Virus record (IMG/VR): IMGVR_UViG_3300030106_001089
Coordinates: 1-49,720 of that record
DNA length: 49,720 nucleotides
Strand: one strand, 5' to 3'
From: a virus
This document shows positions 1-49,720 of this stretch, piece after piece. The position numbers and the translations under genes are program-made. Within the stretch, counting starts at the first letter, position 1. The number at the start of each line of letters is the position of its first letter. The notes beneath the pieces were generated by a model. That model saw nothing but the letters and a program-made list of their open reading frames with translations, did not search any database and was not told the origin of the DNA.

Positions 1-144
1 GGCATAGCAGCCACAGGTCTAAGCTCGTTAACTCCCGCAAGCGATTATTATGTGACGAACGCAGGGGCTATTGCGACAAGCGGTGATGTAAAAATAGGTA
101 AAGCCTTATCTGCCACAGCAATTAATTTGGAGTATACATCGTGA
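1..144 (+). CDS. Tail fibre-type protein, 3' end only
   Basis: Frame 1 is open from the window edge to a TGA at 142-144, giving the last 47 residues of a protein. Its end (LTPASDYYVTNAG...GKALSATAINLEYTS) resembles the C-terminus of the next gene (LTTGTKYYVTTSGG...AGLAISTTSLLLNGDS), so the two appear to share a C-terminal domain. The stop overlaps the next GTG start as GTGA, typical of co-translated phage genes. The placement before another fibre gene suggests a tail fibre or other receptor-facing protein; the rest lies outside the window. Confidence 0.7.
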   Translation, partial: GIAATGLSSLTPASDYYVTNAGAIATSGDVKIGKALSATAINLEYTS

Positions 145-2756
145 GCAATCTTTCAGACTTACTCCCCGCAGGAGCAGCGGCAAAACAACTGACCTTTACA
201 GATAGCGGCAGTGGTATTACTAGTAAGAAAGCTGTGATACTAAATAGTGATGGGACAGTGAGTGGGGTGAGTAGTTCTGCGGCTGCTCTAGGAACCCAAC
301 AAGCGGTAGATGGAACGTCTCGCACAACGGGTAGCAATGTCTCAGGTGCGTGTTACTCAATAGCTGAAGACACTTGGGTTTACAGTTGGACGGATACCGC
401 TTCGGGTGGATACCCTTATGCGGTTGCTATTAGTTTTAGTGGATCAAGTATTACAGTTGGAACTCCTGTTGTGGTTCAGTCACAACCGCTTTGTACTTTT
501 CATAAGTGCGCTTATGAGCCTACGACCGAAAAAATATATTTTGTTTGGAAAACCAATAGTCCCGGCTCTGGTGATTATTTTGTTAGAGGTGAGTGGTGGT
601 CTTTAAGTGGTACTACTCTTTCTACAGGTAACTCAGTTAATACTCTTTTTGGGAATCAACCCGTTTCAAACTATTATGAGGGGGATGTTTGCGCGATTGG
701 AAACGGTAAAGTCGCTATTACTTGGGGTGAATCAAATGGTCATGTAACTGGATCGGGAGTGCAGATAGTAGACCTAACGGGCGTACCCGGAAGTACGCCT
801 ACTATAGGAACAGCGGTATCTGCGTGGTCGCAACAGGGAACATGTTGCAGAATTGCAAGTGGCAACGCTGATGAATTAGTTTTTCAAGGAGGCAATGCAA
901 CTCAGATAGCTTTTACGGCTTGTACAATTTCAGGAACCACTATAACAGCAGGTACGGCAACAGTTTACAGTGGACAATCACAACAGAACAATATAGATAG
1001 TGGTTATTGGTTTGGGTTCACTTCTCCCGCTTCTACTTATGTAGCGGTATACCAAGACCCTGGAGCAGCCTTAGGTACTTTAGTAGGTAGAGTTATTACT
1101 GTTTCTGGCACTACTTTAACAATGAACAGCGCAGCGTCTTTATCCGCTGATCCTATGGATAGTTCCGGTTCTCCTGTAGGAATGGCGTGGGGAGGTAGTG
1201 CTACAGAAGCATTCATTTGTTACCGTAAAAATTCTTCTCCTAATAACGGAGAAGTTACGCCTATTAGCTACAGTGGGACAACTGTTTCTGACGGAACACC
1301 TATAAGTATAGGTAACTCACAATACCCGTCAGGTGCTATAACTTTTGATAGCACAGAATCGAAAATAGGTATTGGTTATTACGATGGTAGCAACAGTGAT
1401 GCTGCTACGGTCAATTCTGTCACACCTTTCTCAACCAATCTTACCGCCCAAGCCTTCGTGGGCGTAGCCGACAGCGCAATATCAGCCAGTGCTGCGGGTA
1501 GCGTAATCGTGCAGGGAGGTACGGTAACGGGTGTAAATTCGGGTCAAGGATTTACGGTAGGAACACCTTCAGCTTTCGGTGGTGGAGTAGCTATAAGTTA
1601 TCCTGCGATGGCTTACGATACTGTGCATGACAAAATGGTAATTGCTTACCAAGACCAGAATAATAGCAGTTACGGAACGGCTGTGGTCGCAACAATTAGT
1701 GGCAGCAGTATCTCCTACGGTACGCCAGTGGTATTTGAAAGCGCGGGAACTGAACATATTGATGTTTGTTTTGACCCTGATCAAGAACGAGTAATAATTG
1801 CTTACAGGGATAGTCCAAATTCGGATTATGGAACTGTTATTGCGGGTGAAGTTTCTGGTACGAGTATCACTTTCGGTTCGCCAGTAGTTTATAGCAGTGC
1901 CACCACTCAAAATGTTAATTGCGTTTATGATACTTCAAACGATAAAGTTGTTATTGTTTATTACGATGTGTCTAATACTCAGTTAAACGCGGTTGTTGGC
2001 ACAGTGTCCGGTTCAAGTATTTCACTGGGAACACCTACAACGATTGTTGCAAACAATACTTCTTCGGGGGTCAAAGCTGTTTTCGACTCCACCGCTAACA
2101 AGGTAGTGGTTGTATACTGTAATGTTACAAACGGTGATTCCGATGGCGTTGTCGGCACTGTTTCAGGAACCAGTATTAGCTTTGGTTCGATTGTTCAATT
2201 TGAAGCCGCGATAGCAAGTCCCTTAACGGCTGCTTATGATTCTAGCGCCGATAAAACCTTAGTAGTTTATGGCGATGCAGGAAATTCAGATTATGGGACT
2301 TCTGTGGTGGCTTCAGTAAGCGGAACATCAATCAGCTTCACAAGTCCATCGGTTTTCGAAACTTCTCAGCCCGGAGTTGTAAAAAGTGTTTACGATGCAA
2401 CTGCACAACAGACAGTTATAGCCTATCAAGATTATTCAGCCAGCTATATTGGGGTAGCGCGAGCAGTAAGTATCAGTGGAACAACTGCTACTTTTTCGGG
2501 AAAAACAACACTTGTTGATCCTAACCCTGCACCTTTTAATTTAGGTTACGACAGCGACAATGGTAAGACTATTTTTGCTTTTTACGAAACTACCGGACAA
2601 GCACTGGTAACAAGTTTTGGTGATTTACCCCTTACCACAGGAACCAAATACTACGTCACCACCTCTGGTGGCTTTTCAAGTTCAGCAGACACGCCAAGCG
2701 TTAATGCAGGATTAGCAATTTCAACAACATCATTATTATTAAACGGAGACTCGTAA
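141..2756 (+). CDS. Large repetitive tail fibre / propeller-like protein
   Basis: An 871-aa protein starting at GTG 141, overlapping the previous stop. The N-terminus (MSNLSDLLPAGAAAKQLTF) is of the kind seen at the base of many marine phage fibre proteins. From about residue 470 to 800 a unit of about 55 residues recurs, built around SGTSISFGSPVVF, YDxxxDKVVIxYxD and NSDYGT; this pattern is consistent with a beta-propeller or beta-helix. The protein is rich in Ser, Thr and Gly and has no membrane segment. The position next to other tail genes and the C-terminus shared with the upstream gene suggest a virion surface protein for host recognition. Fold and receptor are inferred. Confidence 0.75.
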   Translation: MSNLSDLLPAGAAAKQLTFTDSGSGITSKKAVILNSDGTVSGVSSSAAALGTQQAVDGTSRTTGSNVSGACYSIAEDTWVYSWTDTASGGYPYAVAISFSGSSITVGTPVVVQSQPLCTFHKCAYEPTTEKIYFVWKTNSPGSGDYFVRGEWWSLSGTTLSTGNSVNTLFGNQPVSNYYEGDVCAIGNGKVAITWGESNGHVTGSGVQIVDLTGVPGSTPTIGTAVSAWSQQGTCCRIASGNADELVFQGGNATQIAFTACTISGTTITAGTATVYSGQSQQNNIDSGYWFGFTSPASTYVAVYQDPGAALGTLVGRVITVSGTTLTMNSAASLSADPMDSSGSPVGMAWGGSATEAFICYRKNSSPNNGEVTPISYSGTTVSDGTPISIGNSQYPSGAITFDSTESKIGIGYYDGSNSDAATVNSVTPFSTNLTAQAFVGVADSAISASAAGSVIVQGGTVTGVNSGQGFTVGTPSAFGGGVAISYPAMAYDTVHDKMVIAYQDQNNSSYGTAVVATISGSSISYGTPVVFESAGTEHIDVCFDPDQERVIIAYRDSPNSDYGTVIAGEVSGTSITFGSPVVYSSATTQNVNCVYDTSNDKVVIVYYDVSNTQLNAVVGTVSGSSISLGTPTTIVANNTSSGVKAVFDSTANKVVVVYCNVTNGDSDGVVGTVSGTSISFGSIVQFEAAIASPLTAAYDSSADKTLVVYGDAGNSDYGTSVVASVSGTSISFTSPSVFETSQPGVVKSVYDATAQQTVIAYQDYSASYIGVARAVSISGTTATFSGKTTLVDPNPAPFNLGYDSDNGKTIFAFYETTGQALVTSFGDLPLTTGTKYYVTTSGGFSSSADTPSVNAGLAISTTSLLLNGDS

Positions 2757-2757
2757 C

Positions 2758-3120
2758 ATGAGCCAGACTATAACTCGAAATGACGGCAACGTAAGCGTTT
2801 ATGTTTTTGACGACAGCGTTCAAGTCAATCTTTCAGCTACACCTAATGCCACTGTGCGTAACAATGGCGGCAACGATTTTGACATCGGTGATTTAAATGC
2901 CAGTAATGCCACTCTTCATACGGGCGTAACAGCTCCTGACGGTTGGGTTGGTGGCAAGCACACCTATGACGGCAGTGCTTGGGGCGATGTCAGCGGATGG
3001 GTAGACCCCGCAGCAGGAATGCTTGAGCAGGACAAGGTACGCTATGCCGCTAATGCGACTTACAGCAGTACGTTTACAGATGCAGTTCAGACTGAAATCG
3101 ACCGTATTAAAGCGTTGTAG
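2758..3120 (+). CDS. Small tail-associated protein, unknown
   Basis: A 120-aa protein starting at ATG 2758, one base after the upstream stop. The first half is rich in Asn, Thr and Val (DGNVSVYVFDDSVQVNLSATP); the C-terminal part (MLEQDKVRYAANATYSSTFTDAVQTEIDRIKAL) looks helical. There is no signal peptide or membrane segment. Sitting between fibre and lysis genes it is probably a minor tail or fibre-attachment protein, but I do not recognise a family. Confidence 0.65.
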   Translation: MSQTITRNDGNVSVYVFDDSVQVNLSATPNATVRNNGGNDFDIGDLNASNATLHTGVTAPDGWVGGKHTYDGSAWGDVSGWVDPAAGMLEQDKVRYAANATYSSTFTDAVQTEIDRIKAL

Positions 3121-3129
3121 AGATGCGTC

Positions 3130-3324
3130 GTGGTGCTTTTCATACTTATAGTAAGTATTGGAGGGCAAGATGTATCGCGTTCTTGTGAACAGGCGTTGTG
3201 CTTTAAGGATATTAATAGATGTCTATATTTTGCTGAAAAAATAAAACAACAACCTGACACCCCCGATATTAACGCATATTGTCAGCCAATAAATGCAGAT
3301 GAAGACAGCAGGTGGTACAAATGA
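3130..3324 (+). CDS. Small Cys-rich protein with hydrophobic N-terminus
   Basis: A 64-aa reading frame with a GTG start at 3130, ten bases after the previous stop. A short hydrophobic start (MVLFILIVSIGG) is followed by a Cys-containing region (SCEQALCFKDINRCLYFAEKI) and a further Cys near the end, suggesting export or periplasmic disulphides. The stop forms an ATGA overlap with the next gene's ATG at 3321, which supports coding. It opens the lysis cassette; a spanin-like or accessory role is conceivable but not shown. Confidence 0.55.
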   Translation: MVLFILIVSIGGQDVSRSCEQALCFKDINRCLYFAEKIKQQPDTPDINAYCQPINADEDSRWYK

Positions 3325-3809
3325 TCGGTGAAGCGTTACTCGCAATAAAAGCCTTAGACTCTGCGTTTGTTGTTGTGCAGGGCGCTATTGCTAAGAAGAA
3401 AGAAGTTGAAGACATGGCAGGTGAAATAGGCCAATTTTTCACTGCCAAAAAGAAAGTTGAAGAGCAGATGCAAAAAGCTCGTCAGGCTGGAAACGATGAT
3501 TTATTGGTAGGTTCTGCGTTAGAGGAAGCTATTACCATAGACCAGCAAGAAGAACGCATAGAAAAGATGATGGAAAAAATCCGTGACCATTATATGCGCC
3601 AAGGAAAGACACACAGATGGGGTAAGATCAAAGCTGAAGCAGCTAAGATTGAAAAGAAACGGGCAGTTAAAAGAAAACAAAAAGCCGCCGCAGAAAAAGC
3701 AGAAGATGCTTTAATACACGATTTAGCAGTGATGTTTGCGTGGTTAATAGGGACAGTCATAGTGATTTTTGGTGCGGTATTTTTAATTTTTGGATTAGGT
3801 GGTGAGTAA
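3321..3809 (+). CDS. Coiled-coil protein with C-terminal membrane segment
   Basis: A protein of about 162 aa. ATG 3321 is preferred over the in-frame GTG at 3312 because AGGTGG lies just upstream and it makes an ATGA overlap with the preceding stop. The middle is a long charged helix (KKKVEEQMQKARQAG, QQEERIEKMMEKIRDHYMR, then a Lys/Ala-rich stretch). The end is one hydrophobic segment (LAVMFAWLIGTVIVIFGAVF), so it is probably tail-anchored in the inner membrane. It overlaps the lipase gene as TAATG. Its place among lysis genes suggests a membrane-disruption accessory; the function is unknown. Confidence 0.7.
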   Translation: MIGEALLAIKALDSAFVVVQGAIAKKKEVEDMAGEIGQFFTAKKKVEEQMQKARQAGNDDLLVGSALEEAITIDQQEERIEKMMEKIRDHYMRQGKTHRWGKIKAEAAKIEKKRAVKRKQKAAAEKAEDALIHDLAVMFAWLIGTVIVIFGAVFLIFGLGGE

Positions 3810-4549
3810 TGAAACTAGACCCCGTTTTACTTAATATGGCGTGTAGTTGGGCAATGAAAGCCTATAATGATGAGAACAAAGATTCTATAAAGATAGAAAG
3901 CAAACTTACTTCTACCACAGTCTATGTAGCAAAACGTAAATCCATAGACATTATAGCGTTTCGTGGAACACAACAGGGGCGTGATTGGCTTACCGATGCG
4001 TTAGTAGTCCCAGTGCCTTACGTAGGTAGGTTGTGCCACGGTGGGTTTACCACAGCTCATGTTTCTGTTTGGGGTAAAGTCAAGAAGCACTTAGACATGA
4101 AGAAGCGCACTTTAATATGTGGTCACAGTCTTGGTGGAGCGTTGGCAGAACTAAGCGCAGCTAAACTGTGGAAAAAACATCCTAATATCAATCTGGTAAC
4201 TTTTGGTAAACCTAATGTGTTTTTCAAAGGGTTCAAGCGTCCCATGAAACTGGATAATCAGATTTCTTGTGTGCAAGGTTCAGATATGGTGGCACGCATA
4301 CCGCGCCTTTGCTACGGTCCTTCTAGGTCGCAGACTATGTTGTACTTTGCTAACTCCATGCAAGATTATATAAACCCTTCAAAAGAAGTTAGGAAGGAAG
4401 ATAGAAGCCTGAAAGATGCCATCTCTGACCATTTTATGGAAGGGTACAAAGAACGACTAGGGATATTTTTAGACGCTCAAGACAAGATACTTAATCCAGA
4501 AGAAATTAAAGAACTCAACAAAATGATTGACGAGGTTGAAAATGATTAG
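3809..4549 (+). CDS. Class 3 (alpha/beta-hydrolase) lipase
   Basis: A 246-aa protein with hallmarks of the lipase class 3 family: an IIAFRGTQQGRDWLTD region near the N-terminus, the nucleophile elbow GHSLGG at about residues 105-110 (Ser107), a strand NLVTFGKPNVF, an acidic GSDMVARIP site likely to carry the catalytic Asp, and ISDHFMEGY with a candidate catalytic His208. It should hydrolyse acyl esters such as phospholipids or acylglycerols. No signal peptide is visible, so it would act from the cytoplasm, in the virion or after membrane breach. It lies between a membrane protein and a lipoprotein in the lysis cassette, suggesting a role in envelope breakdown. The substrate is unknown. Confidence 0.85.
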   Translation: MKLDPVLLNMACSWAMKAYNDENKDSIKIESKLTSTTVYVAKRKSIDIIAFRGTQQGRDWLTDALVVPVPYVGRLCHGGFTTAHVSVWGKVKKHLDMKKRTLICGHSLGGALAELSAAKLWKKHPNINLVTFGKPNVFFKGFKRPMKLDNQISCVQGSDMVARIPRLCYGPSRSQTMLYFANSMQDYINPSKEVRKEDRSLKDAISDHFMEGYKERLGIFLDAQDKILNPEEIKELNKMIDEVEND

Positions 4550-4751
4550 AATTGCTGCGTTATGTGTATTAATGGCGGGATGCTCCGTATCCGAGGAAAT
4601 GATAGCCAACAAGGAACTGTACTGTTCCGGTGTCTACAAAGGCATACGAGCTGTAGGCCGCGTGACTACTGAGGTTACGACAGGCATCCGAATCCCAGAC
4701 GTTTGTGATACGATTGACGAGATCGTGGAGGAAGACTCCACGGGAAAGTAA
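4542..4751 (+). CDS. Small lipoprotein of the lysis cassette
   Basis: A 69-aa protein. ATG 4542 (MIRIAALCVLMAGC) is chosen over an upstream in-frame start because it begins the signal sequence directly and has GAGG upstream. The lipobox LMAGC predicts cleavage before Cys and lipid anchoring. The mature part is short, with two more Cys. It overlaps the lipase gene by 8 bases and precedes the holin-like gene. A position beside holin and endolysin with a lipoprotein signal is what is expected of an outer spanin, but no inner-spanin partner is certain, so this role is inferred. Confidence 0.7.
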   Translation: MIRIAALCVLMAGCSVSEEMIANKELYCSGVYKGIRAVGRVTTEVTTGIRIPDVCDTIDEIVEEDSTGK

Positions 4752-4793
4752 TTAACAACGCTGAGGCGTTGATTAAACTATGGTTGATGTTAT
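4752..4793 (+). other. Short hairpin between lipoprotein and holin genes
   Basis: In the 42-base gap, CAACGC and GCGTTG form a 6-bp stem around a 4-base loop (about 4756-4771). No T-run follows, so this is not an intrinsic terminator; it could tune expression of the holin-like gene, whose own ribosome-binding site is weak. Confidence 0.3.
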
Positions 4794-5261
4794 ATGAAAC
4801 TAGGTGGGTTACTTAAGTCTCTTGCCCCTACTATAGCCAGTGCAGCGGGTGGGCCAATGGCGGGTATGGCTGTCAAGATGGCTGCACAAAAGCTAGGTGT
4901 ACCAGATGCTACGGCTAATGAGATAGAGGACATTATCGAGCGAGAGCCAGAGAAAGCGGTGCTTCTCAAGGAAGCAGACAAAGATTTTAAAGACCGTATC
5001 CGAGAAATGGAAATTGATCTAGAGTCGTTTAAAACGGAAGTGGAAGACAGACAACACGCGAGAGAAACCTTCAAAAACGATTGGACACCCAAAGTGTTTG
5101 GGATACTGGCGTTACTGTTGTACGGAGCTTATGTAATGGCTGTAACTATTATGCCTCACGATCAGAATGACGAGACTATTATCTCACTGGTGCTAGGCCA
5201 GTTAAGCGGTATTTTAGGGACTATGGCAGCATTTTGGTTCTCTGGGTCTAGCACGAAATGA
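4794..5261 (+). CDS. Holin-like membrane protein
   Basis: A 155-aa protein. The N-terminus is a Gly/Ala-rich amphipathic region (SLAPTIASAAGGPMAGMAVKMA), followed by a charged helix (about 40-90) and two hydrophobic segments: VFGILALLLYGAYVMAVTIM (about 100-119) and LVLGQLSGILGTMAAFWF (about 132-149). This order resembles holins of the 3TM / gene-transfer-agent type. Holins open the inner membrane so that endolysin reaches the wall. The gene overlaps the endolysin start as ATGA, supporting the pairing. Assignment rests on topology and context. Confidence 0.75.
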   Translation: MKLGGLLKSLAPTIASAAGGPMAGMAVKMAAQKLGVPDATANEIEDIIEREPEKAVLLKEADKDFKDRIREMEIDLESFKTEVEDRQHARETFKNDWTPKVFGILALLLYGAYVMAVTIMPHDQNDETIISLVLGQLSGILGTMAAFWFSGSSTK

Positions 5262-5692
5262 GCAACATGAAAAAATTAATTGCCATGTTAAAGCGCCATG
5301 AAGGTGTAGAAACTCATGCTTATGAGTGTTCTGAAGGAAAGATTACCGTAGGGGTAGGGCGAAACATTGACCAGCGGGGTGGCATGGGTCTGTCAGAAGA
5401 TGAAGTAGAATACTTGCTTGAGAACGATATTGAGCGTGTTATCAAAGAGTTAGCGGAAGAGTACTCGTGGTTCAATGCACTAGACGATGTGCGTAAAGAT
5501 GCAATGATTGACATTAGTTTTAATCTTGGAGCAACAAGATTGAGAGGATTTAAACGTGCTCTAGCTGCTATGGAAAGTGGAGACTATAAGGTAGCTGCTA
5601 CCGAGTTCCTAGACTCACGTTGGGCTAAACAAGTAGGTGGCAGGGCTTTAGAGCTTACTGATTTAATTAAAACAGGCGAGTATGCAGAGTAA
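5258..5692 (+). CDS. Endolysin, GH24 lysozyme
   Basis: A 144-aa T4-lysozyme-like muramidase that would cleave the glycan strands of peptidoglycan. The catalytic pattern is clear: Glu15 in RHEGVETHAY, then Cys24 in YECSEG, then Thr30 in ITVGVGRN, fitting the GH24 spacing E-8aa-(D/C)-5aa-T, with Cys replacing the usual Asp. The C-terminal lobe has SFNLGATRLRGFKRALAAM and a WAKQVGGRALE stretch. There is no signal peptide or membrane anchor, so release depends on the holin encoded just upstream (ATGA overlap). The next gene overlaps as TAATG. Confidence 0.92.
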   Translation: MSNMKKLIAMLKRHEGVETHAYECSEGKITVGVGRNIDQRGGMGLSEDEVEYLLENDIERVIKELAEEYSWFNALDDVRKDAMIDISFNLGATRLRGFKRALAAMESGDYKVAATEFLDSRWAKQVGGRALELTDLIKTGEYAE

Positions 5693-7581
5693 TGCCTTAC
5701 AAAAAAGTACAGTTTAAAGCAGGAGTAGACCGAGAAAACACCCGTTATGCGGCTGAAGGTTCTTGGTACGAAACTGAAAAGGTGCGGTTTAGAAGGGGAT
5801 TGCCTCAAAAGATAGGTGGGTGGGAGCGACTGTCTGCTAATACTTATCTAGGAGTAGCACGTTCTCTGCATAACTGGGCTACTTTGAGTCTTCAAAATCT
5901 TGTTTCTGTAGGCACTAACCTCAAATACTATATTGAGAAAGGTGGTGCTTATAACGACATTACCCCTATTAGAGCTACTACAGCAGCGGGAGATGTTACT
6001 TTTGCAGCTGTAAACGGCGATGCGACTATTACTGTTACGGATACTGCACATGGAGCGATTGTTAACGATTTTGTTACTTTTAGCGGTGCTGCTTCTCTGG
6101 GTGGAAATATTACGGCTGCTGTCTTAAACCAAGAATATCAGATAGCAACTAAAGTAAATGATAACTCTTACACCGTAGAAGCCAAAGACACCTCTGGCAG
6201 TACAGTTACTGCTTCTGCGGGAGACTCAGGTAATGGAGGGTCTAGTACTGTAGGTACTTATCAGATTAATACCGGAAATGAAATCGAAGTTCCGTTTACG
6301 GGTTGGGGTGCGGGCACATGGGGTACAGGCACATGGGGCACAGGCGGCACTACCCTTGCTGGGATGCGTATTTGGAGTCAATCTAATTTTGGAGAAGACC
6401 TGTTTTTTGTACATAGAAACGGTGCTCTGTACTACTGGGATGCAAGTGGTGGCGTTACTACAAGAGGGGTATTAGTAAGTTCACTAGGAGGTGCAGCGCA
6501 AGTGCCTACTGTGGCTAACATTGCTTTTGTGTCAGATGTATTCAGGTTTGCTTTTTGTTTTGGTGTAAATGCTGTAGGTAGTTCTGCTTTAGACCCTATG
6601 CTTTTACGGTGGTCCGACCAAGAAGATATTGCTGATTGGAACCCTACCGCTACTAATCAAGCGGGAAGTCTTAGTCTTTCTGAAGGCACAGAAATAGTAC
6701 AAGCTATACAGGCACGTCAAGAAGTATTGGTATGGACTGATTCGGCTATGTACGGCCTACAGTATCTAGGTGCTCCCTTAGTATGGGGTGCAACGCTATT
6801 GGGGTCTAACATCACCATAGCTAGTCCCAATGCAGCCGTTTACTCTAACAATATTGCTTACTGGATGGGTACAAGTAAGTTCTATTACTACGATGGTACA
6901 GTCAAGACACTACCTTGTTCGGTGCGTAGTTATGTATTTGATGATTTTAACAGTGACCAAGCTCAACAGGTTATTTGTGGGTCAAACGAAGAGTTTGATG
7001 AGATATGGTGGTTTTACTGTTCCTCTGGGGTGACTCGTAATGACCGCTATGTTGTGTATAACTATGTGGAAAACATCTGGTATTACGGCACGTTAGCACG
7101 TTCAGCGTGGATGGACTCTGACTTACGGGACTTCCCAATAGCTGCTACGTTTGATGGCAAATTAATCAATCAAGAGAAAGGCGTAGATGACAACGAAACA
7201 GGTACTCCAGCAGCTATAACAGCTAGTATTACCTCTTCCCAGTTTGATTTGGATGACGGTGACAGATTTATGTTAATAAACAAGATGTTACCTGACTTGA
7301 CCTTTGAAGGTTCTACCGCAGGTTCTCCCAGTGCTACGGTTAGTTTACTACCGTTACAGGATTCTGGGTCTGGTTATTACAGCCCTGCTTCAGTAGGAGG
7401 TAGCGACAGTGCGGCTGTTACTCGTACAGCTACAACACCGATAGAGGCTTTTACTGGCATAGTGGATACGCGGGTACGGGGTAGGCAAATGTCGTTTAAG
7501 CTAGAGTCTACGGCGGCTGGGGTTACTTGGAAGCTAGGCGTACCGCGTTTGCAGATGCGTCCTGACGGTAGGAGGGGCTAG
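5692..7581 (+). CDS. Tail / DNA-stabilisation-type structural protein
   Basis: A 629-aa protein. The N-terminus (FKAGVDRENTRYAAEGSWYE, then KVRFRRGLPQKIGGW) is a recognisable signature of a structural protein of marine podoviruses, placed by many annotators near the tail or neck. The body is beta-rich with many Trp, Gly and Tyr and a GTGTWGTGTWGTGG-like repeat (about residues 205-216). There is no membrane segment. It overlaps its neighbours at both ends (TAATG upstream; stop TAG shares its G with the next GTG), so it is translated with the fibre and virion genes. The precise position in the tail is inferred. Confidence 0.75.
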   Translation: MPYKKVQFKAGVDRENTRYAAEGSWYETEKVRFRRGLPQKIGGWERLSANTYLGVARSLHNWATLSLQNLVSVGTNLKYYIEKGGAYNDITPIRATTAAGDVTFAAVNGDATITVTDTAHGAIVNDFVTFSGAASLGGNITAAVLNQEYQIATKVNDNSYTVEAKDTSGSTVTASAGDSGNGGSSTVGTYQINTGNEIEVPFTGWGAGTWGTGTWGTGGTTLAGMRIWSQSNFGEDLFFVHRNGALYYWDASGGVTTRGVLVSSLGGAAQVPTVANIAFVSDVFRFAFCFGVNAVGSSALDPMLLRWSDQEDIADWNPTATNQAGSLSLSEGTEIVQAIQARQEVLVWTDSAMYGLQYLGAPLVWGATLLGSNITIASPNAAVYSNNIAYWMGTSKFYYYDGTVKTLPCSVRSYVFDDFNSDQAQQVICGSNEEFDEIWWFYCSSGVTRNDRYVVYNYVENIWYYGTLARSAWMDSDLRDFPIAATFDGKLINQEKGVDDNETGTPAAITASITSSQFDLDDGDRFMLINKMLPDLTFEGSTAGSPSATVSLLPLQDSGSGYYSPASVGGSDSAAVTRTATTPIEAFTGIVDTRVRGRQMSFKLESTAAGVTWKLGVPRLQMRPDGRRG

Positions 7582-8219
7582 TGGCTAACGACCTTATAAA
7601 TCAGGTTACTAACCCAGCTCTTCCTGTTGCTCCAAGGGAAACTTCTCTAAGTACTTACCTAGATGACTTAAACAACATTTTACGTTTGTTTTTCAATGGC
7701 CTAACAAATACTGTAAACTTGTTGTCTGGAGATTACGGGGGTCGTTTTATTAGCACCCCGAATGGTAAGTTCTTCTCCACAGTCGATCAAAATGCAGGGT
7801 CTACGGGCACTGCATACGCCATACAGTTTGAAAACACGTATCTTGGCGAAGCCATGAGCGTAGCGTCTAACACCCGAATAACCCCAACCTATTCAGGGGT
7901 TTACAACTTTGAAGTGTCGGCTCAGTTAACCAGTAGTTCAGCCGCTGCTAAAACAGTTGACGTTTGGGTAAAAAGAAGTGGTACGGATGTTACTAATACT
8001 GCCAAACAGCATGTGTTGTCTGGGTCAGGCAGTATAGATGCAATTAACTATAACTTTACGATTGATGTGCAAGCAGGGCAATACATAGAGATTATGTGGG
8101 CAACTAGTGATACAGACGTAAGCCTTAACCATCAGGCCGCTTCAAGCCCAAGACCTGTAGTGCCATCAGCGATTGTGAGTGCGTTTTTGATTTCAGCACT
8201 CCCAGAAACTTTACCGTAG
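7581..8219 (+). CDS. Jelly-roll-like fibre or adhesion protein
   Basis: A 212-aa protein starting at GTG 7581, overlapping the preceding stop. A short helical N-terminus (TYLDDLNNILRLFFNGLTNTVN) precedes a beta-rich domain containing TPTYSGVYNFEVSAQLTSS, VDVWVKRSGTDV and QAGQYIEIMWATSDTDVSL. That pattern resembles C1q/TNF-like jelly rolls found at the tips of phage fibres. It is followed by the large virion proteins. Receptor binding is plausible but inferred from the fold-like pattern only. Confidence 0.7.
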   Translation: MANDLINQVTNPALPVAPRETSLSTYLDDLNNILRLFFNGLTNTVNLLSGDYGGRFISTPNGKFFSTVDQNAGSTGTAYAIQFENTYLGEAMSVASNTRITPTYSGVYNFEVSAQLTSSSAAAKTVDVWVKRSGTDVTNTAKQHVLSGSGSIDAINYNFTIDVQAGQYIEIMWATSDTDVSLNHQAASSPRPVVPSAIVSAFLISALPETLP

Positions 8220-8225
8220 GTAGAT

Positions 8226-10802
8226 ATGGGTACTAGAACGTCACCACGTGGAACTTCAATGGCATGGACAGGTTCAGGCTTTGTACCTGTGTCTAATTTT
8301 GCGGGTAGTATGAGTGTGCGTGGGTCTAGGCCAAGTATAGGGGGCGGCGGTTTAGGGTCGCTTACCGTAGGCGGCTTAGGTGCAGGGTCTAGTGGTATGA
8401 CTGGGGGTGGTGGCTCGTATTTTGGGCCGGGGCAAGCCACTGTTCCAACTGAAAAAGAACAATACAATATTAGAAAAAATGCAGTTAAAAAAGCATTAAC
8501 TAATTTAAGTAACGTTATAGCTGATGCCCGTGCTTTTGATAAAGGTGTTTCAGGACTAACTACAGAACAAAAACAACAGGCTGTTACTGATGCTCGTAAA
8601 GAAATTGAAACTTTAGGGATTACGAGAGATGAGATAGAAAGTTTTAATAAAGATCAAGGCAGAGAAGTAATATCCCCACGAGTTGTAGAAGGAAACCTTT
8701 TAGATAAAGTTGGTGATTTTACCCAAGATGCGGGTAGCGCATTAGTAGACAAATACGGCACAGGCGCACTTAAAGCATTGGATGCTTACACAAGTCTTTT
8801 TGGTTACGATGCAGATGATCTTTTAAAAGATACCTCCGTGGGTTTTAACCCCCTTGCTCCGGGCGCTACTTATATTTTTGGTGATGAGGGGAACGTAGCC
8901 ACGACTCGTTTAGGAACAACTCCTGCTGGAAATCCTGTGGTTTTAAGTGGCCCAATAGGTGCAGCGGGGTCTGTTTTGGGCGGCTTTATGGACGGAGATA
9001 TAGGGATACTAGATTTACCCGGAGCTGCGGTAGATGCAGTAGGAGGTCTAGGAGGTGCAGCTCAAACGGTAGTAGGTGCGTTAAATGTTGCTGATGACAC
9101 CGAATCGAAAGATAAAGTTAAGTTAGATACTACAGGAGTATTAGGGCCGACAAGCGATAGTGATGGTAGTGATAAAACAAAAACTACAACGCCTACAAGT
9201 GACACAGGTAGCGTAGCTACAAAGACGGATACTACAACATCTATAAAAGATACGCCTTCTGTAGTCACTGACACAATCGAGCTTATAAAAGATACGCCTT
9301 CTGTGGTCACTGAAACGGGTCTTACACCTATAGGTGACCCTTTTAAAGGAGAAAAAACCTCAGTTGTTAAAACTGGAGAAGAAGTAAAAACATCTACTCC
9401 CGCTGCGGGTGGCGTTGGTGGTATTGGTGGGATGCCCGCAGGTGGCGGTGGGACACGGACAATTTCTGGTGGTCCCGGCCCGCTAGTCGATATAGACTAT
9501 CTATATGATATGGCAGGAAGTTTAGCTCAACCTTTTTTAAGTACAGAAGATGAAGACGAGGAAGACCTTAAAGTTTACGCGAAAAGTGGTGGACACGTGA
9601 AAAGATTTAATACTGGTACGCTAATACAAAAAGATAGCAGTGGCTTTACCTTAAATCCTAATAGTGCTTTAGGTGGCGGTAGTGGCAGTAACACACAAGC
9701 CAAAGGTAAATTCAACTTCCGAAACTTTATTGATGAGAACGCATTAGGTATTGCAGGTGCTCTAGTGGGTGGTTTATTAGGTGCTTCAGACAAGGGAAGC
9801 AGCGCACCCGTAGGTTACCAAGGTGGTATCCCTGATTACACATTTAATAGAAAGCTAAAAGACGATGCGTTTAGCACTGTTAACCCTGACGGCACACCAC
9901 GTAGGCCCGGAAGCATGGGCAGGTCTTACTTTGACTACGGAGATGAGCTTTTTACTGGGACAGGCACTATGCAAGGCGTGGGGCTTCCCTCTCTTGTAGA
10001 AACTGATACTACTGCTACGACAACTACAGGTTTACCTGCGGGTCTTACGTATACCCCTGTATCTGATGTAGATACTACAGAAGGTGCATTAGGTGGTGCG
10101 GGTGCTGTCGATACGGGAATTGGAGCTGTTACACCTGCTGTTACACCTGCTGTTACACCTGCTGTTACACCTACACCCACTGCTTATGAACTTCTGGAAG
10201 CAGATGGAGATTACACACCAGAAGAAGTGAGTACGGTTGTAGAAGCAATAAAAAGTGGAGAAGTAGGCACTGGGAATGTAGCAGAAAAATTTAATGTTGG
10301 TGAAACTGAAATATACGCTAACTTGCTACGACAAGGAGCTTATACACCCGCAGAGTTAGCTAATTACATAGCTACTGAAGGTAATGATCCTACTTACACA
10401 GAGCAAGATTTAATTGTCCGATTGCTTCAAGATGGTCTTACTACGCCTGAAGAAGTAGCCGCTTATTACAACGTAGAATCTGATTTTGTAAAAGAAAACT
10501 TTAAAAAGCTAGGGGGCACAAGAGAATTAGCTCAAGGTGGCTCTTTAAATAATTACTATTTAGGTGGACCTACAGACGGTATGGCCGACCTTATACCTGC
10601 CAGTATAGATGGAACACAACCCGCCGCGTTAAGCGATGGGGAATTTGTAATACCTGCTGATGTCGTTAGTCATTTAGGTAATGGCAACTCAGATGCGGGA
10701 GCGAACCAATTAATGTCAATGATGGATAGGGTGCGTAATGCTCGTACAGGGACAACTAAGCAAGGTACGGAAATAGACCCTATGAAAATGATGCCAGCTT
10801 GA
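8226..10802 (+). CDS. Large internal/tail virion protein
   Basis: An 858-aa protein with low-complexity Gly/Thr/Ser stretches, twin IKDTPSVVT segments (about residues 340-362), a VTPA tandem tract (about 634-650) and a C-terminal module (GGPTDGMADLIPASIDGTQP, LSDGEFVIPADVVSHLGNGN) that recurs in marine podovirus virion proteins. Glycine-rich GGHVKRF and GGSLNNYY boxes match the GGIV boxes of the next proteins, suggesting a common sorting or assembly signal. Helical repeats with YTPEEV, YTPAELANYI and TTPEEVAAYY lie at about 660-760. It is probably ejected with or around the DNA; that role is inferred. Confidence 0.7.
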   Translation: MGTRTSPRGTSMAWTGSGFVPVSNFAGSMSVRGSRPSIGGGGLGSLTVGGLGAGSSGMTGGGGSYFGPGQATVPTEKEQYNIRKNAVKKALTNLSNVIADARAFDKGVSGLTTEQKQQAVTDARKEIETLGITRDEIESFNKDQGREVISPRVVEGNLLDKVGDFTQDAGSALVDKYGTGALKALDAYTSLFGYDADDLLKDTSVGFNPLAPGATYIFGDEGNVATTRLGTTPAGNPVVLSGPIGAAGSVLGGFMDGDIGILDLPGAAVDAVGGLGGAAQTVVGALNVADDTESKDKVKLDTTGVLGPTSDSDGSDKTKTTTPTSDTGSVATKTDTTTSIKDTPSVVTDTIELIKDTPSVVTETGLTPIGDPFKGEKTSVVKTGEEVKTSTPAAGGVGGIGGMPAGGGGTRTISGGPGPLVDIDYLYDMAGSLAQPFLSTEDEDEEDLKVYAKSGGHVKRFNTGTLIQKDSSGFTLNPNSALGGGSGSNTQAKGKFNFRNFIDENALGIAGALVGGLLGASDKGSSAPVGYQGGIPDYTFNRKLKDDAFSTVNPDGTPRRPGSMGRSYFDYGDELFTGTGTMQGVGLPSLVETDTTATTTTGLPAGLTYTPVSDVDTTEGALGGAGAVDTGIGAVTPAVTPAVTPAVTPTPTAYELLEADGDYTPEEVSTVVEAIKSGEVGTGNVAEKFNVGETEIYANLLRQGAYTPAELANYIATEGNDPTYTEQDLIVRLLQDGLTTPEEVAAYYNVESDFVKENFKKLGGTRELAQGGSLNNYYLGGPTDGMADLIPASIDGTQPAALSDGEFVIPADVVSHLGNGNSDAGANQLMSMMDRVRNARTGTTKQGTEIDPMKMMPA
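9240..9310 (+). repeat. Direct repeat inside virion protein gene
   Basis: AAAGATACGCCTTCTGT followed by GGTCAC or AGTCAC occurs twice about 48 bases apart, encoding the paired KDTPSVVT segments of the 858-aa virion protein. It is an in-frame coding duplication. Confidence 0.7.
10125..10172 (+). repeat. 12-bp tandem repeat, four copies
   Basis: GCTGTTACACCT is repeated four times exactly within the 858-aa protein gene, encoding a Val-Thr-Pro-Ala linker. The unit is a multiple of three, so copy number can vary without a frameshift. Confidence 0.9.
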
Positions 10803-10811
10803 GGTACTAAA

Positions 10812-11642
10812 ATGTCAAACGGTAATTACACAGGATTAGAAACTTCATTATCTCCCTACGCTGGCCCTTATGTGTCGGAGATGTTGGGAAGGGGCGCGGC
10901 ACTAGCTAATTTGCCGTATACCGCCTACCAAGGACCGTTAACAGCCGGACCTTCTTCCTTACAAAGCCAAGCATTTCAAGGACTTGCCTCGTTAGGAATG
11001 CCACAAGCGTCAGCCGCTGGGTCGTTTTCAGGTGCAGGATACACTCCGCTTACTCCTACTCAGTTGACTGAGGGAGCACAACCCAGTTTTACTCCTGCAA
11101 GTGACAATGTAGTACAACAGTACATGACACCTTACTTACAAAGCGTGCTTCAACCTCAATATGATGCAGCCATACGTGACGCTGAAATGGCGCAACAAGC
11201 CTTGCAATCTCAGTACAGCAGAGCAGGTGCATTTGGAGGGGGTAGACAAGCTGTTGCAGAAGCAGAGTTAGGCAGAGGGCTTCTGGATAGACTAGCAGGT
11301 ATAACAGGACAAGGTTACCAGCAAGCCTACACTGATGCACAAAATATGTTTGGCAGAGATAGAGATTACGGACTCCAAGCGTTACGTGCTCAACAAATTG
11401 GTGGTGATACTCAAAGACAAATAGACCAACAAGGGATAATGGCTGATGTAGCGCAGTTTGAGCAGGAACGTGATTTTCCTTACAAGCAAACGCAGTACAT
11501 GCAGTCTCTATTACAGGGTCTACCTATTTCAACGCAGTCTTATCAATATGCTGAACCAAGTACTTTTAACACTGCTTTGGGTAGTGCAGGTGGCGTATTA
11601 CAACTTTTCGAGCAACTGGGATTCATGGGAGATAAAACATGA
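10812..11642 (+). CDS. Internal virion protein, Gln/Ala-rich
   Basis: A 276-aa protein starting at ATG 10812 with GAGGT upstream. The N-terminus (TGLETSLSPYAGPYVSEMLGRG) and the central helical stretch (YDAAIRDAEMAQQALQSQYS, then GGGRQAVAEAELGRGLLDRL) are typical of small internal or ejection proteins in marine podoviruses. It has no membrane segment. It overlaps the next gene as ATGA. It probably belongs with its two larger neighbours in a DNA-ejection or portal-core assembly; this is inferred from position. Confidence 0.65.
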   Translation: MSNGNYTGLETSLSPYAGPYVSEMLGRGAALANLPYTAYQGPLTAGPSSLQSQAFQGLASLGMPQASAAGSFSGAGYTPLTPTQLTEGAQPSFTPASDNVVQQYMTPYLQSVLQPQYDAAIRDAEMAQQALQSQYSRAGAFGGGRQAVAEAELGRGLLDRLAGITGQGYQQAYTDAQNMFGRDRDYGLQALRAQQIGGDTQRQIDQQGIMADVAQFEQERDFPYKQTQYMQSLLQGLPISTQSYQYAEPSTFNTALGSAGGVLQLFEQLGFMGDKT

Positions 11643-13897
11643 GGATGCAACAAGCAGGTATAATTGATCCCCGTGCGCTTCAACAAGCTCGACAGAATCC
11701 TCGTGTGCAAATGGCAGAAGGGTTGGCAAGCAGTGGTATTGCAGGTGCATTGAAAGAGCTAATCGATGACAGGGTAACAATGGAAGCGATGGAGCTAGTC
11801 GCCGCTGCCGATAGAGATGAAGCAGCTAAAATGACTGATAAGCCCAGTATCAAAGACAGTAATACACAGGGTATTAATCAGCTTGTGCAGACACTTGCCC
11901 CCGGAATGCAACTACGGAACAACCAGATACAAAAAGCACAAATGCAAAAGATGCTAGGTCTAGGTGGTCAACCTGCCCCCAACATGCGTATGGCTGACGG
12001 CGGGATTGTTGGGTTTGATGACGGCGGTAAAGTGCAACCTATACCTATGCTTATGCAAAAGTATGGTAGTGAAAAAGTAATGGATTTTCTTGAGGAACAA
12101 AAAGAATTAAGAGAAGAAAGTAAGTTTGTAGCGCCTGAGTATAGAGATGCTTTCAAACAAAAAGAAGCTAACTTTAGGTCAAGGTATGCCGACGAGCCTG
12201 AGTTCTTAAAGGACATGGATGAAGCTCAAGGCCGTGCAATAGTTGACATTAGCGAAGAAGTAAGCATGGCAGACGGTGGTATCGTTGCACTCAAAGAAGG
12301 TGGCTTTCCAGACCTAAGTGGAGATGGAAAAGTTACACAAAAAGATATTCTTATGGGTCGTGGTGTAGTGGATAAAGCACAGGGCGGCATTGTAGGACTT
12401 AAAGAGGGTGGTGGAATACTTAGTAGGATACTTGATTTTTTTAGAAGAGATAAAATTCAACCACTTAGTGAAGAAGAAGTCTTGGAAACAATGAGTCAAT
12501 ACGGGTTAGATTCCGGTTATGCAGACCCTAGACTACGAGATGTAGGTAGAGGAGACGATGATACAGGTATTATGGCTATGGTTAGACCTGTGGATAGACC
12601 TGTTGGACCTACCAGACCTCCAGAAACAATGACCGTGCCTACTCGCGGAGAACAATTTAGTCAGATGTTTCCTGACGTGCGCAAGGCGGTTAATGAGTCA
12701 GAAGGCACTGAAATGGGTGGTCTTAAATACCTCCAAATGATAGGCGAGATGCAAGAACAAGCTAAAGAAGACGAAGCTCGTAGAGCACTTAACTATCTAA
12801 AAATGATGGCTAGTTCTCAGGATATGATTGATGCTGCCGACCCTGCGGTTAACATCCCTACTTTTGAAAACGGGGGAGGTGTAGAAAGACGCAGAACTGC
12901 TCAAAATGTTCTTAGGCGAAGTCAAAGCAATGTGGTTGAGGAGGAGCCTAGACGCATTGGTCGAGGACAAGTGCTCGCTGGTGGGATAGGTGCGGGAGGT
13001 GATCCGGCAGCTAACAGTTTTGGTCAAATGGGTAGAAATCGCATACCTGAACCAGAAGTAACGCCAGAAGAAATAATAAATGAAGCACTTGTTATACCAA
13101 CAGAAGAAATGGGACCGCCAGAAGAAATGGGACCGCCAGAAGAAGTAAAAGCATTTACAACAACTGGGCAAGAAGACGGACCACCAGAAGAAGTAGGACC
13201 AGAAACTTTTAGGACTGAGGATTTCCAAGAAACATTAGCACTTGATCCTTCTACTACAAGGTATGAAGAAAAACTCGATGAAATTATGCAAAGAGCAAAC
13301 AGTCCTACACGTATACTCGCTACTTTTTTACAGGGTGTGGGAGAAGGTAAGACTATTGGGCAAGGACTGATGGCTGGAGGTAAAGCCATAGCTGCTGCTG
13401 AAAGGGCTTACGATGCACAAGAAATTCAACTACGTGGCTTGTTAGAGCAACAGCGTATAAGCCAACAGAATTTCAATATAAATATGCAGAAAATTGCCAA
13501 TGAGAAAGAACAGCTTAGAATCATGGAAGATAACTACAAACGTACGGCTGACGTTAGAAGCGCCTACAACGATATTTTGAGCACTTACTATGATGATATG
13601 ATTAGCGCACAGCGTAGTAGAGATACGGCAAGTCTAATAAGCACTAGAGCTGAAATAGCAGCAGACTTTAGAGGTAATCCTATATTACATGAAGATGTCA
13701 TCCGACAAGTAGCCCGGCAACAAGCTGGAGTTGACTTAAATGCTAGACAGCTTGATAAGTATATAGAACAACAGGGAGGTAACTCCGCTTTTATGCAAGC
13801 TGCGGAAAGTGCTTTTATTAACCAGTTGTTCCCCGGTTTAAGCGGGTTGGGTGGAAGTGCAGCCGTTGGCAATGTTGTCAACTATACTGATTTGTAA
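11639..13897 (+). CDS. Large virion protein with GGIV boxes
   Basis: A 752-aa protein. Short glycine boxes recur: ADGGIVGFDDGG, ADGGIVALKEGG, QGGIVGLKEGGG and FENGGGVERR. The middle has a Pro/Glu tract (EEMGPPEEMGPPEEVK, near residues 490-505) and the C-terminal third is a long helix (AYDAQEIQLRGLLEQQRISQ onwards). It lies between two presumed internal proteins and overlaps the upstream gene as ATGA. This architecture is common in the ejection-protein region of marine podoviruses; an exact counterpart is not claimed. Confidence 0.65.
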   Translation: MRMQQAGIIDPRALQQARQNPRVQMAEGLASSGIAGALKELIDDRVTMEAMELVAAADRDEAAKMTDKPSIKDSNTQGINQLVQTLAPGMQLRNNQIQKAQMQKMLGLGGQPAPNMRMADGGIVGFDDGGKVQPIPMLMQKYGSEKVMDFLEEQKELREESKFVAPEYRDAFKQKEANFRSRYADEPEFLKDMDEAQGRAIVDISEEVSMADGGIVALKEGGFPDLSGDGKVTQKDILMGRGVVDKAQGGIVGLKEGGGILSRILDFFRRDKIQPLSEEEVLETMSQYGLDSGYADPRLRDVGRGDDDTGIMAMVRPVDRPVGPTRPPETMTVPTRGEQFSQMFPDVRKAVNESEGTEMGGLKYLQMIGEMQEQAKEDEARRALNYLKMMASSQDMIDAADPAVNIPTFENGGGVERRRTAQNVLRRSQSNVVEEEPRRIGRGQVLAGGIGAGGDPAANSFGQMGRNRIPEPEVTPEEIINEALVIPTEEMGPPEEMGPPEEVKAFTTTGQEDGPPEEVGPETFRTEDFQETLALDPSTTRYEEKLDEIMQRANSPTRILATFLQGVGEGKTIGQGLMAGGKAIAAAERAYDAQEIQLRGLLEQQRISQQNFNINMQKIANEKEQLRIMEDNYKRTADVRSAYNDILSTYYDDMISAQRSRDTASLISTRAEIAADFRGNPILHEDVIRQVARQQAGVDLNARQLDKYIEQQGGNSAFMQAAESAFINQLFPGLSGLGGSAAVGNVVNYTDL

Positions 13898-13909
13898 ATA
13901 GGAATAACT

Positions 13910-16900
13910 ATGCCTGTAGTAAAAGTTCCTGATGGTAGGCTAGTTAACTTCCCTGACGACATGCCAAGGGAAGAAATAAAAAGTATTATTGCAGATAAGT
14001 TTCCCGATGCTTCATTTGAACGTACGCCTTCTACTCCCGAACTAGGTTTAATGGACACCTTTGGTGGTGGTGTATCACGAGGCTTGTCCCGTCTAGGTTC
14101 TACCTTCACCGACATTATTCCTGCTATGGTAGGAAGTGCCGTAGGTGCAGATGAATATGCCCAAGAACAATTCGCTGAAGCAGCAGAAAAGCAACGGATA
14201 AGCGAACTACTCAATCCTACCCAGTTTGCTAGTTACAAAGACGTAGAAGGTATTGGAGACTTTACCCGTTTTGTAGGTGAAACTATCGGTGAGCAGGTGG
14301 GTAACCTTGGTCTTACTGTAGGCACAGCTTTGACAGGCGGAGCACTTGCTCCTGTAGCAGGTGCAGCTAGGGCTACCGGACAACTAGCAGGTGCAGCTTT
14401 TGGTTCTTACGCCCTTAACGCACCCGAAGTCTTTGAAAACATCTACCGTGAAACAGGTGAAACAGCCCCCGGTACGGCTCTTATCTTTGGTGCAGGAGCA
14501 GCGGCACTAGACTCAATACTACCTGCTGCACTAGCTCGTAACATCTCTGGTCCTATGAAAGCGGGGATAGTCACTAAGTTACTGGAACGTTCGGGTATGC
14601 AACAAGGTGTGCTGCGTTCGGGTACTGCGGGACTGTTCTCTGGTCTAGGCGTGGAAGGCATAACAGAAGGCGCACAAGAAGGCATCAGTATAGCGGCTGA
14701 AAGATTCATTGATGACAACCCTGACGTGTTCGGCAGCAAAGAGTTTGACCGGATAATGGAAGCAAGTGTTAGGGGTGCTGTAGCAGGTGGAGGCTTTGGT
14801 ACTGTTGGCGGTGGTGTACAAGGTGCTAGAGAGGGAGCACAACGTAGGCAACGGTTACAAGACTTAAAAGAATCCAGAAAACTTAGAGATGATCTTAATA
14901 AAAAAGGCGAAGAAGCATTTACAGAATATGTTGAGCAATTTGATACCGCTTTAAAAAATGTAGAAGAAAATACCAAACAGGCACAGGAAGCTAGGGCTAA
15001 AAAAGCAGCAAAAACTCAACCTAAAACTCCAGCAGAAGTTTTTCAAGCTGACACCACACAATTTGATGCGTTTGGTCAACCTGTACAGGTAGACATAACA
15101 GAAGTTGCTAAGTTTACTAAGCCTCAAGTGCAACAAGAAGCACAACGTAGAGCAAGAAATAACAACACTAAGGTATCTGAAGAACTTAAAAATGTTCGAG
15201 CTGAAGTAAAAACAGCTAAAGATACAATAGCAACCCAAGAAAAAGAACGCAAAGCACAAGAGAAACTTGACGCACAACGACGTAAGCAGTTGTTAGGCGC
15301 GAAGCAATTAGACTTACCTTTAGAACCGTCTAAGCAAGAACGTGCAGTTAGACAAGCCAACCTTGAAGATGTTGTACGAGAAGAAGCAGAAGGAATAGTC
15401 GATGCAAGGTTTGAAGGGCAAAGCAGACCCGACAATTTTGAAGATTTAGTGCAACAAGAAATAGAGACAATAAACCAACGTTCTTTTGAAGGACAAGGCG
15501 ATGTGTTTGCAGGTATGCCAGAGGGTGAGATAACTCGTGCTCCTGCTATAGGCACAGCACTTAATGACTTCTTAGCAGAAAAGAACATACCCGTTAATTC
15601 TGCTACAAAAAAAGCCTTGGCAGGTAAAGATTTGGCTGTACCTGAACAACGCCAAGAAGCTGTTAATGAGTTAAATACAGTCCTTGAAAACACTAAAGGT
15701 AAAGAACCTTACAAGAAAAAAATAGATGCAGCCATTGTTGCTTTGGGTGGCACACCTGTTCAAACTACAGAAATTACTGCTGACATTACAGAGGATCAAC
15801 TACAAGCCGTAAATGAGTTTGTAGATGACATACTTGTACCCAAAAAACGAAAAACTAAAACTAAAGGGAAACCAACAAAACCTGTTGTTACTAAAAGTTT
15901 TGCTGATGAATTAGCACAAAGTTCGCCACTTACTGAGGAGGCCAGCACAGAGACAGAGACAAAGAAAACAGGCCAAACAAGCGTTTTTGACCGCAGGGGT
16001 AAAAAATCATTTAATAAGCCTACTTACCGAGGTAAAGCACTTAACAGAGCGCAACGACGTATAGCCGAGAGGGGTAACTTTAAGCAACTACTAAGTGACC
16101 TTATAAACACTCAGCCTAGAGAAATACAACAAGTACTGCGTAAGATACGTTCACAGAGCTTGGCTACCAAGCTAGTCATTGGTGCTACGCCAGAAGGCAC
16201 AAGTGGGTACTATGACGCTGCAACTGATACTATAGTTTTAGACCCACAGGAAGGGTTAACAGAAGAAACTTTCTTGCACGAGGCAACCCACGCCGCGTTA
16301 GCACAAGCTCTTAATAACCCAGACTTACAGATAACTAAAGACTTTTTTAAGTTCTATTCTGATATAAAAGATCAGATGGGAGATATGTACGGTGGTCAGG
16401 ACTTACAAGAGTTTGCCGCAGAATTAGTAGGTAACCCTGAGTTTCAAGCACTGCTTAAGGATACTAAAGCACCGGATGCTCCAGCTAGTAAAAATCTATT
16501 TCGCTCTATTATGGAAGCCATTGCACGTTTCTTTGGTTTTCGTCCAAAACAAACCGCGTATGCCAAAGGTTTAGACTTTATAGATAAGGTACTCGATGTA
16601 TCACAAGACGTAGAACCTACTTTATTTGATCGCTTGTTATTGGGTACACCTCAATCAGCAGGTAATGCACTTCGAGATGCTATACGTGGTGTACCTACTT
16701 TAGCAGGTAAAAACAAAGAACGTGTGCTAAATACACTATCTAGATCAGGTGAGTTAATGAGTCGGGCTATGGGTGTGTTACGTATGCACGACTTTGCTAA
16801 GTTGTTTGCAGGTACAGAACTGGGAAGGGTAGCTGGGGAAATACGCGACATTGTGTTGCAACGTCAAGCCAGTGTAGAGAAAAAAATAAAAGATTTACAA

Positions 16901-19309
16901 ACTGCCTTTAGAAGGTACGACAAAGTACGTAAAGAGCATACTAAAGATTTTGAGAAGTTAGGAAAGATTGCTTTTAAAGCTCGTGAAAAAGCATACGATT
17001 TAGTAAATGTGGATGGTAAAGAGTTTAACTACAACAAACTAAACGCAGAACAAAAAGCTGAGTTTAACAACCTTAAAAACCAGTTAAACAACTTACACCC
17101 AGATGTACAAGCAGCTTACAAAGAAATGCGCGAAACGTATCGTAAGATGTATGAGGCGTATAAAACAAAAATTTTATCGTTAGCAGAAAAAAGTAAAATA
17201 AAAGACTTAGAAAAACAATTTACACGAACTCATTCGGCTGTAGGATACGTTCCCTTTTTACGGCATGGTGCGTATTATTTAGAGTTTAACTCTACAAACC
17301 CAGACGGAACAAAACGACGTGAAGTAGTGAGTTTCTCATCTCCAAGGTTACGTGCTCAATATATTAAAGACAACAATATTGCATCTAACCAAGTAGTGCG
17401 TCAATTTAAGAACTTAGAAGAAGCAGTGTACAACCAAGCGGATCACCCAGATTCAAGTTTTGTTGTACAACTAATGAACTCCACTGATCCTAGTTTAGAT
17501 GCAGCCGCTAAAAATGCTATTTACCAAGGCTATCTAGCTGCTTTTCCAGAACATTCTTTTATGAATCGTTTGCGTAGAGCCAAACTTACACCGGGTGCTG
17601 ATACAGATTTAGCCCGAAGTTTTGGAGATACAATGGTGAAATGGGCGCGTAAGGAAGCTGCCCTTGAGTATATCCCTAAGTTAACTGAAAAGTTTGATGA
17701 GATGGGTAGGTTAGAAGTAGGTACAAACCCAAGGCAACAGGCAGCTAGGGATGCCATAATGCGTAGAAAAGATTTTACTTTGAGTCCTAACTACAGTGAC
17801 TTGACCAGTTTCTTTGCAACGGGAGCATATAACTTATTTTTGTTTGGTAACATTTCTTCAGCCGCAGTTAACACAAGTGCCATAGCATTGCTTTCTATGC
17901 CTTTATTGGGTGGACAGTATGGGTACGCTAAAGCTAATGCAGCCATAGCAAGAGCTATGAAAACTGCAATGCCTTCCTTACAGAATTTTAACAAAGACAC
18001 TTTTACATTTGATGATGCACCGTGGACAAAAAACCAACGTTACACCACGTTACTTGACACTTTGGATAAGTATGGGCAGCGTCAACACACGATGCAAAGA
18101 GAAATATTAGAAGGCGCTAAACAAGCAATGGACGACTATAGTTCCTTTGGAGCTAAAACAATGAACTTGGGTAGCATACCTTTTACAGCGGCGGAAGAAT
18201 ACAGCAGAGCTACAACAGCTATTGCCGCATACGATCTGGCATTGGACGCAGGTAAAAGTCAAAAAGTAGCTGCTGAAGAAGCCGTTAAACTTACAATGGA
18301 TGTGCATACTTCAGGTATGGCAGCAGAAGGGCCGGGCTGGTTACAGCATGGATACGGGCGTGTAATGTTTACGTTTAAAACCTTTATATGGAACAGTGCA
18401 TCTATTACTGCCCAAGCCATGAACGCTTCGTTGCGTGGAGAAAGTGCAGAGGTGCGAAAGCAAGCTAGGAAACAAGTGCTTGGCATCTACATGGTAAGTG
18501 GTGCGTTAGCAGGAGTTAACGGTATGCCTTTCTTTGGGGCTGCTGCTACGTTTGCCAATATCGCAAATGCTTTGCTTGGGGATGATGAAGAACCTTTTAA
18601 TGCACGAGACTTATCTAGGGAATTTATGGGCGACTTCTTATTCAAAGGCCCACTAAACTATGCGACTAACCTTGAAATATCTAATCGTGTGGGGATAGCT
18701 AACGGTTTACTGTTTAGAGAAGACCCGTACAGCGTCGAACAAAACGGTTTGTTAATGACAGCAGTGATGCAATCTACAGGGCCAGTGGGTAGCTTTGCTT
18801 TAAACTTAGAGCGTAATGTGCCTAAACAATTAGAAAGGGGAGAGTATCTTCGCGCCATAGAGTCTATGTCACCTAGTGGACTGCGTAACTTATTTAAGAC
18901 AACTAGGTTTGCACAAGAGGGCGCACGCACCGCTAATGGTCAGCCTATAATGGAGGACTTTAATGGGTTTCAACTGGCTCTGCAAGCTTTTGGTTTTACT
19001 CCTGCTGAACTGTCTAACCTCTATGAAAATAGGTCAGCAGCTCTAAATTTCCAAAGTAAGGTAAGAGCGAAAAAACAAAAAATACTTAAACAATACTATT
19101 TAGGAGTAACCACAGGAGATCGTGGCTTACAACGTAAAGCCCTAGCAGATTACAGAAAGTTTGCGCGTAACTTCCCTTCTTTAATTAATGAAGATACACT
19201 GGCACGTTCTTTTAAATCTCGTGCTAAATCAGAACAAGAGTTATTGTACGGCGTTAGGTTTGACAAAAATTTATTGCCAGATATAGAAGAAAGATTTTTC
19301 GACGATTAA
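13910..19309 (+). CDS. Giant internal virion protein with HExxH protease-like motif
   Basis: A 1799-aa protein, the largest in the window. The N-terminus (VVKVPDGRLVNFPDDMPREE) is a known opening of large phage polyvalent proteins. Gly/Ala-rich hydrophobic helices follow (about residues 130-250), then a long charged coiled-coil stretch (about 300-520). HEATH at residues 790-794 in TFLHEATHAALAQAL, followed by an acidic EFAAELVGNPEF, suggests a zinc-metallopeptidase fold. The C-terminal half carries further hydrophobic segments (near 1300-1330 and 1520-1550). Size and position parallel T7 gp16-like ejection proteins that cross the envelope during infection. The stop overlaps a minus-strand stop. 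Confidence 0.75.
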   Translation: MPVVKVPDGRLVNFPDDMPREEIKSIIADKFPDASFERTPSTPELGLMDTFGGGVSRGLSRLGSTFTDIIPAMVGSAVGADEYAQEQFAEAAEKQRISELLNPTQFASYKDVEGIGDFTRFVGETIGEQVGNLGLTVGTALTGGALAPVAGAARATGQLAGAAFGSYALNAPEVFENIYRETGETAPGTALIFGAGAAALDSILPAALARNISGPMKAGIVTKLLERSGMQQGVLRSGTAGLFSGLGVEGITEGAQEGISIAAERFIDDNPDVFGSKEFDRIMEASVRGAVAGGGFGTVGGGVQGAREGAQRRQRLQDLKESRKLRDDLNKKGEEAFTEYVEQFDTALKNVEENTKQAQEARAKKAAKTQPKTPAEVFQADTTQFDAFGQPVQVDITEVAKFTKPQVQQEAQRRARNNNTKVSEELKNVRAEVKTAKDTIATQEKERKAQEKLDAQRRKQLLGAKQLDLPLEPSKQERAVRQANLEDVVREEAEGIVDARFEGQSRPDNFEDLVQQEIETINQRSFEGQGDVFAGMPEGEITRAPAIGTALNDFLAEKNIPVNSATKKALAGKDLAVPEQRQEAVNELNTVLENTKGKEPYKKKIDAAIVALGGTPVQTTEITADITEDQLQAVNEFVDDILVPKKRKTKTKGKPTKPVVTKSFADELAQSSPLTEEASTETETKKTGQTSVFDRRGKKSFNKPTYRGKALNRAQRRIAERGNFKQLLSDLINTQPREIQQVLRKIRSQSLATKLVIGATPEGTSGYYDAATDTIVLDPQEGLTEETFLHEATHAALAQALNNPDLQITKDFFKFYSDIKDQMGDMYGGQDLQEFAAELVGNPEFQALLKDTKAPDAPASKNLFRSIMEAIARFFGFRPKQTAYAKGLDFIDKVLDVSQDVEPTLFDRLLLGTPQSAGNALRDAIRGVPTLAGKNKERVLNTLSRSGELMSRAMGVLRMHDFAKLFAGTELGRVAGEIRDIVLQRQASVEKKIKDLQTAFRRYDKVRKEHTKDFEKLGKIAFKAREKAYDLVNVDGKEFNYNKLNAEQKAEFNNLKNQLNNLHPDVQAAYKEMRETYRKMYEAYKTKILSLAEKSKIKDLEKQFTRTHSAVGYVPFLRHGAYYLEFNSTNPDGTKRREVVSFSSPRLRAQYIKDNNIASNQVVRQFKNLEEAVYNQADHPDSSFVVQLMNSTDPSLDAAAKNAIYQGYLAAFPEHSFMNRLRRAKLTPGADTDLARSFGDTMVKWARKEAALEYIPKLTEKFDEMGRLEVGTNPRQQAARDAIMRRKDFTLSPNYSDLTSFFATGAYNLFLFGNISSAAVNTSAIALLSMPLLGGQYGYAKANAAIARAMKTAMPSLQNFNKDTFTFDDAPWTKNQRYTTLLDTLDKYGQRQHTMQREILEGAKQAMDDYSSFGAKTMNLGSIPFTAAEEYSRATTAIAAYDLALDAGKSQKVAAEEAVKLTMDVHTSGMAAEGPGWLQHGYGRVMFTFKTFIWNSASITAQAMNASLRGESAEVRKQARKQVLGIYMVSGALAGVNGMPFFGAAATFANIANALLGDDEEPFNARDLSREFMGDFLFKGPLNYATNLEISNRVGIANGLLFREDPYSVEQNGLLMTAVMQSTGPVGSFALNLERNVPKQLERGEYLRAIESMSPSGLRNLFKTTRFAQEGARTANGQPIMEDFNGFQLALQAFGFTPAELSNLYENRSAALNFQSKVRAKKQKILKQYYLGVTTGDRGLQRKALADYRKFARNFPSLINEDTLARSFKSRAKSEQELLYGVRFDKNLLPDIEERFFDD

Positions 19310-19500
19310 ACCCGCCACACGCGAATCCCCCGGACATCATCTTCTATAACTACTTTAGTAGTCACAGTGTACTTAAACTTCCGGGTTTCATTAACGATTA
19401 TAGAACGCGACTTCTTGGGGTCTAAGCAAGGGATGAAAAAAGACCACCCCTTCTTAAACTTCTTCCAGTTTATCTGATACGTCACCTTCTCCACTTCCAC
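19306..19500 (-). CDS. Small conserved phage protein with FFIPC motif
   Basis: A 64-aa protein with a GTG start at 19500; GTG 19485 is an alternative. It contains WSFFIPCLDPKKSRSII and a C-terminal VIEDDVRGIRVWRV, a pattern I recognise from small phage proteins of unknown role. It overlaps the end of the primase-helicase gene by 47 bases and its TAA lies across from the + strand TAA of the giant virion gene (shared TTAA at 19306-19309). The last gene of the minus-strand programme. Length and motif support coding; the function is unknown. Confidence 0.6.
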   Translation of the reverse strand: MEVEKVTYQINWKKFKKGWSFFIPCLDPKKSRSIIVNETRKFKYTVTTKVVIEDDVRGIRVWRV

Positions 19501-22291
19501 CTTCTTTCTGCTCCTCTACCATTTTATTTACATCTACAAAGTCCGAGTGGGTGCAGTCAAAAATCACACAGCGTACGGCTGATGACGTAATAGACATACC
19601 TTTAGACAAACGTTTATTGTCTGTGCCTTTGCACATACCTGATGCTGTTTCCTGCTTGATAAACGACCTGTAATCCACTTGGTAATCCATGCAGTCTTTC
19701 TTGAAGTTAGACACAGGGATAAACATGAGCCTCGTATCCGGTTCATAACGTATGATAAGTTCGCCTCGTGGTTCAACGTCTGGTGCTTTGGGCTTCTGGC
19801 TGCGCTTATCTATGTCATCGTTGACTACCAACATGTTGTGGATATGTCTGTTAATAAAATCTCCAACAATAGCACCACCATTGTTAACAGGTGCTTGAGT
19901 GTCCTTCTTCATTTCTGCGAGAACTGGCACTACTTCTTTGTAGATGCGCCCCATGTCGTAGTCAATTAACTTTAGCTTCCGTGCAATTATGCCACCTGTT
20001 ATGTTAGCAGCTATAATGGCTGACCAGTTTCGTTCTCTACTGGTAAGTTTAAGTTCCTTGTCTATCTTCTGCTGTACCTGTTTTAGTAACTTCTTTACTT
20101 CATCCATGTCAGAGATAATGTACTGCATGTAATCAACAATCGCATGACCATAGTTTTCGTTTAACTGATGGTCAAACATAATCTTACCTTCCTCAGTAGA
20201 AATAATGTCTTGATCTGTGTAAGGGATGCTAAACTCAATGATACGCATCATCTCTCCATCAGGAGAGTTCTTTTCTATCTCTAGCTTTTGATAAAACGAT
20301 GCGTTAGATGTGGTTAATGAAATAGTATTCCAAGTAATTTTATTTACACGTAATTTGTTTTCGTACGGGTCGCCCTTGTCTTTACCCTTTCCTTGTGATG
20401 CTAGGTAAGCAAACTGAGAAAGCACTTCTGGTTTCATGTTGGTAAGCTCGTCCATTGTGTTTACCACGTTGTTAAGTAGCCCTAGCTTAGTAATCTTAGC
20501 TACTGCGGTGTCCTCTGGGTTACCTAATAACAGTTCAGGGTGACCGCATACACTGTTAGCCATCCGCAATACAGTTGTCTTACCTGTACCTGCGCTGCTA
20601 TGTATAAGGTTGATAAGTGCCCCTTTCTGTCCTGTAAACTTGAGTAAGGGTGCGCCGAATCCGGTTAGTGCAGCAAAGGCTTGCACTTCAAGGCCCGGAC
20701 GGTCATACAGGTTCATCACCTCTTTCCATTTTTCTAAAGTCCCTGCTGAGTCCATGTAGGGAGCGATAGCCTCAGTAACACTAGATGCAGGAGTGTGATA
20801 TACACCGTCTACAGTTATTTCCCTCTCTCCTACTACAAATTTTGTATCGTTTTCATGCCATCCAAATTGTACTCTCATAATATCTGCCTTTCTTTTTACC
20901 TGTAACTCCTTAATTGATTTAATAATAAACTGTGTTATTAACTTGGCTTGCGACTCGTGAGCTACCACACCATGCTTGGCAAGTTCTCCCTTGAGTGCGC
21001 GACTCTCGGTTATAATCTTGTTCTGTATTACAAAGGTTTTTACACCATCTTGCGGAGTCCTAAGTACGAATACCGCAACGTCACCCAGTTCAGGGTCACA
21101 CATCCTTTTCTTTACATATAAATCGTGTTCGTAAACTAAAATATCTTCCCCATCTCCTTGTATATAAATGCCACCGTTAGCCCCTCTAAAGTAGGGTTCG
21201 GGGTATTTGATGGTCGAGGTGTTGTCTCTCTCAACTTCTGACCCTAGCTTTATAGGGTTATCCATCTCAGTGCCTAAGTGTGGGCAACCTTCACAACCTT
21301 TGGGGTTATTCTTTTGAAACTGTTCGCACGAGTGCGGTCCTTTTATAGTAGAGACTTTCCGTTCAACTGCTTCGGGGTCATAATCTGGATGCCCCTTGGA
21401 TAACTTGTGTATAGCTGCGTGCTTGTCTTTACAGTGCCATGCGATAGAGAGTGCATTGAACCATCGAGGTTCAGATAAGGTCTTGCGGTTTCGGTAGCAG
21501 TCTATGAGTTGTCTGCACCCATCGTTACCGAGCTGCATTATTCTAGAGAAACTACTCGTCTCATTCTCAGATAATAGTTTTTCAAGAACGCTTAGTTCAC
21601 GTCTTGAAGGTTCTACTTCAATAGCATCTTCTTCTACACCCAACAGCTCTCTTAACTCGTCAAAAGAATAGCGCGTAGCTTCGTGCCGTACTGTTACTTC
21701 AGCAGGAGTAGCACGCTTATGGTTAAACGTGTTAGGTACACGCAGGATACGAGCAGGTTCAAAAACTCGTGGGTCAGCACAGAGACCTTGTTTAATACAC
21801 ACTTCTTTAAAACGGTCAGCAACAGGAGTCCATTTTTGCTTGGGTATTTCCTCAGTAAACGACCAGTATGCGTGCCATCCGTACCCTGAACTGACTAGGG
21901 TAGGTGGCTCTAAACCTACGACAGAGATAAATTTATTAAGTGCCTTGAGTCCTTCTGTTTGTGTTTCGTAACCTTCTGGTAGCCCTGTGGAAGGTTCGAT
22001 CTTTTCAGATTTACCCTCCCCACAATCTATGTCTAACCATAGAGCTTGTAAGGATTCTACATGGACTGCTTTCCTGCCACCTTCAGGTAACGGTTTATTA
22101 GCATCTTCTTTATACTTACCACAACCAAAGAAAACATTTTGGTTTGCTGCCTTCATGTGTTCAAAGTAAGTGGTAAGCTCCTCTTTATCTTTCGTAAACT
22201 TAGTGTGTATATTTTTGTTAGCATCTATACCGACCGCACAATACCATCCGCCTTCAGGCACAACATGGGATATGAGGTCAAAGTCATCCAT
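19454..22291 (-). CDS. Bifunctional primase-helicase
   Basis: A 945-aa replication protein. The N-terminal third looks like an archaeo-eukaryotic (prim-pol) primase: LWLDIDCG at residues 84-91 supplies the metal-binding acidic pair, followed by SGYGWHAYWSF and RILRVPNTFNHK. A Cys-containing stretch (HSCEQF, GCEGCPHLG) lies in the linker. The C-terminal half has an ATPase core with Walker A SSAGTGKTT (about residue 565), Walker B-like NTMDELTN and SLTTSNASF, resembling DUF927/D5-type helicases. It should prime and unwind phage DNA. A GC hairpin sits 10 bases upstream of the start. The end overlaps the small FFIPC gene. Confidence 0.85.
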   Translation of the reverse strand: MDDFDLISHVVPEGGWYCAVGIDANKNIHTKFTKDKEELTTYFEHMKAANQNVFFGCGKYKEDANKPLPEGGRKAVHVESLQALWLDIDCGEGKSEKIEPSTGLPEGYETQTEGLKALNKFISVVGLEPPTLVSSGYGWHAYWSFTEEIPKQKWTPVADRFKEVCIKQGLCADPRVFEPARILRVPNTFNHKRATPAEVTVRHEATRYSFDELRELLGVEEDAIEVEPSRRELSVLEKLLSENETSSFSRIMQLGNDGCRQLIDCYRNRKTLSEPRWFNALSIAWHCKDKHAAIHKLSKGHPDYDPEAVERKVSTIKGPHSCEQFQKNNPKGCEGCPHLGTEMDNPIKLGSEVERDNTSTIKYPEPYFRGANGGIYIQGDGEDILVYEHDLYVKKRMCDPELGDVAVFVLRTPQDGVKTFVIQNKIITESRALKGELAKHGVVAHESQAKLITQFIIKSIKELQVKRKADIMRVQFGWHENDTKFVVGEREITVDGVYHTPASSVTEAIAPYMDSAGTLEKWKEVMNLYDRPGLEVQAFAALTGFGAPLLKFTGQKGALINLIHSSAGTGKTTVLRMANSVCGHPELLLGNPEDTAVAKITKLGLLNNVVNTMDELTNMKPEVLSQFAYLASQGKGKDKGDPYENKLRVNKITWNTISLTTSNASFYQKLEIEKNSPDGEMMRIIEFSIPYTDQDIISTEEGKIMFDHQLNENYGHAIVDYMQYIISDMDEVKKLLKQVQQKIDKELKLTSRERNWSAIIAANITGGIIARKLKLIDYDMGRIYKEVVPVLAEMKKDTQAPVNNGGAIVGDFINRHIHNMLVVNDDIDKRSQKPKAPDVEPRGELIIRYEPDTRLMFIPVSNFKKDCMDYQVDYRSFIKQETASGMCKGTDNKRLSKGMSITSSAVRCVIFDCTHSDFVDVNKMVEEQKEGGSGEGDVSDKLEEV

Positions 22292-22302
22292 ATTATTTTT
22301 AG

Positions 22303-22319
22303 GGGGGCAGTTATCCCCC
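22303..22319 (-). promoter_or_regulatory. GC hairpin upstream of primase-helicase start
   Basis: GGGGG and CCCCC pair around a 7-base loop in the 56-base gap between the HTH gene and the primase-helicase ATG. The 3' arm ends about 11 bases before the ATG and no T-run follows. In the transcript it would place the only Shine-Dalgarno-like G-run inside a stem, so it may hold down or stabilise translation of the downstream gene. Confidence 0.35.
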
Positions 22320-22347
22320 GCTTCCTCTCGGTTAAATTAATATCAAA

Positions 22348-22581
22348 CTATTCAGAGTAAGAGTCTAATAACTCTTCAATAGTTGCGTTGAGATCAGGGT
22401 GCGGTTCATACGTGCCTATAAACCAGTTGTAAACAGTTTGTCTGCTAACCCCCAACTGGGAGGCAACCTCGGCAACAGGTATCTCTTGCTTAATGCAAAC
22501 CTTGCCTAGTTTGACTCCCAATGAAGATCGGTTAGCCTGTTTATTTAGACTAACGAGCCGCGTTGTATATCCGTAGCTCAT
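22348..22581 (-). CDS. Small HTH regulator
   Basis: A 77-aa protein with a helix-turn-helix of the XRE/Cro type: IPVAEVASQLGVSRQTVYNWF at about residues 34-54, with a basic N-terminus. It has no other domain, so it is probably a DNA-binding repressor or activator working as a dimer. The start overlaps the stop of the ssDNA-binding gene as TAATG. It is the only clear transcription factor in the window, making it a candidate reader of the intergenic GGTAGGT dyads or GTGGTAC sites; no binding is demonstrated. Confidence 0.75.
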   Translation of the reverse strand: MSYGYTTRLVSLNKQANRSSLGVKLGKVCIKQEIPVAEVASQLGVSRQTVYNWFIGTYEPHPDLNATIEELLDSYSE

Positions 22582-23909
22582 TAGCTATCGTCACTCCCCC
22601 ACTCATCAATGATATTAGAGAGGTCATCGTCATCATCTTTTGGTGGTTTCTCTTTCTTCTTTGGACGTTTAGTAGGTTCAGTAACCTCATCATCGTCATC
22701 ATCAAAAGGATCAGAAGATGTTTCTTTCTTGGGTGTATCATCCTCAAACATATTGTCAGAAGATTCTTTCTCTTCTACTTGCTCGAAAGGACTGGGTGCA
22801 TCACTAGCTGAGAAACCATCAGTCTTTTCAAAAGGAGAAGGTGCTTGGTAAGGAATGTAGTCTATGACTTGTATTCCCTTTAAACGTAAACTGACACTGT
22901 GACCATTCATGTCATACGGCACAAATTCCACAGCTATACATACTATGCTACCTGTAGTAAGTAAAAACCCTTCAGGAAGCTCGGCGTTTTGAGAGTCATA
23001 CTGAGGAGGAGCCTTAGTTACTTTGTTGTTGTAAGAAGCCTTAATTTTAGCCGACCCGACAAAGTTCCCATCATCATCCTTCTTAAACGGTAGCTCCAGT
23101 TTCTCAGGCCACGAATCCTTACGTGCCTTCTCGTACGCAGCAGCCATTGGCTGATACAGTTCTTTTGCCTGTGCCTTGGTCATAACAAAATCAAGTTCAT
23201 AGCAAGCACCATCATCGGTGGCTTCGCAAGGCACACTTTTACCTTTTGGTCCCGCCTTCTTATCAAACCTATAAGGTTGATCTAACCTTGGGTATAGTGC
23301 TTTTACATTATTAATAATATATTTATCATTGCTCATAAAGTTTTCTTCCTTCATGGTTTCAAACGGGTTTCTTGGAATAGCAGCATCTTCAACTAACTGC
23401 TGCACCTCTACCAACTCATCTTCCGCCAACGGACGAGATGGTTTGAAATACATTTTAGAAATCCCGCTTTTCTCTCCAAAATATATTTCTGTTAAAACAT
23501 TTTCTACTTCTTCGTTGTTACTCTGTAAGTAGTCAATGTACTTATTTAAGTTGAACCTGTTGGTGTCTCTTGAAAACAAACTGAGCGCACCTATTCTAAG
23601 TTCGTATACTTCTGGCTCGTAAGGTATTACTAGTTTAATAACTGTAAAAAACTTACAAGCTGTCCCGCGCCTGTACCCCCCTTGTTTAATATTCCTAACG
23701 CAATCAATACAACGTGTTGACTGCTGTGTAGTAGAAGGCACTTCATCGTCAGGAAAATCTGCATCGAACGACCAACATAGTAGTTTGTCATCCTCGTAGT
23801 AATTTCGAGACAAAGTACCTCTATCTACAACCACTGCTTGAATACTAGTAAGAGGTTCATACGTGGACGGATGTATAAAATACCCGTCCTGAACATTAAG
23901 CCTCGTCAT
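22581..23909 (-). CDS. ssDNA-binding protein, DUF2815-like
   Basis: A 442-aa protein. The N-terminal half has a Cys-containing segment (TRCIDCVRNIKQGG, then TACKFF) that may bind metal. The C-terminal half (NNVKALYPRLDQPYRF, KAQAKELYQPMAAAYEKAR, VGSAKIKASYNNK) resembles DUF2815 single-strand binding proteins. The end is strongly acidic (FDDDDDEV, DDDDDLSNIIDEWGSDDS), as in SSB tails that recruit replication partners. It lies between the SNF2 helicase block and the primase-helicase. An internal Met (MSNDKYIINN) could also start a shorter DUF2815-only form, so a fusion is possible. Confidence 0.75.
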   Translation of the reverse strand: MTRLNVQDGYFIHPSTYEPLTSIQAVVVDRGTLSRNYYEDDKLLCWSFDADFPDDEVPSTTQQSTRCIDCVRNIKQGGYRRGTACKFFTVIKLVIPYEPEVYELRIGALSLFSRDTNRFNLNKYIDYLQSNNEEVENVLTEIYFGEKSGISKMYFKPSRPLAEDELVEVQQLVEDAAIPRNPFETMKEENFMSNDKYIINNVKALYPRLDQPYRFDKKAGPKGKSVPCEATDDGACYELDFVMTKAQAKELYQPMAAAYEKARKDSWPEKLELPFKKDDDGNFVGSAKIKASYNNKVTKAPPQYDSQNAELPEGFLLTTGSIVCIAVEFVPYDMNGHSVSLRLKGIQVIDYIPYQAPSPFEKTDGFSASDAPSPFEQVEEKESSDNMFEDDTPKKETSSDPFDDDDDEVTEPTKRPKKKEKPPKDDDDDLSNIIDEWGSDDS

Positions 23910-24307
23910 TTCTTCGTAGGCTTCTTAGCTGGCTTGCGAATCGAAACTACATACTTACGATTAGTCTGCAAACCGGGAGGAGATAATTTAGGATTATCTT
24001 CAAGAAATTCTTTCACGTTTTTATTGTGAAGCCTTCTTTCTAGCAGATGCGGTGCTTTATGCTTTAACACAAAGTTGTGCATCTTTTCCCAATCGCTAGT
24101 CCAAAACGTTGAGGATACTCGCCGTGAGACTGTACCCATCGGTGTCTTAAGACTGTCTACGTTCTCCTTCTCACAAAGAGCAAGAAGTTTCTCATTGATC
24201 TTCTCTTGCTTCTCTTTGAGTTCCTTTATTTCATCTTCCCTTTTCTGAATGGCCTCGCGTAAATTCATAAACGCACCGACCATTTGATCTACTGGTAACT
24301 TTTTCAT
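23906..24307 (-). CDS. Conserved phage coiled-coil protein, unknown
   Basis: A protein of about 133 aa. The start is set at ATG 24307 (MKKLPVDQMV) because AGGAGGA lies just upstream; the longer in-frame form has no such site. The N-terminal half is a coiled coil (KREDEIKELKEKQEKINEKL). The C-terminal half has a compact pattern (TFWTSDWEKMHNFVLKHKAP, HLLERRLHNKNVKEFLEDNP, LSPPGLQTNRKY) familiar from phage replication regions, ending in a Lys-rich tail. It overlaps the next gene by four bases. Gam-like DNA-end protection has been suggested for similar proteins, but I cannot confirm it. Confidence 0.7.
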   Translation of the reverse strand: MKKLPVDQMVGAFMNLREAIQKREDEIKELKEKQEKINEKLLALCEKENVDSLKTPMGTVSRRVSSTFWTSDWEKMHNFVLKHKAPHLLERRLHNKNVKEFLEDNPKLSPPGLQTNRKYVVSIRKPAKKPTKK

Positions 24308-24359
24308 CGCTCCTCCTGTAAAAGTAGGGACGAGTAGTTTACCAGTCTCCTTTACATTG

Positions 24360-25913
24360 TCAAGCACCTAACTCTTGTCTGTACAAATCTATAATCTTAT
24401 TGTGGTTAGTGATGTTGTTTTGCAGCATCCTGTACAACCTGTTCTCAACTGGGCTACCTTCTATATGCACCACAGTCATCGGGTTGTGTTGGCCCGGCCT
24501 GTCTATCCTTGCGTTAGCTTGTAGGTATGTCTCTACGCTAGTAACAGGAGCGTACCAAATAACAGTGTTAGCAGCAGTAAGCGTTAAACCATGAGAAGCT
24601 GCTTGTGGCTGTATTATAAGGACATGCGGATCAGTCTTTTCTTGGAAGTCCTTAATTATCTGAGTACGTTTATTAACTGACACCTTGCCTGAAATGATGT
24701 CACAGCTAATGTTAGCCTTGGTCAAAAAGTCTTTTAGTAATTCTATGGTATGTGTAAAAGGTACGAACACCAGCACTTTGTGAGAGGACTCTTCTATTAC
24801 CTCTTTAACTACTTTCAAACGGTTCTTTACATCAAACTCTATGACTTCTTTTTCGTCTGAGTAAACCGCACCACCTGAAATTTGAAGTAGTTTGTTTAAG
24901 TTCGTAGCTGCATTGACAGAAGTAACCTGCTCTCCATCCGCTTCCATTACCATCTGGTCTTTAAGAAGTTTGTAGTAAGTCTCTTGTTGTTTGGTTAGCG
25001 GAGCATTTCTCTCCACGTAAGTAACAGGAGGTAAGTCCAGACATTGATCTTTCTCAAAACGAATGGCAGGTTGCAGTGCTTCGTGTACTGTTTTATCTGA
25101 ATCTGATTTAGGTCGCCAAGTAAACTGAGTGACCTTGTACATTACCTTGTCTCTGAATTGCCCAAAGTATTTAGGCACACCGTCAGGGTTAATCAACTTT
25201 GCAAGACCAAACGCATCGACAGGCGATTGAGCTGCTGGAGTACCTGTAAGCATCCAAAGCCACGGGACATCCTCAACTATTGCTTTGAGTGTTTTCCAAC
25301 GATTAGTCTGTGCGTTTTTATAGGCGTTGGCTTCGTCGATGACTACCATGTCAAACCCACCTTTCATTATTTCATCCATGACTACAGCTACACCGTCGTA
25401 ATTTATAATTACAAACTCAGCTCCTGCGTCCAGTATTTTCTTACGTTGCGTCGATGTACCATGTGCAACTGAACAACTACGGTGCATAGCAAACTTAAAC
25501 AAGTCTTGTTGCCATGCAGATTTCATAATAGACAGAGGACATATAACCAGTACACGGTTCACTTGACCCATGTTCATCAAGTAATCTGCTGCCCATATAA
25601 CAGAAGCAGTCTTGCCTGTACCCTGTTCGTTAAAGCAAAACGCTTTCTTATGTAACGTAAGAAAATTAGAAGTTTCTTTTTGGTGGTCAAAGGGAGTGTA
25701 CTTACCTGTCCACCCATAGTCTCTATCTATGGGAGAACGAATATCTTTTACTTTCAAAGATGCCAGTACTTGCGCTTCGTGTAAGTCCCACCGAATTGCT
25801 AATTTATAAACGCCATCGGTTTCTTGCAGTATCTTATGATTCTTTATCTGTTCAGTAACTAAGTGTGGACGCTTTGTTTTAAGTACAATCGCCCTATCGT
25901 TTATTACGTGCAT
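24360..25913 (-). CDS. SNF2-family DNA helicase/translocase
   Basis: A 517-aa superfamily 2 ATPase. Motif I NEQGTGKTASV lies at about residues 93-103, motif II VVIDEANAYKN (DEAx) near residue 190, motif III WMLTGTPAAQ near 220, and motifs V-VI in QAASHGLTLTAANTVIWY and QANARIDRPGQ near the end. Short SNF2-like proteins of this size in phages probably remodel or translocate on double-stranded DNA during replication or recombination. It overlaps the small basic HNH-like gene by 20 bases, within the nuclease/replication operon. Confidence 0.88.
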   Translation of the reverse strand: MHVINDRAIVLKTKRPHLVTEQIKNHKILQETDGVYKLAIRWDLHEAQVLASLKVKDIRSPIDRDYGWTGKYTPFDHQKETSNFLTLHKKAFCFNEQGTGKTASVIWAADYLMNMGQVNRVLVICPLSIMKSAWQQDLFKFAMHRSCSVAHGTSTQRKKILDAGAEFVIINYDGVAVVMDEIMKGGFDMVVIDEANAYKNAQTNRWKTLKAIVEDVPWLWMLTGTPAAQSPVDAFGLAKLINPDGVPKYFGQFRDKVMYKVTQFTWRPKSDSDKTVHEALQPAIRFEKDQCLDLPPVTYVERNAPLTKQQETYYKLLKDQMVMEADGEQVTSVNAATNLNKLLQISGGAVYSDEKEVIEFDVKNRLKVVKEVIEESSHKVLVFVPFTHTIELLKDFLTKANISCDIISGKVSVNKRTQIIKDFQEKTDPHVLIIQPQAASHGLTLTAANTVIWYAPVTSVETYLQANARIDRPGQHNPMTVVHIEGSPVENRLYRMLQNNITNHNKIIDLYRQELGA

Positions 25914-26196
25914 TACTTTTCCTTTCTCTTGTACTTCTTTCAGACACCAATTTACCGCTAGAGTTTCGTTTGAAGGACCGATTTTTTGCGGCTGACTCTA
26001 CTTTAGTATTACCTGAGTTCTTACCGCCTTTTGATATAGCCTTCTTATGCGCTACATCTTTACCATCGCCCTTTGTTACTTTTCCTTTTCGTGCGGCTTT
26101 GCGTCTGGCTGCGTTACGTTTAGCACGATTCTTTTTCTGCTCTTCCGTGCCTTGGTAGTTTTCATATTCTTTCTTGTAGTTTCGTTTCTTAGGCAT
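25894..26196 (-). CDS. Small basic HNH-like protein
   Basis: A 100-aa, very Lys/Arg-rich protein. ATG 26196 (MPKKRNYKKEYENYQG) is chosen because GGAGGT lies upstream. The order of a basic helix, GDGKDVAHKKAISKGGKNSG and SAAKNRSFKRN resembles short phage HNH proteins with a DVxHK...GG..N...KNRSF pattern, but the usual second His is not evident. It could be a nicking-type HNH nuclease or a degenerate DNA-binding relative. It sits between the RecB-like nuclease and the SNF2 helicase. Confidence 0.65.
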   Translation of the reverse strand: MPKKRNYKKEYENYQGTEEQKKNRAKRNAARRKAARKGKVTKGDGKDVAHKKAISKGGKNSGNTKVESAAKNRSFKRNSSGKLVSERSTRERKSNARNKR

Positions 26197-26197
26197 G

Positions 26198-26860
26198 TTA
26201 CCTCCTATTATGTTCGCAACTAGTGACCGGACAGTATGCACACAAAGGACCATCCACTGCGTTCCATACTTCTTTTTCCATAGCCACCTCTAGTCTTTCC
26301 AACTCGTCATCAAAAACTGTGAAGTAAGATTTGTAGAGTTCTGCTTTATGTTCTTTGCCTACAAACTCATTACTTACTACATATAGTAAAGCAGACTTTA
26401 TGTGTTTGATCTCAGGAAAGTGTGTAAAGGTAGCTGCCGCTAATAGATCGAGCTGCTTAGTATCTGCATACCTAGCGTTCTTTCCTGTTTTGTAATCTAT
26501 TAAATACGCCTTATCACCGTTAGTTATTAGTAAGTCTGCTATCCCACGCCACCATACATTCTTCCCAAAAAACTTTGATGGTGAATAATTAGTGCCATCC
26601 TTGGTAATACCCATCCGTATCTCGCAATGTTTATCTCCTTCTATCTTATTCAAAGAATCTAAACTCTTCTGGATAAAACTAAATTTATCAGGTAGTGAGT
26701 TTCCGTCTCTTATGTATTCTTCAGCAGCACTATGAAGTTCGTTACCATAAAGCATTGCAGAGCTGCCTACATCCTTTACGTCTCTAGCTACCTTTAAGTG
26801 ATAATACTTCTTAGGGCATTGCTTAAACGTACTTATACTACTGTAGCTCCAAGCGGTCAT
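26198..26860 (-). CDS. Cas4/RecB-like PD-(D/E)xK exonuclease
   Basis: A 220-aa nuclease. The catalytic core is visible as RGIADLL (Asp109), LIDYKTGK (Asp122, Lys124) and a following Gln136. Cys15 and a C-terminal trio Cys207, Cys210 and Cys215 form the arrangement of Cas4/AddB-type iron-sulphur nucleases. It should degrade or resect DNA ends during replication or recombination, or break down host DNA. The start overlaps the SNase stop as ATGA. No CRISPR adaptation genes are nearby, so a role in spacer capture is not supported. Confidence 0.85.
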   Translation of the reverse strand: MTAWSYSSISTFKQCPKKYYHLKVARDVKDVGSSAMLYGNELHSAAEEYIRDGNSLPDKFSFIQKSLDSLNKIEGDKHCEIRMGITKDGTNYSPSKFFGKNVWWRGIADLLITNGDKAYLIDYKTGKNARYADTKQLDLLAAATFTHFPEIKHIKSALLYVVSNEFVGKEHKAELYKSYFTVFDDELERLEVAMEKEVWNAVDGPLCAYCPVTSCEHNRR

Positions 26861-27279
26861 AACAACCCGGCTTCAACTAACGCCTTACGATTCGCCTCGT
26901 GAGCTGCTTTAATTTCTTTTTTATTCTGCCCATGATATTCAACGGCGAGTTTATTTTTGAGGAGGAATTTCGTAATCCATCCTTTTGACGTTTTGATATC
27001 GCCCAACCATCTTCCAAACTTTCCCTTCTCTTTCGTTCTAAGTATATACGTTTCTCCAATTTTACATTCTTTGAGGAGACATTGTTTTGCCAGTATCCCA
27101 TGTAACTTCTCCTGTTTATTTCTAGTACGACTTTCGGGCGCGTCAATTCCAAAAAGACGAATGTTAACGCCCCTACCATCATCACCCCTAAGAGTGACAC
27201 CGAAACCCAAATCAATATCCACACGTAACCCATCGCCGTCTGTAATAGATCGAATAGTGCAACTGTATTCATAGAGCAT
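26857..27279 (-). CDS. Staphylococcal nuclease-like (SNase) protein
   Basis: A 140-aa protein. ATG 27279 (MLYEYSCTIRSITDGDG) is chosen because AAGGAGAGG lies just upstream; the longer in-frame extension lacks a site. The SNase active site is recognisable: TDGDG for calcium binding, RLFGIDAPESR (equivalents of Arg35 and Glu43) and GKFGRWLGDI (Arg87 equivalent). No signal peptide is seen, so it would act inside the cell, possibly recycling host DNA or in repair. It overlaps the RecB-like gene by four bases. Confidence 0.88.
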   Translation of the reverse strand: MLYEYSCTIRSITDGDGLRVDIDLGFGVTLRGDDGRGVNIRLFGIDAPESRTRNKQEKLHGILAKQCLLKECKIGETYILRTKEKGKFGRWLGDIKTSKGWITKFLLKNKLAVEYHGQNKKEIKAAHEANRKALVEAGLL

Positions 27280-27289
27280 GGTCCTCTCC

Positions 27290-27478
27290 TTATATACGTA
27301 CTTTCTGTATGTCAAATATAACTGTTTCACGAAGTATTGCTTCTTCAAAGTAATAGCATTTAAAGCAATACCATCCAACTCGTTTACCTGTTTCCATATT
27401 AAGTACTTGCTCTGAAACAGCTTTGCACTTGGGACAAGTGTTAGTTTCTAAACCGTTGTAAATATCAGGTTTCGCCAT
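27290..27478 (-). CDS. Small zinc-ribbon protein
   Basis: A 62-aa protein with two Cys pairs (CPKC near residue 15 and CFKC near 38) about 20 residues apart, a typical zinc ribbon, followed by an acidic/hydrophobic tail (YYFEEAILRETVIFDI). It overlaps the upstream 43-aa gene by 14 bases. Small zinc ribbons in phage replication regions may bind nucleic acid or host polymerase; a precise role cannot be given. Confidence 0.7.
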   Translation of the reverse strand: MAKPDIYNGLETNTCPKCKAVSEQVLNMETGKRVGWYCFKCYYFEEAILRETVIFDIQKVRI

Positions 27479-27596
27479 TGTCGTTCTCTACTACCTCATC
27501 TTCTAACGCATCAGCTATACGCTCTAACACAGTGAGTAAACGTTCAATGTATTTGTCTGCCGTATCGTGGTCATCAAGTTCTATATTTATTTTCAT
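27465..27596 (-). CDS. 43-aa acidic helical protein
   Basis: A short frame starting at ATG 27596 with TGAGG upstream and ending in TGA at 27465-27467. The product (MKINIELDDHDTADKYIERL, then LTVLERIADALEDEV and a short tail) is an acidic amphipathic helix. The stop overlaps the zinc-ribbon start, supporting co-translation. It lies directly downstream of the structured 230-base intergenic region. Confidence 0.6.
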   Translation of the reverse strand: MKINIELDDHDTADKYIERLLTVLERIADALEDEVVENDNGET

Positions 27597-27826
27597 ATTA
27601 ACCTCAAATTCAATGCGTGCCTCTGAGGAGAAAAGGAAAAAGTCCTTAAGGCACGACTAACCGTAGCGTGGTTTAACCGATATGCACACCAGTATCGGAG
27701 AACGCCATAGAGAGAACGAAGCACACTATGGAGAGTGAATGAAACTGGTTACATATTGCGGGAGGTTTTGACCCACCCCCTGCTAGGGCCGTATGAGGGA
27801 AAATAACCAAAAAAACCTCATACTTT
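27597..27826. ncRNA. Multi-hairpin intergenic region, possible structured RNA
   Basis: A 230-base gap without a convincing gene, holding four separate perfect stems: CGTGCCT/AGGCACG (27616-27622 with 27649-27655), enclosing AAGGA/TCCTT; CCGATA/TATCGG (27677-27682 with 27693-27698); CCATAG/CTATGG (27705-27710 with 27726-27731); and GTATGAGG/CCTCATAC (27791-27798 with 27816-27823), followed on the + strand by TTTT. In the minus direction it lies between the polymerase stop and the 43-aa gene. It may be a structured intercistronic RNA, or a + strand small RNA ending in the last hairpin. Neither strand is proven. Confidence 0.4.
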
Positions 27827-29683
27827 TCAACAAGCTCCGTAAGAATCACCGTATCCGCCCTCGCAATCTAAAGGCAGATCAAACGCCCATACAGGTCTTG
27901 TCTTCATACAATCTTCAACGTATTTTAACCCTTGTTCTACTTCTTTTTCAGGCACAATACAACCTATTGCATCATGCACCGTCATCACTACTTTGTACCG
28001 TTTAGCTACCCTAAGTAGTTGTTCTCCAATAACAATTCTTGCCAACGCCTGACACACGTTCTCGATGACCTTACCTCCATATATTCTAGTAGACACAATA
28101 GCCTTACCTCTACGGGTGTCGTACAAAGTCTCTGTATCACCCAGTTCATCAGTCACAGTGCGTAAGTTAGGATACTTCACATGCAACCCATTAGGTAGCA
28201 AAATCCCCTTGTCTCCCTCTACTGTAATCACATCAGGGCGACCAAACTTAGTACATTTGTCGTTCATTATCTGCTTCAGCGCCCTTCCTGCACTGCGCCA
28301 GAGCTTCGGTATGTTCTTATAAGTAGTTCTGTATACACCTATGATGCGGTCACATTCCTCTTGTTCCAGTTCTACACCGAATGTTTTAAGCTGATTTCTA
28401 AATTTAACGGCCCCCATGCCGTATCCTGCACCTAATATAGTAGTCTTACCCACGAACCGTTCTTCTTTTGATATATCCTTTTCAGGTTTATCGTAGATAG
28501 CAGAGGCCATTATCTTGTACACATCATCACCCCTGTCGAACGCTTGGACCAATTCCTCTTCCTCGGCCAACCACGCCAGAGTCCGTGCCTCTATCTGAGA
28601 CAGGTCACAATCCACAAACTTGTACCCTTCTGGAGCGCACATAGCTTTTTTAAGCGCACTGCCTCGTGGTAAGTTCTGCATATTAATCTTGTCATCCCCG
28701 CCCCATCTGCCTGTGTGGGCGGCGTAATAACGCAAAGGTATGGGTAGCTTCCCTCTTTTCCCTATAGATATAAATCGCTCTGTACGTTTTTCTTCGATGG
28801 TAGACCTTACACCTAGTCTAGCAGCCACAAGAGCTTGTACCGACGGATTTTCATGGTCCTGTAGAGCCTTAAAGCCTTCGTCACTTTTGGCAAAAGCGAA
28901 CGTCTCCTTGCCTGTGGTAAGACTTATCTTTACAGGAGGTTTGACACCGTACTCCTGAAGCAGCTCGGCAAACTGCGGATTACTGGTTAGTTTAGTTTTT
29001 TCGTGGCTAACCTTGTCCATAAGTTCTGCTTTAGTAGCTAGAACGCCCTCTAGGTGCCCGGTGAGCACCTCGGTATCCAGTTCTAAAGCAGGTTCACTGA
29101 ACATGCGTATAGTCAGGTCAATCAGGTTAAGTTCGGTTACCGAAAAACCACGGTTCAAAAACTCTTGGAATAGTTTAAAAGTAAGTTCAACGTCTTGTAT
29201 GCAGTACCCACCATAGGCTTCTATTTCTTCCGGTGTAAAATCTAAACGCTTCTTGCCTATTGCGTCATGCACCTCAGTTCCTTTTTTACCTAGCGCATAG
29301 TATTCCGAAAGCGCAGCCAGTCCATGACTGACTTCGATAGCGTGCAAAGCACGAGACATGGAAAGGGTATCGGCAATCTTTTTGGGTTTGATTCCAAAGT
29401 GCCAGTTAAGGATAGCCATGTCGAACATGGCGTTATGGGCGACAGCCACAGAGTTTGACCAATCAAACTGAGACAAAAACTTTGCGATTTGTTTTTTACT
29501 GCCCGTATGCCACTGGGCCGCATCTAAATGATGATAGTTCTTGCCCTTGGCAAAGCTAGACTTCTTGACAGCCACACCGATAACTTCAAAACGAGAATCT
29601 CTAACGTATTCTTCGGTAGTCAGTTTGCTTAAGCTGTAATCTTTGGAGTAGTAGGTCTCAAAATCAAGGGTCAGAATTTCCAT
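27827..29683 (-). CDS. polA: Family A DNA polymerase with 3'-5' exonuclease
   Basis: A 618-aa replicative polymerase without the 5'-3' exonuclease domain, as usual in phages. Proofreading motifs are intact: LDFET (Asp7, Glu9), HNAMFDMA (Asp88) and YCIQD (Tyr160, Asp164). Polymerase motif A is DLSQIEAR (360-367), motif B is ERFVGKTTILGAGYGMG (408-424) and motif C is VHDA near 573. In motif B the residue aligned with E. coli Phe762 is Leu417, a substitution linked in phage surveys to slower, more accurate polymerases. The gene overlaps the VRR-NUC gene by 20 bases and is followed by a structured intergenic region. Confidence 0.93.
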   Translation of the reverse strand: MEILTLDFETYYSKDYSLSKLTTEEYVRDSRFEVIGVAVKKSSFAKGKNYHHLDAAQWHTGSKKQIAKFLSQFDWSNSVAVAHNAMFDMAILNWHFGIKPKKIADTLSMSRALHAIEVSHGLAALSEYYALGKKGTEVHDAIGKKRLDFTPEEIEAYGGYCIQDVELTFKLFQEFLNRGFSVTELNLIDLTIRMFSEPALELDTEVLTGHLEGVLATKAELMDKVSHEKTKLTSNPQFAELLQEYGVKPPVKISLTTGKETFAFAKSDEGFKALQDHENPSVQALVAARLGVRSTIEEKRTERFISIGKRGKLPIPLRYYAAHTGRWGGDDKINMQNLPRGSALKKAMCAPEGYKFVDCDLSQIEARTLAWLAEEEELVQAFDRGDDVYKIMASAIYDKPEKDISKEERFVGKTTILGAGYGMGAVKFRNQLKTFGVELEQEECDRIIGVYRTTYKNIPKLWRSAGRALKQIMNDKCTKFGRPDVITVEGDKGILLPNGLHVKYPNLRTVTDELGDTETLYDTRRGKAIVSTRIYGGKVIENVCQALARIVIGEQLLRVAKRYKVVMTVHDAIGCIVPEKEVEQGLKYVEDCMKTRPVWAFDLPLDCEGGYGDSYGAC

Positions 29684-29984
29684 TATGCGCTTCGTTTATG
29701 TTATTCAAAAGAGTTACTAGTGAGGGCATGTTGCCCTCGTTGATTACACAAGACGAACCTCCTGCTCCTTTAATAGCTGCAAGTTCTCTTTGTTGCAGCG
29801 CAGTCGGTTTGTTTGTACCTGCTTTACATTCTATGCCAACAAAGTGTCCGTGATAACAACACACAATGTCCGGCACTCCACTTCGACCCATGCCATACGT
29901 AGCTGGAAAGAAGTAGTAGGCTTTATGTTGCTTTAGTATATCTACTACTTTGTTCTTAACTTTCTTTTCTGGAGTTAAAGCCAT
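29664..29984 (-). CDS. VRR-NUC domain nuclease
   Basis: A 106-aa protein. ATG 29984 (MALTPEKKVKNKVVDIL) is chosen because the longer frame runs back into the terminator at 30024-30047. The PD-(D/E)xK core of VRR-NUC proteins is visible: GRSGVPDIV (Asp39), GIECKAG (Glu52, Lys54) and LQQREL (Gln65). Such proteins cut branched or flap DNA, fitting a role in processing replication intermediates. It heads the polymerase operon and overlaps polA. No clear Shine-Dalgarno is seen; the promoter candidate places the transcript start almost at the ATG. Confidence 0.85.
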   Translation of the reverse strand: MALTPEKKVKNKVVDILKQHKAYYFFPATYGMGRSGVPDIVCCYHGHFVGIECKAGTNKPTALQQRELAAIKGAGGSSCVINEGNMPSLVTLLNNINEAHNGNSDP

Positions 29985-29989
29985 AGGGT

Positions 29990-30018
29990 AGGATAGCGTA
30001 ACTGTTGGACTTTGTAAA
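29990..30018 (-). promoter_or_regulatory. Sigma70-like promoter candidate before VRR-NUC/polA
   Basis: On the minus strand, TTTACA (30013-30018) and TATCCT (29990-29995) are separated by 17 bases. It sits directly downstream of the TIGR terminator, where a fresh promoter is needed for the replication genes. The predicted start is at or next to the ATG at 29984, which would make a leaderless or nearly leaderless message. Confidence 0.4.
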
Positions 30019-30023
30019 GGCAC

Positions 30024-30047
30024 AAAAAAACCCCGCACAGGGCGGGG
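30024..30047 (-). terminator. Intrinsic terminator after TIGR array
   Basis: Read on the minus strand, a 6-bp GC stem (CCCCGC with GCGGGG, 30031-30047) with a 5-base loop is followed by seven T (30030 to 30024). It is 76 bases beyond the last full array unit and is oriented to end a transcript coming from the tas gene and array. Confidence 0.85.
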
Positions 30048-30056
30048 TCGAATTGC

Positions 30057-30080
30057 GCTAGGTAGGTATACCTACCTAGC
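30057..30080. repeat. GGTAGGT dyad, 24-bp perfect palindrome
   Basis: Core GGTAGGTATACCTACC, extended by four matching bases on each side. The longest of nine copies, placed between the distal end of the TIGR array and its terminator. Confidence 0.85.
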
Positions 30081-30088
30081 TATTTAGG

Positions 30089-31210
30089 TTAAGCGTTTAA
30101 AAGTGTGGGTGTCTAACACTATTGACTCGTTAGATTAGTCTGGTTGTCTTAGTATACATGACTCGTTTAAGCTAAATGGTTGTCTCGCTCGCTTTGACTC
30201 GTTAATTAAATCTGGTTGTCTTCTCTATCCTGACTCGTTAGACCAAGTTGGTTGTCGTGCCTTAAATGACTCGCTCTGAGCTATTGGTTGTGCTTTGGTT
30301 AGTGGCACTCGTTTCACTGAACTGGTTGTCTCCCCTCGTCTGACTCGTTTTCCTTTCGTGGTTGTCTTATTCGCCTTGACTCGCTTCCAGTAAATGGTTG
30401 TCTACCCCAAACTGACTCGCTCGTACTGCATGGTTGTCTGATTTTTCTTGACTCGCTTCCAGTAAATGGTTGTCTTTTCTTTAATGACTCGTTCCATTAA
30501 AATGGTTGTCTCGTACACAATGACTCGTTTCACCCCTGTGGTTGTCTTGGCGATACTGACTCGTTAGTTACCTCTGGTTGCCTCGCGCATGTTGACTCGT
30601 TTTACTCCTCTGGTTGTCTGTTCGCATGTGACTCGCTCAGTATTCTTGGTTGTCTAACCGTATTTGACTCGTTTTCGCTGTGTGTTTGTCTAAAATATTA
30701 TGACTCGCTTTTTTCCATTGGTTGTCTTTTTAAGCCTGACTCGTTCCGTTTTAGTGGTTGTGTTAATTTCTGTGACTCGCTTCCCTTAACTGGTTGTCTT
30801 TTCTTTAATGACTCGTTTTCGAACTTTGGTTGTCTTGAGTTCTTTGACTCGTTCTGGTTCTCTGGTTGTCTTTAGCTTTCTGACTCGTTTTTGCGGGATG
30901 GTTGTCTCCGTTTGCCTGACTCGTTCGTAGGAAATGGTTGTCTTCCCTCATCTGACTCGTTGCGCTTTTCTGGATGTATTTTACCCTCTGACTCGTTCTT
31001 CTCCAATGGTTGTTTTCACTTCTGCGACTCGTTTCTAGCCAATGGTTGTCTCGTCTTTTATGACTCGTTTATATCGTTTGGTTGTCTCGTTTTGTCTGAC
31101 TCGTTTATATCCAATGGTCTTCTTCTTTTATATGACTCGTTCATTCTGCATGGTTGTCTTTGAGTTTCTGACTCGTTTGTCGGATATGGTTGTCTACTCA
31201 CTGATGACCC
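30089..31210 (-). repeat. TIGR array: 30 units of 36 bp with two 9-nt spacers each
   Basis: From 30123 to 31204 the + strand repeats TGACTCGTT, 9 variable bases, TGGTTGTCT, 9 variable bases, with a 36-bp period. Thirty units are seen; only unit 5 deviates (two extra bases near 30303). Read on the minus strand, the direction of the adjoining tas gene and of the terminator, the halves are AGACAACCA and AACGAGTCA. TGACTCGCT replaces TGACTCGTT in units 5, 8, 9, 10, 15, 17 and 19. A degenerate unit lies at 30089-30122 and a bare TGAC remnant at 31205. The exact period, dual 9-nt spacers and neighbouring Nop/IS110-like protein match Tandem Interspaced Guide RNA arrays, known to be processed into 36-nt tigRNAs. 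The half-repeats contain complementary GAC and GTC triplets and GA steps, as needed for box C/D-like kinks (inference). Confidence 0.95.
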
Positions 31211-31216
31211 AATTAC

Positions 31217-32083
31217 TTAGGCAGCTTTACCATGCACTTTGCCTAGCTTTGCTTCTGTGTAAGTAGGTGCAACAGGTAAACCTTCTAACTTGCGCCACTC
31301 GTTGTACAGATCAATCAAGAACATTTTAATCATGTAACGATTAGCCATGTTATGCCTGTGCAGTTTGGACTTCTCCTTATGGGCATCCATGTTCTCAATA
31401 CGGTGTTTGTAGTCGTCATATATTTTACGATACTTACACTTGTCTGGCGACTGTTTGATAAAACTACTACCCAATACGCCTGTGAGTTTAGTTTTAAGAA
31501 AAGGATTAAACGTGATACCTTTCTTGGATTGCACCTTACCATCCTTATCGGTGTACTCACTGTCCTCAAGGTGTTCCTTTCTTCTGCTGCGTCCTTGTCC
31601 GTCACCTGCCACATCCAACCCTGCATACTTGTGTAGGCTAGAAGGATACTCGGCTTGAGTAATATCAATCTCACTAATGATTACCCCTGCCATAGCAGGA
31701 CCAACGCCTGTAACCCCAGCGAGAAACTCGGTGTAGATAGGGTAGTCTTTCAAGATGTTACCCAACCTTCGGAAGTGAGACTTCTCCTGCTGTTCCAACT
31801 CCAAGTAGTTATCCACCAAACACAACTCGGTGTAGTCACTAATCACCTCGTCACCTTTGAATGTGGCTTGTCTTGGGAAGGAAGCAACTCCATCGGTCAA
31901 AAGTTTATGTGACCTTCGCAGGTTTTGCAGAACCATCTGTCCCGCTTTGTCTAACTTATCTTCCTTCTGGCTAGGAGCAAGACCTAGCTTGGCTTTGAAG
32001 TTACCGACAATACGGTTGCCAGTTTGTATGCGGTTCTTCTGGATGTCGTATGCTCCACGTACTATAGTTTTTAAGTTACTCAT
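31217..32083 (-). CDS. tasA: Tas protein: Nop/IS110-like tigRNA-guided DNA-binding protein without nuclease domain
   Basis: A 288-aa protein starting at ATG 32083 after the cassette GGAGAACGAAGA. Residues 123-140 (GVTGVGPAMAGVIISEID) form the helix-hairpin-helix-like segment shared by IS110 transposase C-termini and Tas proteins; KYAGLDV (152-158), NPFLKTKLTGVLGSSFIK (193-210) and the helix HRHNMANRYMIKMFLIDLY (242-260) continue that fold. The N-terminal 110 residues are helical and basic. The acidic DEDD/RuvC domain of true IS110 transposases and TasR is absent and there is no HNH, so this fits the stand-alone, nuclease-less Tas type. The stop lies 6 bases from the array edge, so gene and array are probably one transcript. 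Known relatives bind DNA using both tigRNA spacers; binding or silencing is inferred here. Confidence 0.9.
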   Translation of the reverse strand: MSNLKTIVRGAYDIQKNRIQTGNRIVGNFKAKLGLAPSQKEDKLDKAGQMVLQNLRRSHKLLTDGVASFPRQATFKGDEVISDYTELCLVDNYLELEQQEKSHFRRLGNILKDYPIYTEFLAGVTGVGPAMAGVIISEIDITQAEYPSSLHKYAGLDVAGDGQGRSRRKEHLEDSEYTDKDGKVQSKKGITFNPFLKTKLTGVLGSSFIKQSPDKCKYRKIYDDYKHRIENMDAHKEKSKLHRHNMANRYMIKMFLIDLYNEWRKLEGLPVAPTYTEAKLGKVHGKAA

Positions 32084-32277
32084 TCTTCGTTCTCCTTTAT
32101 GTCTTTAAGAATCTCACCTTTCAACCTTTTACGTTCTTCGGGTGAGCATTTAGTTATGATCTTTATGTCTCTTAGTTTTACTTTATAGGTATCCCAGTAC
32201 ACAGCTTGTGGGGGGTCAGTACTCAGTTCGTACTGCCATTTGTCCCCATCTATATCTACAAAAAACATTTCACTCAT
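32080..32277 (-). CDS. Small acidic protein next to tas, unknown
   Basis: A 65-aa protein. The second of two consecutive ATGs (32277, MSEMFFVDIDGDKWQYEL) is preferred because it gives the same 7-base spacing from GGAG as the neighbouring genes. It has a beta-like start and a charged helical end (EERKRLKGEILKDIKENEE). It overlaps the tas start by 4 bases, so it is translated immediately before tas. Immediate linkage makes it worth testing as a Tas partner; no family is recognised. Confidence 0.6.
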   Translation of the reverse strand: MSEMFFVDIDGDKWQYELSTDPPQAVYWDTYKVKLRDIKIITKCSPEERKRLKGEILKDIKENEE

Positions 32278-32521
32278 CATCGTTCTCCTCTGGAAAATTT
32301 CTATGTGCGTAGGCTTCGCCAGTTGTCAGCAAAGGACTGTCTTTAATATCTTTCAATATTTGTTCTACTTGTTCTTGTAGTTCTTCTTTAGTATCTCCAA
32401 TCAACTTAACGTCATCGACTAATATAATTTTTCCATTGTCATCGTAATGGACTTCTATGATTTCATAACGGCTATAATCGTCTGGTTCACCGCCAACCGT
32501 TATTCTATGATTCCAGTACAT
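32270..32521 (-). CDS. Small acidic protein, unknown
   Basis: An 83-aa protein (MYWNHRITVGGEPDDYSRYE) with a beta-rich first half and an acidic helix (TKEELQEQVEQILKDIKDSP). ATG 32521 follows the GGAGAAC cassette. The last codons (GAG GAG AAC GAT GAT GAG TGA) themselves encode the ribosome-binding cassette of the next gene. No family is recognised. Confidence 0.6.
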   Translation of the reverse strand: MYWNHRITVGGEPDDYSRYEIIEVHYDDNGKIILVDDVKLIGDTKEELQEQVEQILKDIKDSPLLTTGEAYAHRNFPEENDDE

Positions 32522-32666
32522 CATCGTTCTCCTCTTTGTCTTTTAAAATAAGATACTTGGCATCACTCGGCCAGTTATCCACCACGTCTTGCCAGTACTC
32601 TACCTGCTGTAACATCTCAACAATGTTTCCTTGCACTTGCTCTTTCGTTAGTTTTATTTCACTCAT
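32505..32666 (-). CDS. Small acidic helical protein, unknown
   Basis: A 53-aa protein starting at ATG 32666 (MSEIKLTKEQVQGNIVEML) after the GGAGAAC cassette. It is mostly helical and acidic, with an NWPSDAKYLILKDKEEND end. A related phrase (DKNWPDDGNIVGLKEND) ends the gene two places upstream, hinting at a shared short motif. It overlaps the next gene's start by 17 bases. Confidence 0.55.
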   Translation of the reverse strand: MSEIKLTKEQVQGNIVEMLQQVEYWQDVVDNWPSDAKYLILKDKEENDDVLES

Positions 32667-32899
32667 CATCGTTCTCCTTCTTCCCAATATTCGTAAGCAT
32701 TAAAAGCCTTACAAAACCATGTTTCTAATAGACTCCATTCTATAGATAAGCGACCATCCGCAGAGTCGTAAAACATTCGTTGTGATGGATATAAGGTATT
32801 ACTAGCAAGCCTTTTGTCTTTTTCTATTTCATCCTTTAGCCATTTAATAATGTAACTAGCTTTTTCTTTGCTTGTATCTATTTCGATGGTCTTAATCAT
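32666..32899 (-). CDS. Small protein, unknown
   Basis: A 77-aa protein (MIKTIEIDTSKEKASYIIKW) with a basic/acidic N-terminal helix and a Trp/Tyr-rich C-terminus (WSLLETWFCKAFNAYEYWEE). ATG 32899 follows the GGAGAAC cassette and overlaps the upstream gene by 8 bases. No family is recognised. Confidence 0.55.
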   Translation of the reverse strand: MIKTIEIDTSKEKASYIIKWLKDEIEKDKRLASNTLYPSQRMFYDSADGRLSIEWSLLETWFCKAFNAYEYWEEGER

Positions 32900-33173
32900 T
32901 ATCGTTCTCCTTTAGTCCTACAATGTTTCCATCGTCAGGCCAGTTCTTATCATCAGCAAGAATATCTTGCCAGCGTGGTTGGTCTAGGGCTACTTGCGTA
33001 GCCCCTTCCTTGTCTGCTTTGTTGACGTGTTCCTCAAGCACTCTTCGCATCTCCTTGGTGTAACTAGGAAACTCTTTGAAGTAGTCTAGTACATACTGAG
33101 GTAGTCGCACGTTTACATGTAGCATGGCAGGTTTAACACCTTTGCCTCGTGATTTTCTAGTTGTCAAATTCAA
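32892..33173 (-). CDS. Ribbon-helix-helix-like small protein
   Basis: A 93-aa protein. The start is TTG 33173, supported by AAGGAGG six bases upstream; it overlaps the preceding gene by 17 bases. Residues 17-50 (MLHVNVRLPQYVLDYFKEF, SYTKEMRRVLEEHV) have the strand-helix-helix pattern of MetJ/Arc-type DNA-binding proteins, preceded by a basic arm (TTRKSRGKGVKP). The C-terminus is acidic. A regulator of the dyad-bearing operon is possible. Confidence 0.6.
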   Translation of the reverse strand: MNLTTRKSRGKGVKPAMLHVNVRLPQYVLDYFKEFPSYTKEMRRVLEEHVNKADKEGATQVALDQPRWQDILADDKNWPDDGNIVGLKENDND

Positions 33174-34167
33174 GATCGGCCTCCTTTAGTATCAAGTAAT
33201 CTGTATCGTTTAGTTTGTAACCTGCGTTCTCAATGAATGTTTTGGGTTCTGTCAGCTTGAGTAGAGCCAACACCTGTAAAACTTTTTTACCCAATTCACT
33301 TTTAGGTTTTGTTAGTGCTTCTTTGTGTTCCTCGTACACAAGCACCTTGTCATCGGGTAGCAAGCGGATGGTCATACAAGTCTTAGAGTTTGATACGCTT
33401 TGGACTGTGTATAATTCTCCCCCTGCTTGTTGGGCTTCCTCCAATAGCTGTGTCTTGTTCATCGCTTGAATGAACGCCATCAGTTCAGGAGTATCCATAC
33501 CCTTGAGTTTTTGCTCTAGCTGATTTGCAAACATGTCCTTCACAAGTTGCGTCTTGGCGGAATAAACTCGTTGCTTATCGTTTGCTGCCATACGCACGTT
33601 ACTACGCAATTCCGAATGTATTTCTGAAGCCTCCTCTTGATTACTGCTACCATAGAAATACCTGTGGTAGATATTCTTAGCGGTGTTGTACACAGTAGTT
33701 TTCTTGCATATATCTCTGTAAAGTTCTGAGCTAATGCGAGAGTTTTCAAAGCACAACATGTAAGAGCTTCGCTCGTATATATAGTCAACCCAGAATGTAC
33801 CAATGGGTTGTTTGCCCTCAAAGACAAATACCCGCGTAGGTTTATGTTGATCTATATCACCATCAGAGCGCACATACTCATTGACGACACAAAACTTGTG
33901 GTCAGTAAACTGAAACGCTACGTGCTCAAGAAGTTTCAAGAGTATGTTAGTTATCTCATCCTCGTACGTCCTCTCTACTGACGGCCCTACCAGTTCCCTT
34001 GGGGGCCGTGCATCAGGATGCCTCTTGTCGTTGTAGTCAAAGTCTCGTGACTGTCCTATGTAATACACGTTCGACGGAAAGTTGATGTAATGGCCTAGAC
34101 CCTTTCCAGTTTTCATCCGTTCTACATAGCCATCAGCTTGGCTGCTATCAAATACTTTGTAAGTCAT
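33157..34167 (-). CDS. Conserved-looking phage protein, unknown
   Basis: A 336-aa protein. ATG 34167 (MTYKVFDSSQADGYVERM) follows GGAGA; an in-frame TTG four codons earlier is less likely. The N-terminal part contains FPSNVYYIGQSRDFDYN and an aromatic region with FEGKQPIGTFWVDYIYE; the C-terminal part has a charged helix (LEQKLKGMDTPELMAFIQAM) and ends in acidic residues. A GGTAGGT dyad lies just upstream. No catalytic motif is seen. Confidence 0.65.
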   Translation of the reverse strand: MTYKVFDSSQADGYVERMKTGKGLGHYINFPSNVYYIGQSRDFDYNDKRHPDARPPRELVGPSVERTYEDEITNILLKLLEHVAFQFTDHKFCVVNEYVRSDGDIDQHKPTRVFVFEGKQPIGTFWVDYIYERSSYMLCFENSRISSELYRDICKKTTVYNTAKNIYHRYFYGSSNQEEASEIHSELRSNVRMAANDKQRVYSAKTQLVKDMFANQLEQKLKGMDTPELMAFIQAMNKTQLLEEAQQAGGELYTVQSVSNSKTCMTIRLLPDDKVLVYEEHKEALTKPKSELGKKVLQVLALLKLTEPKTFIENAGYKLNDTDYLILKEADLEFDN

Positions 34168-34186
34168 TTTTGTCTCCAAATTAACT

Positions 34187-34204
34187 AGGTAGGTATACCT
34201 ACCT
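34187..34204. repeat. GGTAGGT dyad, 18-bp palindrome
   Basis: Core GGTAGGTATACCTACC at 34188-34203, abutting the stop of the DUF3150-like gene and preceding the ribosome-binding site of the next minus-strand gene. Confidence 0.85.
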
Positions 34205-35065
34205 TTACCAATCGTAAGATTTAATGATTGAGTCCACTTCTTCCTTCACCTTTTCTCGCACGTGCGGGTCTTCCTTGAACATATCCTTGTCCTTACCTCG
34301 CATAACATCTTCGAGACGTTGCCGTGCTTCCTCTACCTTGGGGTCACTGGTCAGATTAGTGTGCTTGAGTAATTGACACAGACGCAAAGGGTTAGAAATA
34401 AACGAGTCATGCCATCGCTTATCTGACTCTTCATCATCTCCAATGTCGGTACACTTCTCACTGATGCCTTGCAGTTCTTTGAGTAGACGCTTCTCGTTCT
34501 CCTTACTCGCTTCAGCTATCTTGCGTTCTACTTCTTGGTCACATGAGGTACGCACCTCCTCTAGCTCCTGCTCTGGCAGGTCTACATACAAGTGACCGCT
34601 TTGTGGGACAGGTGCTACCGTGAAGTTCCAACAAAACTTCTCCATCACCTCGTCCAGTGGTGGGTAGTCAAGCTCGTTGAATATGTCCCCTCGGTATTCT
34701 TTAGCAGTCTCACGATAGCCAAGATACTTAACCCGAAAGGTATCCACTAGTCTGTCAAACGTAGCACGTTTCACATTGTGCTGGGATTTGTAGTCTATGA
34801 ATAGACTAGTAGGACAAAGCCGATAGCCTCGTTCATCCCACGGCAAGGTCAGTCCGGTATGCCATAGGCGAGACTGTGCTGCATGTCTCTGGACATCTCG
34901 ATGACCTGTTGAACCCACCATCAGGTTGTCATACATACGCATCGCTTGAGGGTCAGCTTTTTTGTTACGTGCCACCTCATGCTCCAATTCCTTGTTGCGT
35001 TTACTTGCTCCCCATACGCTAATATTTAGACGTACCAATACTGCACTATTTGCTATTGCACTCAT
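34205..35065 (-). CDS. DUF3150-like protein of the MoxR/VWA cluster
   Basis: A 286-aa protein starting at ATG 35065 after GGAGAACAACA. The N-terminus (VLVRLNISVWGASKRN) and a middle part rich in Trp, Tyr and Arg (RLWHTGLTLPWDERGYRLCP) resemble DUF3150 proteins, which in phages commonly accompany a MoxR-type ATPase and a VWA protein; both occur here three and two genes upstream. A long charged coiled-coil region (QELEEVRTSCDQEVERKIAE) follows. Possibly a target or adaptor of the ATPase. The family call is tentative. Confidence 0.6.
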   Translation of the reverse strand: MSAIANSAVLVRLNISVWGASKRNKELEHEVARNKKADPQAMRMYDNLMVGSTGHRDVQRHAAQSRLWHTGLTLPWDERGYRLCPTSLFIDYKSQHNVKRATFDRLVDTFRVKYLGYRETAKEYRGDIFNELDYPPLDEVMEKFCWNFTVAPVPQSGHLYVDLPEQELEEVRTSCDQEVERKIAEASKENEKRLLKELQGISEKCTDIGDDEESDKRWHDSFISNPLRLCQLLKHTNLTSDPKVEEARQRLEDVMRGKDKDMFKEDPHVREKVKEEVDSIIKSYDW

Positions 35066-35465
35066 TGTTGTTCTCCTTTTTTACATAGTGGATGCGTATT
35101 TCTACTGAAGCTAAAGTAGCCATACGCTCGTTAATATTTTCATCTTTCATTTTTTGTCTCACTATCCTGTGAACATACTTCTGTTGGTTGTCTGTTAAGC
35201 ACTCATCAGAAAGGTGTAGTGTTCCCACCTTCTTGTCATCACGCCATCTGTGTTTCTGTAACAACAGTTCCATGTCATACCTATCCTGTAGAAAAGCTGT
35301 TTCGCGTCCATAGAACTCACGTGTTAAATCTATCTTCTCTTGCAAACAATCTAGGAGGCGCTTGTTTTCCTTTTCATAAAGCCGTGCTAATTGTCTGGGC
35401 GTTTGATTTTCTACTAGCTTATCCACCCATTTTTTGCGTTCCTCTTTTGTTAATATGTCACTCAT
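35046..35465 (-). CDS. Charged helical protein of the MoxR/VWA cluster
   Basis: A 139-aa protein (MSDILTKEERKKWVDKLVEN) dominated by helices with many Lys, Glu and Arg. ATG 35465 follows GGAGAACAACA, and the end overlaps the DUF3150-like gene by 20 bases. It lies between the VWA-like gene and that gene. No domain is recognised; its position suggests a scaffold or adaptor in the same complex. Confidence 0.6.
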   Translation of the reverse strand: MSDILTKEERKKWVDKLVENQTPRQLARLYEKENKRLLDCLQEKIDLTREFYGRETAFLQDRYDMELLLQKHRWRDDKKVGTLHLSDECLTDNQQKYVHRIVRQKMKDENINERMATLASVEIRIHYVKKENNNECNSK

Positions 35466-35477
35466 TGTTGTTCTCCT

Positions 35478-36725
35478 TTAGTCAATGTTAATTGTCTTGC
35501 CCATAGGGGCAGTTATCTTACGTGTGTTTGCAATGGCCCAAAGTACAGGGGCTTTCCAATTACCCCACGAGCCATAGACTTCACCATCCGTCAGCACCAC
35601 GATGCAGTCTGGTTTGATGTTGTGCTTATCCAAGTAGTCAGAGACACACACCGGATTAGTGCCACCCCCTCCCACTACTTCCTTGATAGGCGGTGCGCTC
35701 TTGATCTGGTCACTGTTGTAACACCCTCGATACACAGCTTTGCCATCCCAATCAATGATATGAATCTCATCAACGTCTAGCATCTTGGCGATTGAGACCA
35801 TCTCACCTGTCACCGTACCAAGGCGGTCCTCGCACCACATAGAACCCGATGCGTCTCTGGCTTGCACCATGACCTTGATACTTTCACCTTCTAGCGTAGG
35901 CATAATGATGTCTTGATGTAAGAACCTGCGATTAGGTCTGCGCCACGTGGAGCGTTCCTTCTTACGACAGGTCGCATTGAGAAACTCACGCAACTGTACA
36001 CGCCAATCCACCTTGGGTCGGACAAGTTCACCCAGACCCAGTGCATCTTGCAGTCCACCTGTACCTGCTTTGCGGGCAGCATGTTGTCCCTGCCTTATGG
36101 CTTCTTTGACATCGTTAGTGAGTTTGTCCTGTTCCTCCTTGGGCATATCCTGCGCCCCTTCCCAGTCATGGTCATCAAACCCACCATCACCTTGGCCTTG
36201 TCCCGAACCTTGGCCTTGTCCCTCACCTTGTGGGCCATCGCTATCGTCGTCACCTCCTTGCTCTTCCTCCTCCTTGAGTAGGTCGTAGAAGATAGCTTTG
36301 ACAGTCCACCCTTCATACTTCTTGTCGTACAGTCCAATGTACTTACCATCCGAGTCGGTGGGCATCTCCACGATTCTTTTGTCGGGGTCAGCTTTCATAA
36401 TGCGATCATTTATCCAATAGTCACACGCCATGTTGGTAAGCCGTGCATCCTTGCGATGAAGTGCCTGATAGACAATCATGTGTCGCGCTGCCTTGTGCAT
36501 GTTCTCGTGAACAATGATGAAGCCGATACCCTTGTCTCCGTTGCTGATCGTCTCAAACAGAAAGTCAGGATTGTAGATTTCATCCCTGCCATTAGTTGCA
36601 GCAGTGGGTACAATGGTGGTGAGCTTGCGTTCACCAATCATCATAATCCCCTTGAGCAAACCAAACTCATCAGAGCGCATTATCCCTATGCGAATAGCTT
36701 TAAACTTTCGTTGTCTATCCATCAT
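35478..36725 (-). CDS. VWA-domain protein with metallopeptidase-like N-terminus
   Basis: A 415-aa protein. HENMH at residues 73-77 within IGFIIVHENMHKAARHMIVY is a zinc-peptidase motif of the DUF2201 type. A Gly/Gln/Asp-rich linker (about 165-195) follows. The C-terminal half is a von Willebrand A-like domain: a MIDAS motif DASGSMW near 288-293, GGGGTNPV and VVLTDGEVYGSW. Such proteins work with MoxR AAA+ ATPases, as in RavA-ViaA-like pairs; the ATPase gene lies directly upstream with a four-base ATGA overlap. A role in remodelling or inserting metal into a target protein is inferred. Confidence 0.85.
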   Translation of the reverse strand: MMDRQRKFKAIRIGIMRSDEFGLLKGIMMIGERKLTTIVPTAATNGRDEIYNPDFLFETISNGDKGIGFIIVHENMHKAARHMIVYQALHRKDARLTNMACDYWINDRIMKADPDKRIVEMPTDSDGKYIGLYDKKYEGWTVKAIFYDLLKEEEEQGGDDDSDGPQGEGQGQGSGQGQGDGGFDDHDWEGAQDMPKEEQDKLTNDVKEAIRQGQHAARKAGTGGLQDALGLGELVRPKVDWRVQLREFLNATCRKKERSTWRRPNRRFLHQDIIMPTLEGESIKVMVQARDASGSMWCEDRLGTVTGEMVSIAKMLDVDEIHIIDWDGKAVYRGCYNSDQIKSAPPIKEVVGGGGTNPVCVSDYLDKHNIKPDCIVVLTDGEVYGSWGNWKAPVLWAIANTRKITAPMGKTINID

Positions 36726-37786
36726 AGTAAGTCCTCATTGTCAGCAGCCCACTTAGCAAACTCTCTGTTAGCAAACGCAATCGCACTCTTGGTCTTGTGC
36801 TTGGCGAGTGCTACACCAAAGATTACTTGCCACTCCTCCTCCATGCGTTTCAGGTACTTGAGAATATTTGTGAGAGTATCCTTCTCCACTCTCTCCAACA
36901 GTCCGAATGTTAGGACTGCTCTAGCACCCTGTTCGGTGGGAATACGTGCGGTATCTGGTGAATCAAAGATTGAATTGAAACTTGGTAGTGAGTCCTGAAA
37001 CCGAATGAAGGACATAATAGACTCCGCACCCGACGCACCCAATGTACCTGTCAGTGCGGTCAGCATAGTCTCCTCGTCAATGTGTTCTCGTTTAGCGATC
37101 TGTCTGCTTGCTATTTCTAGCGTACGAGGTGACACCACGTTATCCTGTGGTTCAGCAGGGTTGAAGATAAACTCGTTCTTCTCCCCATCGAGATAGGAAG
37201 CGAGACATTGTGGGTATCTGTCCACCCAAGCCATCACGATAGGATCAATGCCATTGTGCAAGGCCCATGCGTTCCAATCGTTTGCATCAGACTTACGTAT
37301 GATAAGCTCCACCACACGTTGCCTTGTGTGTTGCGCTAGTCCATCACCCACGCCATCGGTATCAAGATTACCTGTCATGTAGCGTATGGTTTGCGGATGC
37401 AGCTCGATGTCACCGAGTCTAGGTTTGAATACCTCCAACATGGGATGCAGCATGTTCTTCACTGGTTCAGCACCCTTGGTAAACTCGTCAAGACAGAGGA
37501 CTACAGGTTCACCTCGTTCCAAAGCAAACCGTGCGTTGGGGTAATACCGAGTGACCTTGCTCTCATGGTCGATCACTGGCATAGCCACGTCACCCAGATC
37601 AAGGTTGGGTACATCAATCATGGCTAGTGGATAACCTGTCTGCCTTGCCAGTTCTTGAGCAGCACTAGACTTGCCAACCCCCGGCTCTCCTCGCCACATG
37701 TAGATGACATCAGGGTTTAGCAAGGTTAGTTGTACTGCTTGCGTTAGTGTAACGGTACGTAATTCGTTTACGATTTCTTCACTCAT
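36722..37786 (-). CDS. MoxR-type AAA+ ATPase
   Basis: A 354-aa ATPase. Walker A GEPGVGKS lies at residues 33-40, Walker B VLCLDEF at 96-102 and a sensor 1-like YMTGNLDTDGVGD near 135, followed by an arginine-rich QHTRQRVVELII segment. The layout matches MoxR chaperone-like ATPases that pair with VWA proteins. ATG 37786 follows the GGAGAAC cassette and a GGTAGGT dyad. It overlaps the VWA gene by four bases, giving a likely two-protein machine. The substrate is unknown. Confidence 0.88.
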   Translation of the reverse strand: MSEEIVNELRTVTLTQAVQLTLLNPDVIYMWRGEPGVGKSSAAQELARQTGYPLAMIDVPNLDLGDVAMPVIDHESKVTRYYPNARFALERGEPVVLCLDEFTKGAEPVKNMLHPMLEVFKPRLGDIELHPQTIRYMTGNLDTDGVGDGLAQHTRQRVVELIIRKSDANDWNAWALHNGIDPIVMAWVDRYPQCLASYLDGEKNEFIFNPAEPQDNVVSPRTLEIASRQIAKREHIDEETMLTALTGTLGASGAESIMSFIRFQDSLPSFNSIFDSPDTARIPTEQGARAVLTFGLLERVEKDTLTNILKYLKRMEEEWQVIFGVALAKHKTKSAIAFANREFAKWAADNEDLL

Positions 37787-37805
37787 TGTTGTTCTCCTTA
37801 TGGAA

Positions 37806-37821
37806 GGTAGGTGTACCTACC
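37806..37821. repeat. GGTAGGT dyad
   Basis: GGTAGGTGTACCTACC, overlapping the TAG stop of the 62-aa gene and preceding the ATPase ribosome-binding site. Confidence 0.8.
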
Positions 37822-38005
37822 TAGTTAAAAAACAGTTGAATACTTCGGGTTTAGCGGTGACTAGTAACTTCTGTTCATCCATTGAAGTCACCAGTACCTT
37901 GTTGTTGTGAACACCACGTAAGTAGTAGCGACGGCCACGGCCATCCCTTAGTACTTCTCCAGTATCCACAGGTTGCTTGGATTTAGCGTGCATTAAAGTT
38001 TTCAC
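37817..38005 (-). CDS. Small basic protein, unknown
   Basis: A 62-aa protein with a GTG start at 38005; GGAGG lies upstream and GTGA overlaps the previous stop. It contains GEVLRDGRGRRYYLRGVHNN and VLVTSMDEQKLLVTAKPEVF, a beta-rich pattern like a small SH3-type barrel. No family is recognised. Confidence 0.6.
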   Translation of the reverse strand: MKTLMHAKSKQPVDTGEVLRDGRGRRYYLRGVHNNKVLVTSMDEQKLLVTAKPEVFNCFLTR

Positions 38006-38907
38006 TTTCGTCCTCCTTCGTATTTGTCCCAGACAAATTTTTCATTACCGTTAAAAGTCCTTTTGTTTACTTCCTTTTCTTCAAAGAGTTCATCAGCGAA
38101 CGCATACTTCACCATGTCGTTGATGGCCTCCTTAATCTTTTGTGTATCAAAGTGCTGCTTGATGACGTATTTACCTTCTACCCACTTCACGTCTCTTGTT
38201 CGCGCATTCTCCAATATCAGGGGTACGAGTTCGCCCCACGATTCCGTGTCTTTGTTAGTGAGTTCCTTGTAGCGTTCGCGTTGAAACCACCCACGTTCAT
38301 TAGGTGAGTTACTAAACCCCTCCCATACCGAGTAGCGATCTGATTGTTTTTCTTTGGGGTCACACAGTTTAGCCATGCGTATACAATGTTGTTCAAACTC
38401 TTTAAGTGGTTTACGGTGAGCGTTGTACTCCTTGCGCTTGAGGTAGTACTCAAAGTGTTTTGGTGGGTCGATAACAGCGTAGTAAGGTCGTAGATGTGGT
38501 TCCCCCATGCGTCTCAACTTTAAAGTTTGATTAAGGCCAACATGGTAGGTTTGACGATTTGGGCTGTATCCTATATTTACTTCCGTAACCTCTTTCTTCG
38601 TACCGAAATAAATACCATCAAAGAGGATAGAGCTTGCAAATGCGTGAGTAGTGTTACTGATGTAACCCCCTGAGTAGTACTCTATTAGGCCATTCTTGTG
38701 GAAGGTCAGCACGTCGGTATCGTATAGCCGACACGCTATCGCATCATCACGCTTGATGATCTGCATGTGCTTCTTGCGTCTACCATTCTTAGTCTTACAG
38801 ATGGGGCGTAGGTTATTGCTGCCCCTGATAGGTTTAATACTTTCGTAATGCTTCAGTGCTTGCTCATACGAGCGTAACACTGGCATGTCTGTTAATCCGC
38901 CGTACAT
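38002..38907 (-). CDS. Phage protein of unknown function
   Basis: A 301-aa protein (MYGGLTDMPVLRSYEQALKH) starting at ATG 38907 after GGAGAACGACA and a GGTAGGT dyad. A region with VLTFHKNGLIEYYSGGYISN and Arg/Lys-rich stretches suggests nucleic-acid contact, but no catalytic motif is clear. It overlaps the following small gene as GTGA. Similar proteins occur in phage early regions as hypotheticals. Confidence 0.6.
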   Translation of the reverse strand: MYGGLTDMPVLRSYEQALKHYESIKPIRGSNNLRPICKTKNGRRKKHMQIIKRDDAIACRLYDTDVLTFHKNGLIEYYSGGYISNTTHAFASSILFDGIYFGTKKEVTEVNIGYSPNRQTYHVGLNQTLKLRRMGEPHLRPYYAVIDPPKHFEYYLKRKEYNAHRKPLKEFEQHCIRMAKLCDPKEKQSDRYSVWEGFSNSPNERGWFQRERYKELTNKDTESWGELVPLILENARTRDVKWVEGKYVIKQHFDTQKIKEAINDMVKYAFADELFEEKEVNKRTFNGNEKFVWDKYEGGRK

Positions 38908-38927
38908 TGTCGTTCTCCTTTTTTGAA

Positions 38928-38943
38928 GGTAGGTACACCTACC
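38928..38943. repeat. GGTAGGT dyad
   Basis: GGTAGGTACACCTACC, three bases beyond the stop of the 98-aa gene and upstream of the cassette of the 301-aa gene. Confidence 0.85.
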
Positions 38944-38946
38944 TAG

Positions 38947-39243
38947 TTATTTAAATTTGACAGCTAAGTTTGGTCTACGTAGTCGGTCAGTTAATCTTCT
39001 ACCACCGACACATTCATTCTTGTACTTCTCAACCAACTTGTCATAGACCTCGTTGGCAGACTTGTACACTTTTCTTAGCCCTACGCGCATATCCTCAATC
39101 TGCTCAGACGTTACGTCCTCGTGCAGTAGTGCCTGTACGACACGCGCATTGGTGCTGCTAAGTGCGGAAAGCTGTTTGTTCCACTCACTTATCGCCTCAT
39201 ACACATGGTATTGGCGTGGCCGTCTTGGTTTGTATATAGCCAT
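38947..39243 (-). CDS. Small basic helical protein, unknown
   Basis: A 98-aa protein (MAIYKPRRPRQYHVYEAISE) with a basic N-terminus, a helical centre (EQIEDMRVGLRKVYKSANEV) and a basic end. ATG 39243 follows a G-rich ribosome-binding site. It lies 3 bases downstream of the small membrane protein gene in the same transcript. No family is recognised. Confidence 0.6.
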   Translation of the reverse strand: MAIYKPRRPRQYHVYEAISEWNKQLSALSSTNARVVQALLHEDVTSEQIEDMRVGLRKVYKSANEVYDKLVEKYKNECVGGRRLTDRLRRPNLAVKFK

Positions 39244-39246
39244 GCC

Positions 39247-39423
39247 TTACCCCCCTATCTGGAACATGATGATTGTGAATAGACTGAATACAGCGAACAG
39301 TCCGATTCCACCTGCGATAAACCCTGCTACCTTGAGTAGTGTTACCCAAGCAGGGGTAGTGTCTGCCCACACGTACTCATTGTGTGGGTCATGGATGTTT
39401 AGCTTTTCAAAGTTGTTATCCAT
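39247..39423 (-). CDS. 58-aa single-span membrane protein
   Basis: A short frame from ATG 39423 to TAA at 39247-39249, with GGAGAACGACA upstream. The N-terminal half is soluble (MDNNFEKLNIHDPHNEYVWA); the C-terminal half is a membrane segment (VAGFIAGGIGLFAVFSLFTI). It overlaps the end of the HAD phosphatase gene by 8 bases. Such small early membrane proteins may alter the host envelope; the role is unknown. Confidence 0.65.
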   Translation of the reverse strand: MDNNFEKLNIHDPHNEYVWADTTPAWVTLLKVAGFIAGGIGLFAVFSLFTIIMFQIGG

Positions 39424-40078
39424 TGTCGTTCTCCTCTCTTTCCTCTAGTTGTCGTTCGAGTCCTATCAAGGTGTTCATTAATCTTTCAGTAACCTCGTTG
39501 TAATGCCCACGCTCATGCTCAATCAGAAACTTAAGCTCTGCCGTATTCAGGTCATCGAGGTCAGCGTCCATGAGATGGTGTCGCTTGGGTTCCTCCTTCC
39601 ACGCGTCTACCTGTAGACACCGGAACCCTTCTTGTCTCCACATATCAACCACCACTTGCCTATCGTCTAGTATGCACAAGACATCATCGGGGGTTATCTT
39701 TAGCTCGTACATCATCTCGTACTTAATAGTGGTGTCCGGTCTATAGTCACCTTCCTTACGCATATATAGTTCCCAGTCTCTATCCTCGGTAATGGGTACG
39801 TGCTTCTTTAACCACTCTTCCGTCTCTTTGCGTACCACTTCGCTACGTCCTGAGAAGAAGTAAAACTCCCTCTCCACCGCACCGCACACGTTGCATCCGC
39901 TCCCCATTCCAAGTGCTAGGGAATCTAGTATCGCAATCACATCCTTGTACGGTTCATCATCCACACACGCTTTGGTGAATGAATCCCAGTCCTTATGCGG
40001 GCCTTTGATGTAATGTAGTCTGTGCTCAATGTTGGCTATCGTGCCATCTAGGTCACAGATGATTAGGTTTTTACTCAT
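39416..40078 (-). CDS. HAD-superfamily phosphatase (polynucleotide 3'-phosphatase-like)
   Basis: A 220-aa protein starting at ATG 40078 (MSKNLIICDLDGTIANIEHR) after GGAGAACGACA. HAD motif I is DLDGT (Asp9, Asp11), motif II FFSGRSE and motif III CILDDR. A CNVC pair in an inserted segment (about residue 65) is unusual. The sequence DLDGT..NIEHR.HYI is typical of phage phosphatases like the C-terminal domain of T4 polynucleotide kinase, which repair nucleic-acid 3' ends. No kinase domain is present. A GGTAGGT dyad lies upstream. Confidence 0.82.
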   Translation of the reverse strand: MSKNLIICDLDGTIANIEHRLHYIKGPHKDWDSFTKACVDDEPYKDVIAILDSLALGMGSGCNVCGAVEREFYFFSGRSEVVRKETEEWLKKHVPITEDRDWELYMRKEGDYRPDTTIKYEMMYELKITPDDVLCILDDRQVVVDMWRQEGFRCLQVDAWKEEPKRHHLMDADLDDLNTAELKFLIEHERGHYNEVTERLMNTLIGLERQLEEREENDNG

Positions 40079-40097
40079 TGTCGTTCTCCTCATATAA

Positions 40098-40113
40098 GGT
40101 AGGTATACCTACC
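40098..40113. repeat. GGTAGGT dyad
   Basis: GGTAGGTATACCTACC, three bases beyond the stop of the 63-aa zinc-finger gene and upstream of the HAD phosphatase cassette. Confidence 0.85.
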
Positions 40114-40116
40114 TAG

Positions 40117-40308
40117 TTAAGTGGTGCGTTTAGGGTTGAGCTGCTTTAACTCCTCTGGCATAAGCAGCATGTAGTTGCTCTTGTTTAGTGGTGCGATAGT
40201 ATGCTTAACCTGCTTGGCTGCGCGTTCCCCGCACTCAAGGCAAGTGTCCATGCCCAACTGCTTGCGTGCTGTCGGGAATGGTGTGTTGCAAATGATACAG
40301 TTAGCCAT
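40117..40308 (-). CDS. Small zinc-finger-like protein
   Basis: A 63-aa protein with two Cys pairs (CIIC near residue 4 and CLEC near 23), suggesting one zinc site, followed by a basic and then neutral tail. ATG 40308 has GAGGG upstream. It is among the first genes of the early transcript; such proteins may bind nucleic acid or host RNA polymerase, but nothing more specific can be said. Confidence 0.6.
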   Translation of the reverse strand: MANCIICNTPFPTARKQLGMDTCLECGERAAKQVKHTIAPLNKSNYMLLMPEELKQLNPKRTT

Positions 40309-40311
40309 TGG

Positions 40312-40458
40312 TTAGACCCTCTGCGTACGTGGAAACCAAACGTAACCTGCCAGTGAATATCGCTTGCGTGCATTACCTAGGCGTGGGTCAAGAGTCTTAC
40401 GTTCTCGATACTGACGTTGCCTGAGTAGATACGGTGTAAACAATAGTCGTTCTTTCAT
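40312..40458 (-). CDS. 48-aa basic protein, first gene of the early transcript
   Basis: A short frame from ATG 40458 (MKERLLFTPYLLRQRQYRER) to TAA at 40312-40314, very rich in Arg. GGAGAACGAC precedes the start with slightly shorter spacing than in the neighbours. It lies about 90 bases downstream of the promoter candidate at 40551-40578 and just after a GGTAGGT dyad. Basic small early proteins of phages often bind host DNA or polymerase; the function is unknown. Confidence 0.55.
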   Translation of the reverse strand: MKERLLFTPYLLRQRQYRERKTLDPRLGNARKRYSLAGYVWFPRTQRV

Positions 40459-40480
40459 GTCGTTCTCCTTTTTGTTTGAA

Positions 40481-40496
40481 GGTAGGTACACCTACC
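40481..40496. repeat. GGTAGGT dyad
   Basis: GGTAGGTACACCTACC in the leader of the early transcript, between promoter candidate and first gene. Confidence 0.85.
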
Positions 40497-40550
40497 TAGT
40501 GTTGCTGCTCGATTAATAAATAAAAATATAGTTTTCAAAGGCTCCGCCAT

Positions 40551-40578
40551 GTTATCACAATGTGGTACATTATGTCAA
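40551..40578 (-). promoter_or_regulatory. Sigma70-like promoter candidate for the early transcript
   Basis: On the minus strand TTGACA (40573-40578) and GATAAC (40551-40556) are 16 bases apart, with TGTACCAC between them. The same block CCTTGAC...TGTACCAC recurs in the second promoter candidate at 41826-41853. It reads toward the 48-aa gene and the rest of the early block. Confidence 0.6.
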
Positions 40579-40637
40579 GGCTAATTGTGATATATTTTGA
40601 TAAAAAGTCCACATGGGAATTGTTATGTTTTTCGGGG

Positions 40638-40942
40638 TAATGTTATAAATAATGTTACGAAAATAGGATATGGACGTAACAACGTGGTACAGGGGTGAAG
40701 CCCAGTAACTACGCGATATGGGTAGTAGTAATGTAATGTAATGTTATATTGTTATGAGAAATAGAAAAGAGAACCAATGTGTTTTTATTTTCTCTCTTGG
40801 TTTGCATCTGTGAGGAGCCTCGCTCGAACATGGGGATATGCTATATTTTGGCGTAACAATATAACATTAGGTGATTCCTTAGAATAATCAACAGCTTACA
40901 GCATAACATTAAACATAACATTATGAAAAAAACGTAACATTA
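40638..40942. promoter_or_regulatory. Inverted iteron cluster, possible origin or regulator-binding region
   Basis: The gene-free stretch 40459-41072 is AT-rich and holds three perfect TAATGTTA copies on its left side (40638, 40650, 40739) and four of the reverse complement TAACATTA on its right (40862, 40904, 40916, 40935), arranged around a centre near 40790. Partial copies (TAATG triplet at 40729-40743) add to it. Such arrays of short inverted sites in an AT-rich region can be replication-initiator or repressor sites. Further right are a CAGCTAGGCAA-type direct repeat (about 40955-40974), CTATCAT repeats (about 40977-41010) and a hairpin at 41013-41027. No gene is supported here. Confidence 0.5.
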
Positions 40943-41012
40943 CCCAATGGGCCGCAGCTAGGCAACAGCTAGGCTACTATCATGTACCTACTATCATAGG
41001 TACTATCATTGG

Positions 41013-41027
41013 CTGGCCGAAGGCCAG
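41013..41027. other. Perfect hairpin next to terminator
   Basis: CTGGCC, GAA, GGCCAG form a 6-bp stem with a 3-base loop, three bases from the A-run of the terminator at 41030-41056. In the minus direction it follows that terminator and may act as a backup or protect the 3' end. Confidence 0.5.
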
Positions 41028-41029
41028 AC

Positions 41030-41056
41030 AAAAAAAGCCCGCCGAAGCGGGCTTTT
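41030..41056 (-). terminator. Strong intrinsic terminator, possibly bidirectional
   Basis: AGCCCGC and GCGGGCT form a 7-bp stem around CGAA (41036-41053). On the minus strand a run of T follows, so it ends the transcript of the 222-aa gene 17 bases upstream. On the + strand TTTTG follows, so it could also stop transcription coming the other way. Confidence 0.85.
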
Positions 41057-41060
41057 GTAA

Positions 41061-41078
41061 AGTAGGTATTACCTACCT
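41061..41078. repeat. GGTAGGT dyad variant with 3-base centre
   Basis: AGTAGGTATTACCTACCT, overlapping the TAG stop of the 222-aa gene. The inner arms AGGT and ACCT are 3 bases apart instead of 2. Confidence 0.7.
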
Positions 41079-41741
41079 TTTGCTATTGATGAAACGCGTT
41101 CGCCTATTCTGTAAAGTTTTTAAATCTTTACCGATGGCTTCTAAATGCTTCAAAATTCCATTAACTGTATTACCTTTATTTTTCTCAAGTATGGAATTAA
41201 AGGTATTAGACAATTCACGCACTTGTTCATCAAATAACGCGAGAGTAGGATTAACCTTTTTGGGCGTGTTGCTCTTGGTCTTTTTGGGAGTTACCTTACC
41301 TTCCCAGTTAGGTAGCTTCGCTTTTTTGGCTCTTGTTTTAGCGCCGTCTCTTTTTTGCTGTCCTTCCCAGAGCATACAATTCCTTTTGATATCCAAAAGT
41401 ATGGTTTTAAATTCGACGCCTTCCTTACCATGCTTCGCGTGGTAGGCGCGTAGACCGTTTATATACTCCATTGCATGGTTCCAGTCTGCTAGTGAGTAAG
41501 TATTACCGTGGGTTTCTTTAAATGTTTTATAGGATGCGTTTTTATGCGCAGACATTAAAGGAAGCATTTTTAAGTTATTGGGAGCACTGTCTATAGTCTT
41601 GCCAATGCTAGCGAATACCGATTTAACTGTTTCACCCGCTTCAACTAATCCGTTTATCGCGTCAACCGCTTTTTCATAAGTAGCTGTTAGCACTTTAGAT
41701 AGTTTAGTAGGTGTAGTCTTAACTGTTACTTTTTTAGCCAT
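41073..41741 (-). CDS. Early basic protein, unknown
   Basis: A 222-aa protein. ATG 41741 (MAKKVTVKTTPTKLSKVLTA) is chosen since GGAGAA lies upstream; an in-frame TTG five codons earlier is less likely. It is helical, with a Lys-rich centre (KTRAKKAKLPNWEGKVTPKK) suggesting nucleic-acid binding, and a C-terminal coiled coil. It is transcribed alone between its own promoter candidate (41826-41853) and a strong terminator, which suggests separate early control. No family is recognised. Confidence 0.7.
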   Translation of the reverse strand: MAKKVTVKTTPTKLSKVLTATYEKAVDAINGLVEAGETVKSVFASIGKTIDSAPNNLKMLPLMSAHKNASYKTFKETHGNTYSLADWNHAMEYINGLRAYHAKHGKEGVEFKTILLDIKRNCMLWEGQQKRDGAKTRAKKAKLPNWEGKVTPKKTKSNTPKKVNPTLALFDEQVRELSNTFNSILEKNKGNTVNGILKHLEAIGKDLKTLQNRRTRFINSKR

Positions 41742-41771
41742 TTTTCTATTCTCCAAATTATTTAAGTTTAA

Positions 41772-41787
41772 GGTAGGTAAACCTACC
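41772..41787. repeat. GGTAGGT dyad
   Basis: GGTAGGTAAACCTACC in the leader of the 222-aa gene, downstream of its promoter candidate. Confidence 0.85.
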
Positions 41788-41825
41788 TACGAATATCACG
41801 CGCATGGGTGCGCAGCGACAAGTCA

Positions 41826-41853
41826 ATACTAGCAAATCGTGGTACAAAGTCAA
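41826..41853 (-). promoter_or_regulatory. Sigma70-like promoter candidate for the 222-aa gene
   Basis: On the minus strand TTGACT (41848-41853) and TAGTAT (41826-41831) are 16 bases apart. The spacer contains TGTACCAC, as at the early promoter candidate at 40551-40578. A GGTAGGT dyad touches the upstream edge of the -35 box, as an operator or activator site might. Confidence 0.55.
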
Positions 41854-41870
41854 GGTAGGTGATACCTACC
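41854..41870. repeat. GGTAGGT dyad with 3-base centre
   Basis: GGTAGGT, GAT, ACCTACC, directly adjoining the -35 box of the 41826-41853 promoter candidate. Confidence 0.8.
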
Positions 41871-42241
41871 TACCCACCCCTCCCCCACCCCCCGCGTAGC
41901 CAGAGTGGTACCATAGCGTCTATATACATAATAATTTCCACATTCAATACCACACTTTCACAATCGCACTAGATAAAACCTAAGTAAATCAATAACTTAC
42001 CCCCACCCCCTTTTTTCCTGTACCCGTCTGACCCGCACCCACCCCCCTCAACACAGGAAACACCCCCCGTCAAGGGACTCAAACCCCCTATTTGAATCCT
42101 GCAATACTTTTTTTTGATTTCTGCAACACTTTGGGAACTCGGAAATGCACGAAACGAGAGAAACCGAGAAACCGAGAGTAACTTGCCCCTATTTAAGTAA
42201 TCCCATATACTTCGCAAAACACGGTACTGGATACCTGCGAT
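41871..42241. other. C-rich noncoding region upstream of terminase
   Basis: No gene is seen. The stretch holds pyrimidine tracts rich in C on the + strand (about 41872-41893, 41999-42014 and 42037-42070), a CCTGCAATAC/TCTGCAACAC near-repeat (about 42098-42130) and a GAGAAACC-type direct repeat (about 42154-42178). Such unusual composition directly before the small terminase gene is where a packaging (pac or cos) site often lies, but no specific site can be named. Confidence 0.4.
42183..42211 (+). promoter_or_regulatory. Sigma70-like promoter candidate for late genes
   Basis: TTGCCC (42183-42188) and TATACT (42206-42211) are separated by 17 bases on the + strand. The predicted start, near 42218, is about 24 bases before the small terminase ATG. 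It is the only good + strand promoter found in the control region. Confidence 0.45.
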
Positions 42242-42832
42242 ATGTCTGTGGTACAGATAGAACCCACAAAAGATCATGCTGTTCCCTACGACCTCGACGA
42301 GGAGAAACCTGCGACCCTGATTGAAGAGATGGCAGTAGCAGGGAATACGGCGGAACTACAGGAATCTTTGGGTGCGGCGCTCGATGTTACCGAAGGGGAT
42401 GTTGAGCGAGAGAAAGAATTACTCCGCGCTGTAGCGGAAGCAAAGAAACCATCAAACCTGACAAACCAGACCACGGCATTTGCTGCGGCTGCGTTTCTTC
42501 GGACCTACGGTGCTCAACTAGCGATGGATGCAGCACAGGCTAGGTCTGCGATAACTAACAAACTTATGGAAATAGCTGATTGCGGCGACCCCCGGTTTGA
42601 GCTAAAAGCTCTGGAGCTGTTGGGTAAACACAGCGATATTGGCATTTTCACAGAGCGAAGTGAGATTACCGTCAATTATAAAAGTCCTGAAGACCTTGAA
42701 AAGGCTATCAAGGACAGGGTGAAGAACCTGCTTAATGCTCAAGTAGTAGATGTTACGCCACTGAGCCAGTGTCTCGAAGAAGAACTGGGTGCGGCGTTGG
42801 AGTTGGAGGACTTGGAAACCGCCGATGAGTAA
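42242..42832 (+). CDS. terS: Terminase small subunit
   Basis: A 196-aa protein just before the large terminase. The N-terminal half is acidic (PYDLDEEKPATLIEEMAVAG); the middle has helices for oligomerisation and DNA recognition (YGAQLAMDAAQARSAITNKL). The end (ELLGKHSDIGIFTERSEITV, DLEKAIKDRVKNLLNA) matches the small terminase pattern of marine podoviruses. It recognises phage DNA and feeds it to the packaging motor. The stop overlaps the large subunit start (ATGAGTAA). Confidence 0.85.
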   Translation: MSVVQIEPTKDHAVPYDLDEEKPATLIEEMAVAGNTAELQESLGAALDVTEGDVEREKELLRAVAEAKKPSNLTNQTTAFAAAAFLRTYGAQLAMDAAQARSAITNKLMEIADCGDPRFELKALELLGKHSDIGIFTERSEITVNYKSPEDLEKAIKDRVKNLLNAQVVDVTPLSQCLEEELGAALELEDLETADE

Positions 42833-44360
42833 TACTGCATCACCGTTCGATAATATTACTCTCAAGGATATTCCCTCTATCTTACCACTACTCTCGCAGC
42901 TAGAGCAGGAGAAGCTGCTGGCAGAACTAGAGCAGTTGAATAAGCTCAAGAAGAAGAAAAGAGCACAAACTAAGTTTATAGATTTCGTGAAACAGATGTG
43001 GCCTACGTTTATTAGTGGGAAACATCACTCAAGAATGGCGGCGGCGTTTGAAAGAGTGGCAAAAGGTGAGAGCAAACGCCTCATTATTAACATGCCACCC
43101 CGTCATACCAAGAGTGAGTTTGCAAGTTACCTGTTACCTGCGTGGTTTTTGGGGCAGTACCCTCATAAGAAGGTGATTCAAACCTCTCACACGGCAGAGT
43201 TAGCCGTGGGATTTGGTCGTAAGGTAAGAAATTTAGTGGATCAGGAGTCCTATAAAGAGATATTTCCTGATTTACACCTGTCAGCAGACAGTAAAGCGGC
43301 AGGAAGGTGGAACACGAGCAAGGGTGGAGACTATTTTGCGATAGGTGTGGGTGGTGCGGTTACTGGTAAGGGCGCGGATTTACTGATAATTGACGATCCG
43401 CACTCGGAACAAGAGGCAGCACTGGCCGAAATCAACCCAGATGTCTACGATAAGACGTACGAGTGGTACACATCAGGGCCAAGGCAGCGTCTACAGCCGG
43501 GTGGAGCCATCGTCATAGTGATGACACGCTGGAGTTTGCGGGATTTGACGGCAAAAGTTATCAAATCTTCCGCACAAAGGGGTGGAGATGAGTGGGAAGT
43601 CATTGAATTTCCTGCACTTATGCCAAGTGGCACTCCACTGTGGCCTGAATTTTGGTCAAAAACGGAATTAAGTGCGTTAAAAGAGGAATTACCTAACGCA
43701 AAGTGGATGGCGCAGTACCAACAGCAGCCGACATCGGAAACATCGGCTATTGTGAAGCGCGAATGGTGGCAAACGTGGGAAGAAGAGAACCCTCCCCCGT
43801 GTGATTTCGTGTTAATGGCGTGGGATACGGCGTTTGAGAAGAATAATCGGGCTGACTACTCGGCTTGTACGACATGGGGGGTGTTTTACCACCCAGATGA
43901 CAACGGAGTAGAGCAAGCGAACGTGATATTGCTTAATGCGTTTAGGGAAAGGATGGAGTTTCCCAAGTTAAAGCGCATATCTATAGAACAGTACGACGAG
44001 TGGCAACCAGATTCGCTACTTGTAGAGAAAAAAGCGTCAGGAGCACCGCTAATTTACGAGCTTCGGGCGATGGGAATACCCGTGCAGGAGTTTACTCCGA
44101 CGCGAGGTAACGACAAAATAACAAGATTGAATGCAGTGTCTGACTTGTTTGCTTCAGGTTTAGTATGGGCACCGAATACAAGTTGGGCTGAAGAAGTAAT
44201 AGACGAGGTTGCCTCCTTCCCATCAGGAGAGCATGATGACTATGTGGACTCTGTATCATTAGCAATGATGCGATACAGGAAAGGTGGATTTATAAGGTTG
44301 CCTTCGGATGAAGCAGAAGAAGTGCAATACTTTAAGCAACGTAGAGGCGGGTACTACTAA
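42825..44360 (+). CDS. terL: Terminase large subunit
   Basis: A 511-aa packaging motor and nuclease. ATG 42825 (MSNTASPFDNITLKDIPSIL) is preferred over an upstream GTG because it fits the overlap with the small subunit. Walker A-like PPRHTKSE lies at residues 91-98, Walker B LLIIDDPH at 186-193, coupling motif VMTRWS near 230. The RNase H-like nuclease has MAWDTAFE near 320 (first Asp), a LLVEKKASG strand near 405 and the final acidic DDYVDS near 480. It cuts concatemers and pumps DNA into the prohead. It overlaps the portal gene by one base. Confidence 0.95.
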   Translation: MSNTASPFDNITLKDIPSILPLLSQLEQEKLLAELEQLNKLKKKKRAQTKFIDFVKQMWPTFISGKHHSRMAAAFERVAKGESKRLIINMPPRHTKSEFASYLLPAWFLGQYPHKKVIQTSHTAELAVGFGRKVRNLVDQESYKEIFPDLHLSADSKAAGRWNTSKGGDYFAIGVGGAVTGKGADLLIIDDPHSEQEAALAEINPDVYDKTYEWYTSGPRQRLQPGGAIVIVMTRWSLRDLTAKVIKSSAQRGGDEWEVIEFPALMPSGTPLWPEFWSKTELSALKEELPNAKWMAQYQQQPTSETSAIVKREWWQTWEEENPPPCDFVLMAWDTAFEKNNRADYSACTTWGVFYHPDDNGVEQANVILLNAFRERMEFPKLKRISIEQYDEWQPDSLLVEKKASGAPLIYELRAMGIPVQEFTPTRGNDKITRLNAVSDLFASGLVWAPNTSWAEEVIDEVASFPSGEHDDYVDSVSLAMMRYRKGGFIRLPSDEAEEVQYFKQRRGGYY

Positions 44361-46840
44361 TGGCTATTGAGAAAGGGTTATATGCAACACCAGAAGGCAT
44401 AAGTGTAGAAGAAGAACAAACATTGGAAATCGGGATTGTTAATCCTGACATGGTGACGATGGATGATGGGAGTGTTGAGTTTACGCTCGTTCCTGAAGAA
44501 GGTATGGAAGAAACTGCGGGAGCACCGTTTGATGCCAACCTTGCCGACTATATGGATGACCAGCTTCTAACTACTATAGCCTCTGAATTAATTGAAGATT
44601 TTGAATCTGATAAGTCAAGCCGTAAGGACTGGGCTGATACCTTTGTTAAGGGACTTGATGTTATTGGATTTAAGTACGAAGAACGTACAGACCCGTGGGA
44701 AGATGCCTGTGGGGTGTACAGTAACGTACTAGCTGAAGCCGCTATTCGTTTCCAAGCTGAAGCGATGAGCGAAACTTTTCCCGCCGCTGGTCCTGTCAAG
44801 ACTAAGATTCTAGGTGAAATTAGTCAGGAGAAAGAGGACGCTTCTCTCCGTGTTCGCACCGACATGAACTACGAACTCACCGAGGTCATGGTCGAGTACC
44901 GCCCCGAACACGAAAGGCTACTCTATAGTCTAGGTCTTGCAGGATCAGCCTTTAAGAAAGTGTATTACGATCCCAACCTTGGTCGGCAGGTAGCTATGTT
45001 TATACCTGCGGAAGATGTAGTTGTGCCGTATGGCGCTTCTAATCTGGAGACAGCAGAGCGTGTTACACACGTAATGCGTAAAACCAAGAACGAACTTATT
45101 AAGTTACAGGCACTGGGTTTCTATCGGCAGATAGACTTGGGTGACCCTGAAACGTTCCATACCGATATTGAAGAAGCTAAAGCAGAGCAAGGTGGCTACA
45201 CACTAAACGCCGATGACCGCTATACCATCTGCGAGTTTCACGTTGATATGGTTATTGATGATATAGATCAAGACGATGAAGAGTTACAGATAGCTAAACC
45301 CTACGTTATTACTGTAGAGCGTGGCACGGGTGAAGTATTGGCGGTAAGACGCAATTGGAACCCTGACGATCCTTTGACACTCAAGCGTCAACATTTTGTT
45401 CATTACGCTTATGTGCCGGGATTTGGCTTCTATGGCCTTGGTTTAATTCACATTATTGGTGGATATGCTAAAGCAGGTACTTCTCTTATCCGTCAATTAG
45501 TTGACGCTGGTACGCTAAGTAACTTACCGGGCGGTCTAAAAACCCGTGGCCTTCGTGTGTTGGGTGATGATGGACCCATAGGACCGGGAGAGTTTAAAGA
45601 CGTAGACGTGCCAAGTGGCAGTATAAAAGAAAACATAATGACCCTTCCTTATAAGGAGCCAAGTCAAACACTGCTTGCGCTACTTAAGCAGATTACAGAA
45701 GAAGGTAGGCGACTTGGCGCTATCTCTGATATGAACATATCGGATATGAGTGCTAACGCTCCGGTTGGAACTACACTAGCTTTATTGGAACGTACGTTAA
45801 AACCAATGGCTGCGGTACAGGCGCGGGTGCATTATGCAATGAAGCAGGAGTTCAAACTGCTCCGTGCAATTATTTCTGAGCACGCCCCTGAAACTTATGT
45901 ATATGTACCAGATCGTGGTGAACCCCGCGCAAGACGTGAAGACTACGCGATGGTTGAAGTTATCCCTGTTAGTGACCCTAACAGCAGTACGATGGCGCAA
46001 CGGGTGGTGCAGTATCAGGCTGTGCTGCAAATGTCACAGACAGCCCCACAGATATATGACCTGCCTCAGCTACATAGGCAGATGATCGAGGTGCTGGGCA
46101 TAAAGAACGCAGACAAGCTAGTGCCTACCAAAGATGATATTAATCCTATTGATCCAGTAAGCGAGAACATGAACGTGCTGGTGGGTAAACCGATAAAAGC
46201 ATTTATTTACCAAGACCATAGAGCACATATTGCTGTACACGAAGCGTTCCTTGCCGATCCTCAGATAGCCGCTTATCTAGGCCAAACTCCAGCAGGACAA
46301 CAGATTGTAGCTGCCCTTAAAGCACATATAGGGGAGCACATGGCCTTTCTTTATAGAGAGCAGATGGAAGCTGAGTTGGGTGCGCCGTTACCTGCGCCTG
46401 ATGAGGAACTACCACAAGCACTGGAGAAACGCCTCGCAGGGCTACTGGCTAAAGCAGGACAACAGCTCACTCAAGAGAAACAGGCTAACGCGGCACAAGC
46501 GGCTGCACAGCAACAGGCACAAGACCCTGTGTTCCAGATGAAGCAAGCGGAGCTACAGATTAAACAAGGTGAACTACAGCGCAAAGCGGCTAAAGACGCT
46601 ATGGATGGTGCGCTTGAGCAGGAAAGGTTGGACCTCGACAAAGAGAAAGCAGCCACTACTGCTACATTAGAAGCAAACCGCATAGCCTCGCAGAACGAGC
46701 AAAGCGAAGCTAAGAAGGACTTGGAAGAAGCCAAGGTCATTATTGACATGGCTAAGACTGTAGGAGAAGAACGACGGACTAGAGCTGAGTCGGAAAGGGA
46801 TAGGGATGAAGCTCTACGCGATGATCGAGAGGATAGATAA
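44360..46840 (+). CDS. Portal protein
   Basis: An 826-aa protein starting at ATG 44360 directly after terL. The conserved portal region contains RKDWADTFVKGLDVIGFKYE, DPWEDACGVYSNVLAEAAIR and HERLLYSLGLAGSAFKKVYY. The stem and crown regions follow, with a long Gln/Ala/Glu-rich coiled coil at the end (about 690-820). The size and order (terL, portal, small gene, GroES-like, scaffold) fit marine podoviruses. It forms the dodecameric DNA entry ring. Confidence 0.9.
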   Translation: MAIEKGLYATPEGISVEEEQTLEIGIVNPDMVTMDDGSVEFTLVPEEGMEETAGAPFDANLADYMDDQLLTTIASELIEDFESDKSSRKDWADTFVKGLDVIGFKYEERTDPWEDACGVYSNVLAEAAIRFQAEAMSETFPAAGPVKTKILGEISQEKEDASLRVRTDMNYELTEVMVEYRPEHERLLYSLGLAGSAFKKVYYDPNLGRQVAMFIPAEDVVVPYGASNLETAERVTHVMRKTKNELIKLQALGFYRQIDLGDPETFHTDIEEAKAEQGGYTLNADDRYTICEFHVDMVIDDIDQDDEELQIAKPYVITVERGTGEVLAVRRNWNPDDPLTLKRQHFVHYAYVPGFGFYGLGLIHIIGGYAKAGTSLIRQLVDAGTLSNLPGGLKTRGLRVLGDDGPIGPGEFKDVDVPSGSIKENIMTLPYKEPSQTLLALLKQITEEGRRLGAISDMNISDMSANAPVGTTLALLERTLKPMAAVQARVHYAMKQEFKLLRAIISEHAPETYVYVPDRGEPRARREDYAMVEVIPVSDPNSSTMAQRVVQYQAVLQMSQTAPQIYDLPQLHRQMIEVLGIKNADKLVPTKDDINPIDPVSENMNVLVGKPIKAFIYQDHRAHIAVHEAFLADPQIAAYLGQTPAGQQIVAALKAHIGEHMAFLYREQMEAELGAPLPAPDEELPQALEKRLAGLLAKAGQQLTQEKQANAAQAAAQQQAQDPVFQMKQAELQIKQGELQRKAAKDAMDGALEQERLDLDKEKAATTATLEANRIASQNEQSEAKKDLEEAKVIIDMAKTVGEERRTRAESERDRDEALRDDREDR

Positions 46841-47037
46841 TGGCTAAAACAGTCTTTCAGGTGCTTGAGGAAAAGTTAACGGACTTGCAAAAACAGCAAG
46901 AAGAATGGATGAACGGCGGTAGTGCGCAAGACTACTCCGAGTACAAAGAATCGTGCGGGGTAATCCGGGGTCTAGCTGCCGCACGCAGAGAAATACAAGA
47001 CCTCTCGCGTAACTATATGGAAGACGATGATGACTGA
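46840..47037 (+). CDS. Small helical protein in head cluster
   Basis: A 65-aa protein (MAKTVFQVLEEKLTDLQKQQ) made of two helices and an acidic end. It overlaps the portal stop by one base and the next gene by 11 bases. Its constant position in such clusters suggests a small head-assembly factor; the role is unknown. Confidence 0.7.
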   Translation: MAKTVFQVLEEKLTDLQKQQEEWMNGGSAQDYSEYKESCGVIRGLAAARREIQDLSRNYMEDDDD

Positions 47038-47458
47038 ACCAGCAGTTGAAATGACGGCTATTGAGGCCAAGCGAAAGAAGAAGATAGAAGAACAGGAGCT
47101 TGAACGACAAAAGGAAGTGGTGCTAGACAAGCACATACCGAAACCTGTTGGATATCGTGTGATGGTGGCTCTTGCGAATGTAGACGACAAGTTTGATGGT
47201 GGTATTGCAAAAGCTACTCAAACCATAAGGGAAGAAAACATTCTCCAGATGACAGGTGTTGTCTGCGATATGGGGGATGAAGCCTATAAGGATAAAGAGC
47301 GTTTCCCTAATGGCCCGTGGTGCAAGGAAGGAGATTATGTGGTCTTTCGGGCTAATACAGGTACAAGAATTAGAGTGGGGGATGTCGAGTATCGCATTAT
47401 GAATGATGACTCGATTGAAGCCGTAATTGATGATCCGAGTAAATTAACTCGTGCGTGA
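47027..47458 (+). CDS. GroES-like co-chaperonin fold protein
   Basis: A 143-aa protein. After a charged N-terminal helix, residues about 38-140 follow the GroES barrel pattern: PKPVGYRVMVALANVDDKFD, a mobile-loop-like segment (GIAKATQTIREEN), VVCDMGDEAY and the closing strands WCKEGDYVVFRANTGTRIRV and VEYRIMNDDSIEAVI. Phage co-chaperonins such as T4 gp31 replace host GroES for folding the capsid protein; the position between portal and scaffold fits. The start is ATG 47027 or 47030. Confidence 0.75.
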   Translation: MMTEPAVEMTAIEAKRKKKIEEQELERQKEVVLDKHIPKPVGYRVMVALANVDDKFDGGIAKATQTIREENILQMTGVVCDMGDEAYKDKERFPNGPWCKEGDYVVFRANTGTRIRVGDVEYRIMNDDSIEAVIDDPSKLTRA

Positions 47459-47468
47459 GGAGTAAATT

Positions 47469-48536
47469 ATGCCAATGCAACAAGTAGAGTATGAGTTTCC
47501 TGACCCAGATAAGGATGAAAAACTACAGGAAGTAGAAATAAAGGAAGAAGAAGTAATAGATACCAATATAGAAGTAGAGGGCGCGGTAGGACGTGAGACT
47601 ATAGGAAAGCCCGATAAAAAGGAAGCAACCGAAAAAAGTGAGGTTGAAATAGAAGTAGAAGATGATACACCCCCTGCTGACAGAGGCCGTACGCCTTCTG
47701 AACCTCCTGAAGAAGTGACTAATGAAGAATTAGAAAATTATTCAGAAAAAGTTAAGAAACGCATACAACATTTTAGTAAAGGCTACCATGACGAGCGTAG
47801 AGCTAAAGAACAAGCTACTCGTGAAAGAGAAGAGGCAATTGTATATGCTCAGAAACTTGTTGAGGAAAATCAAAAACTTAAGGCAAAAGGAGATGAAAGC
47901 CATAATGCTTTGATTGAGTCTGCTAAGAAACAAGTTGAGTCCGAACTTGCTTTTGCCCAAAAACAGTACAAGGAAGCGTATGACACAGGTGATTCTAATA
48001 ATATATTAAAAGCTCAACAAGATTTAAACCAAGCACAAATTCGCATGGATAAGGTTAATGGATTAAAACCCCGTGCTGCTACTCAAGAAGGAGCTTTACA
48101 ACCAGCACAAAATAATGTTCAATCACAACAACTTGCAACTAAACCGCAAGCTGCACCACGAGACGAGAAGGCTGAAGCATGGAGAAGTAAAAATCCTTGG
48201 TTTGGTTCTGACGATGAAATGACTGCGCTTGCACTAGGTTTGCATACGAAATTGACGAAAGAGGGCGTAAGTCCTCAATCGGAAGAATACTACGAGAAGA
48301 TTAATTCTCGTATGCGACAAGTATTCCCCGATCAATTTGATGACGGGATAGACGACGAGCCAGAGGAGGCTCCCAAGAAAAAATCAAGCAATGTGGTTGC
48401 CCCCGCTACGCGGAGCACTGGACCTAAAAAGGTTCGATTAAAGCAATCACAAATAGCTGTTGCGAAAAGACTTGGGGTTCCACTGGAACAATACGCCAAA
48501 GAGGTTGCTGATTTAGCGAGGAAACAAAATGGGTGA
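47469..48536 (+). CDS. Scaffolding protein
   Basis: A 355-aa protein with an AGGAG site upstream. A very acidic N-terminus (about 1-90) is followed by a long coiled coil (KVKKRIQHFSKGYHDERRAK to about residue 200), a Gln/Pro-rich linker, and a basic C-terminal helix (KVRLKQSQIAVAKRLGVPLE). This composition and the place before the head proteins are typical of capsid scaffolds, whose basic C-terminus binds the coat. It overlaps the next gene by 8 bases. Confidence 0.85.
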   Translation: MPMQQVEYEFPDPDKDEKLQEVEIKEEEVIDTNIEVEGAVGRETIGKPDKKEATEKSEVEIEVEDDTPPADRGRTPSEPPEEVTNEELENYSEKVKKRIQHFSKGYHDERRAKEQATREREEAIVYAQKLVEENQKLKAKGDESHNALIESAKKQVESELAFAQKQYKEAYDTGDSNNILKAQQDLNQAQIRMDKVNGLKPRAATQEGALQPAQNNVQSQQLATKPQAAPRDEKAEAWRSKNPWFGSDDEMTALALGLHTKLTKEGVSPQSEEYYEKINSRMRQVFPDQFDDGIDDEPEEAPKKKSSNVVAPATRSTGPKKVRLKQSQIAVAKRLGVPLEQYAKEVADLARKQNG

Positions 48537-48978
48537 TACTAGTAGAGTAGATCGAGAGTTAGATACCAGAGTTACAAAAACCAGAAAGCGTTCTTGGGAA
48601 AGGCCGGAAGTATTGCCCAGACCTGAAAAGCAGGACGGTTATGAGTATCGCTGGATACGTATAAGCACTCGTGGCACTCCTGATGCCACCAATGTTTCCG
48701 CAAAGCTACGAGAAGGTTGGGAGCCAGTAAAAGCTCAAGACCACCCAGAAATCTTTACTGATTCTATTATAGATGATCGGTTTAAAGATAATGTTGTCGT
48801 AGGTGGTTTAATGCTTTGTAAAGCTCCCGAAGAGCTTGTCAAGGAGCGTAATGATTATTACAAGCAGCAAACCGCTGCTCAAATGCGTTCAGTTGACAAT
48901 AACTTAATGCGTGAAAGTGATCCTCGTATGCCTATATTTAATGATAGGAAATCGACGGTTACTTTTGGTAAAGGATAA
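48529..48978 (+). CDS. Head-region structural protein, unknown
   Basis: A 149-aa protein (MGDTSRVDRELDTRVTKTRK) with a basic N-terminus, a beta-rich centre (EYRWIRISTRGTPDATNVSA, LREGWEPVKAQDHPE) and a charged end. This pattern recurs in marine phage head clusters between scaffold and capsid genes. It may be a minor head or assembly protein; the exact role is unknown. Confidence 0.7.
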   Translation: MGDTSRVDRELDTRVTKTRKRSWERPEVLPRPEKQDGYEYRWIRISTRGTPDATNVSAKLREGWEPVKAQDHPEIFTDSIIDDRFKDNVVVGGLMLCKAPEELVKERNDYYKQQTAAQMRSVDNNLMRESDPRMPIFNDRKSTVTFGKG

Positions 48979-48991
48979 TTAGGAGTCTATC

Positions 48992-49597
48992 ATGGCATCA
49001 TCCGCTACCCCTTACGGTTTAAAAGCCGTAAATCTGATAGGAGGTCAGCCTTATGCTGGTTCTACCCGTCAGATAAAGATAGCGTCCGGTTATGGTACTA
49101 ATATCTATAATGGGTCTATCGTGTCCATTGTAGCTGGAGGTACTATTGAAATCGTGACGACAAATGGAGATAACTCAACTCCATTTCCAGCAGGTACTAT
49201 TGGCGTGTTCGTCGGTTGTACCTATACTGATCCAAGCACTGGGAACATCACTTTTAAACAAAATTGGCCTACGGGCACTGTAGCGTCTGACGCTATGGCA
49301 TATATTGTTGATGATCCTGATGTGGTCTTCCAAGTACAGGCCGATGGCGCTGTCACTCAGGCGGATTTGGGTCAAAATTGCCATTTGGCAGCAGTTCAGT
49401 CTACTAGCACTGGAGATACCACTACTGGTAATTCTACTAGTGCTGTGTCGGCCACAACTAACACCACCTCTGGTTTTGCCTTCAGAATCGTTGATTTTGT
49501 TGACGCACCGGGGTCTACCATTGGCGATGCGTATACGGATTTGTTGGTTAAATTCAACCCAGATTCGCATTCATACACTAACAAGACTGGAATATAG
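48992..49597 (+). CDS. Head decoration-like protein
   Basis: A 201-aa beta-rich protein (MASSATPYGLKAVNLIGGQP) with AGGAG upstream. It contains IYNGSIVSIVAGGTIEIV, IGVFVGCTYTDP and ending strands before a flexible C-terminus; a Thr/Ser-rich loop lies at about 135-155. Its place immediately before the presumed capsid gene, with no membrane or enzyme motif, suggests a capsid decoration or minor coat protein. Confidence 0.7.
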   Translation: MASSATPYGLKAVNLIGGQPYAGSTRQIKIASGYGTNIYNGSIVSIVAGGTIEIVTTNGDNSTPFPAGTIGVFVGCTYTDPSTGNITFKQNWPTGTVASDAMAYIVDDPDVVFQVQADGAVTQADLGQNCHLAAVQSTSTGDTTTGNSTSAVSATTNTTSGFAFRIVDFVDAPGSTIGDAYTDLLVKFNPDSHSYTNKTGI

Positions 49598-49610
49598 GAG
49601 TTATTGAGAC

Positions 49611-49720
49611 ATGGCTATTTCAAGAGCGCAATTACTCAAAGAACTTCTTCCGGGCCTGAACGCCCTGTTTGGTCTTGAGTATGCAAAATATGGTGAGGAA
49701 GCCGCAGAAATCTTTGAAAC
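49611..49720 (+). CDS. Major capsid protein, 5' end only
   Basis: An open frame from ATG 49611, with an AGGAG site about 11 bases upstream, runs to the window edge. The first 36 codons (MAISRAQLLKELLPGLNALF, then GLEYAKYGEEAAEIFE) match the opening of major capsid proteins of marine phages with this gene order. The position after scaffold and decoration-like genes supports it. The rest lies outside the window. Confidence 0.75.
   Translation, partial: MAISRAQLLKELLPGLNALFGLEYAKYGEEAAEIFE

What the first reader, a model, noticed from the sequence alone, without database searches (positions are those of the whole stretch)
30089..32083. Complete phage-borne TIGR-Tas RNA-guided system
Seen: 30 units with a 36-bp period, each with two distinct short repeats and two variable 9-nt spacers, directly behind a 288-aa protein with an IS110/Nop-like core, all on one strand and closed by an intrinsic terminator. 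Known: TIGR-Tas systems (described in 2025 from phages and parasitic bacteria) have 36-nt guides with two spacers and a Nop-domain Tas protein. Inference: this locus makes about 30 tigRNAs and a Tas effector. Generic pipelines would probably label it a hypothetical or IS110 transposase plus a low-complexity repeat.
Basis: partly seen in the sequence, partly recalled or inferred. Interest (0 to 1): 0.97.

Follow-up and report, generated by a model that had tools for sequence, protein, structure and literature searches.

The report
Phage TIGR-TasA RNA-guided DNA-binding system
This phage carries a complete TIGR-Tas system of a kind described in 2025: one small RNA-binding protein without a nuclease, plus an array of 31 two-part guides, most of which are replaced quickly between sister phages while one conserved guide matches transfer-RNA genes, giving a rare lead on what such systems aim at.

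Summary
On the minus strand, a 288-aa Tas protein (31217-32083) is followed within 4 nt by an array of 30 regular edge-spacerA-loop-spacerB units plus one degenerate unit, truncated edge repeats at both ends, and an intrinsic terminator. The protein passes the NCBIfam TIGR-Tas model (114 bits, cut-off 100), and its predicted fold matches TasH and TasR best in the PDB. It lacks the N-terminal RuvC or HNH nuclease, so it is a TasA type. The kind is published (Faure et al. 2025): a new member of a known kind.

New here is comparative evidence from 84 related loci. A sister phage with 95.5% identical flanks and an identical Tas shares only 6 of 31 guides exactly, so guides turn over fast. The tas-array cassette also sits in phages with no other shared neighbours. 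One guide (unit 26) persists across phages about 70% identical; in the published A-rc(B) geometry at gap 0 it is an 18-mer of tRNA positions 7-24. In IMG/VR it matched 41 contigs at gap 0 against 4 and 3 at gaps 1 and 2, mostly tRNA genes. No self-target was found. Targets of other guides, and function, remain unproven.

The parts
31217..32083 (-). tasA gene, 288 aa, Nop-like (IS110 Transposase_20-related) RNA-binding core, no RuvC or HNH domain
   Evidence: NCBIfam NF052498 114.4 bits vs cut-off 100; PDB 9mty TasR E 3e-10, TasH 21kl E 5e-7; Foldseek top 11 hits all TasH/TasR; no beta strand before residue 157 in the model
30094..31213 (-). TIGR array: 30 regular edge-A-loop-B units plus one degenerate unit
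31205..31213 (-). 5'-truncated edge repeat ATTGGGTCA that opens the array
   Evidence: same form in close relatives
30276..30313 (-). unit 26: conserved guide, 11-nt edge AACGAGTGCCA, spacer A CTAACCAAA (30302-30294), variant loop GCACAACCA, spacer B ATAGCTCAG (30284-30276); A-rc(B) is the reverse complement of tRNA positions 7-24
30240..30275 (-). unit 27: guide TTTAAGGCA/ACTTGGTCT shared with L002-L004, L006 and (1 change) L009; possible but unproven match to T4-like DNA polymerase genes
30094..30097 (-). 3'-truncated edge repeat AACG that closes the array
30029..30049 (-). intrinsic terminator (8-bp stem, T-run) behind the array
30057..30080 (.). perfect palindrome GCTAGGTAGGTATACCTACCTAGC between array and terminator; its 18-bp core recurs at 34187 and 40097

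Best explanation
A TIGR-TasA system in a tailed phage. The tas-array transcript would be cut into about 31 tigRNAs; a TasA dimer would load one tigRNA and open a dsDNA site where spacer A pairs with one strand and spacer B with the other, directly adjacent. With no nuclease, it most likely acts as an RNA-guided roadblock (bending DNA and blocking transcription or replication) on DNA that is not its own. One conserved guide aims at tRNA genes (of the host, or carried by rival phages); most others are exchanged quickly between sister phages, as expected for guides that follow changing targets. Shown here: family membership, array anatomy, lack of a nuclease fold, guide turnover, cassette mobility, the gap-0 tRNA match. 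Inferred from the family: processing, dimer, dsDNA binding. Inferred only: roadblock role. Separate estimates: family identity 0.97; nuclease-free 0.93; tRNA-gene target of unit 26 0.8; roadblock role 0.4.
For: Family model above cut-off, matched by all 12 aligned relatives; solved TasR/TasH are the best sequence and fold matches. Array grammar as in PMC12045711. No strands in residues 1-156 of the model, so no RNase H-like RuvC fold; Pfam sees no HNH. Turnover: L003 is 95.5% identical over 17.6 kb of flanks, Tas 100% identical, 6 of 31 guides exact. Mobility: L006 and L009 share tas at 88/86% but none of the 14 other window genes tested on the held stretch. Unit 26: 41 contigs at gap 0, 4 at gap 1, 3 at gap 2 in IMG/VR; 37 of 42 gap-0 sites inside ARAGORN tRNAs, nearly all starting at tRNA position 7, most often tRNA-Ile; expected chance matches among 929 guides about 0.002; three exact hits in 198 bacterial genomes, all at tRNA-His genes, reversed-pattern control 0. 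No self-target.
Against: No RNA or binding data. Target searches for five other guides (units 2, 7, 21, 27, 28) gave nothing clearly beyond chance, and no other guide of 929 hit the 2 Mb at hand convincingly. The host is unknown, so whether its tRNA genes carry the exact 18-mer is untested; the 18-mer was in only 3 of 198 genomes of two phyla. Part of the tRNA set was itself fetched with this guide. The L010 form of the guide has no tRNA match in the collections searched.
Confidence: 0.72

Rival explanations
1. TasA with its guides acts on the host chromosome (tRNA and other genes) to shut down or reprogramme host transcription during infection, rather than on rival phages or plasmids.
For: tRNA genes are present in every host, and the tRNA 18-mer occurs in bacterial genomes too. 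A relative's guide (L120) matches the 23S rRNA gene with one mismatch.
Against: The rRNA match is within the background of shifted-gap controls. Fast turnover of most guides fits changing rivals better than conserved host genes. Host unknown.
Confidence: 0.3
2. Inter-element competition: guides target competing phages or plasmids, including phages with tRNA arrays and T4-like phages.
For: Exact unit-26 sites occur in phage contigs with tRNA arrays; the L009 form of unit 27 matches seven T4-like DNA polymerase genes exactly at gap 0, against 1 and 0 contigs at gaps 1 and 2.
Against: The seven polymerase hits are one homologous family, so effectively one event; similar chance families appear at gap 2 for another guide, and the window's own guide has a mismatch there. 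Faure et al. saw no plaque reduction with TasR in E. coli.
Confidence: 0.35
3. An IS110-family transposon remnant beside an unrelated repeat.
For: Pfam Transposase_20 and PHROG transposase matches.
Against: IS110 model 20.7 bits against cut-off 140; helical N-terminus without a DEDD fold; gene-array linkage kept in dozens of phages.
Confidence: 0.02
4. The unit-26/tRNA match is accidental or a relic, not a working guide.
For: It is one guide among about 930, with an odd 11-nt edge and an altered loop.
Against: Kept with 0-2 changes in phages about 70% identical in flanks; the change in L008 also occurs in tRNA genes; correct geometry at gap 0; chance about 0.002.
Confidence: 0.18

Closest known systems
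TIGR-TasA systems (e.g. Flavonifractor plautii FpTIGR; Faure et al. 2025, PMC12045711)
   Same: Solo Nop-domain protein next to a dual-repeat array with 9-nt spacers, truncated end edges and terminator.
   Different: Larger array (31 units; paper: most often 5-15); repeats A[A/G]CGAGTCA and AGACAACCA rather than the UG...CCA form of TasR arrays; one conserved tRNA-directed guide.
TasH of Salicola phage CGphi29 and TasR of a Thermoproteota archaeon (PDB 21kl, 9w04, 9mty)
   Same: Same Nop core by sequence and fold.
   Different: Both carry an N-terminal nuclease (HNH, RuvC) that is absent here.
IS110-family RNA-guided recombinases (e.g. IS621)
   Same: Related RNA-binding domain; next-best fold hits.
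   Different: No DEDD catalytic domain, no mobile element seen, an array instead of a bridge RNA.
Box C/D snoRNPs (Nop5)
   Same: Nop domain and two-part guides, according to the paper; not tested here.
   Different: DNA-strand geometry: only one spacer of unit 26 is complementary to the tRNA itself, so the match is to the gene, not the RNA.

Membership tests
TIGR-Tas | Nop-domain Tas protein | tested here: met
   NF052498 114.4 bits > 100; 9mty, 21kl; fold
TIGR-Tas | Two alternating 8-12-nt repeats with 9-nt spacers, array beside tas | tested here: met
TIGR-Tas | 5'- and 3'-truncated edge repeats and a terminator | tested here: met
TIGR-Tas | Processing into 36-nt tigRNAs bound to Tas | not testable with these tools
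   needs small-RNA sequencing
TIGR-Tas | Tandem-spacer dsDNA targeting: A and B pair with opposite strands, adjacent | tested here: inconclusive
   Indirect: unit 26 matches tRNA genes as A-rc(B) at gap 0; binding not testable
TasA subtype | No nuclease domain | tested here: met
   No Pfam nuclease; helical N-terminus in the model
TasR / TasH subtypes | N-terminal RuvC or HNH nuclease | tested here: not met
IS110 transposase | DEDD RuvC-like domain and family score | tested here: not met
   20.7 bits vs cut-off 140; helical N-terminus

The most novel reading that the evidence does not exclude
Nuclease-free TIGR-TasA of phages keeps, under purifying selection, a guide against tRNA genes (D-arm, most often tRNA-Ile) while the rest of the array turns over almost completely between sister phages: a natural target for a TIGR system, acting as RNA-guided silencing of tRNA genes of the host or of rival phages.
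Probability: 0.4. Interest if true: 0.82.

Novelty: new member of a known kind. Interest (0 to 1): 0.55.

Why it matters
The 2025 paper says that genuine targets of TIGR spacers, the role of TasA and the way arrays change are unknown. This family offers a testable natural target (the D-arm of tRNA genes), a sister pair that shows how fast guides are replaced, and about 930 guides whose targets can be sought once hosts are known.

Tried and rejected
Self-targeting: no A-rc(B) match with 2 or fewer mismatches in the window. Cross-targeting among relatives: nothing above shifted-gap controls among 929 guides and 2 Mb. Coding targets in general: differences between related guides show no 3-base periodicity, though single families look codon-like. 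Unit 27 against T4-like DNA polymerase: one homologous family, the window's guide has a mismatch, and the gene holds a local repeat that also fits the reverse geometry; not counted. 23S rRNA for an L120 guide: first looked significant, but controls on more sequence gave similar hits. Units 2, 7, 21, 28: no gap-0 excess. 23S family searches failed on the server. No Rfam family at the locus.

Full report
Observation. Read on the minus strand, the 288-aa gene (31217-32083) ends with TAA and the array starts directly behind it with a truncated edge repeat ATTGGGTCA. Thirty units follow with edge A[A/G]CGAGTCA, a 9-nt spacer A, loop AGACAACCA and a 9-nt spacer B; unit 26 has an 11-nt edge (AACGAGTGCCA) and a loop GCACAACCA; a 31st unit is degenerate (8-nt spacers), and the array closes with AACG before a palindrome and a classical terminator at 30049-30029. 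Repeat columns are nearly invariant and spacer columns near random.

What it is. NCBIfam NF052498 (TIGR-Tas) scores 114.4 bits against a cut-off of 100, the IS110 model 20.7 against 140; PHROGs and Pfam see only an IS110-like transposase. By sequence the protein matches solved TasR (9mty, E 3e-10) and TasH (21kl, E 5e-7). The AlphaFold2 model (pLDDT 78.5) has TasH and TasR as its eleven best PDB matches, E 9e-8 to 9e-5, and IS621 next. The first 156 residues of the model are without strands, so neither RuvC nor HNH is seen: in the terms of Faure et al. (PMC12045711) this is a TasA. The array features of that paper are met. Processing and binding cannot be tested here.

Relatives. Two scans of IMG/VR gave 84 loci with a related Tas; about 78 of them have arrays by a repeat-chain parser, 3 to 36 units each, 929 distinct 9+9 guides with the window's. 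The window's 31 units are near the top. In L006 and L009 the Tas is 88 and 86% identical but none of the 14 other window genes tested occurs on the stretch held, and in L115 and L116 the cassette sits on the other side of polA: the tas-array unit moves as a cassette.

Guide turnover. L003 is 95.5% identical to the window over 17.6 kb outside the array and has an identical Tas, yet only units 1, 2, 7, 26, 27 and 31 are shared exactly; 17 and 29 are shared with 3-4 changes, and the order of shared units differs. Units 26, 27 and 21 recur, exact or nearly so, in phages only about 70-79% identical in what aligns. So most guides are replaced quickly and a few persist.

A natural target. The published geometry predicts a target 5'-A-rc(B)-3' with a gap of 0-2 (orientation derived by me from the cleavage pattern). 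For unit 26 and its variants the pattern CTAACCARA-N{0,2}-CTGAGYTAT was searched in IMG/VR, the three gaps serving as each other's control: 41 contigs at gap 0, 4 at gap 1, 3 at gap 2. The gap-0 site is the reverse complement of ATARCTCAGTYTGGTTAG; 37 of 42 gap-0 sites lie inside tRNA genes, almost always starting at tRNA position 7, most often tRNA-Ile; even several gap-1 and gap-2 sites are tRNAs with longer D-loops. Three exact hits in 198 bacterial genomes of two phyla were all at tRNA-His genes, with none for the reversed pattern. Pairing every spacer A with every spacer B against 439 distinct tRNAs gives an expected 0.002 correct pairs by chance, against two seen, both forms of unit 26; part of that tRNA set was fetched with this guide, so the figure is a guide only. 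Spacer B equals the tRNA sense strand and only spacer A is complementary to it, so the target is the gene (dsDNA), not the RNA. The window has no tRNA gene and no self-target.

What did not hold. Unit 27 (L009 form) matches seven T4-like DNA polymerase genes at one codon position, but that is one homologous family, the window's form has a mismatch, and comparable chance families appear for another guide at gap 2. An L120 guide matches the 23S rRNA gene with one mismatch; with wider sequence and shifted-gap controls this is background. Units 2, 7, 21 and 28 show no gap-0 excess. Related guides show no codon periodicity overall.

Mechanism. By homology to TasR/TasH, a TasA dimer with one tigRNA should unwind and sharply bend an 18-bp site (structure described). 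Without a nuclease the simplest effect is a block to transcription or replication, as the authors also suggest. Whether the blocked DNA is the host's or a rival's is open: tRNA genes occur in both. Rapid turnover and the lack of self-matches favour targets that vary and are not the phage's own.

Verdict. It is a known kind, so the locus alone is a further member; the conserved tRNA guide and the measured turnover give the family a testable natural target, which is the part of interest.

Noticed in passing
window 30060, 34187, 40097: The 18-bp perfect palindrome AGGTAGGTATACCTACCT occurs three times, each between genes; absent from nine related loci checked. Perhaps an operator or hairpin of this phage.
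   Followed up: partly
arrays of window and relatives, 929 guides: Both spacers are purine-rich (58-60%), with A about half the time at spacer position 9; because A and B read opposite target strands, the bias must arise at guide level.
   Followed up: partly
window 30303-30313 and 30285-30293: The tRNA-directed unit 26 has an 11-nt edge AACGARTGCCA and an altered loop in every relative that carries it; the cause is unknown.
   Followed up: no
arrays of L113, L115-L119: A guide family (TTGCTCACGGCATATTGT and three variants) differs mostly at third codon positions of a peptide AHG[ILV]L, which would fit a coding target.
   Followed up: no
window 29664-30038: VRR-NUC/Hjc-like endonuclease gene directly behind the terminator; in relatives it is near polA or elsewhere rather than tied to tas.
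   Followed up: partly
window 13910-19309: 1799-aa protein with matches to DarB-like antirestriction and virion proteins.
   Followed up: no
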